DNA from: Caulochytrium protostelioides
Taxonomy: Eukaryota; Chytridiomycota; Caulochytriomycetes; Caulochytriales; Caulochytriaceae
DNA length: 64,000 nucleotides
NCBI GenBank assembly: GCA_003615045.1
Contig: ML014205.1
Span: 1 to 64,000 of the forward strand
Reading direction: 5' to 3'
Under the pieces are notes generated by a model that worked only from the letters and a program-made list of their open reading frames with translations, was not told the DNA's origin and ran no database searches. The position numbers were made by a program, and so were the translations under genes. Positions 1 through 64,000 of this stretch are shown here, piece after piece; the first letter of the stretch is position 1; every line of letters starts with the position of its first letter.

Positions 1-227
1 AAGGGAAATTTACTAGGGCACTATACGGCTAGCGTCTGCATCATATCTGGTATCTGGCGCATGTAATGCTGGGAAAGCTCAATCAATGGCCTCTCGATTT
101 CGCTCAACGCGTGGCTGCATTCTACAGCCTCGTGTCGACTTGGGTCAATGGGCTGAGTGAGACGGCTTTAGATCGGTTGAACCACCAGCATCGAGGTGGG
201 AGGGGGCTTGTTAAGCGGCTGCTTTGC
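1..227. other. Left-edge segment, no gene assigned
   Basis: A plus-strand open frame begins at ATG 66 and runs through this segment into the Fanzor-like remnant that starts at about 228. Its conceptual product matches no family I recognise, and an in-frame stop lies just upstream at 30-32. The other three copies of the remnant sit just downstream of, or a short distance past, a plus-strand gene end. This segment could therefore be the 3' part of a gene that starts before the window, but nothing in the sequence shows it. Confidence 0.3.
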
Positions 228-655
228 AGGCCCACCCTCCATTCATGCACACCATGCCCTCCGGGGTCCCCCACAGAGGCAGTAGTGCATTCCGTTCGTC
301 GGTCGGATGAGCTTGCCGACCACGGGCCGCCGCGGATCTTGCCCGGGGTTGCAGCACCACGCTATCGGTCTGTCGGGTCATGCCAGACGACGTCGGATGG
401 TCAACGCGGCATGGAGACCGCGGTTCACCAACTTGCCGTTCATGGCTTCTGGCGCCGGCGTTGACCGAGGTTCAGGACCACATTCATCTGGGCCTACACC
501 CGGGTGCTGCAGACCGGGTTGACCGGCGTCGGCGCGGTCGGTTGGGCACCCGCCCGGGTCCTGCAGACCGGGTTGACCCGCGTCGGCGCCGTCGGGGGAG
601 CGCCCGACCGGGTCTTGCGGACCGCTCGCAGCTCGAGTCGCAGCAGGTGAAATGT
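228..655 (-). mobile_element. Fanzor/TnpB-like element remnant, copy A
   Basis: This is a 3'-terminal fragment of a Fanzor (eukaryotic TnpB-type, RNA-guided nuclease) element. It starts at the shared terminal motif AGGCCC (228) and is closely similar to copy B over the region 245-530. The minus-strand frame ending at 378-380 reads NGKLVNRGLHAALTI, the counterpart of the RuvC-III motif NHDLNAALNI in copy C. The catalytic Asp codon is GGT (Gly) here (417-419). Upstream in the element's orientation only a 54-bp minisatellite and a segment shared with copy D (about 616-655) remain. No RuvC-I or RuvC-II region is present, so it cannot encode a nuclease. The family assignment rests on motif reading only. 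Confidence 0.6.
501..640. repeat. 54-bp minisatellite inside Fanzor-like copy A
   Basis: Two full units (501-554, 555-608) and a partial third (from 609) each begin CGGGTsyTGC and contain GACCGGGTTGACC or a close variant. The same unit occurs once in copies B and C and in degenerate, interrupted form in copy D (about 63280-63420). Copy number therefore differs between family members. Confidence 0.7.
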
Positions 656-1312
656 GGCGGGGAATGGCGCATCTAGCCAGACGTCTCCCCCGCGCTCCGA
701 AGCGTTTCAGCGGCCATGCCGTTCGGCCGACGTTTGAAGGTAAAAGTCAGCATGCTCGCCAGGGGCGAGCCCCTAAACCTTGATTATCAACATTTCTACT
801 CTCCCAATATCATTTCATCAGCAGGACAACGATTCATTGCCAAGCCACGCCGCAGTGACGGTAACACGGCGACACACAGGCTGCGCCACAGTGCCACACT
901 CCGCTTCCTGTGAGCGCTTTTATGTGCCATGCGCTTTAGTGAGCACGTATGTTCTATAAAAAAAAATAGTGCTCGCGATCGTCATCCCGGAAAGCATACA
1001 CTTTCACGACGCCGCCTCGCAGTCATGTGGGTTCATGATAGAAAGGATTCTTAATAAGGCTCGGCTTCCGGCTTTCCGTGTTTCTACTTGCCTCCCTACT
1101 GTCCTTCTACCCTCCTGAGGGCCGTCGCGGCCGCTTAATTTTCCGCTACGTATTGTTGCTGCTCCCGCCGACTATTGATTTGCTCCCTCTAATATTACCC
1201 ATTACGGCACGACTGGCCGGGTCCACTCAGGTCCACTCAGGTCTGCTAGAGTCCATTCAGGTCCGTTCAGGTCCACGTCACTGACCAGGGGCACACGGCT
1301 CAACGCGTCACC
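656..1312. other. Intergenic region upstream of the AIR-like gene
   Basis: No coding region is recognised. The segment is more AT-rich than the genes and has a short A-run at about 960. It holds a 10-bp tandem repeat next to the downstream start codon, listed separately. It probably contains the promoter and 5' UTR of the plus-strand gene at 1313. Confidence 0.5.
1221..1276. repeat. 10-bp tandem repeat GTCCACTCAG, about 5.5 units
   Basis: Units start at 1221, 1231, 1241 (degenerate), 1251, 1261 and 1271, with one- to few-base variation. The array ends about 35 bp before the ATG at 1313, so it lies in the likely 5' UTR or core promoter. Confidence 0.85.
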
Positions 1313-3571
1313 ATGGCCTGGAACGATGACGATGTCGACGACGACATGTATAGGGACCTTGACTCGGGCCCGGACAACTCACTCGACAGTGATGAAGAGG
1401 CCACACGCGACATCCTCATTTCTCATCTCCAGTATCAACCAATGACTTTGGAAGCTGCGAGCGTGGCCAGCAAGAGAATTCCGGCGGTCCATGGATCTCA
1501 ATCTTCTCTGAAGAAGACAAGCGCCATTGCGGCGTCAGCTAAGCGGTTGACTCATAATGCCAAGCTCAACGCCCAAGACCCGTCTTCCACGTCTGCTCGT
1601 GTCGCGCACGAGAAATTACGAGATGTCCAAAACGAGAGAGATCCCGCTGCCTTGATTATGTCACGAGGCTTGGGCATCAATGACCACAGCGACCACAGCG
1701 ACCACAGCGACCACAGCGACCACAGCGACCAGGTGGCTTTCGGTCCAACAACGATATCCATGTCCACTGAGGCACCCGCGGTACAGGACCGTCAGATACG
1801 GTCTGCGGGACCCCTCATCTCCGAGACTCGGCCTCCGCATCGCACCGACGCGGCGGACCCGTCGGACGTCATTTCGCTCTCGAGTCCGTCCGGCACGATG
1901 TCACTCTCCAGCCTAAGCAGCCATACGGATGGTGATGACGGCGACGATGATGCCGATGCCAAAGATAGTCGATATCATGCCGTCTCCACCACTTCTGCAG
2001 CGAGTGGGGTTGATGCCCCCTCTTTGTTCCGAGGACACAAGCGACGCGCTCCTGATAGCGATAGCAGTGATGAAAGCGACGCAATCGCATTGGTGACGGG
2101 TTCTCAATGCAAGGTCGACGTCTCCGCGGAATCCATCGATCCCGCCATACCCGAGCCTCACAGTGCCGGCGAGGCGCACCGTCACACGGTATCTTCGACA
2201 CCTTCTGCCGCTAACGTCCATGATGTGGATACCCCAGCCACCGCCGAGGGCGGTGCAGTCGCAGCAGACAGCATGGATCATCCGGGCGGAGCTCGCCGTC
2301 TTGACGTCCACCCGTCGTTGGCCATACCAGAAGCACAAGAGCTATCGTCTTCGGCCTCCTCGCCTCGCCGCTCCTCTCATCTCCATCAGGCCATGGTGAT
2401 TTCGGCATCGGCACTGATGGACTCGGTGGGCGATCCTGAACCGGCGCATCAAGCGGCCGGCGGCCAAGAAAATGCAACGTCATTTGAACAGACGATTGAA
2501 CGCCAGTTACAGGCCCAAGCGGGTCGTGGCCCACGAGGCCCGGCGCGCTACTTTGCGGAGCAGCAGATATGCCAAGTTTGCCGCCAATCGGGTCACATCA
2601 CACGGCACTGCCCGACGAAAGAAAGCATGTGCCACGTCTGTCGCGCGGACCATATGCCCATTACCTGTAAGCTCGCTGATATGTGTTTCCGCTGCGGCAT
2701 GCTGGGCCATTTGAGCTACAAATGCCCGCTCCCCGTCGTCCCGCGCTACTGCGATTACTGCACCAGCAACAAACATATGACGATTGCATGCCCCTACGCG
2801 TTTCGCCAGTATGTCCTGAAGCCCCCTGCGACCCGAGAAAACCTCCGTGTCAATCGTTTCTGTTATGTTTGTGCCGAACAAAACACGCATTGGGGCGATG
2901 TGTGCCCGAAATCTCGTGGCGAGCCACGGCGCTCGGCGTTCAACGCGGATCCCCCGCGCAAGGGGTGGACGGTCATCGATCACATTGCCCCGCCATCGCG
3001 ACCGCCGGTGTCCTTCGTGTCGACGCCCCTTCGTCCTGGTGGTCCCGCGGTAGCAGACAGCGATGCAGAGAATGCAGCCGGAAGCGATGCGGCGAGCGAT
3101 GCGGCGAGCGATACCGCGAGCGATGTCGCCTCCCTGACCCATGAAGAGGCGAGCCGAGCGTTTTATACGTCAAAGGGTCGTTTTGACGATGCCCCCGATG
3201 GCATGGCGCGCGACAGAGCCTCACATCCCTCCATCACGCATCGGATCGGTAGTGTGGTGAGTATTTCGTCGGAATCAGAGGGGTCTGACAGCGGTGCGCC
3301 GGGACCCGCCACTGCCATCGCCAATGGTGTCCGCACCGGCAACGGCAACGCCACCGATGACGACGACGCTGCGTATAATCGTATCCTCTCAGGGTCTCAG
3401 AAGCGGTCGTTCGGAGGCCGCAGCGGCCGCGCCAGTGCTGGAGCGCGATTAGGAATGCCCAGCCGCGGCCAGGGTCGCGGCCGCGGGCGTGGCCGCGGCC
3501 GCGGCCGCAGTTCCGGTCACAGTAACGGTTACGGCGGTGGTGACGGGATTCCAAGCCGTGAACTCCGCTAG
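1313..3571 (+). CDS. AIR1: AIR1/AIR2-type CCHC zinc-knuckle protein (TRAMP complex RNA-binding subunit)
   Basis: The 752-residue protein has five consecutive zinc knuckles at about residues 420-540: CQVCRQSGHITRHC, CHVCRADHMPITC, CFRCGMLGHLSYKC, CDYCTSNKHMTIAC and CYVCAEQNTHWGDVC. The second has one residue fewer before the His. Five clustered CCHC knuckles followed by an Arg/Gly-rich tail are typical of Air1/Air2 and ZCCHC7. These bridge a Trf4/5 poly(A) polymerase and Mtr4 helicase in nuclear RNA surveillance. The first 400 residues are acidic, Ser-rich and low in complexity, including a (DHS)5 run from a 9-bp repeat. The C-terminus has an alternating RG run (about 725-738). It is about twice the size of yeast Air2 because of the flanking disordered regions. 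The start is the first ATG (context accATGg), in a single exon. The family is secure; the exact orthologue is less so. Confidence 0.85.
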   Translation: MAWNDDDVDDDMYRDLDSGPDNSLDSDEEATRDILISHLQYQPMTLEAASVASKRIPAVHGSQSSLKKTSAIAASAKRLTHNAKLNAQDPSSTSARVAHEKLRDVQNERDPAALIMSRGLGINDHSDHSDHSDHSDHSDQVAFGPTTISMSTEAPAVQDRQIRSAGPLISETRPPHRTDAADPSDVISLSSPSGTMSLSSLSSHTDGDDGDDDADAKDSRYHAVSTTSAASGVDAPSLFRGHKRRAPDSDSSDESDAIALVTGSQCKVDVSAESIDPAIPEPHSAGEAHRHTVSSTPSAANVHDVDTPATAEGGAVAADSMDHPGGARRLDVHPSLAIPEAQELSSSASSPRRSSHLHQAMVISASALMDSVGDPEPAHQAAGGQENATSFEQTIERQLQAQAGRGPRGPARYFAEQQICQVCRQSGHITRHCPTKESMCHVCRADHMPITCKLADMCFRCGMLGHLSYKCPLPVVPRYCDYCTSNKHMTIACPYAFRQYVLKPPATRENLRVNRFCYVCAEQNTHWGDVCPKSRGEPRRSAFNADPPRKGWTVIDHIAPPSRPPVSFVSTPLRPGGPAVADSDAENAAGSDAASDAASDTASDVASLTHEEASRAFYTSKGRFDDAPDGMARDRASHPSITHRIGSVVSISSESEGSDSGAPGPATAIANGVRTGNGNATDDDDAAYNRILSGSQKRSFGGRSGRASAGARLGMPSRGQGRGRGRGRGRGRSSGHSNGYGGGDGIPSRELR
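1682..1731. repeat. 9-bp coding repeat GACCACAGC x5
   Basis: Five perfect 9-bp units encode Asp-His-Ser five times in the disordered N-terminal part of the AIR-like protein. The repeat is a multiple of three, so unit gain or loss keeps the frame. Confidence 0.9.
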
Positions 3572-4291
3572 GCCGTTGCTGCGCCACGGGCGGCGTCGCA
3601 GCATGCTTGGCGGGAAAATCTCGCGACCATTACCGTAGTCGCGCGTGGAAGCCATGTGCCCCGTTGTATAGCAGCCAATTGAGGAATACCGATCATCGGT
3701 GACGCAGGGTCGCCTGCGGGCGACGTTGAGGGAACGCGGGGGTGAACAGCGGATGCGGAGTATGACTCACGTGGCTTGGCGGAGTGTTCCGCGCCGGTGG
3801 CGGACGGGGTCGTGCCGCCCGGTGGATGCGCCGACCCCGCTGCGGCTGCAAAACGACCACACCGTGGGGGGCGGCGGCGCGGCCCCAGGGGCCTCGTCGT
3901 CGAAGCACCGGTCTAGATGTCGTCCAAGCACCGGTCTAGATGTCCTCGGCTCCCGGCCTCCAGCGATGCGGTCGGCCACAGTGCCATCATGACCCGGACG
4001 AGGATGGCGCTCAGGATGACGCTGTCACGTGACACGACGCGCGGGTCGCGGTCACGTGCAAGGGGATAGCCTGGTGGTCGGGTGGGTCGAGCATGATGCC
4101 CGCTTTGGAGGCTTCCGGGACTCGTTGACCAGCACATCGTACCGCAGCGCTTGCCGCTGGCCCTTTTTTTCTCTGACCCGCGTGCTGTGCTTCAGCGTGT
4201 GTCCGAGCGACCGAGCGACCGAGCGGTCCACTGAACGGCGGACTCGTACGGCCGACCCATACGGTTTCAAACCGTCCCTTCCGTTGTCCGG
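3572..4291. other. Intergenic region between AIR-like and ZW10 genes
   Basis: No gene is recognised in these 720 bp. It contains a 19-bp direct repeat (3903-3921 and 3926-3944) with a 4-bp spacer. A short GAGCGACC-type repeat at about 4202-4230 lies upstream of the ZW10 start. It likely carries the AIR 3' UTR and the ZW10 promoter. Confidence 0.5.
3903..3944. repeat. 19-bp direct repeat AAGCACCGGTCTAGATGTC, two copies
   Basis: There are two perfect copies separated by GTCC. It lies in the intergenic region and its function is unknown. Confidence 0.9.
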
Positions 4292-7200
4292 ATGGCCGGG
4301 CTAACTGGGGCCACCCGCGGTGGCGAGCCTCCCCTGATCCGGGACCCCGCCATGCATCTGGCGCGCATCCAAAAGCAGCTTGTGCATGCTGTGACCACCG
4401 AGTATGAAGAGTTAGGATCGTGCTCGCATGGGCCGCTTGATCTGCTGGAGGATCTGGCGGCGCTAGAGGCGGTGGCCCCCGATGTGCCCGATGCGCCGCA
4501 AGATTTTGGCGCACAGCTTGAGTTGATCGTCGTTCTGACCAGTGTAAGTGACGGCGACAGCGCTAGAGTGGACCCCGTCCTTTGGGCAGCAACAATAAAA
4601 TAAATTGAAGCATCAAGACCGGGACCCCTAACGAGCTCTTTGCGGTTGGTTCGCTTTCGTCGACTCACCCTGGTCCCGCTTTCATAAACGCTTTGCATCA
4701 TGATGAACAGATCTATACGGGGCTTCAAAACTTTCATCAGCTTATGGATGATGGTGAGTTTATGGTGGCGGCCATGTCGATCGGCAGCATGGCGGCTCAG
4801 CTGCAAACGGCGGCGGCTCAAGTCTCCATACTGGCGCCGACGCCAGCATGGCATCACGCCTCGCCGTGGAAGCACGTGATCCGCCTTCTCCAAAATGCTA
4901 TGTCGGAAGGCCGCGCGGCGCTCCGACAATGTGTCAGCGAGGTATCCGCGGCCGCGTGTCATTTTGGCCATGACCGCGAGGGCCGGCCGGAATGGACCGT
5001 CACCCATCGGACCAGCACCGTCCGGCAACGATACGCCGAGACCCTGACCACCGGGGTCGATCTGCTCGCTGCCCACGATGCCATCGGTACGTTGCCATCC
5101 TTTCTCCACTATACCACGGCCCGCGTGATTGCCGATTTTGTGCAGCCGGTGCTAGCCATACCCGGTCTGCGCTTGCATATCCACCGGACCAAGCACGCGA
5201 TGGCCTTGCGTTGGGTATTGCCACCGACGGTCGGTTCGGGCGCCTCCGGCGGCGGCGGCGGCGGCGCAGGCGCGCGAGCGACGGCATTCTCGGCGGCAGG
5301 TCGGGCCGACCCCCGCCCTCTTGAAAGCAGCGTGATGCGGCTCGATCCTCTATTTGAGTTTCTGCTCCACTGGCTAGCGCCGCCGTCGGTCAGCGACTTT
5401 CGATACTTACCCTCGCGGCCACGCTGGCTGCGAGGCGTATGCCTGGTCGATCCTCCGGAGACCGATTCCGGGGCGACGACGGCCGCTCCGGCGTTGGCTA
5501 CCGCCACCGCTACCGCCACCGCCACCGTCGACCCGGCCCTTCTCGCGGGTCAGGGCCACGTGGCAGCCGGCGTCGAAGACCAGGAATGTCGCGAGCGGCT
5601 CGAGCCGGATGCGCATACGTGGCTCACGGTGTTCGGGACCGCCTGGGCCGCGCCCTTCTATGATGCCTTCATGCAGGGCATGGTTCTGCCGCTGCTCCCC
5701 ACGGACCCCGTCCAGCTCCCGCGGTTTGTCGCTGACGTCGAGTCACTGCTGCGCTTCGAGACGAATCTTCAGCGGGTCGGCCTGCTGCCGTGCGCGGAGC
5801 CAGCGGAGCGGCGTGACGCGTCACGTGTTCCAGACGCGTGGGCCCGCGGTGTCGGGGATGGCCATCGCGCGCCGTACTTCTCGCCCACGCCGCGCTCGTC
5901 GCCACGTGCGTCAAGTGCGCCGCACGCATCCCGCCATCCCCCGGCCGGCCCGCAGGGGGATCCGTCAGTGGAGCCGGGCTCGGCGTGGCATGGCCCATTT
6001 GCGGCGTTTCGCCATCATTTGTTCGCGCACGTGACCACGAAGCGGCGCCAAAGTCTGCTGGATGCGGTGCATGTGCTGCTCCAGTCGGATCCAGGCAATG
6101 TCGTGGCCGTGCTGCCCGCCACGGAGCGCAACGGCCTGGCCGTCATGACGGGGGCCGATGGCGGCAAAGGCGACTCTGCCCGGCCCGGCGACGCGAGCCA
6201 TGTGCTGGGCGAGCGCCGCCCTGAAGGTTCCTCCCCGCGAGCGGATTCCTCGACTGGAGTCACGTCGGGCCGGGTCGAGCCAACGGACTCCAAAGCCGCG
6301 GGTCTTGAGCCGGCAAGCAACCAGCCATGCGGCACCGAGCCAACGGGCACTGAACATCAGCGTAGCCAGAAGCCGGGCTACGGTGCCTGGTCAGGTCGAG
6401 GTGGGAAAGGCGGGAAAGGTCACCACGCCCTGCATGCACACGGCATGGATGCCCGCCCGCTGCTTCAAGTCGAAACGTGCAAGATCAGCACCAGCGTCCA
6501 GCTCTTTGTGGAGTTTTTGTATCAGATGCACCACGAAGCCGAGTCGCTGCATACGCAGGGCGAGTCCGAGAGCGCTGTCGATATGATCCGCGCTGTCCAG
6601 GACGGCCTCAACTATTTTATCACCACCTCAGTGCAGGACCGCCGCCATGTCAGTGAGCGCCACACCAGTCCGCAGCGTCTTGCCGCGGCTGCCTTGCTCC
6701 GGAACGACAGCCGCTACATCGCGCAGCACCTCACCACGCTCGGGTACCAGCTCAATCACGTGCTCCAGCCCAAACCGGCTCACGGCACTACGCCGCTCAC
6801 GCCGGGCGACAAGGCGCATGGACCCGCCGTGGCACGGCTCCCGTCGTTTCTTCCCGAACTGACTCAGCTGACGCAGCGCGGCGAAGCGGCCTGGCAAGCG
6901 GCCTGGCAGGCCCAGCGGGATGTGCTGGCACGGTGCCTGACGGAGTCCGACCGGGACGCCGGTGACCGCGCGGACCGCGGCCGCGGCGAGGCTGACGGTG
7001 GTGGGGATACCGCCGCAGCCGCAGCCGCCGCCTCAGCTGCCGACGCTGACGCCGACGCCGACGCTGACGCGCTGGCTCAGGCGCTCCGTGCGTGCCGACG
7101 CGACGTCGCGGCGCTCCAGCTCGATGCGCGCCTGCGCAAGGCACGGCAGCAGCTGGTTGATGCGTGCGAGACGGTGCGCGGCCTGCTCCCGCCTGATGTC

Positions 7201-7608
7201 TACGTGGCCGTCGCGGGACAGTGGGCCGGCGCGGTGCTGCGACCCCTCGCGTCGGCGCTCCGAGCGGCTCAGCTGTCGGGCGCTCCGCGAAGCGTCGGCG
7301 GCGCCTCGGCCTCGGCGACGGGCCCCAGCTCGGCCGCGGCCACCGCTACCGAGGCGTCCCCGGCGGATTCCGTGACGCTCGACACGGTCCGGTTCTTTCT
7401 GGAGCCCTGGGTCGACGTCGTACAGGGGCTCCTGCGGCCAGGTTCCGCCGCGCCGGCGCCGCTGCCGCGTGCGACCTGGTCGGGAGGCGCCGGTCGCGGC
7501 GACGCGCCACCCAGCGCGGCGGTCCAGCCGTCCGTCTATCCGCCGTCTCGCTATGTGCCGCACTGGGACGACTTTGTGCAGGCGCTTGCTCGGATCGCGC
7601 CGCCGTGA
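4292..7608 (+). CDS. ZW10: ZW10/Dsl1-family tethering and kinetochore protein
   Basis: The model is join(4292..4543, 4711..7608), giving about 1049 residues. The 167-bp intron has donor GTAAGT and acceptor CAG in phase 0; without it the N-terminus would be lost. ZW10 works in the NRZ/Dsl1 complex that tethers COPI vesicles at the ER, and in animals also in the RZZ kinetochore complex. The ZW10 signature is clearest in the C-terminal third: a CKIS segment with a long helix, then LRNDSRYIAQHLTTLGYQL, a helix rich in Gln/Trp, RGLLPPDVYVAVAGQW and the terminal YVPHWDDFVQAL. These match the order seen in metazoan and plant ZW10. The middle (about residues 410-640 and 790-810) is enlarged by low-complexity inserts. 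The same window carries gamma-COP, a component of the coat whose vesicles this complex receives; they are not adjacent. The family call is good, and the exon boundaries are inferred. Confidence 0.78.
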
Positions 7609-8005
7609 AAACTCGGAGTAAGCCGCATCACCCATCTAGCAAACCGGCGGTGGCGGCAGCGGCGGCGATCGCGTGGCGGCTCCCGGCGGCCCCCGCTAGC
7701 CGTTTCATTCGCCGCCCGCTGGCTTGCCGTCCCACGATGCCCCGATCCCCCGATCGACTCATCCATATCCCTCCGCCCCCTCGGGTCCTCGCGACCGCTT
7801 GGCCTTGCGCGGGTCTCTCACCCGTCGTTAAGCATCAAGATGTGGCACTGCAGCCACAGACTGCAGCCACCTCTGCGATCCACGTTTCACATCGAGATGG
7901 CCCGTGCTATGATCTCCACCGCGTCGCGGTCATGGCATGAGCGGGACCTCGATTCATCGTTGCCTCTGATTCATCGATCGAGAGGTCACCGCATGAGGAG
8001 GATCG
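7609..8005. other. Intergenic region after ZW10
   Basis: These roughly 400 bp show no recognisable gene or RNA and presumably hold the ZW10 3' UTR and the promoter of the downstream plus-strand ORF. Confidence 0.5.
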
Positions 8006-9262
8006 ATGATGACAACGACAGCACGCATGCCACTTGCATTCGTCGCTGCTTCCCGCATACCGGTTTTTGGTCCACCCGTTCCCACGATTTGGGTCGAAGG
8101 CTTGCAGGCGCAGACCCGCTGCGTCGCGTTCCGCCCACCGACCGCGCTCCTTACGTGTCAGCCTGATAGCCACGCGTCGGACCCCGCGGGCGCCGCGTCC
8201 CTAGTGATGCCGGCGGCGGAGACCGGCGGGCGCGCGGGCGCCGTCTGGCCGTTTCCCCTGCCCAATGACCCGCTCAATGCCCGAGAGGCCCAGCGCGGCG
8301 ACCCGCGCGCCCCCGTCGTGCCCCCGTCGCCGCAGCGGCTCCCCTCCGCATCGGCCGCCGTGCCTGGCCTCACGACCCACACCACGGCTGATGCCGCTGC
8401 GAGCGCCACAAGCGCTCTCGATCCGTCCTGGCCGTCGCCCGCTGCCGACCGGCCGCCCGCCGCGCGACGCAGCGGGACCCTCGGCTTTTCGCTGTCGCTG
8501 GCGCGCCACGAGGCCGATGCGCAGCAGCTCGCCCGCGACGCGGCAGGCGGCCGCGCAACCGGCGGCGGCGGCATCGTCTTTCCGACCCGCGGGCTGACCG
8601 CCGCCGCTTCACCCGCCCAGATCCTGCCCGCTGGCGTCTCGGGCCGCGGGATCCCAGGCCGCGGGATCCCAGGCAGCGGCGTCGTCGGCGAGGCAGACGG
8701 CACGGCAGGGAGCACGCCGCCCCTGGTGGCGGCGCCGGGCGATCCGCTCGCGCGTGCCGCCGCCGCCGTCGCGCCCAGCCGCGGCGTCGCCCAGGCCGTG
8801 CTCGTGACCTTGGCCGCGGATGTCGCGCTGACCGTGGCCGCGGCGCCCGCCACCGCCTTCATGGATGTCGTTTGGATCCCCCAGGCGGTGCTGGTCGTGG
8901 TCGGGTGCGTGCTGCTGGTCGCCAATCTCACGTGGACGCCGGTCTGGCGTCGCGGCCGCGGCCGCGCGGGCGGCCTCGCCCAGTGCGTGGTCCCGTTGGT
9001 GCGCCGTCTCTTTGGCGCGGTCGCGGTCGCGGCGCTGCTGACGTGCGCGTTGGCCCTCGCCCGCTCCGGGGCACTCACCGGCACCGTGGTGGCCGCGCCG
9101 TCCGATCCCGCCGCCGCGGGGTGGCCGTGGTCCGGCGCCGCCGTGTATACGCTGCACCGGCTCAGCTGGGTCGTGTATGCGCATCAAGCGTATCGTTGCA
9201 TGGTGGAGACCTTCGCCGTCCGTCTTGATGCCGGCCGTCTGGACAGGCCGCCGTGGGGATGA
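8006..9262 (+). CDS. Hypothetical multi-pass membrane protein
   Basis: This 418-residue ORF starts at the first ATG of an ATGATG pair. I recognise no family. The first 260 residues are Ala/Pro/Gly-rich and low in complexity, with a repeated RGIPG element at about residues 215-230. The C-terminal 155 residues contain hydrophobic stretches likely to be four membrane segments: about 263-285 (VLVTLAADVALTVAAA), 288-310 (IPQAVLVVVGCVLLVANLTW), 333-357 (LFGAVAVAALLTCALALA) and a weaker one near 380-400. A basic loop (RRGRGRAGG) lies between segments 2 and 3, suggesting a cytosolic side. Orientation and codon use agree with its neighbours. Extreme GC content makes long spurious frames likely here, but the clean hydrophobic pattern argues that this one is real. 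Confidence 0.5.
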   Translation: MMTTTARMPLAFVAASRIPVFGPPVPTIWVEGLQAQTRCVAFRPPTALLTCQPDSHASDPAGAASLVMPAAETGGRAGAVWPFPLPNDPLNAREAQRGDPRAPVVPPSPQRLPSASAAVPGLTTHTTADAAASATSALDPSWPSPAADRPPAARRSGTLGFSLSLARHEADAQQLARDAAGGRATGGGGIVFPTRGLTAAASPAQILPAGVSGRGIPGRGIPGSGVVGEADGTAGSTPPLVAAPGDPLARAAAAVAPSRGVAQAVLVTLAADVALTVAAAPATAFMDVVWIPQAVLVVVGCVLLVANLTWTPVWRRGRGRAGGLAQCVVPLVRRLFGAVAVAALLTCALALARSGALTGTVVAAPSDPAAAGWPWSGAAVYTLHRLSWVVYAHQAYRCMVETFAVRLDAGRLDRPPWG

Positions 9263-9435
9263 CCTGCGCCGTTCGCGCGGGCCCTGACCGGCGTGGAGCC
9301 TCTCAGTGGAATCGCTGATCCGGTGTGATCCGGCCCGACCGTCTCGTTCCGAGACGATGTCTCTCCCTCCCGGCCGCGCGGGGCCCCTTCGTACGGGTCA
9401 GTTCGATGGCGCCTCATTCCCACCCAGCCCGGTGT

Positions 9436-9470
9436 GGCCAGGCCAGGCCAGGCCAAGCCAGGCCAAGCCC
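9436..9470. repeat. GGCCA-type 5-bp tandem repeat
   Basis: GGCCA alternates with AGCCA for about seven units. Its reverse complement (TGGCC/TGGCT) resembles the CTTGG/CCTGG arrays at 12424 and 12661, so the arrays form an inverted pair about 3 kb apart. Confidence 0.8.
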
Positions 9471-10092
9471 GCGCGTTGGGTCGACATGAGGGCCGTCGGT
9501 CGCACGCTTGCCGTTGATGGGATGCGCTTCTGGCGGCGGCGGTGGCGGCGTGTTGTCCAGCGCGGCCGCCGGTGGTCGGCGGTCGAGCGCGGCGGTCTTC
9601 CCGGTGGGTGAGCCGACGACGCCGGGCCGACCAGAGGACGATCGGCGTGCCCTGCCTGTCGAGCGCGCCCGCGCCGCGGACCGGGCTGTGTGCCGTGCCG
9701 TGTTGGGGGCTCATCGACCCCCCGCATCCTGCGGCGTGTTTGGGAACGCAGCGAGCCATGATGTCGCGTTATGTTGTCGCGCCTGCGCTGGCCCGACGGC
9801 CCCCGTCTCATGCCTCACCATCTCGTCGTGGGGACCTGCCGTTGTGCCGCGGCGGCGCCCGTAAGTATCATCGTCATTGCGAATCCGAGCTTCTCGGGAA
9901 CGATGGAAGCTCGCGATTCCCAGTTTTAATTTTTTTTTTCACGAACAAAACGGGGACGGGGGAGGTCTAGGCGGTCCAGGCTAGGCGGTCCAGGGGCCAT
10001 CGCTCCGCCTTGGCGCCGGCGGTCACAACCGTGAGCGGCAATGGCCATGTTTCGAGGTCCAGGCAACGGGAGGCCGCGAGAACCCATTCCGT

Positions 10093-10140
10093 GCCGCTGC
10101 CGCTGCCGCTGCCGCTGCCGCTGCCGCTACCGCTGCCGCC
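10093..10140. repeat. (CTGCCG)n microsatellite
   Basis: About eight hexamer units with one variant (CTACCG). It lies outside any supported gene. Confidence 0.9.
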
Positions 10141-10425
10141 TGAGCTCGCGCATCAGACCCGACGCCCCCCGTCCGCGCGGGTTGCGGCGTTACTGCGCCT
10201 TTTGGCGGCTTCCGCGTATGGAACGCACGTCATGGGTGCGGCCGTCGGTGGGGTCGCGCCTGAGTCCGGTGCAGGCCGCGCTTCGGGTGGCCGCGGCGAT
10301 GGCACAGGTGAGTCAGACCGTCCGCCCCCCACGATGACCCCTGCAATTCAAAGCAACCCGGCTAATTAAGAGCACGCTGGTGCGACGATGCGCGGCGAAG
10401 CGGTCGGAAGCGTTAGGAATCTGAG

Positions 10426-10500
10426 ACGATGCGATGCAAATGCGATGCATCAGCGATGCATCAGCGATGCAGATGCATTGCAAATGCGATGCGATACGAT
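10426..10500. repeat. GATGCA/GCGATGCAT degenerate repeat
   Basis: Interleaved copies of GCGATGCA(A/T) and CAGCGATGCAT over 75 bp, rich in the palindrome ATGCAT. The function is unknown. Confidence 0.8.
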
Positions 10501-10516
10501 GTGAGGCTATGGCGGC

Positions 10517-10562
10517 AATGGGCGCGATGGGCGCGATGGGCGTGATGGGCGTGATGGGCGAT
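10517..10562. repeat. 9-bp repeat GGGCGCGAT/GGGCGTGAT
   Basis: Four to five nine-base units, with the internal base switching from C to T halfway along. It directly follows the GATGCA repeat. Confidence 0.85.
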
Positions 10563-11102
10563 GCCCGTTGCATGGTCGATCGTGGCGTGACCGGTGAGGC
10601 GAGCGCGGCGAGGCCGTCGCCGGAGCTCTTCCGGGGAGCGTGTAAGGCGCGGCCTGGCAGTCCCAAGACATAAGAGTGCAGCACTCGTGCGCATACATGA
10701 CCCCCGTCGTGGGAGGCGCTGTGCCGAGCGAGTCACTGACGTTGGGGCAGCGGAAGCCGATACGGAAGCCCCATGGCCCAACTAGCCGTTGGGCGTTCAC
10801 CGCGGGCTGATCATGGCCATCGATGACCCTGGATCGCCATCCATTACCGTACCAGACAGCAACCGCGCACACGGACGCGTGCCGTCGCTTGGGCTTCGAC
10901 GCTCCCGCAGCGGTGACCCACCCGTGTCCGCCCGTTCACGGCATTGCTTTCGCATCCGCGGGCCTCCGTCTGACCACGTGATCCGGTTCATGCCGCCGTC
11001 GTCTGCGGTCTCGATTCCGGAAGTGTCCAGCCCGGACGTGCGCCGCCGGCCCCGCGACGCCCACTGGCGGCCCGCGCCTGTCCTACCGCCTGCGCCGCCG
11101 TC

Positions 11103-11145
11103 GCGCCGTCCATCGCGGCGCCGTCCATCGCGGCGCCGTCCATCC
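11103..11145. repeat. 15-bp repeat GCGCCGTCCATCGCG, about 3 units
   Basis: Nearly perfect units are spaced 15 bp apart; the third diverges at its end. It lies in the gene-poor region. Confidence 0.85.
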
Positions 11146-11296
11146 GCCCGGCGATCGGCCCCCCTCGCGTCCCCTTAATACGGCGCCGCCGTCTTGTTGC
11201 GCCGACGCGCCTCGCCTCGGCAGCCGTCCCCGCCACCGCCACGCTCCACGTCGTGCAGGCGGACACGCGGCCGCTCCGATCGCTCCGATCGCTGTG

Positions 11297-11331
11297 GCAC
11301 GACCGGCACGACCGGCACGACCGGCACGACC
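11297..11331. repeat. 10-bp repeat GCACGACCG, 3.5 units
   Basis: Perfect ten-base units (GGCACGACCG) are followed at 11402-11440 by a (CATCCR)n hexamer array and then by GCCGCAGCT units to about 11467. Three different arrays therefore lie within 170 bp. Confidence 0.85.
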
Positions 11332-12423
11332 GCCCGACCCGCCGTGGTCCTTCGGCTCATTCCTGGCGCCGCTGTATGGCCGTCGCATCGGCTTCCGCCG
11401 CATCCACATCCGCATCCACATCCACATCCGCATCCGCATCCGCCGCAGCTGCCGCAGCTGCCGCAGCTACCGCCGGCCGCAGAACGCCTTCCGCGTTCCC
11501 GGTGGTCCCCCTCCCTTCCACCAGCAGGACCGCCCCTCCCCGGCCCACGCCGCGTTCTCGCTTCGGCTTCCGGTGTTTTCCCGTTATTGTGGTGCGTCGC
11601 GAATTTCCCTCGTCCGGCGGCGCATCCCTTCGGATCCGAGGCGAGACCGGTTCAGGTGTCCTGTGGGAAGGCCCGAGCCCGCGCCCGCGCGCAGGCTGCC
11701 TGGCTCGCTGCCGCGCTGATACCACCACGACGGCAAGCGGTGCTGGTCAACGCGGTGGTCCACGTCACGCCAGTGCGAAATTTCATCAACGCTGCTCGCT
11801 GCGCGTCGTGTGCCTGCGCGTGTGCACGTCCCCCCGCTCCGGTGTCCTCTGACGTTTTCTCTTCCCACGTCCTCCCGTCGCTCCTGGGCCGCTGGGTCGC
11901 CGCGGCCACGGTCGGAGCGAGCGTGCCGTCCCCGTCGACGCCCGCCCACGAAAAGGAAAAAGGCCACGAAATTTAATTGGGACGCGGCGCGCACGCCGCC
12001 AGCCTTCATCGCGCCGCCGGTCGGCGGGGTCCCGCCGGCGATTCCCGGTCGCCGACGCCCGTCGGGGTCCTCGGCGAGTGACCGCCCATTGAACGTCATT
12101 GGCGTCCGTGTGGGGGCTTCGGGCGTCCGCTCGCTCGGGTTCGGACGACGCGACGTCTGCCACACCTGCTGCCGTCGCTTCACCGACAGGATACCCTCCG
12201 CCTCCTCCTCCCCCTTCCCGCACGCGAACTCCGTGGCCGTCGCCGCAGCGCGGCATCGCTGCTCCCGTGCGCCTGCGCATCGCTCGCCTCGGCACCCGCA
12301 CGCGCGACGGACGGTCCGACTCGCCGACCTTCCTGCGCCGCTCTGGGTCCTGGCCGGGTCATCCGGTATCCCGCCCGCAGCACCGGCCACCAGAGGCCAC
12401 TCGCCGTCGCGACTCGCTGCGTT

Positions 12424-12490
12424 GCCTGGCCTGGCCTGGCTTCGCTTGGCTGGGCTGGGCTTGGCGTCGCTTGGCTTGGCTTGGCGTCGC
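12424..12490. repeat. CCTGG/CTTGG 5-bp repeat array
   Basis: Runs of CCTGG, CTTGG and CTGGG are interrupted by CGTCG. A second array of the same family lies at 12661-12700. On the opposite strand it resembles the array at 9436-9470. Confidence 0.8.
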
Positions 12491-12983
12491 CGGCTTCCCC
12501 CGTCTCCGCCCTTGCTCGTCCGGTCCGGTCGGTGCCCCGAGCCCCGTGCGCGTGTGCGGGTCACTGCCTTCACACTCCGTCTCCACGCTTGGGTCGCTCC
12601 TTGAACCAAGTCGCAGTTGGTTCGACACGGGGGTCACCGAGTCCTTCATCCGCAGACGTCTTGCCTGGCGTCGCCTGGCCTGGCCTGGGCTGGTCTGGGC
12701 GGGTGTTACGCTTCCAGGCCGTGGGACTTGACCGCATCGCTGGCTTTCCCGTTCTCAGCAACGACGGTCCTCACCGGCACGAGGCGCTCGAGAACATTCG
12801 ACCGAACGTTGTGTCGATTCCATTCCGCTGAATCCACCTGAACCTGGGATTTGCCTGCCGTGGTCTCACGCCCATCGCGTCCCGTCCCTCACCCTCGTCG
12901 TCTCACACGTGCCGTCCCCAGAACTCGGTGGTGTGGTACCGGTGATTAGTTCGCCTTGTTGAGCGGTATCGACCCTCGGCCCT

Positions 12984-13025
12984 CGACCGACCGACCGACC
13001 GACCGACCGACCGACCGACCGACCC
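12984..13025. repeat. (ACCG)n microsatellite
   Basis: About ten perfect tetranucleotide units of CGAC/ACCG. It is the cleanest microsatellite in the gene-poor stretch. Confidence 0.95.
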
Positions 13026-13759
13026 GCCGAGCGACCGCCACGCGCCGTGCCGTGCACCATCCCGTTTATTGACTTGACGCAATTCTCGACCAGGACGGCT
13101 CAGCACCTCTTCTGACACGTCCCGTAACCGCCTCGTCTGGCTGTTCGCCGGCGTCGAGCGTGAAGCGTCGCCTCCACCCCGACGTGGTTCCCCGTCGTGT
13201 CCCGACTCGTCCTACGGCAACGCCGCATGAGGCAACACCACATCGGACATCCGGCAATCCCTCAGGCTCCCATCACGACCCTCCTTGCTTGCCCGCCGTC
13301 GTCCGCGCGCGTCGGCCGCTGTGTTGCTGAGGGCCGACCCCAGCAGACGAGTGATTCACTGTCGCCAGACGGCCCCGTGGTTTCGAGCGATCGCGGGTGC
13401 GATCCGCCCCGATCCCAGCCGATCCGACGTGGTCTGCAGCGACTCATTCGATCGCTTCGCTGCGACCACCGTTGCCGTTGTCGCCGCAACTCTGTGACAC
13501 GCGTTTCCCAATCGCCGCTTCGCCTGCGGGAACTGAGCACGTGACCCCGGGTGGCTGGAGAAACGACGCGGCTCTTGCGCACGGTGCCGCCTCTCGTGTG
13601 GTCCGCCGTCTCCGACGGCTTCTGCCACGGCGTGACGCCGCCGCGCTGATCGGAGGAGTCGCCGCGGTCCTCAGGCTCTGTCTGCCGCTGTCACTGCCCG
13701 GCATCGTCTTTGCTTCCCGCACGGCACCGCGCCGCACGAGCGCCGCTGCCGCCGCCACG

Positions 13760-15928
13760 ATGGACGACGGGTCGCTCGCCACGCCCACCCGCTTCTTGCA
13801 GGAGTGCGCCGACTTTAAGCTCACCCCGGGGCTCGTGACACGGTATGGGTCCGGCGACTACAACCCCTTCGAGGCCTCGTTCGGCGACAAGCCGCACCAC
13901 CCGACCTCGGCGCTCGCGCAGCGCGCGCTCGTCAATGACTCGGAGTCTGACACCGACAACGAGACTGCTACCGGCCGCCGCGGCCACCGCGCGTCGGCCT
14001 CCTTGTCTGTCTCGTCGTCGGCGACGACCAATCCGGTCTCCATCTCTGCGGAAACCGCGATTGCCGGCAGCCGCGGCGCCGACAGCGCCGCGGGCCCCAT
14101 CCCGTCGCCGCCGCCCCCGCCGCCCTTGCCTGCCACGTCCTCCGACCCCATGCTTTCCCAGGCCGCCGCACTCAGCGGCGACCCTCTTTCCCTGCGCTCG
14201 GACTCTGGCGGCTCCGCCTCGCTCTGCCTCTCCTTACCCCTCTCGATCGCCGGCTCGACCCCCATGACCGTGCCCGCCAGCGCCTCGCCCGAAACCCAGC
14301 GCGCGGCCGGCGCTGCCCCGGGAAGCGGCGACGGCACGAGCGCGCATTCCACCCCTCAGACCGACACTGCTGCCGCTGCCGCTGCCGCCGCTGCGGCGGC
14401 TGCCGTTGTCGGCGCCGTGCCTTATGTCCCGAGCACGCTGCTGTCCTCCGTGACGGCGGCTCCGGGTGGTCCCGGCGCCGTGGCGTCGGACCGGCTGAGC
14501 GAGATGATGCCGCATGCGAACCCGCTGACCCGCTACATGGACCCGGCGCTCGCCATGGCGCCGCTGGCGCCGTCCGCCTCGGCCTCCAGTGCCATCAGCC
14601 ACGACCCGCTGCTCCCGCCCTCCCACTCCGGCTCGACCGTCAGTCTCGCCCACTGCTCGAGCAACCAGTCCCTCGGGCCCTTTCCGCACGATTTCGATCC
14701 CGCTGTGCTTCTGCCCGTCTCGGCCGCCGGCCCGGCTTCGGCGACCGCCGGCGGACCTCCGCCGGGAACCGCCCTTCTCGACAACGCGGCTGCTCCATCT
14801 TCCGCGCACTATCTCTATCCGATGGGCCATCCGTCCATGCCGCCGCCGCCGCCGCCAGCGGGTGCTGCCGCGACGGCCGCGGCCCCTGTTCCGGTGGGCG
14901 CACCCATTACGGGGCGTCGGCGCCGCAGCAGCACCAGCAACGCGACCGCGCTTTCCCACATCCAGCACTTCGCGGCTGCCGGCGGCGCGAGCGCCGCGCT
15001 CCCGTATGCCGGGAGCGGCCACGGGGCCCCCTCGGCGCTGCGGCATCCGGCCTTCCCGTCCCTACCTGGCGCCCTGCATCCAAGCCATTCGGCCACAGCC
15101 GCCGTGGCGGCGGCGGCGGCGGCGGCCGCCCTCAGCCCGCGCTCCCGGACCCTCTCGGCTGGGAGCGCGATCCCGCCTTTGCCTGGGACCATGCCCGCCC
15201 CGATGGGCACGACGACCGCGATGACCTCGCTCGGTCTATACCCGCACGCGCACCTGCCGCCGGCGGGCTCGACCTCCGGCTCGGCGACGCATCTCAACAG
15301 CTACGGCACGAGTGAGACGAGCGCGACGCAGTCGCCCGAGCCAATGCCGCCTGCGCTGCGCCACGGTGGCGGTGACGGCGTCGGTGCCAGCGGGAGTATG
15401 CGCTCCGCCTCGCCGACCGATCTGGTGTCGGACCTGAATGGCGACGCCGCGCGGCGGTCACGGCGACGCAGCAGCTCGGCCACGATCACTCCGGGCCGCA
15501 CGCGGACGCGCACACGGACCAATTCGAGTACGACGGTCAGCGGCTCGGTCAACGGCGGCGGCGACGGCGCGTCGGAGTATGGCGGCGACCGTGACCGGGA
15601 CAACGACGCCGACGACGCCGACCTCGACCCCGAAGCGAAGCGGCGGCGCTTTCTGGAGCGCAACCGCATTGCTGCGTCGCGGTGCCGCCAAAAGAAGAAG
15701 GCGTGGATGGCCGATCTGGAGCAGCGCGCGCATGATATAGGCCGCAAGAACGACCAGCTTCAGGATCTGGTCGGGATGCTCCGGCAAGAGATCGAGGTGC
15801 TGCGCGGTCAGGTGCTGCTGCATACCGACTGCGCATGCGACTGTGGCAACGCCGCCAAGCGGCTGCAGCAGTCCCTGAGCGCGGCTCGCGCGGACGCGCA
15901 TCCATCGCAACACACCAGCATGTCGTAA
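13760..15928 (+). CDS. atf1: Atf1/CREB-type bZIP transcription factor
   Basis: The 722-residue protein has a C-terminal bZIP domain at about residues 620-690. The basic region RNRIAASRCRQKKKAW carries the N-x2-A-A-x2-C-R signature of the ATF/CREB class. A leucine/hydrophobic heptad zipper follows (LEQRAHDIGRKNDQLQDLV...). The Cys-rich tail (CACDC) resembles the segment after the zipper in Atf1/Atf2 proteins. Near the N-terminus LTPGLVTRYGSGDYNPFEASFG resembles the N-terminal NPFExSF motif of fungal Atf1/AtfA, which are stress-MAPK-controlled activators. The 580 residues between are Ser/Pro/Ala-rich, with Ala runs and SP/TP sites that could be MAPK targets. The ATG at 13760 was chosen because it is the first in frame, though the frame stays open for 363 nt upstream without an ATG. 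Fanzor remnant B begins 156 bp after the stop. Confidence 0.85.
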   Translation: MDDGSLATPTRFLQECADFKLTPGLVTRYGSGDYNPFEASFGDKPHHPTSALAQRALVNDSESDTDNETATGRRGHRASASLSVSSSATTNPVSISAETAIAGSRGADSAAGPIPSPPPPPPLPATSSDPMLSQAAALSGDPLSLRSDSGGSASLCLSLPLSIAGSTPMTVPASASPETQRAAGAAPGSGDGTSAHSTPQTDTAAAAAAAAAAAAVVGAVPYVPSTLLSSVTAAPGGPGAVASDRLSEMMPHANPLTRYMDPALAMAPLAPSASASSAISHDPLLPPSHSGSTVSLAHCSSNQSLGPFPHDFDPAVLLPVSAAGPASATAGGPPPGTALLDNAAAPSSAHYLYPMGHPSMPPPPPPAGAAATAAAPVPVGAPITGRRRRSSTSNATALSHIQHFAAAGGASAALPYAGSGHGAPSALRHPAFPSLPGALHPSHSATAAVAAAAAAAALSPRSRTLSAGSAIPPLPGTMPAPMGTTTAMTSLGLYPHAHLPPAGSTSGSATHLNSYGTSETSATQSPEPMPPALRHGGGDGVGASGSMRSASPTDLVSDLNGDAARRSRRRSSSATITPGRTRTRTRTNSSTTVSGSVNGGGDGASEYGGDRDRDNDADDADLDPEAKRRRFLERNRIAASRCRQKKKAWMADLEQRAHDIGRKNDQLQDLVGMLRQEIEVLRGQVLLHTDCACDCGNAAKRLQQSLSAARADAHPSQHTSMS

Positions 15929-16084
15929 GTGACCGCGACCGCCTGCAACTCTCTGCCGGTCCGCCTTTGAACCCCTGACGGGTCTACCAGGCTGCCACTG
16001 TTTTTTCTTTTTTTTTCTTTTATACCTCATTGTCTATTTATCTTTTTTTAATGAACACACGTGACCACGTGTGCTTATATATAT

Positions 16085-16500
16085 AGGCCCAACCTGACCT
16101 GACGCAAACGCCATGCCCTCCGTGGGGCCCTCCGTGGGGCCCTCCAGGGGTCACAGAGGCAGTAGCGCCTTCCGTTCATCGGTCGGATGAGCTTGCCGAC
16201 CACGGGCCGCCGCGGATCTTGCCCGGGGTTGCAGCACCACGCTATCGGTCTGTCGGGTCATGCCAGACGACGTCGGATGGTCAACGCGGCATGGAGACCG
16301 CGGTTCACCAACTTGCCGTTCATGGCTTCTGGCGCCGGCGTTGACCGGGGTTCAGGACCACATTCATCTAGGCCTACACCCGGGTGCTGCAGACCGGGTT
16401 GACCGGCGTCGGCGCGGTCGAGCGGGCGCCCGCCCAGGATGCGGGAGAGATCGGCACGGCCGTCAGGTGCGAGGCAGATGCACCGCGTCTCGTGTTGGCG
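16085..16500 (-). mobile_element. Fanzor/TnpB-like element remnant, copy B
   Basis: Copy B is nearly identical to copy A from about 16150 to 16425. It begins at the same AGGCCC terminus, 156 bp beyond the bZIP stop codon. The minus-strand frame (16258-16503) reads CGPEPRSTPAPEA, then NGKLVNRGLHAALTIRRRLA and a stop. As in copy A the RuvC-III Asp codon is GGT (16297-16299). Only one unit of the 54-bp minisatellite is present, followed by a segment shared with copy D (GCACGGCCGTCAGGT). The terminal CCCTCCGTGGGG segment is triplicated here (about 16117-16151). No RuvC-I or RuvC-II coding region remains, so it is a non-coding relic. Confidence 0.6.
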
Positions 16501-18033
16501 CAAACCGTTTTTTTCATGTCGCTGACCCTCGATCGTCCACTCCGTTTCAGTTGCTGTTTACGCCTTTGGCGGTGTGGGCGTTCTGCGGGACTTGATAGTA
16601 GAAGGCCCGCATTGGAAGGGCCGTAGCGCCCGTGGCCGCCGTCGCGGCCGTGGTCGTCTTGCACAGTGCGACTTGGCGCGAGGCGTGGTGCGGATGGCGG
16701 GTGGCGCAGTCGACGGTGGCGCAGTCGACCGCGGCGGCGTCGGCCGAAGCGGCGTCGGCCGAAGCGGGACGGGCGCTGCGACGCTGGGGGGCCACGCGCC
16801 ACCCTGGCGAGCCGACGCGCGTCGCGGCGTCAAGGTCTGCCCGGTTGCCGTGGCGGCCGCCGCAACGGAAGGAGGCGGGTGGGCGGACGGTGCGCCGTAT
16901 ACTTGCCGTCCCGCGACCGGCATCAGCGTCGACATCGACATCGGCATCAGCGGCGGCGGCGGCGGCATCGTGCCGTGCGTCGGCTACCGCCGCTCGCGGC
17001 GCGGCGCGGCCTGCCGCGAAACGAACCCTCGCAGGCGGCGGCGGGGTCGGTGGCGGCGGCGGGACGGAGGCTGAAGGGCTCCATGTGGGTCCCAATGTGC
17101 GTCCGACCATACGACGGTCGGAGGTGGGTGGTCGGACGATTGACGATGCCGGCTGAGACTTGCTGCCTCTCCGTCAGGTCATCCGTCAGGTAATCCCGAG
17201 CGTGTTCCTGGGAACACCGCGCTGCTGCTGCGTCGACTGCTGCCGCCTGCCGCCCGGTCTGCCGGTCTCCGCTTGTGGCGCGTCGTAACCCCCTCTCCCG
17301 TGGGCCGCCGGATCCTAGCTCCAAGACGGGCTGTTCTCAGACGGGTGCCGTCTCCCGCCTTTTCTGTTTTTTTGTTCATACTTGGCGAGAACGCCCGTGG
17401 TCGTCTACGCTACGGCGACGCCTCCGACCTCCGCTTCGCCCAGCGACGTCTGTCGTCGACGACACGGACGTGCCGCAATAGCATTGCTGCTTTCGGCCAT
17501 CTTCCCTCGACCCCGCCGTCGCGATCGTGCAGGACATCGCACGACACGACCGCTGTCGGCGACTGCGCCGCTGCCGGTCTCATCCAGCGCGTCCGCCGCC
17601 GCCCGCAATTCTACGACGCGCACGCGGCTCCGTCGCCGTCTACCCTTCGGGTTGTGATCGAAGCGTTGGTCGTTGAGTGAGTGCCTGCAGCTTTCGTGAT
17701 CCTACCGCCCTCATTGCTGCACCTAACGCCGCTGCCGAGACCGCGGCCATCACGGCTGCTGCTGCTGCTACTGCTACTGCCAGTCTTCAATCGGGTCCGC
17801 CACCGCCGCCGTCGCGGCCGCCGCCCTCTCTCGTCGTGACTTTGCTGACGCGCTGCGTGGGATCGGAGCCCCCGCATTTGACCCGATCGCCCCTTCAGCC
17901 ACGTGCGCGCCTTGCGGCGGGGGCGGCCACCACCGCAACCGCGACCGCGACTGCGACCGCGACTGCGACCGCGACGACCGCCTCTGCAGCAACGGCCACT
18001 GGCCAAGGCGTCCGCGGCGTCCGCTGACGCGCC
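16501..18033. other. Intergenic region upstream of SNF4
   Basis: These 1.5 kb hold several overlapping GC-rich open frames in all frames, none recognisable. Small direct repeats occur at about 16705-16775 (GGTGGCGCAGTCGAC twice, CGGCGTCGGCCGAAG twice). A hexamer-based CGACYG repeat lies at about 17938-17982, just before the SNF4 start. I see no RNA gene. Confidence 0.5.
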
Positions 18034-20382
18034 ATGGCCTCGGAAGGCCCGGGCCTCGATGCCACGGGCCTCCCGCCGCCGCCCCATCCCGCGCCGCTGG
18101 ACGCCGTCGCTCACGTCCACCCGCCCCCGCAAGCTCATGCGTATGCCGCTCATCCATCGCCACCGCGCGCCGACCACGACCACGGCCGCAATCATGGCCA
18201 CGACCACGACCACGATCCGCACGCGGGCTCGGCCGCGGCGTTCTCCGCCTCCCATGCGCCAGCGCCGTTCCAGCCCCGACCGCCGTCCCACCCGCATCCG
18301 CCATTAAATCACAACGGCAGCGGCGGCCATGATGGCGTCCATGGTGGACTCATGCCGAGGTCCGGCGCCGCCGCATCGAGTGAAAGCTCGACCCCTGCGG
18401 ACGGCACCAGCGCCGGCACCGGCACCGGCACCGGCACCGGCACTGGCGGCGGCACTGGCGGCGGCGGCGGCGGCGCGCATGGCCGCCACTCGCCGTACGG
18501 GATGCCCATGTCGCCACCCGTGCCGTCTGTGGGGATGCCGGCCCTGGACCACATGATTCCGACAGCAGCAGCGGCGGCGGTCGCGCCGCTCGTGATTGAC
18601 GGCTACCAGCCCGTGATGCTACGCGCCCTGTGCCAGCACACGGCATACGATGTGATGCCCGATAGCCAGAAGCTCATTATCTTCGATAGCCATCTATTGG
18701 TCAAGAAGAGCCTGGCGGCGCTGCTGCAGCACCGTTTGCAGGCGGCGCCCATCTTCCATACCGCGTCAGGTGTGTTTGTGGGTATGCTGACGGTGACAGA
18801 CTTCATCCACCTGATTATCTACTACTCGAGCCAGATCGTGGACCGCATGGATCCCGAGGGCCAGCCCCTGGCGCCGGTGCCGCCGCCGACGGCCGAGGAG
18901 CTGGAGCGCTTGACGCTGGAGACGCTGCGCGACATCGAGGCCCGCATGGGCGTGCTCCAGTCGCAGACCTATACGATCTCGCCCGCCGACTCGTTGCATA
19001 CCGCGGTCCGGCTCCTGCTCGACTGCCGTCTGCACCGTCTGCCCATCGTGGCGCGCGGCCTGCCGCAACCACCGCTGCCCCCCGACGCGCCGCATTACGC
19101 GCCGTCGCCCGCCGCCGTGCCTATGCCGCCGACGCACCCGGGAATGCCGCCGCCGTCGCTAGAACCGACCGCCGTCATATCAATCGTCAGCCAATACCGC
19201 ATTCTCAAGTTCCTCGCGACGCACTACTTGGACCACCCACACCTTGATATCCCGTTGGGCCAGCTCGACCTGGGCACGTTTGCCGACCGCCACGGCCCAC
19301 TCATCTCAACGACCCTCGACGCGCCACTCATCCACGTGCTGCATCAGTTTATCGCCCACGGCATCTCTGCCGTGCCGGTTATTGATCACCACGGCAACGT
19401 GATCGACGTCTACGAGAAGTACGACGTGCTCATGCTTGCCCGCGAAGGCGCCTACTACGACCTCGAGATGCCCATCCAGGAAGCTCTCTCCAAGCGATCT
19501 CCCGTCTTCGAGGGCGTTCATACATGCACCCGCGAAGATTCGCTGCGCTCGCTCATGGTCGCCTTGCGCCAGCATCCTGTGCACCGCTTCGTCGTCCTCG
19601 ACCATCGCATTGCGCCCCCGCCCTCCTCGGCGACGGCAGCGACAGCGACGACCACCGATCAGAATTCCGCCGGCCATGCGTCTACCGGCGATACGTCCGC
19701 GGCAGCGCCCCCTGGGGACGCCGTGGACGCCGTGGACGCCGTGGACGCCGACGCCGATGCGCTCCTGGACCAGCGCCTTATCGGCCTTGTCTCCCTCAGC
19801 GACGTCCTGCGCTACGTCTCGACCTGGCCGCCGCCGCCGCTGGTCCCGCTCGAGATGCAGAAGATGGCGCCCTTCCGCAGCGCCACCACCGCGCTGTCGC
19901 CGCTCACGCTGCCTGTGACGCCGGCGCACGGTGAGCCGTCGGCCGCCGCTGCTGCCGCCGCCGCCGCCGATGGCTCCGATCCCGGCCTGGTGTCCGCCGC
20001 GCTGTTGACCGCCCTCGCGGAGCGACAAGCCAGCGCCGAGTCGGCGCCTACCGCCCTCGGCGCCATGGACATTGTGCCGCCGGGCTCGCCGACCGTCGCG
20101 TGGCCCCGCGCGGCGGACCCCGCCGGTTCCGCCGCCCTTACCGCTACCGGCCCCGCCGAGGACGCCAGCGACCTGAAGCCCCTGAGCGGCGCGTTCCCGC
20201 CGGCCGCCCTCTCGACAGCGTCAGCGATGCCGCGCAGCGTCGACTTGCTGATGAATGACCGGTCCCTCGCGGTCGCCGGCGACCCGCTGTCGGCGGCGAC
20301 ACGGTCCGACGCCTCAGCGCTGTCGGACATGGCGCTGACGGGAGCGTCGATGGATTCGGCGGCCTCGGCCGGGTTGCGGTGA
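18034..20382 (+). CDS. SNF4: SNF4/AMPK gamma subunit with four CBS repeats
   Basis: This is the nucleotide-sensing gamma subunit of the SNF1/AMPK kinase, which regulates carbon and energy metabolism in cytosol and nucleus. After about 190 low-complexity residues (His/Pro-rich, then a (GT)n run) the conserved core starts near residue 190. CBS1 contains LVKKSLAALLQHRLQAAPIF and GMLTVTDFIHLIIYY, the latter a hallmark of Snf4. CBS2 includes DCRLHRLPIV, CBS3 ISAVPVIDHHGNVIDVYEKYD, and CBS4 HPVHRFVVLD, a low-complexity insert of about 45 residues, then LIGLVSLSDVL. The Ala/Ser-rich C-terminal tail of about 180 residues is not typical. At 782 residues it is more than twice yeast Snf4 (322), entirely through the extensions and the CBS4 insert. 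The start is the first ATG, in a single exon. Confidence 0.92.
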   Translation: MASEGPGLDATGLPPPPHPAPLDAVAHVHPPPQAHAYAAHPSPPRADHDHGRNHGHDHDHDPHAGSAAAFSASHAPAPFQPRPPSHPHPPLNHNGSGGHDGVHGGLMPRSGAAASSESSTPADGTSAGTGTGTGTGTGGGTGGGGGGAHGRHSPYGMPMSPPVPSVGMPALDHMIPTAAAAAVAPLVIDGYQPVMLRALCQHTAYDVMPDSQKLIIFDSHLLVKKSLAALLQHRLQAAPIFHTASGVFVGMLTVTDFIHLIIYYSSQIVDRMDPEGQPLAPVPPPTAEELERLTLETLRDIEARMGVLQSQTYTISPADSLHTAVRLLLDCRLHRLPIVARGLPQPPLPPDAPHYAPSPAAVPMPPTHPGMPPPSLEPTAVISIVSQYRILKFLATHYLDHPHLDIPLGQLDLGTFADRHGPLISTTLDAPLIHVLHQFIAHGISAVPVIDHHGNVIDVYEKYDVLMLAREGAYYDLEMPIQEALSKRSPVFEGVHTCTREDSLRSLMVALRQHPVHRFVVLDHRIAPPPSSATAATATTTDQNSAGHASTGDTSAAAPPGDAVDAVDAVDADADALLDQRLIGLVSLSDVLRYVSTWPPPPLVPLEMQKMAPFRSATTALSPLTLPVTPAHGEPSAAAAAAAAADGSDPGLVSAALLTALAERQASAESAPTALGAMDIVPPGSPTVAWPRAADPAGSAALTATGPAEDASDLKPLSGAFPPAALSTASAMPRSVDLLMNDRSLAVAGDPLSAATRSDASALSDMALTGASMDSAASAGLR

Positions 20383-20809
20383 GCCTGGCCGCCCGTGGCT
20401 GGCCCCCGGGGGAGACGGCAGCGTCACCCGGCTCGCATGCGACGCCCGCGGAATGATGGAGATCACCACTCCCAATGCCTGTCGCGCTTCCGTCTTCGTC
20501 GGCCTCATACCCACACGTCCTTACCCACGCGTTTCCGTCCAAGCAGCAGATTGTTGCTTCGTGGCGTCGATCCCCCCAAGAAACTGCGACGATGGGGAGC
20601 AGGCGGTTATCAGATAGAAAGAGGAAAAAAAAGGGAGGGAAACAAGCAAAAAAAGAAAAAGAACATGTGGGTGAGAGGGGTCAGAGACGCGTCAAGAACC
20701 GCTGAAAAGAAACGAGCAACGCATGGGAAAACGGCATTCAGGCCAGAGCAAAAGATCCTCGCCAGTCAGGCGCCGGCCCATGGTCTGCTCATGGCGTTCG
20801 AGCAACCAT
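20383..20809. other. Convergent intergenic region SNF4/gamma-COP
   Basis: These 427 bp lie between two converging stop codons. A purine-rich block (about 20618-20720, AAAAAGGG and AAAAAGAAAAAG) should contribute to the 3' UTRs and polyadenylation signals. No gene is seen. Confidence 0.55.
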
Positions 20810-23800
20810 TTACTGGATGGCGTTGACGACGCGGAGCGCGACGGTCGGGTTCGGGCTCTTGGCCATCACTTGGATCGTGACGCCGGCGCCTTCCTCGGAG
20901 ACCATGCGAACCTGGGCGAGGCACGGCGTCCCGTCGACAAAGCGGCCGGCGAGCAGCAGCGTATGGGTGTTCTTGCCTGCGGCAACGACGTCGGAACCCT
21001 GGACGGGCGCGAGCCCGAGCATCGGCACGATGCTCTTCACAGCTGACGCACACGTCGCGACCGCGGTCAGGTTGTACGTCTCGCGAGCGTCCTCCGCGGC
21101 GGCGGCGTGCCACGCGGCCTCGAACGACGGCGCGGTGCCCATCACGCGGCCGTCGGGGACCATAAAGTCGGCGAGCACTATCTCAAGCCCTTCGAGCTCA
21201 TACTCGTCCTCGTAGCCCCGGTCGCCGGTTTCCTCGGCCGCATCGGCGAGCTGCGCGTCCAGGTCCTCGTTGGGATCAACGTCGTAGACATGGAAGTGGA
21301 GGGCGCATTGGAAACTTGCGAGTGGGACGCAGTGGTTCGGACGGTGGTACACGACCCACATCGTCTCCGGGGTGTCATAGCGGAGCTGCGGGATCGGCAC
21401 GACGAAGGCGGGCGCGAATCCGGCCAGCGCCGCCACTGCTCCCGGGTCCGCCTCCGCCTCCAGCTCCATATCGTTCAGCAGCTGCATGCGCATCTGCACC
21501 GACACGTTCATCAGCACACTGTCATTCAGCGTGTTGCGGCACGTGTATTGGAACACCACGTGCGCAGGCATCACGTGCTTCACGCAGTGCACCACGTACT
21601 CGGTCTCACTCTCGGTCAGCGCCGCCGGCGCCGAAGAGTGGAGGATCTTACCGAGCGGCGCGAGCGCCGGCACGAGCGACAACTCCTGCTGGTAGTCATG
21701 GAGGCCGCCAGTGCCGCCGCTCGCGCCGCCTCCGACGCTGCCGCCCAGCATCGAGCCGGCGCCGCCGTGGCCGGACCCGAGACCGCCGGCCGTGCCGGCC
21801 GCCGAGGCGTCCATGGACACGGCCGTGCGGTGGTCGGAGGGCGACGGGCGGCCGTGGGCATCGAACTTGTGCGCCGTCGGGCTGAGCGCGAGCCGGCCCT
21901 CACGTTGGGCGCGTGCATGCATCGCGTGATCATGCTGCTCGGTCTTGGTGAGCCGCGGCACGTGCGCATCCGAGAACGGCACTGCGGCCGTGCCGGCGTC
22001 CTGCAGATGGGTATAGAGCTGGGCCTCGAGCACGGGCCAGACGTATGTGTTCTCGTTGAGCAGCAGCGACGCCGCTGGACTGCGGTGGTGCGCGGGGTCC
22101 TTGCCGAGACCCGCCGTGTCAATGACCATCGTGCCGGCGCGGCGGGCCGCCGCGCCGGAGCCGTCGTCACCGGCGCTCGCGGCTTCGCCGTCGGCAGCCG
22201 CGGCGATATCGAGCAGACGCAGGGAGAGCGTGGCGCGGTCACGGACCTCGTCGTCATTGTCGTCCAAGCAGCGCTCAAGCAGGATCCGGATCCGGGGGCG
22301 AAGCTCAGCGACGTCGGCGGCAAAGCGCCCAAGCGCCGTGACGGCGGCCGAGCGCACCGGCGCGTTCTCGAGAATGAGACGGTTGTAGATGTAGCGGATG
22401 TACTTGCTCGGGGTGGCGCACTTGGGGCCCTCGGTGCCCAGGAGATAGAGGACGCGGACAGCGAGACGAGTGAACTCACAGTCCTCGATAAACTCACAGA
22501 GGTGAGACAGCGCCGTTTCGCGGGACGAGGGCACGCTGTAAAAGATGTCAAAGATAGCCTCGATCGTCGCCCTTTTATACTCATAGCCGCCCTCGTCGCG
22601 CAGGACGTTCGCGAGGAAGTTCAGCATCATGCTTTGCTTGGCAGGGAATTTGAGGCACAGGGAGCGGATCGCATCGATGATGACGACTTTAAATTCGTCC
22701 GAGATGTCGCCCATGAAGGAGGCGATTTGCTTCATCAAGGTATCCACGGAGGCCTCGTTGCCGGTCTTCAGAACCGTCGTGATCGCAAAAGTCGCAATGT
22801 TGCGGTTCGGGTCATTGATGCGCGCCTCAAGCTCGGGGGTGAACTGGACCACGAGACTGCGGTGGAGGTGGGCGATGCGGTTCAGCAGCCGGATCGCGGC
22901 AAAGACGAGGGTCGGGCGGTGATTCGAGAGCATCGTCACGAGCGCGTGCGTCGCATACCGCAGCTCTTCGGCGGTCACGTTGCGCAGACCCGTGATCGCG
23001 CGCGCCGCCTCAAAAACGACGATGTAGTCTTTGTGCTTGAGAAAGTTTTGCAGCAGCGGCATCAGCGAGCGCTGGTCGGGCGTCTCGTCGTCCATGATCC
23101 GGCACGTCGTCCGAATCAGCACGATGTAAGTATGCGGGTTGCGGAAGACGACGCGCGAAGCGGCCGTGGCCATCTTGATGATGGCCATCTTGTCGTTCTG
23201 GCGGATCAGGTACATCAGCCCGAGGGCGTGGTACGACGCGATGCCTGGCTTCGAGAGCGCGGCCTGGATCTCGCTGGCCCACCGCTTTACCATGTCCTTG
23301 GCCGACGCGAACAGGTGGATGCAGGAGACCAGCGCGGCCTTCACGACCGCATAGTTCTTGTCGACAAGCGCTTGCTTCATCAGCCGCTCGTTGCCCTGCA
23401 GAATACTCGGGTCCGTGATCTTCACGAGGGCGCGGATCGCATTGGCACGGTAGATTAGATCCGAATTGGCCGTGATATCCTTGGTCACGCTGCTCGTCGC
23501 CATAATGACATCCTCCGCCACCTGCGAAAACTCCTTGATGATCAGGTAAACCATTTGGCGCAACGCCGCGTCCTGGCTCTGGAAGAGCTTGGTGACCGAG
23601 AAGAAGCACTCGGTGGCCTCCTTGGTGCCGAAGGTCTCCGACTGGTAGGTCAGATACGCGATCTTGGTCAGCACCAGACGGCAGTCTCTTGCGCGGATCG
23701 GAGACACATTGAAGATGCGCGCCTCCTGCAGCACGGTCGTCTTGTCCAGATGATAGAACATGCTGCCTTCGGCCATGTCCTCATCCTTCTTGGCGAGACT

Positions 23801-24085
23801 CTGCACACATCCGTCGCAACGAATGAATATCATCGACGTCACACATGAATACCATCAACGTCGTATTGCGCCAGTCATCAGCACATCGATCACAAATGTG
23901 CAAGGGAGCGCAATCAAATTCCATGGTCAGTCCAAACGGCATGCACTTGATGGCATCATCGATCATGTCAGGGGGCACGATTCGACCCTCATAGGGCCCA
24001 ACGAAAAATAATAAGTTCACCCGGGTTCACCGCTCTTCATTGTCAAGCGGCGAGGCCTACGGCGAAAGCGAGCCAACGTTACCAT
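20810..24085 (-). CDS. SEC21: Coatomer subunit gamma (gamma-COP)
   Basis: The proposed model is complement(join(20810..23800, 24083..24085)), about 997 residues. Gamma-COP is part of the COPI F-subcomplex that coats retrograde Golgi-to-ER vesicles. The N-terminal solenoid shows AKKDED, then FYHLDKTTVLQEARIFN, TKEATECFFSVTKLFQSQD, AEDVIMATSSVTKDI, YHALGLMYLIRQND, EARINDPNRNIATFAITTVLKTG, DEFKVVIIDAIRSLCLKFP and CEFIEDCEF, in the order of human COPG1 and yeast Sec21. The appendage follows (SETEYVVHCVKHV, EDEYELEGLEIVLADF). A linker of about 130 residues is Ser/Gly-rich. The long frame opens at GTG 23842 without an upstream ATG. I therefore infer an acceptor at 23801-23802 (tgtgcag) and an ATG-only first exon in context CCACCATGG with donor GTAACG. 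This gives M-SLAKKDED, which fits the family. An internal start is the alternative. Confidence 0.9.
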
Positions 24086-26680
24086 GGTGGCGAGACGTCG
24101 CGACGACGGCGGATCGCACGGGGAAACGGCGGAAACGGCGACAGCGGCGACGGATGACGCGAGCCCCGACGGGACGATCGGCCAAACAGAAACAGTGAAG
24201 GCGCGGCAACACAGTGACGCCGGTAGGACGGGGGGGGCGCTGACACGGGCGCGGGGAGGGACAGGCGCGACCCAGGTCGTGAACGCAAGCGCGTCGCCCG
24301 TCGGAGGTCACTGCGGCCGAAGTGGGTCGTGATCGAGGGCAGCGCACCTAACACGCGCGTGCTGCAGCAAATCGCGCTGCTGTCGGCATATATGTCACGT
24401 CAGGCTGCGTAGCGTCGCGTTGAAGTGGATTGGGGTCGTGTTAGCGTCTGCGCCAGTCTGCCCGAGTCTGTTAACGACCAGCAATGCCCATGCGTGGTGC
24501 GAGGCGGCGCCGAAGGCAGCGCGAGAGACGAGACGTCGCGGATCAGACAACACGTGTTGTATCCGTCAGTATCAACAGGACCGATCCCGCGCCGATGATA
24601 GAGATCGCGGCAGCAGGCGCGCCGTCAGGATGCTGTCGTTGCGATCGACGCGCGCTTGCACGCGGCGGCGGCGGCAAGCGGGTTGTGGCGGGAGGAGGGA
24701 CGAGGTTCGCAGGGGTGGCGCTGGGCCGTGTCGTGGCGCGTGGAAGGGAGCAAGAATCGGGTCACCGCGAACCAGCGTCGCACGTGCATGCGGAGCTTAT
24801 GGAGCCGAGGTCGATCCGTCGCTTCTTGGACGCGTGTCAAGGCTTCGCTCGAGCGCCGATCGCGGCACCACGGCAGCACGCGATGCCCTTTCGTGCGCCC
24901 TTTCGTGCTATACGATGGCTTGAATACGAGCCGCGTCAGTCGGCGCCAACGCGCGTCCACACACACGTGGTCGGCGATAAGTGGCCGTGCGCCGTGCTGT
25001 GACGGCCGGTGTTGGGCGATGTGAGCACACGCGACCCGCCAACGGCGCCACCGAGACCGCGTCGCTCATTGGGGGTTGCAAGAGGGCCGCACGCGATGAA
25101 TGGTGCTGCGCCCCCGACACGATGAAGAAAGGATCTCGCCACCTCGCCACCACGCCTCCAGTCGCATCTCGCTCACCACGGCAAGGCACCACCTAGTCAC
25201 CCGTGCCGAACCAGTCGAACCAGCCACTACGAAGCGATTTTAACAAGGCTAAATAAGTAGAGCGGCGCCAAAAGAATTAACAAGAGAATGCTGAGGGCAA
25301 CACGAAGTAGGAACAGGGGCCCGATCAAAAAAAAAGTATACAGCCTGATCGGGAAAATCAAACGAAACGGGAAAGGGCGTGCAATGAAAACAATGAAAAC
25401 TTGAACAACGAAGACGGAGAGGAATCAGGAAAGAACGAAGAGGGAGCGAATAGAGAGCGTTTTTCCGTCGAGTCACCGCGCCATGGACAGCAGCAGCCGG
25501 GAAGGCAGAAGAGGGCATAGCGCATGGGAAGCCGTACTTGCTAAGGCCAAGCATGGCCATGCCGCCGGGCGTCCAGAGCAAGGACCGACTGAACGGGCCA
25601 ACGGTCTCACGACATGTGCGTCAAGGCACACGTAACATGAGACATCGAGGGGCGAGGAGCGGGTAATGCAGCAAGAGAAGAGAAGCGGGAGGAGCGGACG
25701 AACGGACAGAGACCATGAAATGAAGATGCACCCACAGGACAACACGGATGCGTCACTACCGGTGCGCGTGCGGTACTGGTACCCGTACCGGATCGCCGTG
25801 AAGCGTTCCTGATACCGACACGGACGCTGCACGCTGAAACAGGGGCGGGACCGCCAGCAAGAAATGAAGGGTGGGGTGGACGACGGATGGAGCAACAGCC
25901 CAGCACGACGCGCTTCCGTCGGGAATGGCAGCTCGTGCCGCAATCGCCTAGCCTGAACACAGCGGGCAACGGCTCGCCACTCGGCAAGGATAGCAAGCCA
26001 TCACAGAGCTCGGAGGCGAGCAGGACCCATCGCGTCAACTATGACGACGGCGCAAGCCGCCCTCCCGGGCGTCGACAGCAGCACATCGACCGGGGACATC
26101 CAGGTGACACAACATCTCACAGCCCGTTGGCGGCGCGCGCAGTCGGTCCTCACTCATGCCCACGACGACCGCGTCATGTATCGCGGGCAATGCAAAGATC
26201 GAGCAGCAGCGCCGCCCGTCGTCCTCATCAGACGACGTGCGGGGAGTCAGATGCGGCGTAAGTCAAATCAGAGGCAAGCAAGCAACAAACAAAAAAGAAT
26301 CAAACAAAAAAGAAAACTGAGCATGTCGTTCCACGGCACCGCCAGACCCTCAGAGCGACGCGCTTCGTGTAGAACGGAGTACGCCGGAGAGTCGAGCAGC
26401 GTCGGGAGAACGGGGTATCCAGGCAAGAAGCACCAAGAACGGACCGGCCGTTGTCGTCATGCCACGGGGAAAGAAGACAAGGGATATTCCGCGGCAGGGC
26501 AGGGGTCTCCCATGGCATGGAAACAGGTCAAAGGCGGGGCGGAGAGGAAGGCCAGCTAGCCACGACCGTGAGATAACCACCAGACGTCGCGTCGAGAAGA
26601 GACAAGACAGGACGACAGGGAAACAGAACACCTCGACCGGTGGTATCGTGCGAGGCATCCAGTGGCCTCTCGCGGCGACA
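24086..26680. other. 2.6-kb region with no recognised gene
   Basis: The left part (24086-25200) is GC-rich with many spurious frames. The right part (about 25230-26680) is clearly more purine-rich and AT-richer on the plus strand, with A-tracts such as 25326-25335 and 26286-26312. It may in part be the RRN3 3' UTR, since that gene's stop is at 26681. None of the open frames up to about 170 residues in either strand resembles a protein family I know. Confidence 0.45.
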
Positions 26681-29641
26681 TTACTCGTCGTCAACAAAGA
26701 CCGACATCGCTGTCGCATGGTCCGCCAGATCGTCGTCATCGTCGTCGTCGTACTCCGAGAGACGCGAGGTCCCATCGAGGCCGAAGGGTGTCGCGTGGTA
26801 GAAGGTGTCGTCATGGTCGTCGCGGTCGTGGCCGGTACGGGCCGCGGTCAGATGGCGATGTGCACGCTGCTTGCTTGTACGAAGTGGTTTGCTGTTGCTG
26901 CTGCGGTTACGGTTGCTCAAAGCGTCGTCCTCGTCACCCTCAGAAATGCGGTCGTCATCCTCTGCATCATCATCTCCATCGTCCTCCTCGTGGTGGCTGT
27001 CACGCGGTGAATCTCCGACGCCGCGGCCTCGCGGGCCACGGGCATCGCCACCAGCCCCAAACTTACTCAACATCGAGCACCCATGTCGGGTCGCGTAACC
27101 CTCAGTTTCGCCATCATCCTCATCTTCGTCATCGTTGCCGTCCTCATCATCCGCATCGCCGCGCGAGACGGACGAGGGATGCGCGGCAGCGCCGGCATCC
27201 GAGCTCGTATCGGACGCAGTGTCCTCGTCATCCTCGTCGTCCTCGCCGTCCAGCAGCTCCAGATCCTTGTACAGCGGATCGATGAACGTCTTCGCCAAGT
27301 GGAAAGTGACCGGCTCGTACGAGAAGTCGGGATCGATGCGCGGGGCCGGCGCCGACAGGAGCCGCTCGCGCGCCGCAGCCATGGACGCCGCGGCGCGTCC
27401 GGACGCCGTGTCGCTGCCACTGCCGTCGCCGTCTTGCATCGGCGTTGCGCTGCCGCTGCCCGGCGAGGCATAGTCCGCGAGAGAGTGGAACACGTAAAAG
27501 ATCTCGAGGCCATGCACGACCTTAGCAAACCGGTCCACGACGTGCTTCTGGCACACGCGGAGCGGCTGCAGGCGGCTCTGCATGACTTCCTGCAAGACTG
27601 GCATCTCTGATCGCAGCGATGCGGCATCGTCTTCGTCCTCTTCCTCGTTCTCATCCGCATCGGCATCGTGGCGTCGGCTTTCGCTCGCCGAGGGCATCGC
27701 TTCATCGAGCAGCAGGGTCCGCCAGTGGAAGCAGAGCGTGTAGATCAAGGCCTGGAAGGCATAATAGAACACCGCATGCCGTTCGATGCGCGCCTTTGTC
27801 AGCCGGCTCTCGGCTGGGGTCGCGAAATCCGGTGTATCTGAGTCGTGGGCGCGGAGCGCCGGGGGCGACTGAGCATACGTGACACACCAGTTCATGAGGA
27901 TCCGGGCCGACATCTTGAGCATGGCCGGCGGCAGGTATGCGGCGCGGGCCAAGTAGGAACCCAGATAGGAGGCGGCGCCGGTGCGGACGGACATATGCGC
28001 GTCCGTGTCAACAAATTTCATGAGCAGGAAGCCGATCATGCCATTGGCAAAGTTAGGGTGCAGCGAAGCCATAAAGAACCAAAGATACTGCGTGTAAGAG
28101 CTGCGTAGTGCGACCATTTCGTCGAGCAAGCTCAGGCTGTGGGTAAAGAAAGCCTCGAGCTCGGTCTCTTCAAGGTGCTTCTGCAACCAGCGCAACTCCT
28201 CGAGCAAGGTCGTGAGAAAGACGTCGATGCGGATAAAGAGCTGGCCCAGATCCGTCGTAATAATCTGGTCGTCGCCGATCTCGTCGTCCTCTTCGTCCTC
28301 TTCGCGATCCTGGTGGCTTAAACCGCGAGACAACGCTTCCGCTGGGTGCTCCTTGTCGTCGTCGTCTTCTTCGCTGTCGCTGCCGCCTGCGTGGTAAGCC
28401 ATGTCTTCGGCATATAGCGACGCAAACTCTTCCGACGACGGCACAAACGGCTGGCCCGCGGCTTCAGCAGCGGTCTTTTCCTGTTCGTATCGGGCGCGCA
28501 GCACGGTGCGCTCAATCACCGCGTCAAGATCAAGCTTGTCAGGATCATACCCTGAGTGGAGCTCGACATCCCAGCTGAGCAAGCGGCGGACCAGGATCGC
28601 AAAGACGGGTTGGCGCATCAGCGGAATTGCGCGACCGAGCCGCAGCCAGTGCTGGACATAGCGGCGGACCAGTGGGACGGGGTCATCTTTGAAGGGAAAG
28701 TGCTTGGCGACAAAGGGCAGCAAAAACTTCGGTCCGCTCGGGCAGAGGCGGACAATCGTGACGATCATGTTATGCACGATGTCGAAGGTTGCATCCCGCG
28801 TGTAAACGCAGAAGAGGCGCGTCACATGCTGCGCCACGGCTTTCAAATGGCAGGCCTGGGCCGAAACGAGGTTCTCGAAAAAGACGCTGTACGCGAGCAT
28901 CCATTCGCGGTCGTGCTCGTGAAGCTTGACAGCAAACAGCGCGTTCAGCAGCGACTTGCATGAGGTATCAATCAGCGACACGTTGTCGCTCAGTCCGCGC
29001 AGCACCTCGACGGGCAGCGGATGGCATTCCTGGACGACTTTGACCAGATTGTAGTATTTGGAGCGGTCCGGCTGGAAGCGCGACTGTATGGCGTCACCCA
29101 CCTCGCGGCGCAACCGCAGCATCAGATCATACTCCGTGCTTGGGTCCTCCGCTTTGGTCTCGCTCTGTGCGGCAGCGGCGGCGGCAGCCGCATCGCCGGC
29201 TTGCCGGAGGGCGCGAGCCTGCGACTTCATGGCCTCGACGCGAGGCGGCACAGAGGAGCGGGTCGACGCCAGCGTGGCGGGCACGGCGCTGGTGGTCGAT
29301 AGCATGGTCAGAACGCGGGTCGCCGCGGACACGGAGTGGGAACCAGAGGCGGCCACGGGCGCGTCCTGGGCACCGGGCGCTCCGCCCGCGGTGCGGGCGC
29401 GCAGGGCGCTGAGGCCGGGGGGGTTGGCCTCGGCCTGAGCGAGGTTATATCCCGCCGACTTTGGCAGGGGTTTCGCAGAGAACCGGACCTGTTTGCTCGG
29501 TGGCCGCAGCGATGGCGAGATGGCGCCGTCGGACTTGTGCTTCCGCGTGGGCGAGCTCGGGGGCTCGGGGTTGCCGAGACGAAACGCATCGTGCGAGCGC
29601 TTCATGCCCGAGACCGGGGCGGCAGACATGGGTGCCACCAT
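26681..29641 (-). CDS. RRN3: RNA polymerase I-specific initiation factor RRN3 (TIF-IA)
   Basis: RRN3 binds Pol I and recruits it to rDNA promoters, coupling ribosome synthesis to growth; it acts in the nucleolus. The 986-residue protein has the HEAT-repeat core. KLHEHDREWMLAYSVFFENLVSAQACHLKAV and VRLCPSGPKFLLPFVAKHFPFKDDPV correspond to the conserved N-terminal core. QPVFAILVRRLLSWDVEL, then YTQYLWFFMASLHPNFANGMIGFL and ASYLGSYLARAAYLP follow, and the last is one of the best conserved Rrn3 segments. The second half is interrupted and followed by long acidic Asp/Glu/Ser runs, making it about 1.5 times the usual 630-650 residues. The first 140 residues are disordered. The start is the upstream of two nearby in-frame ATGs. 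It is a single exon. Confidence 0.9.
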   Translation of the reverse strand: MVAPMSAAPVSGMKRSHDAFRLGNPEPPSSPTRKHKSDGAISPSLRPPSKQVRFSAKPLPKSAGYNLAQAEANPPGLSALRARTAGGAPGAQDAPVAASGSHSVSAATRVLTMLSTTSAVPATLASTRSSVPPRVEAMKSQARALRQAGDAAAAAAAAQSETKAEDPSTEYDLMLRLRREVGDAIQSRFQPDRSKYYNLVKVVQECHPLPVEVLRGLSDNVSLIDTSCKSLLNALFAVKLHEHDREWMLAYSVFFENLVSAQACHLKAVAQHVTRLFCVYTRDATFDIVHNMIVTIVRLCPSGPKFLLPFVAKHFPFKDDPVPLVRRYVQHWLRLGRAIPLMRQPVFAILVRRLLSWDVELHSGYDPDKLDLDAVIERTVLRARYEQEKTAAEAAGQPFVPSSEEFASLYAEDMAYHAGGSDSEEDDDDKEHPAEALSRGLSHQDREEDEEDDEIGDDQIITTDLGQLFIRIDVFLTTLLEELRWLQKHLEETELEAFFTHSLSLLDEMVALRSSYTQYLWFFMASLHPNFANGMIGFLLMKFVDTDAHMSVRTGAASYLGSYLARAAYLPPAMLKMSARILMNWCVTYAQSPPALRAHDSDTPDFATPAESRLTKARIERHAVFYYAFQALIYTLCFHWRTLLLDEAMPSASESRRHDADADENEEEDEDDAASLRSEMPVLQEVMQSRLQPLRVCQKHVVDRFAKVVHGLEIFYVFHSLADYASPGSGSATPMQDGDGSGSDTASGRAAASMAAARERLLSAPAPRIDPDFSYEPVTFHLAKTFIDPLYKDLELLDGEDDEDDEDTASDTSSDAGAAAHPSSVSRGDADDEDGNDDEDEDDGETEGYATRHGCSMLSKFGAGGDARGPRGRGVGDSPRDSHHEEDDGDDDAEDDDRISEGDEDDALSNRNRSSNSKPLRTSKQRAHRHLTAARTGHDRDDHDDTFYHATPFGLDGTSRLSEYDDDDDDDLADHATAMSVFVDDE

Positions 29642-31653
29642 CGCAACCGCGGTCGGTGGCGGCTTGGCACGTGGCCCGTCCGTCGCTGACGCGCGTGGCA
29701 GGCAGCGGGAATGATGGGGTCGTCGTGCTCTGGACAGGAGCCGGTGTCAGTGGATGCGACGTTGGGATAATATCGCTGGTCCTTGTCAACAAGCCCGCAG
29801 TAGACCGAACCCGTTGGAGCGCAAAAGAGCCACGGTTTGGTTGGCAAAAGAGTGTTATACACAAACACACGGATGGGGTCAATCGCGCGATGGTGAACGA
29901 TGCCCAAGCGATGGACCGTGGAAGGGGGTATACTAGATACGGGGAGAAGGAAAAAAAGGGAAAGGTGTTCCCGACAAAAGATGCCACACACGATGCAGAT
30001 GACTCCGTCTCACGCAGCCACCGCCACGCGTCCCCACGGGATAGACAACAGCGTAGTGTCTACCCGATGTCTCATCGCTACCGACCGTCGACGCTCAGAA
30101 GGCCATACATCTGTGCGGTGATTCATCTTCGGACCGTGCCATCGGTAGTTCCTTTCGGCCTCCCGAGTCTCCCGCGGCGGTTTCGTCTTCCTCCAGGTGT
30201 TCCGAGGGTTCGACTCTGGGCTCGGCGGGAGGTCGACGCCGCCGCCCGGCCCGCTTGCCCGCCAGTCCGGGCAGGCGGGCCGGCCTCGCGCGCGGCCAGC
30301 ACGGCCAGCACGGCCAGCAGGCCACGTCCCAACTTTCCCCGACGCCCGGATGCTTCGCTGGCCTGCACCGCAGGCCCCGCGCTCGGGGCCTGCACCGGAG
30401 CGAATTTTGCTGCGTCCAGGTCTGGCCAACCAGCACTTCGCGGCCAGCTTCGTCGGAGTGTACGCCGCGACGGGCTGGTTGGCCCGCCGGCGCCATCGTG
30501 GTCGCCGCCGCAGAGAAGGCCTCGACGGTGAGTAGCAGCCGCCCTCGCCGCGTCCCGTCTCGTCTCATCCCGTCTCGTCGTGGCTCGCCGCATGGTCCTC
30601 AGCGCGCACCACGGCCGGCGGTCGTCGCAGCAGCATAGCCGTTGGGCGGGCCCCGCGCAGGCCCAACAACAAATGGCGTGTCCTCGACGGGCGGGACGTG
30701 CTTCATGCTCCCGCCAATCGAGCCAGGCTGCGGGCCTTTTTTTTAAGGTCTATGATACGCGGATCGAATACTGATCGTGCTCCGATGAGCCGAGCGACAA
30801 GCTTGTTAGCGTGCAGGAAGCAAAGAACCGCCGCGCCCGATGTGGGTGCCTGATGTGTGGAGTCGGCGCTGTGGCAGCCCGCGGCCGCGCCGGGTCAACG
30901 CGTGCACACCATAGCTTCTGAGGGTGGGATCTCGCAGCCGCTCCGTGGAGGCCGGCCGTTCACCGCCCAACGCGTTGCCCAGACCCGCGTCCGCAGTTTC
31001 CTTCCAAGCGGCTCGCAAAATCTCAATGCACTCGCATCGCACTTGCAGCATCATATTTTTTGTTGTTTTTACGCCGTGTTAGCAACGATGCAAGACGGTG
31101 GGCTGCAACGCGATGGCTGCGCCTCCGGCCCCTTTCGTGACGCCAGCTGACGAGAGCTCGACTTGTGGAAGACGAGCTGGTGAGCTCCAAAACCTTTGGC
31201 TACGAAGACGAGAGGATGGGATGAACAGCATCGTTCGATGACCGTGAGAGATCGGCGCGTTGAAGGCTCGATGTCACCGGGTCCCGACTAGTGGGGCCCC
31301 CCTTGGCCGGCCTTCCGATCACCCTGCGCCTTGAGCTCCCGCTGAAGTGATGACTGTGATGGGCAAGGATTTAAAGAGCCGCCAGATGTCTTCGGACACC
31401 GATGGCGGCGGCTTCATGCATTAGTTTCGACAGGGGCTCGTTGCTGAGCGTCGGGGGGCGAGAACGAAGCTTTGCAGCCGTGGCTGAAATCGCTGGCTGA
31501 TGAACCCTAGCCCACCCATGTACGCGCCGACCTGATGATACCCACGTTAGGGAGATCCAAGAGTCTATGTACAAGTCTACCGAATAACAGAGAGAAAAAG
31601 AAACGAATGCGCTGGCGCGACCGGATGGGGTGGACGCTTTCAACAACAGGCGA
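29642..31653. other. 2-kb intergenic region between RRN3 and VMA7
   Basis: This lies upstream of RRN3 and downstream of VMA7, both on the minus strand, so it should contain the RRN3 promoter and the VMA7 3' UTR. A GGCCAGCAC repeat lies at about 30295-30325. The open frames are short, overlapping and unrecognised. Confidence 0.5.
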
Positions 31654-32641
31654 TTAGTCGGACCCGAGAATCGCGCGGATGCGCTTCATGACCGAGTCCT
31701 TCGACGCATCGTATGGCGATTCCTTGGAGGGGATCTCGAGGACCGTCGGAAACGCGGCCGAGTGCGCGTCGAGCTGCGGCCGGATGTCGTCGGCCACGTT
31801 CTGCGTAATCAGGATAATGGCGATGTCCTTGCGGCTCGCAAAATCGGCAAAGGCCTCTTCGATCTTGGGCAGCGGCGTTTCTATCCATCATCACGGCCAT
31901 AAAAATATCCGCGCAGAACATAACGAGGTGAGTGGTGCTGGAAAGGGCCATGCTGGCTTGATGCGTCCATCACATACCCTGAAGTCGACGATGGCATCGT
32001 CGCTATAGCGGCGGCATGCGGATCCATCACTTACTGGCCGTCACAATTAGGTAGTTGGGCTTGGACTTGCCGTCCTGGTGGCCGACGCCGGCCAAAAGCA
32101 GGCCCGTGACCGTGTCCTAGCGGATCCGGCGGGCAAGGGACGAGATCCGATAACAGAAAGATCATAAGCCACAAACACAGGATGAGTGATCCATCTCATC
32201 AACGCATCGCTTTCCGATGCATCGGACGTCACGCTGTGCGACTATCAGGCAAGTCAGCGCGTCGATTCGACGTCGTTGATCGCGGAAGGCTGGACTGTCC
32301 AGCCCGGATCAGCGGCGGCGTTCGTATGCTCATGTTCCGCTCAGATGACTGTCAGACTACCGGATGTCGTGGCCGGAGCCGTGAGGAGTGGTCGGCCTTG
32401 TCTTCCGCGATCGCCCCATGGGAACGGTTGGGGCCGAAACGAGCGCCCGCGTAACGCTGCGCTATGCGCAACAGACAGGTCGCTGGCGCTTGGATGGCGG
32501 CCGGTTCGCACAACAGCCTTCGTCGTGCGATCGCGATACTCGCCGGCGACAGGCGGCATCAAGCGCCGACTGGGAGCGGTCGATTACCTCGTCGCCGATA
32601 ACGGCAATCAGGACGCGGTCCTTCTGCTGAAGCGCGGACAT
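31654..32641 (-). CDS. VMA7: V-type proton ATPase subunit F
   Basis: The reconstructed model is complement(join(31654..31880, 32035..32116, 32588..32641)), giving 120 residues against 118-119 in yeast and human. Subunit F sits in the central stalk of V1 and couples ATP hydrolysis to rotor turning. Exon 1 encodes MSALQQKDRVLIAVIGDE, exon 2 begins DTVTGLLLAGVG and ends YLIVTA. Exon 3 contains IAIILITQNVADDIRP, then FPTVLEIPSKESPYDASKDS and ends ILGSD. All are the family's expected blocks with nothing missing. Donors are GTAATC and GTAAGT, acceptors CTAG and ATAG, and the phases (0 and 1) join cleanly. Introns are 471 and 154 bp. No single open frame shows the gene, so it is easy to miss. Confidence 0.92.
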
Positions 32642-33213
32642 CGTGCGAGCGGTTCGTCCAGATGCGATGGAAGCGTAGGTATGAAAAAGAAGAAAAAGTC
32701 GACGATGGATAGCGAGGCGCTATTGGCTATTGGCTGTCGGTGACGCTCCTGCTGGTATGGGGATGCGACGCCCTATCGGCGTAGGGAGGGCGCGCACAGC
32801 CAAGAGTTAGCGCAGCTCCAGCGACTTGCCATTTGGTGACGACCCTTATCGCCGAGCGACGTGCGGTTGATGCGGGCCATCTCGGATAGGGCCGCACGTC
32901 GGCGTGGCTCGGGCGTCGGACCCCGTGGCGCACGGCGCATCGGCGGTGGCACGAGGGGTGGCGACGGCGACGGCAGCTGCCTGCGCCCCCCGGCGTGTAT
33001 GGTGTGCCCGCCTCCTCGTCGGGCGCTCGGCGGTGCGCTGCCGCCGCCGCCGCCGCTGCCGCCGCCGCCGCCGCCGGCGTCCCCCTCGCCGCCCCTCCAG
33101 CCACGGCGCGGATCGCAATGGGCTCCATGACTCCGCCTCCCATCGCTAGCTCTGGCTCTCTCTAAACAGTCATTTTTGATTTTCGTGCTGAGGCTGGGTG
33201 GTATCAAGCGAGC
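32642..33213. other. Intergenic region VMA7/MGM1
   Basis: These 570 bp contain a (GCC)n-rich run at about 33038-33080. They are expected to hold the VMA7 promoter and the MGM1 3' end. No gene is seen. Confidence 0.5.
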
Positions 33214-36200
33214 TTAGGGTTGCAGTGCTTCGAGACGGCGCATGACTTCTTCGAGGACGCGGAGTCGCTCGACACACTCGAGATGCGCGCGGACGCCGCG
33301 GTTCTCGGCGGCAAAGGCGCGGAGCTGCTGCGGCGTGCCGCCGAGCTGTTGCGCTAAGATCGTATCGAGCGTGCGCGGGAACTGGTTGACAAACTCGTGG
33401 AGCATCTCGGTCTGGATCGAGAGGACCGCCGTGTTCGTCAGTTTGCGCGCGAGCGCATAGAAGTGCGGCTCGGGGCAGCGTGCCGCGCCCGACGCGCCGC
33501 GGGTGCACGCAGGACTGCTGCGCAGGCAGCGCAGTCGGAACTCGAGCACGGCCAGGTGCTGCTTCACGGCGAGCGTCTCCAGCGCACGGTCCATCACGGA
33601 CGGCGCATACGGCACGTGCATCCCGGCGTCTTCCAGCGTCGGCATCACGTAGGGCAGCGACCGCGTCGACGGCCGCTGATTCGTGCCGCTGCGGAGCGGC
33701 CCGCCACGTGGCATCGATGACGACGATGACGACGACGACGTCGAAGACGACGCCGTCGACAGGTGGCGGCGACTCGAGTCGGACGGCGAGACCGGCGACG
33801 CGGGCGTGCCGTCGTGACTGTGCAACAAGGCCGGGGACGCCGGCTGGTGAGTGACGATCCAGTCGGTGGCGGCACGCATCGTGCGGCGCGAAATGCCAGA
33901 GCGGAGGTCGGCGAGCTGGCCCATCAAGCGGTCGCGCTCAGCCTCGAGCACGGCCGTCGCCGCGGCGCGGCCGACGCCCCACTCGTGTGCTGTGCACTCG
34001 ACCTCAAACTTGAACGGCTTGATCGCGGTCTCGACGTGGTTGACCGTCTCAGCGAAGTGGCGCTTCAGCAGCTGCTGCGTGGTCTCGAGGATCAAGTGCC
34101 GCGCCTCGTCATGCGGCGCCCAGATCGGCGACTCAAGCATCTCGGCGATCCGCCCCAGCAGGGCTTGCACCACGACCTGCACGGCCTGCCGGCCCACGCC
34201 CGATTTGGTCAGCGCCACCGTCGACGTTGCGAGCTTCTGCTCAAGCGTGTGCTCGGGTGAGAGGGCCGCGTCATGTGACCGGCGCGGCACATAGGACGCC
34301 ACGTGACCATGGCGGCTTGGCAGATCGTCGTCCTCGTCGTCCTCCATACCACTGTTACCACGCGCATGGCGCGATGACAACGAGGATGATGATGTCGACG
34401 ATGACGACGATGACGCGGGTGGCGAGGGCGGCGCGACGTCCGCGGGGGACCGGTAGCTGCCTAACCAGCCCGTCGACGACATCTGGCACTGGCGCAGATC
34501 CTCGAGTGTGCCGGCCTGATACCATTGCGCATTGAGCAGCCGCAGAAGCCGCTCGTCCAGCACATGCTGGACCTCGGCACGGACCTCGGCACGGCCAAAG
34601 CGACGCGCCACGTCGCGGAAATCGCGCTTTGCCGCATCGACCAGGTCGGCGAGGTAAGAGGCAGGACTCACGACGCGGTCATTGTACTGCACTTTATACT
34701 CGTATCGCGTCTCTTCGAGCATATCCTGGATCCGGGGCACCAATATCTGCAGGTTGGCGTACATACGCTGAGTCAGGACACGGGTCAGAATTTCACGCAG
34801 CGAGCGCATCCCCAGCGCCGGCGATCCCGAGCCTGGGGCGAGGCTCGTGTCATTGTCCGACGGCATGCGGCGACGCTGCTGCAGCTGCGGCTGTTGCTGA
34901 AGTGGTGGGTACCAAGTGGCATAGTGCTTGGCAAAGAACTGCGACTCGGTCTGGTACACCGCCGTCTGATACGCCGTCGTCTCCTCCGTCTCCGCATCCT
35001 GCCCCTTCGCCGACGCCACAGCCTGTGGCTTGCAGATCACACCGACATAGCCCAGGGCAAGCGGGTACTGGTCGCCGCGGAGGAGCTGGTGGCCGTGCTG
35101 CGGATCGATAAGGTCCATCTTGGTCAGCACGCCGATCGTGCGGTCGCCGCGGGGGTCGACACGGCGACTCGCTCGCAGCGCCTCGGCATTCGCCAGATCG
35201 ACGTCCGCTGCGCACACCGCAAGAATAACATTCGGCGCTTTGATGTATTCTTCGCAGAGCTCCGCGATGCGGTCCTTCAGCGCTTCGGGCTGATCGCGTG
35301 TGCTGATTTGGATGTAACCGGGCAGATCGACCAGCTTCAGGTCGGGCACGTGGCGCGAGTAGAGGCGGAGCTCGATGGGCTCGCGGCTGATGCACTCGGC
35401 AGCCGGCACGGCGAGATTGAGATCGGTCAGGATCTTCTGGATCGCGGCAAACGAGGTGATGCGGCCCTGGCCGAGCTGCGGGAACTCACCATACGCGTCG
35501 TCGTCCTCACAATGGATCAGCGTCAGCTCGATCGGGCGCCGAGTCACCATGTTCTTGCCCTTCGGCAGAAACGCATGGCCGACGAGGGCCTCCAACACAC
35601 TTGATTTGCCACTGCTCTGCGAGCCAATCACAACGATACTGGGCAGCTTCATGGCGTCCGGACCGCCCAGCCCGCAAGTCGCATCGTCGCCCCCGAATCG
35701 GCTTGAACCGAAAGGCGCCAGATCGTCGTCCGGCGAAGCGCTATGCTGGATGGATTCAAGCAGCTGCTGGATACCGATCAACTGCGACGTCAGCGTCTCC
35801 CATGCGTTATCCGACGGATCCGCCTCCGACTTGCGCTTCCTGCGCTTCGTAGACGGCGGTGGCGACGGGGGCGCATCGGACGACGGTGCGGTTGACGACG
35901 CCATCGCACCTGGGGCCGCGCCGTCCGCATGACTCGGCGATGGCGGCGGCGCCGCCGCGTCCGGGCCGCTTCGGCGTTCGCTCACGGCAACCGCCACGCC
36001 AGCATCAGTATCAGAAACTGACGGCGAGGCGCGCGTGGCCGCGGGCGTCGGCGCTTCGAACGATCGGATCTCCTCAACGACGTCGCTGACAGACCGGCGG
36101 ACGCCGCCAATCGCACGGCCAATCGACCGTCCGATCCCGCTGCGTTTCGACCCACCCTCCTCATCGTCGTCGTCGTCGTCGTCGTCGTCGCTGAAGAGAC

Positions 36201-36576
36201 CCTGGATCCATTCGGGCGTGTAGGAGCGCTGGAAGTCCTTGACGGCCTCACCGACCTGGTTTAGTTTGTAATTGGCGTAGCCCAGGGCGCCGGCGGAGGC
36301 GCCGGCGACGGCGACAGGAACGCGCGCGATCGAGGTAAAAAAGCGCAGTGGACCAAAGAGGAGGCGACGCTGGTCGTGCCGCAGCGACACCGCGAGTGTC
36401 GTGCCGGGCGACGCGGACGCGGCCCACGCCGGACCGATCAGCGCTGCGCGCAGCGCCGCGTGACCCCCACGGGTCCCGCCATCAAGACCAAACCTCCGTG
36501 GGCCATTGCTCGCGCAAGTGTCAAGTCCAAAGCGGGTGGTCGTCCCCAGAGAACGGCCCAGCCGGGAAGTCTGCAT
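33214..36576 (-). CDS. MGM1: Mitochondrial dynamin-like GTPase Mgm1/OPA1
   Basis: Mgm1/OPA1 drives inner-membrane fusion and cristae shaping. The 1120-residue protein begins with an Arg-rich, acid-free mitochondrial presequence (residues 1-80). A membrane anchor (about 84-103, VPVAVAGASAGALGY) and a region likely cut by rhomboid protease follow. After an acidic (D)9 run and a disordered stretch comes the dynamin GTPase domain. The P-loop GSQSSGKSS is at 318-326, the switch-I segment near MVTRRPIEL (343-351), DLPG at 417-420 and TKMD at 485-488. The middle/stalk domain extends to the end, interrupted by Ser-rich inserts (about 700-750 and 965-1010). It is longer than yeast Mgm1 (902) because of these inserts. 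The start is the first ATG and gives the presequence directly. It is a single exon. Confidence 0.92.
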   Translation of the reverse strand: MQTSRLGRSLGTTTRFGLDTCASNGPRRFGLDGGTRGGHAALRAALIGPAWAASASPGTTLAVSLRHDQRRLLFGPLRFFTSIARVPVAVAGASAGALGYANYKLNQVGEAVKDFQRSYTPEWIQGLFSDDDDDDDDDEEGGSKRSGIGRSIGRAIGGVRRSVSDVVEEIRSFEAPTPAATRASPSVSDTDAGVAVAVSERRSGPDAAAPPPSPSHADGAAPGAMASSTAPSSDAPPSPPPSTKRRKRKSEADPSDNAWETLTSQLIGIQQLLESIQHSASPDDDLAPFGSSRFGGDDATCGLGGPDAMKLPSIVVIGSQSSGKSSVLEALVGHAFLPKGKNMVTRRPIELTLIHCEDDDAYGEFPQLGQGRITSFAAIQKILTDLNLAVPAAECISREPIELRLYSRHVPDLKLVDLPGYIQISTRDQPEALKDRIAELCEEYIKAPNVILAVCAADVDLANAEALRASRRVDPRGDRTIGVLTKMDLIDPQHGHQLLRGDQYPLALGYVGVICKPQAVASAKGQDAETEETTAYQTAVYQTESQFFAKHYATWYPPLQQQPQLQQRRRMPSDNDTSLAPGSGSPALGMRSLREILTRVLTQRMYANLQILVPRIQDMLEETRYEYKVQYNDRVVSPASYLADLVDAAKRDFRDVARRFGRAEVRAEVQHVLDERLLRLLNAQWYQAGTLEDLRQCQMSSTGWLGSYRSPADVAPPSPPASSSSSSTSSSSLSSRHARGNSGMEDDEDDDLPSRHGHVASYVPRRSHDAALSPEHTLEQKLATSTVALTKSGVGRQAVQVVVQALLGRIAEMLESPIWAPHDEARHLILETTQQLLKRHFAETVNHVETAIKPFKFEVECTAHEWGVGRAAATAVLEAERDRLMGQLADLRSGISRRTMRAATDWIVTHQPASPALLHSHDGTPASPVSPSDSSRRHLSTASSSTSSSSSSSSMPRGGPLRSGTNQRPSTRSLPYVMPTLEDAGMHVPYAPSVMDRALETLAVKQHLAVLEFRLRCLRSSPACTRGASGAARCPEPHFYALARKLTNTAVLSIQTEMLHEFVNQFPRTLDTILAQQLGGTPQQLRAFAAENRGVRAHLECVERLRVLEEVMRRLEALQP

Positions 36577-38345
36577 CGCTCAAGCCGTATGCGTCGGAGT
36601 TTTCTAAGGGGGGCGGGTCGATTGCTGCCGTCGACGCACAGAATGGGAGGATTTCAGATATGTCGAACTAGTTCACAAGAGCGTCAGAGCAGCCAGCGTG
36701 CGCCGCATCGGCGCCATGAGGCACAGGTCAACTGGTCACACCACACGTTAGGGGGGGCTAGCAGTTCAAGGGCTGCGCTTGCCCTTCAATCAATGATGCG
36801 CGACGTGGGGATCGGAGTATACACGAGCGCGTGTCGCTCTGGCCGCGTACGATCTAGCGCCACGAATCGAGCGGAGAGGACAAACCACACACACGCCGTC
36901 TTGAAGTGGCGAGCGCGCGTCTTTGTCGATACGATGCCAATACAGGCGTCTGGTGTGGGGTCAGATCGCAGCTCAGCTTATCAGCCACCGACGCACGTGT
37001 CTGCTGCTGCCTGGGACCGAGGGCCGTACGGGTCGGCCCTGGCAACGGCATCCGCCGCGCCGAGTCTCCCATGAGCCCCCTTCCGCGACGCCACATGCCA
37101 CACTCCGGTGGCGCAGGGGCTCGGAAATTCGATCATCACTTTTTAAGTCTAGCGGAACGATCTGCACACGAGTGAGATCCGCAGCCGAAGGGAGACCCGC
37201 CGTCGTCGGGAACCGCGATCCACAGAGACGCTTTTCCATCATCAGTGAACCATCAACTAGCTCCAACCGCTGATCGTCTTGTTTTTGAGCTGACATAGCC
37301 CTTCGCTGAGGTTTGGTTGCGTTTTTCATATTTTTTTGTGGTCCGCGTGGCACGTGGACTAATTGGTGAGGTTGACTTTGGCTTAGGCTGTCAGGACGTT
37401 CTCGGGATGGTGTGGGGGGCTGAGAGTCGGGCCAGTCCCTGTTCAGGCGGGGACACCGTTTGCCCAAAAATGATCGTCACGTGCGGCCTTTCTCTTTTCT
37501 TGAATTTGATTATTTGATTTTTGCCATTCTGCATCGCGCTTGTTATGCGCGGCTTGGTTCCAGAAAGCAACCCGACCAACAGACTCCGACAGCAAATCGG
37601 GCGCGCTATGATCACCACGCTGACCCACCGCCTCCCGTATGACCCACACACGTTCTCGCCTCGCTATCGGTCGTCTGCGTGACATACGCTCCTCCGGCAT
37701 CCTCATCCTCGCACTTCTGCAACCTGTTTCCATTCGACATTCCCTGGACGCGACGCGACACGACCACGACCGACGTGGCGACGTGGCGAACCCGTTCACC
37801 CATCAAGCTCGGGGTTCCGAGAGCCGCCACGTGCTCGCGCGTCAACGCAGCGATCCCTGCTTGGGTCTGGCTCATTCACCGGACGCCGAAGCTCCTGCAA
37901 GGCGCGGACTCGCGACACCCTCTGCTGGCAAGCTCGGCGCAGTTTTGACTTGCTGGCCAGGACGCCGTCGGCCCGCCACGTTTTCCCAGCGGCGAGCCCT
38001 TATCTGTGACGGCCGACGCCGCTCGCATCGCGGTCGTTGAGCGTGTGGCCCATCGTCCGCAGCTCCCGCTCCAGTCCCGCGGTCGCTCGTTGCTCCGCAT
38101 CGGCTGGCCCGGCCCAGGCTTGCGCGGCAGCTACGGTGGGCGCTCGATCATCAGCGTAGCCGTCGCCATACCCATCGCCACGTGCGTTGTCGCCACGTGG
38201 GCCGTCGTTCCGACCACGCCACGTGCTGCGTTCCGTCCTGCCAAATCGCGGGCCTGCTCTCCGCACTGAACGCCGATACCTCGGGTGGCGGCGTTCGCCG
38301 TCGACGAAAGCGCTCGCCGCAGTCACGCACGTTCGCGTCGCGGCC
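36577..38345. other. Divergent 1.8-kb promoter region MGM1/DCN1
   Basis: The two flanking genes are transcribed away from this segment, so it must contain both promoters. It is less GC-rich in the middle (about 37250-37560, with T-runs). I find no convincing gene or RNA in it. Confidence 0.5.
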
Positions 38346-39314
38346 ATGGCGCCGTCTAAAGCGGCCCAACGCGGCCTGATCGACACGTTCATGAACATTA
38401 CTGGCGCCGAGTAAGTCGTTGTCGGGTCTTATTCTCTGTCTGGCATACCGCGTTATAGACCGCCTTGCCCACGCTCACACCCACGCCCGCGACCGCGACC
38501 ATGTTCGAAGATGACTCACCCTGTTTCTGCCATCTCGTTCCATGCTTGTAGTGAAGGGACTGCCAAGAGCCTCCTGTCATCGCTGAATTACCAGCTCGAA
38601 GCGGCCGTGGACGCGTTCTATGTGCGCGGCGGTGGCGGATACGTGGGCGCCAAGCCGTCTCCATCCAGCACGCGCTCAGGACGCCGCACGGGCAGCAGCA
38701 GCGGCGGCACGACCTCGGCGGCGGCCGCCCGCGCTACGGAGGCCAAACTGAACGCGCTGTTTGATACGTATGCCGATGCCGAGGATCCGGATGCGATCCT
38801 GGTGGAGGGCACCGAGCGGTTGTGCGCAGACCTTGAGGTCGCGCCCGACGACGTGGCGGTGTTGGTGCTCGCGTACCACTTGCAGTGCCCGCGGATGTGC
38901 GAGTTCCGGCGCGCGGGATGGCTCGCGGGATGGACGGCGCTCGGGTGCGATGGGCTGCCCGCGATGCGGCGCGCCGTGGCCGGGATGGCTGCTTCGCTGA
39001 ACGACCCGGACCGGTTCAAGGACGTGTACCGGTTTGCGTTCGGGTTCGCGAAGGGCCCGCAGGGGAAGAGCCTCGTGCTGCCCATGGCCATTGCCGTGTG
39101 GGAACTGCTGCTGCGCGGACGGTATCCTGAGCTGGATCTATGGACGACGTTTCTCGTCGAACAGCACGGCAAAGCTATCAGCAAGGATACGTGGAACCTC
39201 TTCTTGGATTTCACGCGCACGGCCAAACCCGGTTTCCCTGACCACGACACGGATGGCGCGTGGCCAATCCTCATTGACCAATTTGTCGAGTATGCCCGTG
39301 AGCACGTGCCATAA
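38346..39314 (+). CDS. DCN1: DCN1-like cullin neddylation factor
   Basis: Dcn1 is the scaffold E3 that promotes Nedd8 transfer from Ubc12 to cullins. The model is join(38346..38410, 38552..39314), 275 residues against about 260-270 for the family. The intron is 141 bp with donor GTAAGT, acceptor TAG and phase 2. Residues 5-45 form the UBA-like domain (QRGLIDTFMNITGADEGTAKSLL), which the intron splits. A Ser/Gly/Ala-rich linker (about 50-75) precedes the PONY domain. Marker segments are LNALFDTYAD, then CADLEVAPDDVAVLVLAY, DVYRFAFGFAK, QGKSLVLPMAIAVWELL and the C-terminal DTDGAWPILIDQFVEYAREH, which contains the Asp-rich DAD patch needed for activity. Splicing restores a complete UBA, which supports the exon model. 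Confidence 0.93.
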
Positions 39315-40123
39315 GGGCGGTGATGATCCACCAGAAGCAAAGGGCGCGGAGTCCTCATTCTTCGTCGCTGGTCCGTGTTGATTCCCATGCCGGCCGGTGG
39401 TGCAGCTCGAGGGCTTTACACCTTGTCGGCTTGTCGGTCGACGATCTGCGTACTTGTGTGTATGGAAACACCGTCGCGCCTCACGCCTGATATTTCATGT
39501 AGTGTCACATGTAGTGTCACACGGAGCTACCGCCTGAAGGATCGACCATTGGAGCCGAGAAAGCGAGCTCGGTCTTGCGGGGCTGCTCTGCCGGGGTCGG
39601 AAGAGCCGCGAGGGTCGGCGGCGGCAGCGGCCGCGCCCGCCACCGGCGCGGTCGGTGGCGAATGCCGAGGGCGGGCGGGCGCGGCCGCAGTTGAGGGGCG
39701 TTCGCCGCCCAGACCCGCCATGGAACGGCGGCGAGCGGGGCTCGGGAGGGGACACGGTCGGTGCTTGGCGGAGCGGTCGTCGCCGCCTGGCTCGAACTCA
39801 CACTCGCGCTCGCAGCCGCAGCCGCAGCCGCAGCTGCAGCCGCATCAGCAGCCGCAGCCACAGTATACCGGTGAAGGCGCGACGTCGCGGCGCGAACGAC
39901 GGGCCATCCGTATCCACGTGGAGAAGCATGAGTCGGGCCGACGGGACGCGTCCCGGGGAGAAACAGCCACTAACGGAGGCGCGGGTCCGGACGTGCCAAT
40001 ACGGCTCGAGCCTCACTTTGACGTCGCCATTTCTCGAAGCGCTTCTCTCCCCGCCGACACCGACGCCGACGCCGACGCCGCGAATTCTTTCGTTCCTCCG
40101 TCCCATCCTTGACACGACGCGCC
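39315..40123. other. Intergenic region DCN1/QCR6
   Basis: These 809 bp hold no recognised gene. CAGCCG-type repeats occur at about 39805-39860 and a GACGCC repeat at about 40060-40082, shortly before the QCR6 ATG. They are likely promoter and 5' UTR. Confidence 0.5.
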
Positions 40124-41022
40124 ATGGCCATCTACGCGGACCACCCCTCCGACGAGGAGGAGCATGTCGACGCCAAGCCCGCCATTGAGGAGGGTAACGT
40201 TGTCCCTTTCGCCCGCCCAGAGGCAGACTTCGCCTGGGTTCGACAGGCAACAGCAACCGACGCTCTCATCATCGCGATAGCAGTAGAGCGATAGCAGAAT
40301 AGCGATAGCAATCGCATGTGCATAGCACGAGCACGAGCACGAGCACCAGTACGCGCAATGGCAATGGCAGAACCATGCTTCGGCAGGTGCACCCACGGGC
40401 TAAAGCCATCAAAAACGATGAGCTCGCTGATTCTCGCCACCGTGCTCACCGCCTTCCCTGCCGCTGCCGACGCCGTCGTCGATGCGATGTCATGGCTTCA
40501 TAGGCCGCCATCGCCTCGGTAACGGCGGTCGTGAACGGCCATCTGTCACTCGTCTCGGACGGTATCGTGCCGCGTGACGGAGGCGTCGGCAACGCGCGTA
40601 TCGGTCTTGTGTAGCGACGGGGGCTACATGGGTCGTACGCGTGGTGCATGACACTCGTGCTGGGGCCGTGGTGGCATAGCGTGGCGCCGTGCTTTGCCCC
40701 TTGCATCGACGTGCTGCTATCCACATCGTTGTCTGCATTCGCGGATGCCATACCGCTGTATCAGATGCTTCCTCTCATCAGACTCACTTCTTTTCTTTCG
40801 TTTTCTCGATGATATGATCCTGGCTGCTGATGAAAATCGTTCATACGAGCAGAGTGTGCGAACTCGCATCACTGCAAGCCCTTTAAGAACCTCTTTGATG
40901 CGTGCCAGGCGCGCGTTGAAGCGGGCGAGATTGAGGACGAGACCTGCGTTGAGGAGTTCTTTGACTTGATGGAGTGCGTTGGTCACTGCGCCGCCCCCAA
41001 GATCTTCGCCACCCTCAAGTAA
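40124..41022 (+). CDS. QCR6: Cytochrome bc1 complex subunit 6 (hinge protein)
   Basis: This acidic hinge protein of complex III helps dock cytochrome c to c1 in the intermembrane space. The model is join(40124..40193, 40853..41022), 79 residues, similar to mature UQCRH. Exon 1 encodes an acidic N-terminus (MAIYADHPSDEEEHVDAK). Exon 2 encodes CANSHHC, CQARVEAG, EDETCVEEFFDLMECVGHC and the terminal AAPKIFATLK. The paired cysteines (C-x5-C, and CVEEFF...C...C) are those that form the disulfide hairpin. The 659-bp intron (donor GTAACG, acceptor CAG, phase 1) joins GAG-GAG-G to AG-TGT, giving EEECAN. It is one of the longest introns in the window, and a further tiny exon inside it cannot be excluded. 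Confidence 0.88.
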
Positions 41023-41351
41023 GCCTCGTTTGCTTTTCTCGGTCTCGCTGCATATGCTCTTGCCTTGGGCATGGGTTGACCCCGTGAAATGCAAGCGGGG
41101 TCCCGACACGCCCCTGTATGTATCACCTTTCCCCTTTCTTCTATACTCGATGCGCTTCTCTCTATGATGAATCAGCTTTGGAAATCCGCGTGTTTCTCAT
41201 ATCACAGCAGCGTTTCGTCGTGGGGCGTAATCTGGCTCTAGAACTCATGCGCGCTGCTGATGTTTCTCGGCAGCGATACGCCATGATGTTTGAGAGGACT
41301 ATTTTACAAAGCGAAAGAACGAGGGGAAGAGAAAGGGTGTGGCCAAGTGGT

Positions 41352-42253
41352 CTAGGAAGACGTCGCCGCTGGAGGCGCGGCGGCCTGGGGCGGCGGCGCG
41401 AAGGGATTCTCAATCTCAATCATCTGCGTGTACGGCGTCACGGTCGTGATGGACGGGCCGCGCACGACCAGCAGTCCGAGTTTGCGCTCGCCGATCTCCT
41501 TGCCGCTCTTGTCTGGTTCATGGGACAGATCACACATGGTATACCACAGAAGAAACACCATCACGTCGGGTGAGTCGCCATCACATGGTCTTTCGCGGAA
41601 CGTATGAGGCTGAAGTCGTCACGACGAGATCGTCACGCGAGGCGGGTTGATCAACTTACCGTGAATTGTTTCAATCGTCTCGTCAAGGACCAGGTTTAGC
41701 AGCTGATCGTAGCCCTTGAGCAAGCCGCGGACAGTGCGCGCCGCGAACGTGACATGCAGCATCTTGTCGATGTGGAGCGCGAAATCGACCACCGACTCGC
41801 GTGTCGGTTGGAAGGGGTGCACGATGCGGTTGCCCGCGCCGCCAGCATCGCGGCCGCCGCCGCCGCCGCGGTAGTGCCCGCGCCCGCCGGCGTGGTGGCC
41901 CGACCGGCCGCCGCCGCGCCCCCCGTGCCCGGCGCCGTCGTCACGGTGGCCGCCGTGGTGCGCTCGGTCGTCGCTGCGGCCATCGCCGCCGCGATCATGG
42001 TCGCGGCGGCCTTGGTAGCCGCCGCCGCGGCCGCCGCCAGCGCCGCCGCCGCCGCGGTATCCTTGAGCGGAGCTGCCGGCGCCGCCGCCACGGCCGCCGG
42101 AGCGGTCATGGCGATCGCGGTCGTTGCGCAAACGATTGCCACCGCCGCCGCCGCCGCCGCGGGATCCGGTATAGCCGCCGCTGCGGTCTTGGCGGCCCGC
42201 AGCGCCGGGCACCGCATGGGGAGCGCCCGAAGAGCCGGTCGCGTCCTGTGCGC
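41352..42253 (-). CDS. LSM7: LSM7-type Sm-like protein with N-terminal Arg/Gly-rich extension
   Basis: Lsm7 is a subunit of the Lsm1-7 (mRNA decay) and Lsm2-8 (U6 snRNA) rings. The model is complement(join(41352..41512, 41660..42253)) with the 5' end unresolved. The 147-bp intron has donor GTAAGT, acceptor CAG and phase 1. The Sm fold is complete: ESVVDFALHIDKMLHVTFAA, then GLLKGYDQLLNLVLDETIE (Sm1), the intron, ERKLGLLVVRGPSITTV (Sm2, with the RG pair) and a tail with IENPF typical of Lsm7. It is preceded by about 145 residues rich in Gly, Arg, Asp and His (GGRGGGYQGRRDHDRGG), which known Lsm7 proteins (about 100-115 residues) lack. The exon has no in-frame ATG before the Sm domain, so a short upstream exon is needed. 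A weak candidate is ATGACG before GTACGA at about 42554-42544. Confidence 0.8.
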
Positions 42254-43372
42254 GTCGTCGCAGCAGACGAGGAGGTCATCGACCGATGTCGACGGGTCAC
42301 GGGCCAATTCGGCATGGCATTGGAGAAGCATCAGCACATAGGAAGCAAGCAAAGCAAACGTCAGGAGCGTCAGGATGAGCCGGCGGAACGCAATGGATGG
42401 ACTGGAATATCATGCGGATATGGCGGCGGCGAGGGGCCCCGATGAGCGAATGCATCATCGGCACAGATCGTCGTGGGCCGGCCTGGCCTCGCCGCGGAAT
42501 GCTCGCATGATCGCAACGCCGTGAACGGCGCATCGAGCGCGTCGTACCGTCATGGCTGGTATGCGAAAAAGAGGTCGATGAAAGATCTGGGCCGCGGGAA
42601 TCGAATCCAGTCAGAGGTGCCGAGTGCAGGCGTTCGGCGTTCAGCCCCGTCGTGCTACGATATCGCGGGTCGTGTCGGCGAGACGAGGACGCCTGCAGGA
42701 CCGGATCCATTCCATGGCTTCGCACATGGCTCATGCCCACGAAGACAGCGGCGGCGGCATCGCATGCGGTTATTAACATGGCGGCCGCGATGGGCGGTAG
42801 GCGGGACGACGGGCGCGAGGCGAGGGGGTCCATCAGGCGGCCAGGGCCTCCAAGCGCCCGCGCAGGTGTCCACCGCCGCCGCCACCACCACCGCCGCCAC
42901 CTTGGGCCAACGGAGCCCCCGTTGCACCCTCGGCGGGGGCCTGCCGGCGAGGGACTACGCCGCCGAGCTCGCAGAGCACACTGCTCACCGCAGACCGCGT
43001 CCATTGCGTCGCATCGTCCTAATAGTGATCCAGGTCTTGATCAGCGCTGCCCGATGATCCGCGACACGTGTTGGGTATGGCGCCAACGGTGAGAGGGCGA
43101 GCGGGTTACGGCTGGCGCCGCCAGCGCCGCCAGCTCCGCCAGCTCCGCCAGCTCCATCAACTCCGCCGCCCAACGCTTCCCTAGGTTCCTGCCGCTCGCG
43201 TCTAGGTGCCGATACAGCAGCCACGACGATCCCATTGCGTTGACCACGTACCGCCCGACACTTATCGCTATCACGAGACTTGTGCTATCGTCACTGCGAA
43301 GGCCTTCGCCTCTAGTTCTCAAGTTCCCGCCTTGCGCGGCTGCTGCCTGCCGGATCCAGGCGCGCCGCCGCC
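42254..43372. other. Divergent intergenic region LSM7/ELP1
   Basis: These 1.1 kb should hold the LSM7 5' end and the promoters of both genes. A 9-bp (GCCGCCAGC/TCCGCCAGC) repeat lies at 43115-43170. No other gene is recognised. Confidence 0.5.
43115..43170. repeat. 9-bp repeat (T/G)CCGCCAGC, about 6 units
   Basis: Units vary at the first base and the array ends in TCCATCAAC. It lies about 200 bp before the ELP1 start. Confidence 0.8.
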
Positions 43373-46300
43373 ATGGAGAGTCTCGTGGCGCTGACGGCCA
43401 CGCCGACCGTCGTCGCTAGCCATGGCGTTAACCCCCTGCGCGAGCCGGGGATGCCGGCCGCTCTGGCACCGCTGTGCATTGGCGGCGACCACGCCGACAT
43501 GGTGTACACCACCGCCATCCATGCCGACCTCGGCTACCAAGAAATCATTGCGTTCCAGCCATCGCGCGCGGCGCCGCGGCAACTTGCCCAGTTTCCCTTG
43601 GCGGCCGCTGAGCACGATGCTAATGGTGAGAGTCCGCTGCTTGTCGGCGTTGTCCGCCACCTGAGCTGGATGCCAGAGCTGGATGGCCTGATTGTGATGC
43701 TGCGTGACGGCGCCATCTATACCTTGCCTGATGCGGCCGCTGACGCCCCTCGTGCTGAGGCGAGCCTACTCGGCCACGTTCCCGAGGGCATTCTGGCAGC
43801 CACGTGGAGTCCGGACGGCGACGTCCTCGCCTTGGTCTCGGGCACCTTCCAGCTGCTGCTGATGACACTTGAATTCGATGTTGTCAAGGAGATGCCGCTC
43901 GAAACCACGGCGCTCGGCGAAGACCAGCCGGTCGTGCTCGGCTGGGGCAAGAAAGAGACGCAGTTCCATGGCCAGGCCGGCAAAGCGGAGGCTGCCCGCC
44001 AGCACGTGGTCGTCCCGGAGCGCGACGCGCACGATGTCGGCGCGCCCGTGCTGACGTGGCGCAGCGACGGCCGCTACCTGGCCGTCTCGTATAACACCGA
44101 GGGCGGCCGCGGCCCGCGCCGCGTTCAGATCTACGACCGCGAGGGGACGTACCGCTGCGCTGGGGAGCCCATGACCTGCCTCGGCCAGACGCTCGCCTGG
44201 CGCCCGCCCGGCGCCGGGACCATGATGGCGGCCACCCAAACCTTGCCGCACCGTCAGGAAGTGATCTTCATCGAGCTAAACGGGCTGCGCCACGGTGAGT
44301 TTACCATTCGACAGCCCACGTTGCCAGTGGGGACGGCGCTCGGCGACAGCAAGCCGCGGACGCTCTTTTGGAACGTGACGGGCCAAATCCTCGGGCTGTG
44401 GCTCGAACACTCGAAGGCCGGCACGCATACCGTCCAGCTGTGGGCGAGCCGCAACTACTACTGGTACCTGCATCAAGTGATCGATGTGCCAGGCCGCCTA
44501 CAGCAAGCACTGTTCGACCCGACGCATCCGATGCGCCTGCATACCGTACACGAAGCGAAGGATGGAGCGATCGTGCATACTGCGCGGGACTTCGCCATGA
44601 CGATGCTCGTTTCCCGTCAGATGCCCCACCTGGCCGCCATGAACGCTGGTGAGGCCACCGGCGCCGAGGCCACCGACGCCGGCGCCGCCGATGCGGCAGT
44701 GGATGCCAAGACGGCACCCGATGCGCCCGCCTGGGCTGCCGTGGTCGACGGCGCGTCCGTCAAACTTACGCCGTTCCGCTACTCGAACGTGCCGCCGCCC
44801 ATGGCCGCCGCCACATACACCCTCGGCGCCGACGCCGAAGCCGTGCAGCACGTGAGCGCTCGTGCCGACGGCGCCCACGCCGCTGTGCTGACGACGCGCG
44901 GCCGCGTCCACCTCGTGGCCACGCCGCCGCTCGCAAGGCCCTGCGTGCCCACCCTGCTGGGTGTAGTCGCGCTTGCGCCCGCCGTGACGTGGCGCCAAGT
45001 GAGCTGGCCGTCGGCAAGCGTGCTCGTGGTGCTTGGCACCGACGCCGACGGCGCCGACATTGTCCATGTGATGGGCCTCGCGGCTTCGGCGTCGGTGTCG
45101 CCGCCCGCCGTCACGCACACAGCGACGCTACGCTTTGACCGCCCACCTGCGGCGCTGACCGCACTTCAGGACGAGCCTGCCTGTGGGTGCCTGGTGCTCC
45201 ATGACGCCGCCGGCCATTTGTATACCGTGACCACGGCAGCGTTGGTTCACGCCGTCGCCGACAGCGCTGATGGGACGACCCCCCCGGCGTCGGCGGTGCC
45301 CATGGCGAAGCACTTCGAGACCCTCCCTGCAGGTTGTGAGGTGTTCCGCCTGGCCAGAATGCCAGCGCTGGACGACGCCGTCACGGCGTCGAATCCCCTA
45401 GGCAACTGCATCGGGATTGGGCTCACACGGTCGCGCCAGCTCTACGTGAACGGCACGTTGATGAGCGCCCAGTGCACGAGCATCGCGCTGCATCCGCAGT
45501 TCTTGCTGTTTACCTCGACCCAGCACTTGCTGCATTTTGTGCCCATAGACCGTCTGCTCACGGCGGCCGCGTATACCGACGATGCCGAGAAGCCGGCGGG
45601 CGGTCCCGCCGAGCAGCAATTGACGGGGCCAGCCCGCCACGCCTTGACGACATCCACATCGGCCGCGGCGCATACGCTGGGCGACGATAAGTGGCGCCGC
45701 GTGGAGCGAGGCGCTCGCCTTGTGGCTGTCGTGCCCGAGCTCGCAAGCGTCGTGCTGCAGATGCCACGCGGCAACTTGGAAACCATCTATCCGCGCCCGC
45801 TGGTGGTGAATGCGGTCAAACGCCAGATCCAGCAGCGTGACTACCGTGCTGCCTTCATGAACTGCCGCCGCCACCGCGTTGACACGAATCTGTTGTACAT
45901 GGAAGACCCGCAGCAGTTTATGGCGATGCTGCCCGAGGTGATTCGACAGCTCGGCCAGGTGGATCTGCTTAACTTGCTCATCTCGAATCTGTGTCGCTCC
46001 AAATCGATAGCGGAGATCAATCCGGTCAGCAATGCCATCATTGACGCGCTGCAGTCCTCGGCCGAGCCCGCTAAGTATACCCAGAGCGTGCTGACGGCGA
46101 TGGTCGGCCAGCGGCCGCCGGCGCTCGAGCGTGCTTTGCACGCGATCCAATCGATCAAAACGTCCCAATCCGCTGCGTTCGCCGAGGGCGCGCTGGCGTA
46201 TCTCATGTTCCTCGTGGATCCCGAAGAACTCTATCATGAAGCGCTGGGGCTGTATGATTATGACCTCGTGCTGATGGTGGCGCAGCAGACTCAAAAGGAC

Positions 46301-47956
46301 CCGCGTGAGTACCTGGCGTTTCTCAAAGAGCTGGCGGCGAAGCCCCCCGCGCTGCAGCGGTTCGCCATCGATACGCACCTGAAGCGTTATGTGAAAGCCC
46401 TCGGCCATCTCGTCCACCACATGAAGACGCAGCTCGAACCGACGGACGTCGACGCGTGGGCTGCGGCGTGGCCGCAGCTCCGCGAGTATGTGACGCGCCA
46501 TCGTCTGCATCGCGAGGCCATCCGCCACTTTGTGGATGACGCGGAGGTGCTGCGTTCCCTCTATGCGCTGTTTGCCGTACACCTGGTCGAGACGAACCGA
46601 TCTGCGGAAGCTGGCGAATTTTACCGGCTGGCCGAGCTGGACGCCGAGGCCGCTCAGCAATTCGCGGAAGCGATGGACTGGCAGGCGGCGATGGTGGCGG
46701 CGATGGCGGCACATGCGCCGCGGCCGCCGCGGCCGGAACCCGTCAAGTGCCCGCCCCTGGTCGACCGTCCGCCGCCGGACCTCCATGCGCTCGCGGAGAC
46801 GCTGCGCTCGCGTCTCGACAATGCCCAGCGTTACGACGAGCTCGCTCAGCTCATCCTGGATCAGCCGCGGACGATGCGATGCGTCGCTCGCTTGCAGCAT
46901 AGCACAGCCATGTCGACGACGACGACGTCCACGCCCACTTTCACACCGACGACCACGACCGTCGCCACGAACACTGTGACCGACGCGGCCACCGCTGGCG
47001 CTGGAACGACGTGGGGCCCGGGTGATGAAGGTCCCGCGCCCGTGGACGTTCTGCCGCGCCGGACTATCGATGACGCTGTGATCGCCCTGCTGAATGCTCA
47101 GCAGTGGGTCGCGGCTGAACGCATCGCGCTGCTGCACCATCAGCCGGACGTGATCGCGACCCTGATCCGCCCCGAGGTCGCGAGCACCGCCCAGCGCCAC
47201 CTCGATCGACTGACCGCGGCGACGGCGCAAACAACGAACTACGCCGACCGTCTCGTAGAGCTCCGCCGCAAGGCGGCCGAGCGAGAGGTCCAGCTGGCGG
47301 CGGCGACCGCCGCGGGTGGTGACTTGGAAGCCGTTGACGTCTTCTCGGACACCGCATCCATGATGACGGGCGCGAGCCGCGGGACCTCGTTGCGCACGGG
47401 CACGACGGGCGCGTCCACATGGCGGACCGGCAGCTCCATGCACTCGCGCAAGTCCCATATGTCGGCCCGCCAGCGCCGCCGCGACGCGCGTAAGCGTCAC
47501 TCGGACCGGCCGGGCGGCGTTTATGAAGAAGAGTTCCTGCTCATGTCGCTTTTCCAGCTCGCCGCCCAGCACGCCGACGCGGCGTGGCGTCAAGAGCTCG
47601 TGGCCCTCGGCCCGCCGCTCGTCCGCTACGGCTACATGGCCACCGGCGATGCCCTCGCCGCGGCGTGGGCGGCGTGGACGACGGCCTTGCAGTCGGCGCT
47701 CGACCGGTGCTTGCCTCCGCCGCCGGCGCCGCCCGCGCCCGGCGTGCACGGGGCCGAAGAGGCGCCGGCCTCCGCCGCCGGCCACGTGGTACCGCCGGCG
47801 ATCGCAGCCAAGGCGTGGACCGCGCATGCCATGTCTTATGCGGCGTCCGTGCAGCCGGGCCAGTCGCGCCTCGACCGCCACGAGGCGAATCCGGTGCTGG
47901 GCGCCCCTGCACCGCGGCTGGCCGATGCGGCCTTCATGTTCGTCCTGTTCCAGTGA
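43373..47956 (+). CDS. ELP1: Elongator complex protein 1 (IKI3/IKAP)
   Basis: Elp1 is the largest scaffold subunit of Elongator, which adds cm5-type modifications to wobble U34 of tRNAs. The 1527-residue protein (about 1330-1350 in human and yeast) has the N-terminal double WD40 propeller. Its ILAATWSPDGDVLALVSG, then PVVLGWGKKETQFHG, VLTWRSDGRYLAVSY and VQLWASRNYYWYLHQ are classic IKI3 segments. GNLETIYPRPLVV and NCRRHRVDTNLLY mark the switch to the TPR-like solenoid. AYLMFLVDPEELYHEALGLYDYDLVLMVAQQTQKDPREYL is the strongest match. Near the C-terminus the basic RQRRRDARKRH stretch followed by YEEEFLLMSLFQL matches the tRNA-binding basic region. The start is the first ATG (gccgccATGg), in a single exon. 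Its stop is 22 bp from that of the convergent DHS gene. Confidence 0.95.
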   Translation: MESLVALTATPTVVASHGVNPLREPGMPAALAPLCIGGDHADMVYTTAIHADLGYQEIIAFQPSRAAPRQLAQFPLAAAEHDANGESPLLVGVVRHLSWMPELDGLIVMLRDGAIYTLPDAAADAPRAEASLLGHVPEGILAATWSPDGDVLALVSGTFQLLLMTLEFDVVKEMPLETTALGEDQPVVLGWGKKETQFHGQAGKAEAARQHVVVPERDAHDVGAPVLTWRSDGRYLAVSYNTEGGRGPRRVQIYDREGTYRCAGEPMTCLGQTLAWRPPGAGTMMAATQTLPHRQEVIFIELNGLRHGEFTIRQPTLPVGTALGDSKPRTLFWNVTGQILGLWLEHSKAGTHTVQLWASRNYYWYLHQVIDVPGRLQQALFDPTHPMRLHTVHEAKDGAIVHTARDFAMTMLVSRQMPHLAAMNAGEATGAEATDAGAADAAVDAKTAPDAPAWAAVVDGASVKLTPFRYSNVPPPMAAATYTLGADAEAVQHVSARADGAHAAVLTTRGRVHLVATPPLARPCVPTLLGVVALAPAVTWRQVSWPSASVLVVLGTDADGADIVHVMGLAASASVSPPAVTHTATLRFDRPPAALTALQDEPACGCLVLHDAAGHLYTVTTAALVHAVADSADGTTPPASAVPMAKHFETLPAGCEVFRLARMPALDDAVTASNPLGNCIGIGLTRSRQLYVNGTLMSAQCTSIALHPQFLLFTSTQHLLHFVPIDRLLTAAAYTDDAEKPAGGPAEQQLTGPARHALTTSTSAAAHTLGDDKWRRVERGARLVAVVPELASVVLQMPRGNLETIYPRPLVVNAVKRQIQQRDYRAAFMNCRRHRVDTNLLYMEDPQQFMAMLPEVIRQLGQVDLLNLLISNLCRSKSIAEINPVSNAIIDALQSSAEPAKYTQSVLTAMVGQRPPALERALHAIQSIKTSQSAAFAEGALAYLMFLVDPEELYHEALGLYDYDLVLMVAQQTQKDPREYLAFLKELAAKPPALQRFAIDTHLKRYVKALGHLVHHMKTQLEPTDVDAWAAAWPQLREYVTRHRLHREAIRHFVDDAEVLRSLYALFAVHLVETNRSAEAGEFYRLAELDAEAAQQFAEAMDWQAAMVAAMAAHAPRPPRPEPVKCPPLVDRPPPDLHALAETLRSRLDNAQRYDELAQLILDQPRTMRCVARLQHSTAMSTTTTSTPTFTPTTTTVATNTVTDAATAGAGTTWGPGDEGPAPVDVLPRRTIDDAVIALLNAQQWVAAERIALLHHQPDVIATLIRPEVASTAQRHLDRLTAATAQTTNYADRLVELRRKAAEREVQLAAATAAGGDLEAVDVFSDTASMMTGASRGTSLRTGTTGASTWRTGSSMHSRKSHMSARQRRRDARKRHSDRPGGVYEEEFLLMSLFQLAAQHADAAWRQELVALGPPLVRYGYMATGDALAAAWAAWTTALQSALDRCLPPPPAPPAPGVHGAEEAPASAAGHVVPPAIAAKAWTAHAMSYAASVQPGQSRLDRHEANPVLGAPAPRLADAAFMFVLFQ

Positions 47957-47978
47957 TGAATCATTAAATACAGGTGTA

Positions 47979-49151
47979 TCAGGATGCTGCGGTTGCTGCA
48001 TCGCCCGGGTTGCTTGCTTGCTTTTCTTTCTGCTGGGCGGCGTGGTGCTTCGCGAATGTCTCGGCAACGATGATGGGGAACACTACTGTGGCGTCGGCAT
48101 AGACTTTCACGGGGTTTGCCGTCATGCGGATCTTGCCCCACGAAACTGCTTCGTCGGGCCGGGCGCCCGCATCCGAGCCATCGTACTCCTGGCCCGTGTT
48201 GACGAACACGCTGAAGTCGGCACCGTTGCGCATCAGGTTCGCGTTGCAGATGTGGTGTTTGACCAAACCGCCGCCAAGGATAATCATGCCTGTCTTGCGC
48301 GCAAATGTGGCCTGGTTGTTCATGGCGCGGATATCCTGGTTAATATCAATGATGAGCCCCGGGTTTTTGTAAGAGTGGAAGTATAGCATGTCGCCGAGAC
48401 TGCCGTCTGTGATCGCTGGCGAGAAGACGGGTATGTCGTTCCTGTAGCACCAGTATGCGACCGAGGTCGGATCGTTGATTTCTTTGCCGAGACGGTGGAT
48501 CAGTTTTGAGGGCGTCCAAATGATGCCCTGGGTCTTCTGTTCTTCCAGCATCGCATCAAAGATGGGTAAGACCCATTCCTCGAAGCGGCAGTAGTTGTCG
48601 TTCGGCACCAGCAGGTTGCCAATCCGGTTGAGGCCCTTCATGCGCAGCGCCTTGCCCGCGAGATGGAAGTCGCCGACATACGTCTTGCCGAGGCACTTAA
48701 TCAAATCTTCCTCGATTCCGCCTGCGGTCGACACGACACAGTGCACGTAGCGATGCTGCACAAGAAACCGCAACGTTTCGCGGAGCCCAGACGAAATCAG
48801 ATTCGAGGTATACCCGAGAAAGATCTTGCAGCGGACCTCGCGGCGCTGCGCTTCAGTCTGGAGCTCCTCGGGATCTTCTGGCAGAACAGGCTCATCGCTT
48901 AAGCGCCAGTCCAGCATGCGCTGGATCTCGGCAATAGCGAGCGCCGTCGCGGTGGCTTGGAATCCCGATGTCAGGTAGGATCGAAACAGCGCGGCATAGT
49001 CGACGCCTTGGTTGAAATCATACCCACAGACGGTGGGGTGCTGGCCATCGTCCAGGTTGGCCGACTCCACGAGCACAGCGGCCTGGGCTGCATGGATCAC
49101 CGCTTGCTCTTGCGCCGCGGTCGTTGCCGACGCCGGCGCGGGTGACGCCAT
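47979..49151 (-). CDS. DYS1: Deoxyhypusine synthase
   Basis: DHS transfers the aminobutyl group of spermidine to a lysine of eIF5A, the first step of hypusine formation, using NAD. The 390-residue product (369-387 in human and yeast) is complete. It has [10 protein letters not shown] (43-52), [20 protein letters not shown], then [61 protein letters not shown], the catalytic lysine in GGGLVKHH (Lys298), [30 protein letters not shown] and the tail [14 protein letters not shown] chose ATG 49151 because it gives a family-length N-terminus. An in-frame ATG at 49238 would add 29 residues, and the frame continues open further upstream over the divergent gene, which is a compositional shadow. Confidence 0.95.
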
Positions 49152-49884
49152 CGTGATCGTTGTCGGAGTTTCAAGAAGTCGGTCAGACGGGGAGCGCTTA
49201 CGCAAAGACGGGTATCGGTGAATATTGAAGGTGGTCATGGGGGTATAGAGAACATCAGCTACCCATGGCTGTACACCTTCTCGCATCCGCAACGAGCCGA
49301 ACGTCTTGTTGTTCAGCGCCCTTGTAGTAGGTCGGGATAGATGGTCGACCTGCCAGGCCGACCCGTACGGCATGTCTTCCAGGCGCCCCCCAGACGGTCT
49401 ACAGTGGGGACCTGCCGGCACCGACGGCGACCGCCGCTTTCCCGCTGCTTTCTCGCCAGGTCTCTCCGCAACCCGCCCGGTTGGCTGCGCCGCCTCCCAT
49501 CGATCGCAGGATCCGAGCCGGGGCTCCGACAAAACATCGCCTGCCCGAGTGGTTTCACAGCCCAATGCCAGGGTCACGCCGTCGCCCTGGCACACGCCCG
49601 TCCGACCCACGGTCTCCTGTTTGGCGGGTGTGGCCGTCGCTCGCGTGGCTCGATCCGATCCGATCCGATCCGATCCCTGGTCAGCTCGCATCAAGCCGGC
49701 ATTCTCGTCCGTCCGCCCCCGTCCCGCCACCATGGGCCGATCGGGACCGGGCCGATCCTTCCGCTGATCTCCGGCGATCAGGCAGCCCGTCGTCGTCGTC
49801 GTCGTCGTCGCCATTGCCATCGATGCCCTCTCCCGCCCTGCATCACCACGATTCATCTGATCCGCCCGGTCGCCGTTCGCCAGG
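49152..49884. promoter_or_regulatory. Divergent promoter region DHS / sphingomyelinase-like gene
   Basis: These 730 bp lie between two divergent start codons and so carry both promoters. A perfect 5-bp repeat (GATCC, five units) lies at about 49653-49678 and a (GTC)n run at about 49790-49813. I could not identify specific factor sites. Confidence 0.4.
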
Positions 49885-52023
49885 ATGTCGGATCCCCCCA
49901 GCCCTCCGGCCACGAGGGTGGCCGTCGCCGTCGCCCTCGCGGCCACGGAGGCCGCTGCCGCCGACGCGGACGCCGAGGCCATGCCGCGGGCGGTGGCGAC
50001 GCCGACGTCGACGTTGACGCCGGCGCCGACGCCCGAGACCATCGGGCTACCGCCGCCGCCCGGGCTGCCGATCTGGAGCCGCATCCCCAGCGCCCCCGCG
50101 GCGCCAGGGGATCTCGGCGACGACAGCCCTGTCGTCACGACGCCGCACGCCGCGTCTGTCGTCGTCGACCGCGTCACGCGATCCCCCGCGCCTGGCGGCC
50201 GCGCCGCGGCGACCGACGCCGTCGGCCGGCTGGCTTCCGCGATGGCGGCGCAGCAGCGCGCGCATGACGCGCATCCGCAGCACGACGGCGTGCCGCCTCC
50301 CGCCGCCGCCGTCGAGCGGGACGCGCATTGGCAGCGCCCGGCGCCCGTCGTGGTTTTCGCCTGCCCGAACGGGGCCGATCCCCCCCAGACGGGGGGCAGC
50401 GCCGCTGCGGCGTCGCCGTCGCCGCAGACGCCGTCGGTGACGCCCGGACTGACACCGGCGGTGGCGCGGGCCGACGGCAGTCTCCGCGGCATCACGATGC
50501 ACTTGCTCACGTACAACCTGTTTCTGCGGCCGCCGCTCATCCGCTCGGGTCCATCGGACTATAAGGAGGCTCGGCTCGAGCAGTTCGCGTGCGAGGTGCT
50601 GCCACACTACGATGTCGTCGCGTTCCAGGAGCTATTTGCGTTCGCTAATGGACGCCGCGACACGCTGCTGCGACGTGCGCGCGCCGCGGGATTACCCCAC
50701 CACGCCGTCTGCCCGGTGCCCGGGCTGTGGGAGGGCCGCATCGATGCGGGGCTCGCCATCGTCTCGCGGTTCCCCATCGTCAAGACGGCGCTGCTCACGT
50801 ATGATCGCGGCATCCACTCGGACTGGCTCGCGGCCAAGGGCGTGCTGTATGCGAAGCTCGCCGTGCTGCCGAACCGCCACGTGCACGTGTTTACGAGCCA
50901 CACGCAGGCGAGCTACGAGATGGCGCCCGGCGAAGATAGCCCGTCGCGGCAGATCCGGGAGCGCCAGCTCGCACGCGCGGCGCGGTTCATGGTGCGCACG
51001 CTGCTCAAGACCCGTGACCGTCTCGACGATCCGGTGCTCTTTTGCGGTGATCTCAATGTCAATGCACGGCCCATGGCGGCCACGCCGCCCACCGCCGAAC
51101 CGCCATCACCCACGCCGTCGCCTCGGTCCGATGCAGCCGGAGCCGTGTCGCTGGCAGCCGCCGAATCGCCGAAGCCACTTACCACCCCCGTGTTTCATCC
51201 GACCGACGAGGAGCTCACGCGCCTGTGCAGCGCCGAGTACTGCCGGATGCTCGCCTTGCTCGAAGGCCGTGCGGACCCCACGCTGAGCATCGGCGCGCAT
51301 GCGGGAGATCCCCACGCCAGCTCGGACGAAGGCCCAGAGAAGCCTGCGATGGCCGACGCCGAGAGGGCTGCGGCAACAACAGCAACGGAGCATTCCGCCG
51401 AGGTCTCGGACCCGCCTGGCATGAATACAGCCGATACGTTGGCGAATCTCCTCAGCGTTCCGGAGCACGCGCGCTCGAGCGTGAGCGGCATGATGCGCAC
51501 GCCGCCCATGCTCGCTTCCCACCTCCAGCTGGTCCCTGCGGACGTCGAGACGCTGTCGCCGCCCACATCGATGGCGGACACGGCACGCGAGGAAGGGGAC
51601 ACCACCGGGCCGCCGCTATCGTTGTCGTCGCGTGGGCTCGGCCCGCTCTCGGCCGCCGGGCAGGCCTCGACCCTCGCGCCACTCGAGCGCATGACGACGG
51701 CGTCCGGCACCGATGCAGAGGCCTCGCCGGCGCGCCGAAGACCGTTTGCCGTGTTCCACGACCTGCTGCCCCGCGTCAAAGGCTATCCGCCGCCGCCGAC
51801 GACAACGAACGTGCTGCCCGGCCGCACGGACGACGGCAAGTGTCTCGACTACATCTTCCTCGTGGAGACGCCCGTCGGCGCGGCGGCGGCGAACCCGATC
51901 GCGTCGGGCACGATCAAGATCCGCGATGTCGCGGTGCGTCCCTTCCCCGTGTCCAACCAGCCCTACGAACACCTTTCGGACCATTGCGGCGTCACGCTGG
52001 AAATGCATCTCTGCAGCGATTAA
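49885..52023 (+). CDS. Endonuclease/exonuclease/phosphatase-fold phosphodiesterase, sphingomyelinase-like
   Basis: The 712-residue ORF carries a DNase I-like fold whose motif spacing best fits neutral sphingomyelinases, which hydrolyse sphingomyelin or inositol-phosphosphingolipids. [11 protein letters not shown] (about 209-219) holds the first Asn. FQELFAF (about 246-252) holds the metal-binding Glu. [10 protein letters not shown] and the SHTQASY segment follow, then GDLNVN (about 387-392, Asp/Asn). The general-base motif LSDHCG (about 698-703) stands almost at the C-terminus. Between GDLNVN and CLDYIFL lies a Ser/Thr/Pro-rich insert of about 240 residues. The first 200 residues are also disordered. 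Unlike Isc1 there is no C-terminal membrane segment, so I give no symbol. A related inositol phosphatase or nuclease activity is possible. Fanzor remnant C begins 51 bp after the stop. Confidence 0.7.
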
Positions 52024-52074
52024 TGAATTGCTTCCCGTAAATCTCATAATGCGGTTGAACGCGGGTGCATATGT

Positions 52075-52508
52075 AGGCCGTTCCTCACCTCACGCTGCAC
52101 ACCATGCCCTCCATGGTGCCCCCAGGGGTCCCCCACCGAGGCAGTCACACGTTCGGTTCAGTGTCGGATGAGCTTGCCGATCTCGGGCCGCAGCGGGTCT
52201 TGCTCGGGACTGCGGTACAGCGCTATCGGTCTGGCGGGTAAGGCCAGACGCCGTCGGATGTTCAACGCGGCATTGAGATCGTGGTTCACCAACTTGCCGT
52301 TCATGGCTTCTGGCGCCGGCGTTGACCGGGGTTCAGGACCACATTCATCTGGGCATACACTCGGGTCCTGCGGACCGGGTTGACTGCTGCCGATGCGGTC
52401 GGGTGGGCTTACGCCCTGGGTGCGCGAGGGATCGGCACGACCGTGTCCACTGTGCCCGTGAAAGCGGGGGTAGCGATCGTCACACATTAGTATGCCCGTC
52501 AGACCCAC
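52075..52508 (-). mobile_element. Fanzor/TnpB-like remnant, copy C, C-terminal part
   Basis: This starts at AGGCCG, 51 bp after the preceding gene's stop. The minus-strand frame 52158-52508 is the best preserved C-terminus in the family: VCPDECGPEPRSTPAPEAM, then NGKLVNHDLNAALNIRRRL and a tail ending GKLIRH. The D-L-N-A-A-L-N-I string with a preceding Cys-containing segment is the RuvC-III / zinc-ribbon end of TnpB and Fanzor proteins. The catalytic Asp is intact here (52278-52280). Beyond the stop lies a perfect 7-bp inverted repeat (CACCATG/CATGGTG around GAGGG, minus strand), a candidate for the structured 3' RNA that guides such nucleases. The N-terminal portion is not continuous with it; see the plus-strand fragment. 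Confidence 0.65.
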
Positions 52509-52599
52509 CTTATGGCGCGTCTTGCGGTGAACCCTGCGCGCATGACGTGCGATCGCTTATCGTGCCGCCAGCAGGCAACGAAGCGACCTTCAGGACCCT

Positions 52600-52978
52600 G
52601 ACCACATAGCAGTGGGCGGCCGCCCTGGCGTTTCGCTAGCTGGAAGGCAAGGACCACCATCGACAGGGATGGGATCAGCGAGTGCGCCCACCTCCGGCGC
52701 CAGAAGATGGTGGCTGATGCCGTGCCGACTCTCGAGGCTACCCCCAAAGCAGAGGACCCCTTGGCGGACAACCTCGATATGTACTGCATCCTCGGGAACC
52801 ACCGGGGCCGCACCAACATCTTGGCTATGGAGGGGTCCGACGGCCAGATCGTCAGCTGGAAGCTGAGCTGAAAGCAGTACTATGTGGAAGCCGGCATGAA
52901 GGCCGCCCAAAAGCAGGCCTAGATGTGGCAGCGCCATTTGAAAAAGCTGCAGCAGCAGCTGCCGGTGGTGGGCTCATA
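52600..52978 (+). pseudogene. Fanzor/TnpB-like remnant, copy C, inverted N-terminal/RuvC-I fragment
   Basis: On the plus strand, opposite to the adjoining C-terminal part, a frame reads RFASWKARTTIDRDG, then LADNLDMYCILGNHRGRTNI, MEGSDGQIV, and after a stop KQYYVEAGMKAAQKQ and after another stop MWQRHLKKLQQQL. The same blocks occur on the minus strand of copy D (ILGDDPGRTSIFF, DGQV, KQYYVEAGINVAQKQ, WQRHLKEPLQQL), so they are homologous. Breaks are TGA at 52869-52871, TAG at 52920-52922 and the end stop at 52976. The position of the catalytic Asp of the DPG motif reads His. The head-to-head arrangement implies an inversion or two abutting insertions. Confidence 0.6.
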
Positions 52979-53118
52979 AGGCACAGTCATGTATGTTATA
53001 AAGATAGATATATGGTGAAAGCACACGCGACATCACATACATATGATATCTGAAAGACGCTGGTTAGCATCAAGCGGTCAAATAAATAGTCTTTGTCCAT
53101 GGCTAGAATAATCGCTTG

Positions 53119-53970
53119 CTAAGATGAGTGCGGCGCGTCGAGAGGAATCGTGGTCATGCCGTCCGAAAAGAGCAGTCGCTGGGGATACTGTGCAAAGCGA
53201 CCAGGCAGGTCAGCGTCAACGACCCATGTTACATCGTACCGCGACCCTGGCCACGTCGACGGGACAGACGCCGGGTCGGCGCCGAGGGCCCGCGCGAGGA
53301 CAGGAAGATATTGATGGGCGCCACAGAGCAGCACGGTTTTGCCCGCATACGCATCGGCCTGCGCGTGCAACGTGCTGATCATCTCTTGAAGATCGTTTTT
53401 ATAAAACGACACCGAAGCGACACCCGCTGGGGCTACAGCCTGTACCACACCCATCATCGTCGCGTCACGGCTGGTCAACCCATCGCACGGGGTCGTCTCT
53501 CGCGCGGCAGATGGCTCGGGACGCCGCGACGAGACCGACGGAAGCACAGCGAGCAACGGCGCGACCGTCTGGTAAGGACGACAGCTCTTGCCCTTCCCGC
53601 CGGGGCGGTCATCAGGATGCTGCGCCACGATGGCGGCGAGCGGGCGGCGGCGGAGCCAACGGGTCATCTCCGCGCGGTGCAGCATGTAACCAACGAGTGC
53701 GAAGGCGCGCTCGTGGCCTTTCGCGGAGAGGAGTGCGTTGTCTTCGTACAGCTTCTTGGCCTGCGGGCCGGGCGGCGCGCCCTCAGGCCACGTGAGCTTC
53801 TCGCCGTGCCGGATGAGAATAAACGTCGTTGTCGGGAACTTGCCGGGGGAGGCGGGAATGCTGGCCGTTGGTGATTTCGGCGCCATGGCCGCGGCGGAAC
53901 GAGCACGAGGCTCGCCGGCGGCGGGGGCCGGGGACGGCGGGGCCATGGTCGGGGAACCAGAGGGCGACAT
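53119..53970 (-). CDS. Histidine phosphatase superfamily protein (phosphoglycerate mutase-like)
   Basis: The catalytic motif LIRHGEKLTWPEG (the RHG signature with the phospho-accepting His) follows a short disordered N-terminus. EDNALLSAKGHERAFALVGYML is typical of the family, a Pro/Arg-rich middle follows, and near the C-terminus TVLLCGAHQYLP supplies the second conserved His. The substrate cannot be told; the family includes mutases, phosphatases and SixA-like proteins. The ATG at 53970 (283 residues) is the first in frame. The frame stays open to 54141 through a run of 15 Asp codons, preceded by gacgtcag, which looks like a splice acceptor. An upstream exon is therefore possible, which would place the poly-Asp run in the protein. 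Confidence 0.75.
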   Translation of the reverse strand: MSPSGSPTMAPPSPAPAAGEPRARSAAAMAPKSPTASIPASPGKFPTTTFILIRHGEKLTWPEGAPPGPQAKKLYEDNALLSAKGHERAFALVGYMLHRAEMTRWLRRRPLAAIVAQHPDDRPGGKGKSCRPYQTVAPLLAVLPSVSSRRPEPSAARETTPCDGLTSRDATMMGVVQAVAPAGVASVSFYKNDLQEMISTLHAQADAYAGKTVLLCGAHQYLPVLARALGADPASVPSTWPGSRYDVTWVVDADLPGRFAQYPQRLLFSDGMTTIPLDAPHSS

Positions 53971-54080
53971 GGCGGTGATCGGTGCCAGGAACGAGTCGTC
54001 GTGGTCGAGCACCCAAGGATGAATGCCCGATTGGATTACAGGGAAGTGAGGTGGCCGTTCTTGAATGCGACGGATCGCGC

Positions 54081-54081
<1 letters not shown>

Positions 54082-54126
<45 letters not shown>
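54082..54126. repeat. (ATC)15 trinucleotide microsatellite
   Basis: Fifteen perfect units. Read on the minus strand in the phosphatase frame they encode Asp x15; in another frame they give Met x15, that is, a ladder of ATG codons directly upstream of the phosphatase. Confidence 0.95.
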
Positions 54127-54570
54127 TGGTGATTGGGCCACTGACGTCGGATGCGATGGGGTAAGCGATCGCCGACCCGCGGGATGTATCCTTCGCCACC
54201 CGCATTAACGACGGCGATGCCCCCGCGATGCCTCCGAGGTCGGTGGTTCGAAGAAATCGGCCCCAATGGCCGGGGCCGCCCCGGTAACGGCATTCTATGA
54301 CGCCGGTCGCTCTCGTCGCTTCTCAACAGTGGAGAGCCAGTGTGACCCAAAAGGGAAGTTACCCCGCCAGATGGCGCAGTCAGATGCTGCGCCTTGCGGG
54401 TCCGAGGATCGCCTTGTCGACCGAGCCCCCCACTCCCATCCTCCGCGGTGCGTTCCCCTGGGCGATGCCTGCCGCGTCGCTCCTTGCTCCCACGATCGAC
54501 AGACGCCGCGCGACTGATACTTGCAAGACCTCATCAAGCAGCTGGTTTTGACATACAAAATCCGATCCCA
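54127..54570. other. Intergenic region between PRI2 and the phosphatase
   Basis: These 440 bp are the 3' flank of PRI2 and the likely promoter or 5' exon of the phosphatase; both genes are on the minus strand. No other feature is supported. Confidence 0.45.
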
Positions 54571-56280
54571 TCACCGTTGTGGCGGCGGCGCCTGCACGAC
54601 CACGGGCACATGCGGTCCCGGTCCCGAGGCCGATGGGGACGCTTGCGGTGCAGTTTTCGAGGCCGCCACCTTGCCCTGTTCCTGCGCGCCGCGGACTAAG
54701 TCGAACCACTGGTTCGGGTGTGTGATGATGGCCGCGGCGCTGCCTGCGTCCGCGTCGGCCGCACCCGGTTCCGGCAGGCCGGTGGCCCCTAGCGCAGGTG
54801 GGCGCGAGTTGCCCCGCGCCGCGAGTTGCCCAGCACCGCGGTCCGAGGCCGCACTGGCCGAGGCGCTGACGGCGGCCTGGGTGACCTCGAAGAGACGCGT
54901 GCAGGCGAGCTGGTAGTGCTGTTCCTTGGCGAGGGCCATGATCTCGTTGACGACGGCCTTGTCGCTCGTGCGGGAGAGAATGTGCCCGCGGAGCGTGTCG
55001 CCCTGGTTGTGCCGGAAGGGACAGCCGTGGTGCTCGCCCGGTCCTGGGGGCGTGCGCGTAATGATCTTCATGCACGAGAAGGGCGTGTAGTTGGTGCGGT
55101 TCCCCTCAATACCGTACGAGTGGCGCAGGTTGTAGGCATACTGCTTCTGGAACTGGTCATCCGTCAAACGGTAGAAGGCCTTGCGCCAGAAGGTGAGTGC
55201 TTCCTCGACGGGCATCCCGATCCCCTTGAGGAAGAGCCAGTACTGAAGACGGCCCTGGTGGCGCAGATGGCCGTCCTGGCGCAGATGGGTATGCAGCTGG
55301 CGCATGCACGGCGGGAAGAGGTTGACTAAACGGTCAACGTCCGCTGCGCCGACCACACCGTTCTTCGACCCGCTCGCGACGTACTCGGACTGCAGGTGCT
55401 GCGACGCCACGGCGCGCAGCATGTCGTGGAGTCGGTCGTCGTCTTCCAGGGCTGGTAGCGCCTTGGCGGTTTCCGCCAGTGCGCTCTCCAGATGTTTCTT
55501 GAACGCATTGACCACGAGCACGATCTGGGCTTCTGACGGCACGTACGCCCAGCCATCGCGCAACACCACAGCGCGTTTGGCCACCAGATCCAACACATTC
55601 TCGAATGGCACGCGGTAGTAGGTCTCCGCCAACACGGCTTCCGCGGTCGCATTGGCTGCGCCTTGGAGCTGTGCCATCAGCCGATGCTTCTCTTTGGCCG
55701 ACACGGTGGTGACTTGCAGATCCAAGCCACTGACGAGCTGCTGGCGCTCCTCGGGCGCGGCCGTCATGTACCGGTGGCGGAACAGCACGACTTCCTGGCG
55801 GACGAACCACTGACGCAGATCAGCCGTTCGGGCATACGCGAGACGTAGCAGGAAATGGCTGATGTGGTCGCGCTTTCGCTCAACAAACAAGGCCTGGGCC
55901 TTTGCCTTGCGCTCCGAGGGAACATCTAGTCCTGTGACACGCATATTCGACGTCAGGGGAAGCAGCGGCTTGAGGACCGCGGCGAGCGCGTGGGTCATGT
56001 CGGCGCCATTGGCGCGCAACTGGATGGTCTCAATCGCTTTCAGCACGTGGAGCCGCGCGAGCACGAGCTGCTCAAACTCGTCGATCGCGATCTCGTACGG
56101 CGGGGGTCGCGTGTAGAAGTTGAGTGTTGTCGGGTACGGCGCCAGCAAGCGCGGCAGCGAATGTGCCATGCCGCTGGCATGCGCCGCGCCGCCGATATGG
56201 CGGACGCCCGCGAGGCCGCCGCCGCCCAGCGACGCGGTCCCGGCGACGGTGCTGTCCTCATCGCGGGACTGCCGGAACAT
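54571..56280 (-). CDS. PRI2: DNA primase large subunit
   Basis: Pri2/PRIM2 is the large subunit of primase in the Pol alpha-primase complex. It binds the [4Fe-4S] cluster and helps start RNA primers. The 569-residue protein (509-528 in human and yeast) has the N-terminal helical domain (YPTTLNFYTRPP, IDEFEQLVLARLHVLKAIE, then DHISHFLLRLAYARTADLRQWFVRQE). The C-terminal iron-sulfur domain shows the four conserved Cys at about 325 (LFPPCMRQLH), 403 (FSCMKI), 420 (HHGCPFRH) and 460 (YQLACTRLFE). LRHSYGIEGNRTNYTPFSCMKII is the most characteristic block. The protein ends with a Pro/Ala-rich tail after the domain. The start is the first ATG, in a single exon. Confidence 0.96.
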   Translation of the reverse strand: MFRQSRDEDSTVAGTASLGGGGLAGVRHIGGAAHASGMAHSLPRLLAPYPTTLNFYTRPPPYEIAIDEFEQLVLARLHVLKAIETIQLRANGADMTHALAAVLKPLLPLTSNMRVTGLDVPSERKAKAQALFVERKRDHISHFLLRLAYARTADLRQWFVRQEVVLFRHRYMTAAPEERQQLVSGLDLQVTTVSAKEKHRLMAQLQGAANATAEAVLAETYYRVPFENVLDLVAKRAVVLRDGWAYVPSEAQIVLVVNAFKKHLESALAETAKALPALEDDDRLHDMLRAVASQHLQSEYVASGSKNGVVGAADVDRLVNLFPPCMRQLHTHLRQDGHLRHQGRLQYWLFLKGIGMPVEEALTFWRKAFYRLTDDQFQKQYAYNLRHSYGIEGNRTNYTPFSCMKIITRTPPGPGEHHGCPFRHNQGDTLRGHILSRTSDKAVVNEIMALAKEQHYQLACTRLFEVTQAAVSASASAASDRGAGQLAARGNSRPPALGATGLPEPGAADADAGSAAAIITHPNQWFDLVRGAQEQGKVAASKTAPQASPSASGPGPHVPVVVQAPPPQR

Positions 56281-56888
56281 GGCGAAAGAGCGACGTCTGG
56301 GTCAGGGAAGAGGCCAGGGACAGAGCTTGCAAACCCACTGCGGAACAATGCAACGGGTGGTGGTGGTGGTGGTGGTGGTGATCGGCATGGAATAGCGCTT
56401 GTCGTCGACGCCATGGCGGACCGACGCCTGACAACCGCGTATCAGGCCGATGCGTCGCATCGCCCCGCGAGTCGTTTCGATGTCAGGAAGGCCTCATCTC
56501 CACTCTCATGCTCGTCTCTACCAGCCTTCAGGGTCCTGGCCCTGCGGTTGGGGTTGCGGCGGCTGGGTTTCGACAAGCCGGGGCTAGAGCCAGGGCGAGG
56601 CAACCGCAAGCCAAGCGCCGTCGGGGCCCGCCGCCCGTCCCACGGATCCGCCCATCGGGGTGCTTGGAGGCCTGGGGCGGGACATAACGTGGCGTGGCGG
56701 AGCCATGCAGCGACAGCGGGAACCGACTCGACGCATGGGCATGCGTGGGCAGCCATGCCGGCCAACCGAGGTCGTAAGACCTAGAACTGCTGGCGTCACG
56801 AACCCCCGTGATCTTTCCAGGCCTTCCTAGACTCGAAGGGAAGAGGATGAATGAGGCTGTATTCAGGTTCATTATCGAGAGAGTTGGC
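56281..56888. other. Intergenic region PRI2/PPIL3
   Basis: This 608-bp stretch lies between two minus-strand genes. A (GGT)n run at about 56358-56381 lies just upstream of PRI2. No gene is recognised. Confidence 0.5.
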
Positions 56889-57441
56889 TTAGAGCGCTTT
56901 CTGCGCGACCGGGTTGGCATGGATCGTGACCGACCGAAGGTAGACCGGTGTCACTGGCCGGCTCTTGGCGTCGACGGCCACGTGCTCCAGGGTCTCCAGG
57001 GTGTCCCATCCGTCAATTACGCGCCCAAACACCGTGTTTTTGCTGTCGAGGTGCGGCTGTTTGGCATAGCAGATGTAGAACTGCGAAGCGTTTGTATCGG
57101 GTGTGCCCTTGTTGGCCATCGCGAGGATTCCGCGGGCATTATGCTTCAGCGTAGGCTTGATCTCGTCCTGAAATGGCGCACCCCAGATGCTCTGGCCGCC
57201 CTTGCCGGTGCCCGTGGGATCGCCGGTCTGCACCATAAAACCCTTCATATTGCGGTGGAACTTGCAGTTGTCGTACGAGCCCCGCGCGCACAGTGCAAGG
57301 AAGTTCTCAGCCGTCCGCGGCGTTGCCTCGCAGAAGACTTCCACCTTGAGGTCACCAAGATCCGTATGAAGCGTGACCGACTGCAACAGATGACGGGCCG
57401 TATGGGGCGAGAGACGAGGTAACCGATAACATCATCACCAT
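56889..57441 (-). CDS. PPIL3: Peptidyl-prolyl isomerase of the PPIL3 cyclophilin family
   Basis: This spliceosome-associated cyclophilin catalyses prolyl cis-trans isomerisation. The proposed model is complement(join(56889..57380, 57439..57441)), 164 residues (161 in human PPIL3). It reads SVTLHTDLGDLKVEVFCEATPRTAENFLALCA, then FHRNMKGFMVQTGDPTGTGKGG, SIWGAPFQDE, LKHNARGILAMANKGTPDTNASQF and KQPHLDSKNTVFGRVIDG. The catalytic Arg (FHRN) and GFMVQTGD are intact. The cyclosporin-binding Trp of CypA is His (PHLD), as in PPIL3. The open frame begins at TTG inside tgttgcag, which looks like an acceptor. A 58-bp intron (donor GTGATG) links it to an exon that is only the ATG, giving M-SVTLHTD as in the family. 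Confidence 0.92.
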
Positions 57442-58399
57442 CCACGTCACGGAGTAAAATGCATGACGAACAAATCATGAAGAAAGAGATAACGATCGAC
57501 CGAGGGGTGAGTCATCGTCATGGGGTGGTGCTATTGGTTATCAAACGACACGCACCACGGCGACTGCACGCGCCGTCGTCGGATGCCGTTACCATCACGT
57601 CAGGATGCGGGCGATCGCAGCATGGGAGCACACCTCGAGGCGAGGTCTAGCTTGGCGAGGCAAGAGGCGGGCACAGAACGGAAGCGGGCAGAACAACAAG
57701 GGCACTGGCGGGCAATACGTTGCTTTGTGGAGTAGCCCAAGCCGCGGCGCTCGTCCGAGCAGACCGGCGTGGGCCTCGCCCGATCCGGTCGGGTACAGCG
57801 ACGACGTGGGATCGTTTCGCCGCCACGTGATGGCGACGGCGATGGCGACTGCGATAGTGATGCCGACTGCCGCGCCTTCACGTCCCCTCCCGTTTGGCGG
57901 CGGCGCTGGCTTTGCTTCCCGCAGCCCCATACTGGCGCGGCGGGGCTGCCAATGCGTGGCGCACTTTCGCCGCTCAGGGCCTGTCGGTCAGGCGCCACAG
58001 GCGGCTTGATGGGGCGCCGCTCCGGCTGGTGCCGCCGTCCGACGCGAATCCGTATCCAGCCGTCCTTGAAGGCCGCCATGAAGGCCACCCCTTCTGACGG
58101 CGTTTCTGCGTTCAATCAAAGAAACAAAGATCTTTCATTGTAGAAACTAGCAATAAAAGCGTATGAGGTCCCAGACTCGGAGTAGACGGCCCGCCACACG
58201 TGACGTGCCGCGGCCTCTCTCCGGCCAGATTGTAATAAGAGAATGGAAGCACCCCGCTCTGACCCGTCGTCAGCGGTTCTTCTCTGGGGGCGACAGAGAC
58301 CCTCCGCCGAGACGAGGCGCGACACGGCGACCGAGAGCGGTCATCTCGTCGTCCGCCGCCGGCTCGGGAAGATGGAATCATCCGCCCCGAACGAAGAGT
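57442..58399. other. Intergenic region PPIL3/cyclin
   Basis: This 958-bp stretch lies between two minus-strand genes. Open frames of up to about 170 residues look compositional and match no family. A GATGGCGAC-type repeat lies at about 57830-57865. It likely includes the PPIL3 promoter and the cyclin 3' UTR. Confidence 0.45.
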
Positions 58400-59686
58400 C
58401 TACGCTCTGCGCAGTTGCGAGAGAACGCTCGCAGTGCGCTGGGCGAGACGTTTTGTCACCGGCACGCGTGCCGCGGCGGCGGCCGAGGGTGGCGCCGTCC
58501 GATGCGAGACCGCCTCCGTCGACAACGACGACGAGGTCGACGGACGCAGCAGCCCTGCGTCGTTCTCCGGAAACGAATAGGTACCGGGGCGCAGGGCATC
58601 GCTCAGGCCGTCGGCGCCGTGCTCGTGCCCATGCCGTGCGTGCCGTGCGTGAAGCGCGTCATGCGGCGGCGGTGTCAAGAGCGTTGACGACCCCACAGAC
58701 GATGTCAGCGCGCTGTCCGTGATCGAGCCCCTCGAGTGCGGGCGCTGCGGGTCCTGGACCGGGGTGCTCGCGTCACGCGTCCACGCGATGTCGTGCTGGA
58801 GCTGGCGCGCCGCATCGATGGGCCCAGCCTCGCGGCGGAGACGATCGGCGGGGCCTTCGATGCGGGGATCCGACCACATGCTGCGGTGCTCGTCCCAGAA
58901 CTGGCCCACGTGCTTCAGCCAAAGCTTCCAATCGAGGGGCGTCACGCAGAAGTCGTATTGCAGGTCGCGGCAGAGCTTGACCTCCCACTTGATGATACGA
59001 TGGATCGGTATCCCGAAGAGCCGCGTCCAGCGACGGCAGGAGAGGGGGCGGTCTTCGAGGGTTTTGCCGGCCAGGATGAGGCACGTCGCCCAGCAATGCC
59101 ACTTCTCCGAGTCCCCGCGACGGTCGCTCCTCTCGGCGTCGCGGTCCCGGCGGGGCCACGGCATGATATCGCGGATCTGCTTCCACTTGCACGCAAAGTA
59201 GAGCGCCAGATAAACGACGGACGGCTGGACCCGCGCCTTGTCCAGCACGCTCGTGACGGCGCCCTTGATGCGTGGACAGCACAGAATAAACGCGGTCAGC
59301 TCGCCCATGAAGACGACGTCGCCGCCCATTAGCTGAAAGAGACTCGCACTGCTGAGCCCTGCTTGGCGGAGTTCCATGAAGAGCGCCGCGTTGCCGAGCG
59401 GCAGCTGGTGGAGGAGCGGCGCCAGCTGCTTGAGGGTCATGGCCACGGACGCGCGGGCGTTGGCGCTCGAGATGGACACCGATGTGCGATCGGTGCTTGG
59501 CACGCGGCGGAGGCCATGGCGGCGGTTCGAAGGATGGGGTTGGATGGCGCCGTGTTTGGCGAGCGTCACGGGCGTAATGAGGCCGTCTGACTCGGCTGGG
59601 TCGCCGACAAGCGTCGCCGCGGGCGAGGGCTTGACGCTGACCGGCGTGGCGATACGCCCAGGCAGCGTCGCCGTGCGCATGGCCAT
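58400..59686 (-). CDS. Pho80/Pcl-type cyclin
   Basis: The 428-residue protein has one cyclin box at about residues 100-260. LGNAALFMELRQAGLSSASLFQ and VYLALYFACKWKQI precede the strongest block, EKWHCWATCLILAGKTLEDRPLSCRRWTRLFGIPIHRIIKWEVKLCRDLQYDFCVTPLDW. The order Cys-Trp-Ala...LILA-K...ED...W..L.GI...I...E...L..L.YD is that of Pho85-binding cyclins (Pcl1/Pcl2, and animal cyclin Y more distantly). Such cyclins direct a Pho85-type kinase in polarity, cell cycle or phosphate control. The N-terminal 90 and C-terminal 150 residues are Ser/Thr/Pro-rich with possible CDK sites. The start is the first of two near ATGs. No gene symbol is given since Pcl subfamilies cannot be separated by eye. Confidence 0.8.
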   Translation of the reverse strand: MAMRTATLPGRIATPVSVKPSPAATLVGDPAESDGLITPVTLAKHGAIQPHPSNRRHGLRRVPSTDRTSVSISSANARASVAMTLKQLAPLLHQLPLGNAALFMELRQAGLSSASLFQLMGGDVVFMGELTAFILCCPRIKGAVTSVLDKARVQPSVVYLALYFACKWKQIRDIMPWPRRDRDAERSDRRGDSEKWHCWATCLILAGKTLEDRPLSCRRWTRLFGIPIHRIIKWEVKLCRDLQYDFCVTPLDWKLWLKHVGQFWDEHRSMWSDPRIEGPADRLRREAGPIDAARQLQHDIAWTRDASTPVQDPQRPHSRGSITDSALTSSVGSSTLLTPPPHDALHARHARHGHEHGADGLSDALRPGTYSFPENDAGLLRPSTSSSLSTEAVSHRTAPPSAAAAARVPVTKRLAQRTASVLSQLRRA

Positions 59687-61534
59687 CAGGGGGCGGTGGA
59701 CACGTAGAAGCTGGATAAGGAAGACGTTGTTCTAGAAAACTGGGCGAATCAGGGGTTGGAGGGTGATCGCCGAGTTGGATGCCGGATGCGTTAACGATGC
59801 CGAGCTCAAGTTCGTAGCGACGGTGCTCGTATCGAAGCGCGATGAGACGGTGGTCATGAACCGAAATACCCGCTCACCCTTCCATGAATAACATGTTCCA
59901 TTTTACGAAAACGCCACGGGACTCATCGTTTCATGCTAAACGCTATTGTTCGCCAACGCAGGGCAAGATGGCGATGTGACATGCGCGCTTACTCGCTGTC
60001 CGTTGTCGCCGGCATCTTCACGCTCGGTGTCGTCGATGCCCAGCAACAGGCGTTCCTTGCCATCGGCCACGGTCGCTGACGGCGTTCAAGACGGTGGCCC
60101 AGATGGCGGCCTCTCCTTCGCCGGATCCTTCTGTCCTCGTCGGCAGGGCCTGCCCCGAGTCGTGACGCTAAAGTCAGCGGAAGCCTCTTACGCCGTGGCG
60201 TCACGGTGCGACGTGAAGCGGTGAAGTTCTGTTCTCCCGCAAGCCGTCACAGGCGCTCTTACGCTCCGACGGCTACCTCGTGTGCAAGTGGTCGCGAAGA
60301 AATGATACCCGTACTGGTCGGCACGGACCCTCCGCGTCGCACTGACCAGCCGCGGGCGGCCTGACTTGGAAGGTTGTCGAGGAAAAATAAAATCTGGGCT
60401 GACGGGAGGGGGTCTTCGGTGGCGCATGCCACGCGGTGAAGGGATGTGGATGCAGGTGCAGACTCGAGAGGATGCCGAGGCACCAGCGCCACGCGGCCAT
60501 CACGGCGGCCAGGTACGTAATGACGGGACGGTCGGCGTCGCCGTCCTGCAGCGGTAACGGCAGCCCGGCGTTTGCTGGTCGCTACACGGGGTTCTGGAGC
60601 TCATCCAGTACGCACGCCGTCTGGTGCGGCGGGAGCGGCCTTGACGGCGGATCGCGGAAGTCGGCGGCCTTGGGCGCGGCGAGCACACCCGGCCGCTTGG
60701 GGACGAGCTGCAGGCCGGCGGGCGAGGCCGAGACATCGTGGTTGATCTGAGAGTCAACTGGCATCATGAAAACGGAGCCCATCCGGGCGACCGGGCCGAG
60801 CCGGTTCGCCAGCAGCGCCGTGACCACCGTCGGCTGGTGCGACAGCATTCTAACCCCTTCCCAGTTTTGAGCTTGGTGGAGATCGCGGCAGCAACGCCGC
60901 GTACATGAACATGAACTTGCCGGTTCATCTCGGAGGTACGCCAGCAAACGGACCTCCCGCGTAATAATCCCTTTGAATCCACCTTGATGGAAAAGGTGCT
61001 CCATCTCACCCTGGCGCCCCCCGAGTCGTCAGTCTTGGGCGTTCGTCTTTGGTGCCACGATCGTTCGTCATCATATCATCCGCTCTTCCGGTGAGGCGGC
61101 TCGGTGGTACAGTCGCGCGCGCGCGCTGAACAGCGAAACGGCAAAGCTGCCGCTTGCGTGGTCGGATACGTCCGACGTGCCCGACGCGCCGGCGCCTGTG
61201 GCGGGTCGGACGGCGCCCGTGCCGGCGCCCGTGGGGGCCGTGTCGTCGCCGGCCCGGTCGTGGGAGCGGTAACGAGGGACCATCGAGGGCGATGATCGCA
61301 GGCCATCCCACGGCCATGGCCAGGGTAGGACCGGCTGAAGCGTGAAGAGTGTGGCGCGATGACTCGTCACTGACGAGCGTGGAATCGATCCACGGCGACC
61401 CCACGTGGCGCGTCGTAGTGCCATGCCGCTACCCGTGACCCGCTCTCGACCATCGTGGCCCGTTGCCCGTGGATCGTCCGCTTGTCGTCGGACCGCCCTC
61501 TTCGCTGAGCTGGTGCAGTGTGTGCGTTCACGTC
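59687..61534. other. Divergent 1.8-kb region between the cyclin and PPP phosphatase genes
   Basis: The region holds the promoters of both flanking genes and is partly AT-richer (about 59850-59950). A minus-strand frame (60582-61004, 140 residues from an ATG) has a less skewed composition than the usual spurious frames here, but I recognise nothing in it. No RNA gene is seen. Confidence 0.45.
60582..61004 (-). CDS. Hypothetical small ORF, possibly spurious or decayed
   Basis: This 140-residue frame starts with ATG (MEHLFHQGGFKGIITREV). It contains a balanced set of residues rather than the Arg/Ala/Pro bias of shadow frames, which is the only reason to list it. There is no recognisable domain, signal peptide or membrane segment. 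It could be an exon of an unidentified gene or debris of a mobile element. Confidence 0.15.
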   Translation of the reverse strand: MEHLFHQGGFKGIITREVRLLAYLRDEPASSCSCTRRCCRDLHQAQNWEGVRMLSHQPTVVTALLANRLGPVARMGSVFMMPVDSQINHDVSASPAGLQLVPKRPGVLAAPKAADFRDPPSRPLPPHQTACVLDELQNPV

Positions 61535-62947
61535 ATGGCTCATCCACCCCGCCACCGTACCACATCTCCGCACTGTTCTCCGGCTGACCCCTACGCTTGC
61601 TCCGACGACGAGAGCGACAGCCCGACCTCGACGACGGCGCTGCGAGGCGCTGCTGCGGGTGCCGTCGAATCGGGTCTTCCATCTGACAACCGCAAGCCGG
61701 CTCGCCGCCTACTCGCCATGCCACGCTTCCGCACGTGGGTCGCGGCACTGCTCCTGACCTGCGTTTACTTTGGCTGGCGCTTGCACTCGCTCAGATACGA
61801 GTCCGTCCCTGATGCGCAGGTCGATACCGTATCGGAGCTGCAGCATCAAAAATCTTTGATTCGTGAGACAACCACCCTCGCAGCCCAGGCGCAGCCGGCG
61901 CCCGATCGGTCGGATCACCTGGCGGCGTACACGCCCGTCACGCCGTCACGACTTGAAGACGACAGGAAGGGTCAAGCGAGTGTACCTCATGCCCCTAGCA
62001 ACGACCAGGCCGTGGCCGCCGCCGCTGCTGATGCCAATGCTGCTGCCGCTGAAGATGCTGAAACCGCTGAAGCTGCTGGTGTGGAGCCGCCGTCGCCGCC
62101 GGCCGGCCCCATCGTCCCGACGCGCCCTGGCGCGTGGCGTATCTTAGCAATCGGCGATCTTCACGGCGACTGGATGCATGCCATCAAATCGCTGCGTACC
62201 GCGGGCGTCATTGATGCGAAGCACAATTGGATTGCGGGCGATGCAACATTTGTGCAGACCGGCGATATCGTGGACAGGGGTGATGACACCATTCGCCTAT
62301 ACGAGTTGATGCGCAAGCTGACTCAGCAAGCGCGCGCCGCTGGCGGCGAAGTCCGGCAGCTGCTCGGCAACCACGAGGTGATGAATATGGAGGGCGATCT
62401 GCGATACGTGACGCCGGGCGACGTCGCAAAAGCCGGTGGCGACGAAGCCCGTCGGCTGCTGTGGTCCAAGCAGGGCTGGATCGGGCAGTATCTGCGTGAG
62501 CTCAACATCACGACGATGGTCCACGGCCACGTGTTTGTCCACGGTGGCGTCAATGTCGATTGGGCCAAGCAAGGGTTGGATGTGATCAATATGCTCGGCC
62601 GCGTGCTGCTGCAGGCGGAACAACAGTTCATGTTCGACCACTCGATGCTGCACGACCCCCACGGCCCGCTGTGGTACCGTGGCTACGCCTTGGATCCGGA
62701 GCCGGTCGCCTGCCGCAATGTCGAGGAAGCGCTCGGTTATCTGGGCGCGAAGCGAATCGTGATGGGCCATACGCCGCAGCTCGAGACTGGCAAGATCTTG
62801 TCGCGCTGCGATGGCCGTATTCTCATTATCGACATCGGCATCAGCCAAGTCTATGGTGGGCATACGGGTGCCGTCGAAATTACGCCGACCACTGTCGAGG
62901 CCATCTATGTTGGGGGTCGTCAGCGCTTGATTGAGGATGGCGTTTAA
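61535..62947 (+). CDS. Membrane-anchored Shewanella-like PPP phosphatase (calcineurin-type metallophosphoesterase)
   Basis: The 470-residue protein has a cytosolic-looking N-terminus and one membrane segment (about residues 65-85, TWVAALLLTCVYFGWRL). A Pro/Ala-rich stalk of about 100 residues leads to a metallophosphoesterase domain. PPP motifs in order are GDLHGDW (about 207-213), FVQTGDIVDRGDDT, LLGNHEVMNMEGD, VHGHVFVHGGVN and IVMGHTPQ near the end, so all six metal ligands are present. The MNMEGDLRYV context and the HGGV/MGHTP spacing are those of the SLP subfamily known from bacteria, plants, protists and some fungi. The topology suggests a type II protein with the catalytic domain in the secretory lumen or outside. 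The open frame extends to 61463 from a non-ATG codon; the first ATG, 61535, is used. Fanzor remnant D starts 9 bp after the stop. Confidence 0.85.
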   Translation: MAHPPRHRTTSPHCSPADPYACSDDESDSPTSTTALRGAAAGAVESGLPSDNRKPARRLLAMPRFRTWVAALLLTCVYFGWRLHSLRYESVPDAQVDTVSELQHQKSLIRETTTLAAQAQPAPDRSDHLAAYTPVTPSRLEDDRKGQASVPHAPSNDQAVAAAAADANAAAAEDAETAEAAGVEPPSPPAGPIVPTRPGAWRILAIGDLHGDWMHAIKSLRTAGVIDAKHNWIAGDATFVQTGDIVDRGDDTIRLYELMRKLTQQARAAGGEVRQLLGNHEVMNMEGDLRYVTPGDVAKAGGDEARRLLWSKQGWIGQYLRELNITTMVHGHVFVHGGVNVDWAKQGLDVINMLGRVLLQAEQQFMFDHSMLHDPHGPLWYRGYALDPEPVACRNVEEALGYLGAKRIVMGHTPQLETGKILSRCDGRILIIDIGISQVYGGHTGAVEITPTTVEAIYVGGRQRLIEDGV

Positions 62948-62956
62948 AGAATCTGT

Positions 62957-64000
62957 AGGCCCACCCTCCCCTCCCCTTACCGACCCAACACGCACACCAT
63001 GCCCTCCGTGGTGCCCCCAGGGGTTCCCCAGTACACATTCGAATCAGTGTCGGGTGAGCTTGCCGACCCTTGGGCTGCAGGGGAGCTTGCCCGGGGTTGC
63101 GGCATAACGCCTCCGGTCTGACGGGTAAGGCCGGACCGCGTCGGATGTAAACTCGGCATTGAGATCGCGGTTCACAAGCTTGCCGTTGGTGGCTTCACAA
63201 CACCGCAAACCTCGGACCACGGCCCCCTGGCGTCGGTGTGGACCGGATTTCGGAACCACATTTGCCTCGGCAGTCACCCAGATCTTGCAGACCCGGTTGA
63301 CCGACGTCGGCGCTGTCGGTGGGACGCCCGTCCTGCGGACCGCTCGCAGCTCGAGTCGCAGCAGGTGAAATGAGGGTCCTGCGGACCAGGTTGGCCGACG
63401 TCGGCTCGGCCGGGGGAGCGCCCGCCCGGGACGCGCGAGAGATCCGCACGGCCGTCAGGTCCCGAGATCGCACTTTGGTCTGGATTTCATTCGTCCTGAC
63501 ATGCACTTGGGTCGTCAGGAACTCGTCGACCAGGACTGTGCGGAACTGCTGGGCGCACGCCTTTGGGGCTCACCGCCGACAGCTGCTGCAGCGGCTCTTT
63601 CAAATGGCGCTGCCACGTCTCTGACTGCTTTTGCGCGACATTGATGCCGGCTTCCACATAGTATTGCTTTTCGGACCTGCCCATCGGACCGCTTCATGAC
63701 CATAAAGAAGATGCTGGTGCGGCCTGGGTCGTCCCCGAGAATACAGTGCTGATTCAGGCTCTCTGCCGAAGCTTTCTTGTTCTGATCGAGGCTGTCTCCC
63801 AAGGGGTTCTCAGGATGGCGTTTAGCAGCAAGCTGCGTGATCGGCGCGGGCATTATAAACGAGTGGGCTGGCTGAACCGGCGAAAACTTTTCTTTCAGGA
63901 CCTATTCTTCCTGCTGGCATATCACATTTATGATACAGGCGAGCCATTGAAGGTTGAACCGTCTTGCTTTGATCAGCTCCCCTTACGATGTACAGGTGGC
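62957..64000 (-). pseudogene. Fanzor/TnpB-like element remnant, copy D (extends past the window)
   Basis: This is the longest copy. It begins at AGGCCC, 9 bp after the phosphatase stop. Reading along the minus strand from the window edge: RRFNLQWLACIINVICQQEE, a TAG (63902-63904), then VLKEKFSPVQPAHSFI, KRHPENPLGDSLDQNKKAS, a RuvC-I-like CILGDDPGRTSIFFMV (Asp codon 63728-63730), a frameshifting deletion near 63680, then KQYYVEAGINVAQKQ and WQRHLKEPLQQLSAV. After a minisatellite-bearing segment comes the C-terminus NGKLVNRDLNAEF (Asp codon 63164-63166), preceded by Cys-Cys, ending GKLTRH. The RuvC-II region is missing between about 63280 and 63490. Both outer catalytic Asp are retained, but stops, frameshift and deletion make it a pseudogene. 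The family assignment is by motif reading. Confidence 0.62.

Follow-up and report, generated by a model that had tools for sequence, protein, structure and literature searches.

A C4 zinc finger lying between RuvC-II and RuvC-III was part of the 2013 definition of Fanzor1 (PMC3627910), and the same paper describes a chytrid Fanzor1 whose element, 2.1 kb long, has terminal inverted repeats of 33 bp and putative TA duplications. SpuFz1 retains a CCCC zinc finger, and 'ghost' loci of the Spu-1 element exist (PMC10432273). The elements CRe-1/2/3, which were assigned to Helitron2, show 5' truncation and internal deletions, the 3' end being retained nearly always; their duplications, 7-19 bp in length, occur mainly at 5'-truncated copies (PMC3627910). 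PMC10711439 gives the Fanzor fingerprint as DPG at RuvC-I together with a Glu at an alternative position, states that 'many' (not all) Fanzor1 have the zinc finger, uses a search pattern that demands the C4 zinc finger, and notes up to hundreds of copies. A limited literature search, including the available parts of PMC10432273, PMC11423790, and PMC6784888, found no zinc-finger-less Fanzor1 clade, and no publication dealing with Fanzor and Caulochytrium together was found in the literature searched.

The window analyzed here is a 64-kb stretch of Caulochytrium protostelioides (assembly GCA_003615045.1, contig ML014205.1, positions 1 to 64,000), which contains five copies of one repeat family (Table 1). 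The copy near the right edge is very probably a dead mobile-element copy whose sole gene found encodes a Fanzor1-type endonuclease without a zinc finger. The gene itself is dead, with its start missing and the reading frame shifting between blocks. A sequence-only reading had reported a RuvC-I-like and a RuvC-III-like block, in that order on the minus strand, with the middle deleted. Both blocks are present in the window frames as described, and ~275 profile positions are gone between RuvC-I and RuvC-II, where other copies have extra sequence, but the RuvC-II motif VLVDEFLTTQ is retained in another frame, and all three split-RuvC catalytic codons survive. The exact limits of the copy are those set by the flanking repeat; nhmmer with an element profile made from other copies (the trimmed version, with flanking sequence removed) places them at 62942-63815 and matches the copy as three pieces (1.8e-67, 1.3e-48, and 3.6e-97), and the similarity of its blocks is far beyond chance. 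Positions 63825-64000 are flank outside the element, and Rfam and tRNA scans of the 64-kb window gave no matches.

Table 1. Coordinates of family copies and of the parts of the right-edge copy in the 64-kb window; profile positions refer to the element profile.
Feature	Position	Strand	Remarks
Family copy	223..618	-	profile 1875-2265
Family copy	16025..16483	-	profile 1838-2303
Family copy	52039..52444	-	profile 1856-2296; head-to-head with 52575..52986, 130 bp apart
Family copy	52575..52986	+	profile 946-1478
Probable Fanzor1 element copy, decayed, 5'-truncated, internally deleted	62947..63811	-	865 bp; profile ~1201-2281
13-bp target-site duplication, element 3' side	62934..62946		overlaps phosphoesterase stop codon
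13-bp target-site duplication, element 5' side	63812..63824		TAAACGCCATCCT as read on minus strand
3' non-coding end, stop codon to terminus	62947..63043	-	~97 bp
NGKLVNRDLNAEF block (RuvC-III)	reading frame 63044-63454	-	
RuvC-III Asp codon GAT of NRDLNA	63164..63166	-	
Tandem-repeat-derived linker, RuvC-II to RuvC-III, approximate limits	63280..63430	-	profile 1882-1937 matched twice, overlapping
KQYYVEAG/WQRHL	reading frame 63487-63693	-	
LGDDPGRTSIFF block (RuvC-I)	reading frame 63515-63901	-	
RuvC-II Glu codon GAG of VDEFLTT	63522..63524	-	frame differs from RuvC-I and RuvC-III
Internal deletion junction	63559..63563	-	profile 1474 joined to 1749
RuvC-I Asp codon GAC of DPGR motif	63728..63730	-	

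The proposal of a TnpB/Fanzor-type nuclease is borne out by the relatives found in a search with one copy, which carry both the catalytic triad and the Fanzor fingerprint. The D-E-D triad is present in all 58 aligned relatives and DPG at RuvC-I in 56 of them, as in the window copy. Their RuvC-II Glu stands six residues ahead of the zinc-finger site, which is the alternative position, and a DEFRTT-type motif is followed by HAxx or similar in place of CxxC; the state typical of prokaryotic TnpB from IS200/IS605 and IS607 (D-hydrophobic-G at RuvC-I, with a Glu ~50 residues before the finger) was not found in the relatives. Between RuvC-II and RuvC-III, both CxxC of the C4 zinc finger occur in 0 of 58 and the first CxxC in 1 of 58, and on this alignment the gene family appears to have lost the zinc finger by which Fanzors were first defined. 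PDB sequence searches with the fragment, the copy profile, P0001, P0006, and the relatives' profile gave no relevant match, and structure comparison was therefore used. For the predicted structure of P0001 (a full-length relative, not the window copy), the top matches are Fanzor1 structures, well ahead of all others and over the whole chain, at only 13-16% sequence identity to solved Fanzors. The opposing view, in which this is no Fanzor but a distinct family of eukaryotic RuvC nucleases whose DPG/DEF/RD motifs are convergent, would agree with the complete zinc ribbon in 0/58 relatives, with PF07282 below the cut-off in copies and P0001-P0003, and with the lack of a sequence match to the solved Fanzors; it is most improbable.

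PF07282 gave no matches in the genome or in the two window pieces scanned, was sub-threshold only in two other copies and in P0001-P0003, and is precomputed on 4 of 60 relatives; PF26935 is precomputed on many. A profile search had been put forward as a means of overturning the Fanzor assignment, and with PF07282 this check would have misled. Viral contigs compared with the relatives' alignment gave 409 pattern stretches, of which 0 were confirmed. Among the other proteins, P0006, P0008, and kin have a long insert before RuvC-I (with a sub-threshold Pfam match to SAP in P0006), and P0004, an annotated C. protostelioides protein, is a Fanzor fragment fused to ~400 other residues, a fusion that reflects either a gene-model error or exon capture.

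The Fanzor1-like family occupies hundreds of sites in the 20.9-Mb, G+C-rich genome. The window segment is a dispersed repeat with at least 75 genome matches (40 of 596 first-look candidates scored), two protein pieces have at least 150 genome matches each (150 of 229 and 150 of 670 candidates scored), and 476 genome places match a 22-mer from RuvC-III at <=3 mismatches, compared with 0 for the control. Because the 22-mer recovers three of the four window copies that hold the RuvC-III region, the true copy number is probably higher. The fetched loci yielded 110 unique merged pieces (pieces split at the tandem repeat were merged before counting), and because the loci had been selected first for similarity to the window copy and then with 5' queries, their proportions are not those of a random sample. 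Of the 110, 76 extend to the 3' end, taken as profile position 2230 or higher; the other 34 fall short of it, 13 of them cut by the locus end. The 76 3'-complete pieces start at profile 1-60 (3 pieces), 61-500 (9), 501-1000 (11), 1001-1500 (21), 1501-2000 (26), or later (6), with 3 of the 76 cut by the locus start.

At the other end, copies share a 5' terminus ~290 bp before the ATG; among 14 matches to the 5' query (the query itself included), four start at query position 63-64, two at 82-83, and one at 95. A TATA box (CCTATATA) stands between this terminus and the ATG in five of seven aligned copies. Two loci are internal-deletion derivatives: L097, in which the 5' end directly adjoins the RuvC and 3' portions, and L101, in which the 5' region continues at profile 1557. 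In L097, a copy with both ends, neither a terminal inverted repeat (best local score 6) nor a convincing target-site duplication was found. Since no fetched copy covered the element from terminus to terminus, its full form was pieced together from several copies, giving ~2.5 kb with the 5' terminus, the TATA box, an ORF estimated very roughly at 620-720 codons, and a ~100-bp 3' non-coding end.

The sequence-only reading had also suggested that an intact source copy may exist elsewhere in the genome and that a full-length copy with the three RuvC motifs be sought. None intact was found among the candidates scored. The best match to P0001, C226:11032-12120 (at least 93 matches, with 70 of 1209 candidates scored), covers residues 252-616 with one upstream stop and holds NDPGR, VDEFRT, and SRDLNAA in one open stretch, so that all three motifs were recovered in frame but in a 5'-truncated copy. 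This copy (locus L080, G000:C226:9800-13300) represents a divergent subfamily without the tandem-repeat linker between RuvC-II and RuvC-III. The linker position is the Fanzor zinc-finger position, and linker-free relatives also are without the finger.

Some copies are paired. Four head-to-head pairs have 5' ends within 30 bp of each other and 3' ends outward, and their junctions all differ (near 1869/1897 in L021, 1223/1222 in L047, 230/225 in L063, and 787 in L081); two further head-to-head rows are doubtful (L040, an overlap, and L052, a 62-bp fragment), and other paired copies are tandem (L043, L067) or tail-to-tail (L066). The copies L036 and L039 are 99% identical over 516 bp and then differ abruptly in the 3' non-coding end, a break attributable to recombination or template switching. 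Locus L078 has, at ~1480-2389, a reverse-transcriptase fragment inside a Fanzor copy, which by eye is Ty3/gypsy pol-like.

The family is old, with a mean divergence from the majority base of 15%. No CpG- or RIP-type decay was found (C>T 0.082 at CpG versus 0.081 elsewhere). Diversity at codon positions 1, 2, and 3 is 0.225, 0.200, and 0.237, with position 3 above 2 (p = 2.7e-4), 1 above 2 (p = 0.008), and 3 versus 1 at p = 0.14, values that serve as a guide only because sites are not independent. The slight differences among codon positions indicate that the copies acquired most of their changes once inserted and that selection on the source genes left a small trace. There is no need to invoke an intron common to the copies or a programmed frameshift: the frames are broken at sites that differ from copy to copy, for which decay is sufficient.

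The flanks of the window copy form an exact 13-bp direct repeat at both ends. In an ungapped control on 61 testable copies, mismatched pairs never share more than 10 bp, and in a gapped control a score of at least 11 is expected 0.03 times per 61 copies, compared with 13 for the window copy. The TAAA of the repeat may be element tail, and the window duplication is therefore 9 to 13 bp. The neighboring plus-strand ORF (61439-62947) is a Metallophos match (E = 8.3e-14), and in the empty site rebuilt by joining the flanks this ORF formerly ended GTT TAG, where it now ends GTT TAA. A clear target-site duplication is present in 1 of the 61 testable copies, and the remaining copies show no excess over mismatched pairs; none was clear at 7 further loci (examined without a control), and the outer flanks of the four head-to-head pairs have none.

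The shared 3' ends, the ragged 5' ends, and the duplication at a truncated copy together suggest that copying starts at the 3' end. The element would be non-autonomous, copied in trans from the 3' end by a process that mostly would have broken off early. Spread via LINE target-primed reverse transcription is tentatively and slightly favored over Helitron-like rolling circle, while falling short of an even chance. LINE-type loci are present (L077 and L075, with reverse-transcriptase and endonuclease-like domains in long open frames), and the copies are 5'-truncated. Against the LINE route speak the position of the 5' terminus, upstream of the TATA box, the small number of reverse-transcriptase matches (19, all types together), and a comparison of 10 copy tails with 6 RT loci, which revealed no common 3' end (best E 0.008, inside L075 on the other strand). 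The copy tails are A/T-rich, with no clean poly(A). A LINE tail was at first suspected in a terminal 440-bp segment of L077, but this segment is also found on its own elsewhere and was discounted.

Non-autonomous Helitron2-like elements, copied by rolling circle from the 3' end with an early stop as proposed for CRe-1/2/3, offer a possible though somewhat doubtful account. The CRe-1/2/3 traits of 5' truncation, internal deletions, kept 3' ends, and 7-19 bp duplications chiefly at truncated copies recur here, the common 5' terminus of several copies upstream of the TATA box suits DNA-level copying, and L097, with both ends present, is without a convincing duplication, like full-ended CRe copies. 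However, no Helitron_like_N (PF14214) match was found in the genome by a search in which the positive control was also silent, the window copy lacks the TTTT before the 5' duplication and in this is unlike CRe, and the 3' junctions vary within the A/T-rich tail. Cut-and-paste transposition of a DNA element bounded by inverted repeats, on the model of Spu-1 and with decay producing the ragged 5' ends, is unlikely. In its favor, a chytrid Fanzor1 is known from an inverted-repeat element, and the internal-deletion derivatives resemble the 'ghost' loci of Spu-1. Against it, the two ends of L097 (the one copy tested) do not form a terminal inverted repeat, decay should affect 5' and 3' ends alike although 76 of 110 pieces retain the 3' end, and the duplication at the right-edge copy is 9-13 bp, not 2 bp, and lies at a truncated 5' end. 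Spread of the zinc-finger-less Fanzor1 by its own nuclease, whose breaks would have given DNA ends at which a reverse transcriptase copied the omega-RNA-bearing 3' end, with head-to-head pairs as two-sided insertions at one break, is very unlikely.

In place and length, the 3' non-coding end (~97 bp) would suit a putative omega-RNA scaffold; Fz1 omega RNAs are given as 75-150 nt (PMC11423790). A live protein would have bound an omega RNA from this end of the element and would have cut DNA matching the guide of that RNA. Of 53 copies, 7 aberrant ones were set aside; in the remaining 46, RNAalifold found no structure in the 3' non-coding end, and the mean single-fold z is about -1.0. A hairpin cropped from the 3' end of these 46 copies gave no structure either, and the covariation tests lent no support to an omega RNA.

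These results bear on how such nucleases are counted and on how they spread. PF07282, or the published pattern demanding the C4 zinc finger (PMC10711439), misses most of the clade, and counts of eukaryotic RNA-guided nucleases obtained with either would be too low. P0001 and its kin are full-length natural candidates for zinc-finger-less Fanzors. The hundreds of sites in a 21-Mb genome form a record of element spread, and such a record bears on whether a Fanzor helps its carrier to multiply.

Compared with SpuFz1/Spu-1 of Spizellomyces punctatus (Fanzor1), the family described here shares ~15% identity and has no zinc finger, whereas SpuFz1 has a CCCC finger; Spu-1 has inverted repeats, whereas none were seen in the one copy tested here, and the copies here are mostly truncated. 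The family is like CRe-1/2/3 of Chlamydomonas reinhardtii in its 5' truncation, internal deletions, intact 3' ends, and variable-length duplications. However, the CRe-1/2/3 ends match known Helitrons, whereas no Helitron partner was found here (in a search without a working positive control), and CRe-1 is young, with 98% identity to the consensus, whereas the present family is old, with its 15% mean divergence. The CRe genes have 5-10 exons. The metagenome proteins P0001-P0003 and P0011-P0062 are of the same gene lineage as the Caulochytrium copies and likewise have no complete zinc finger; P0001-P0003 are 47-50% identical to the read-through of one copy over 78-82% of that read-through, and the seven nearest relatives are predicted single ORFs of 617-640 aa.
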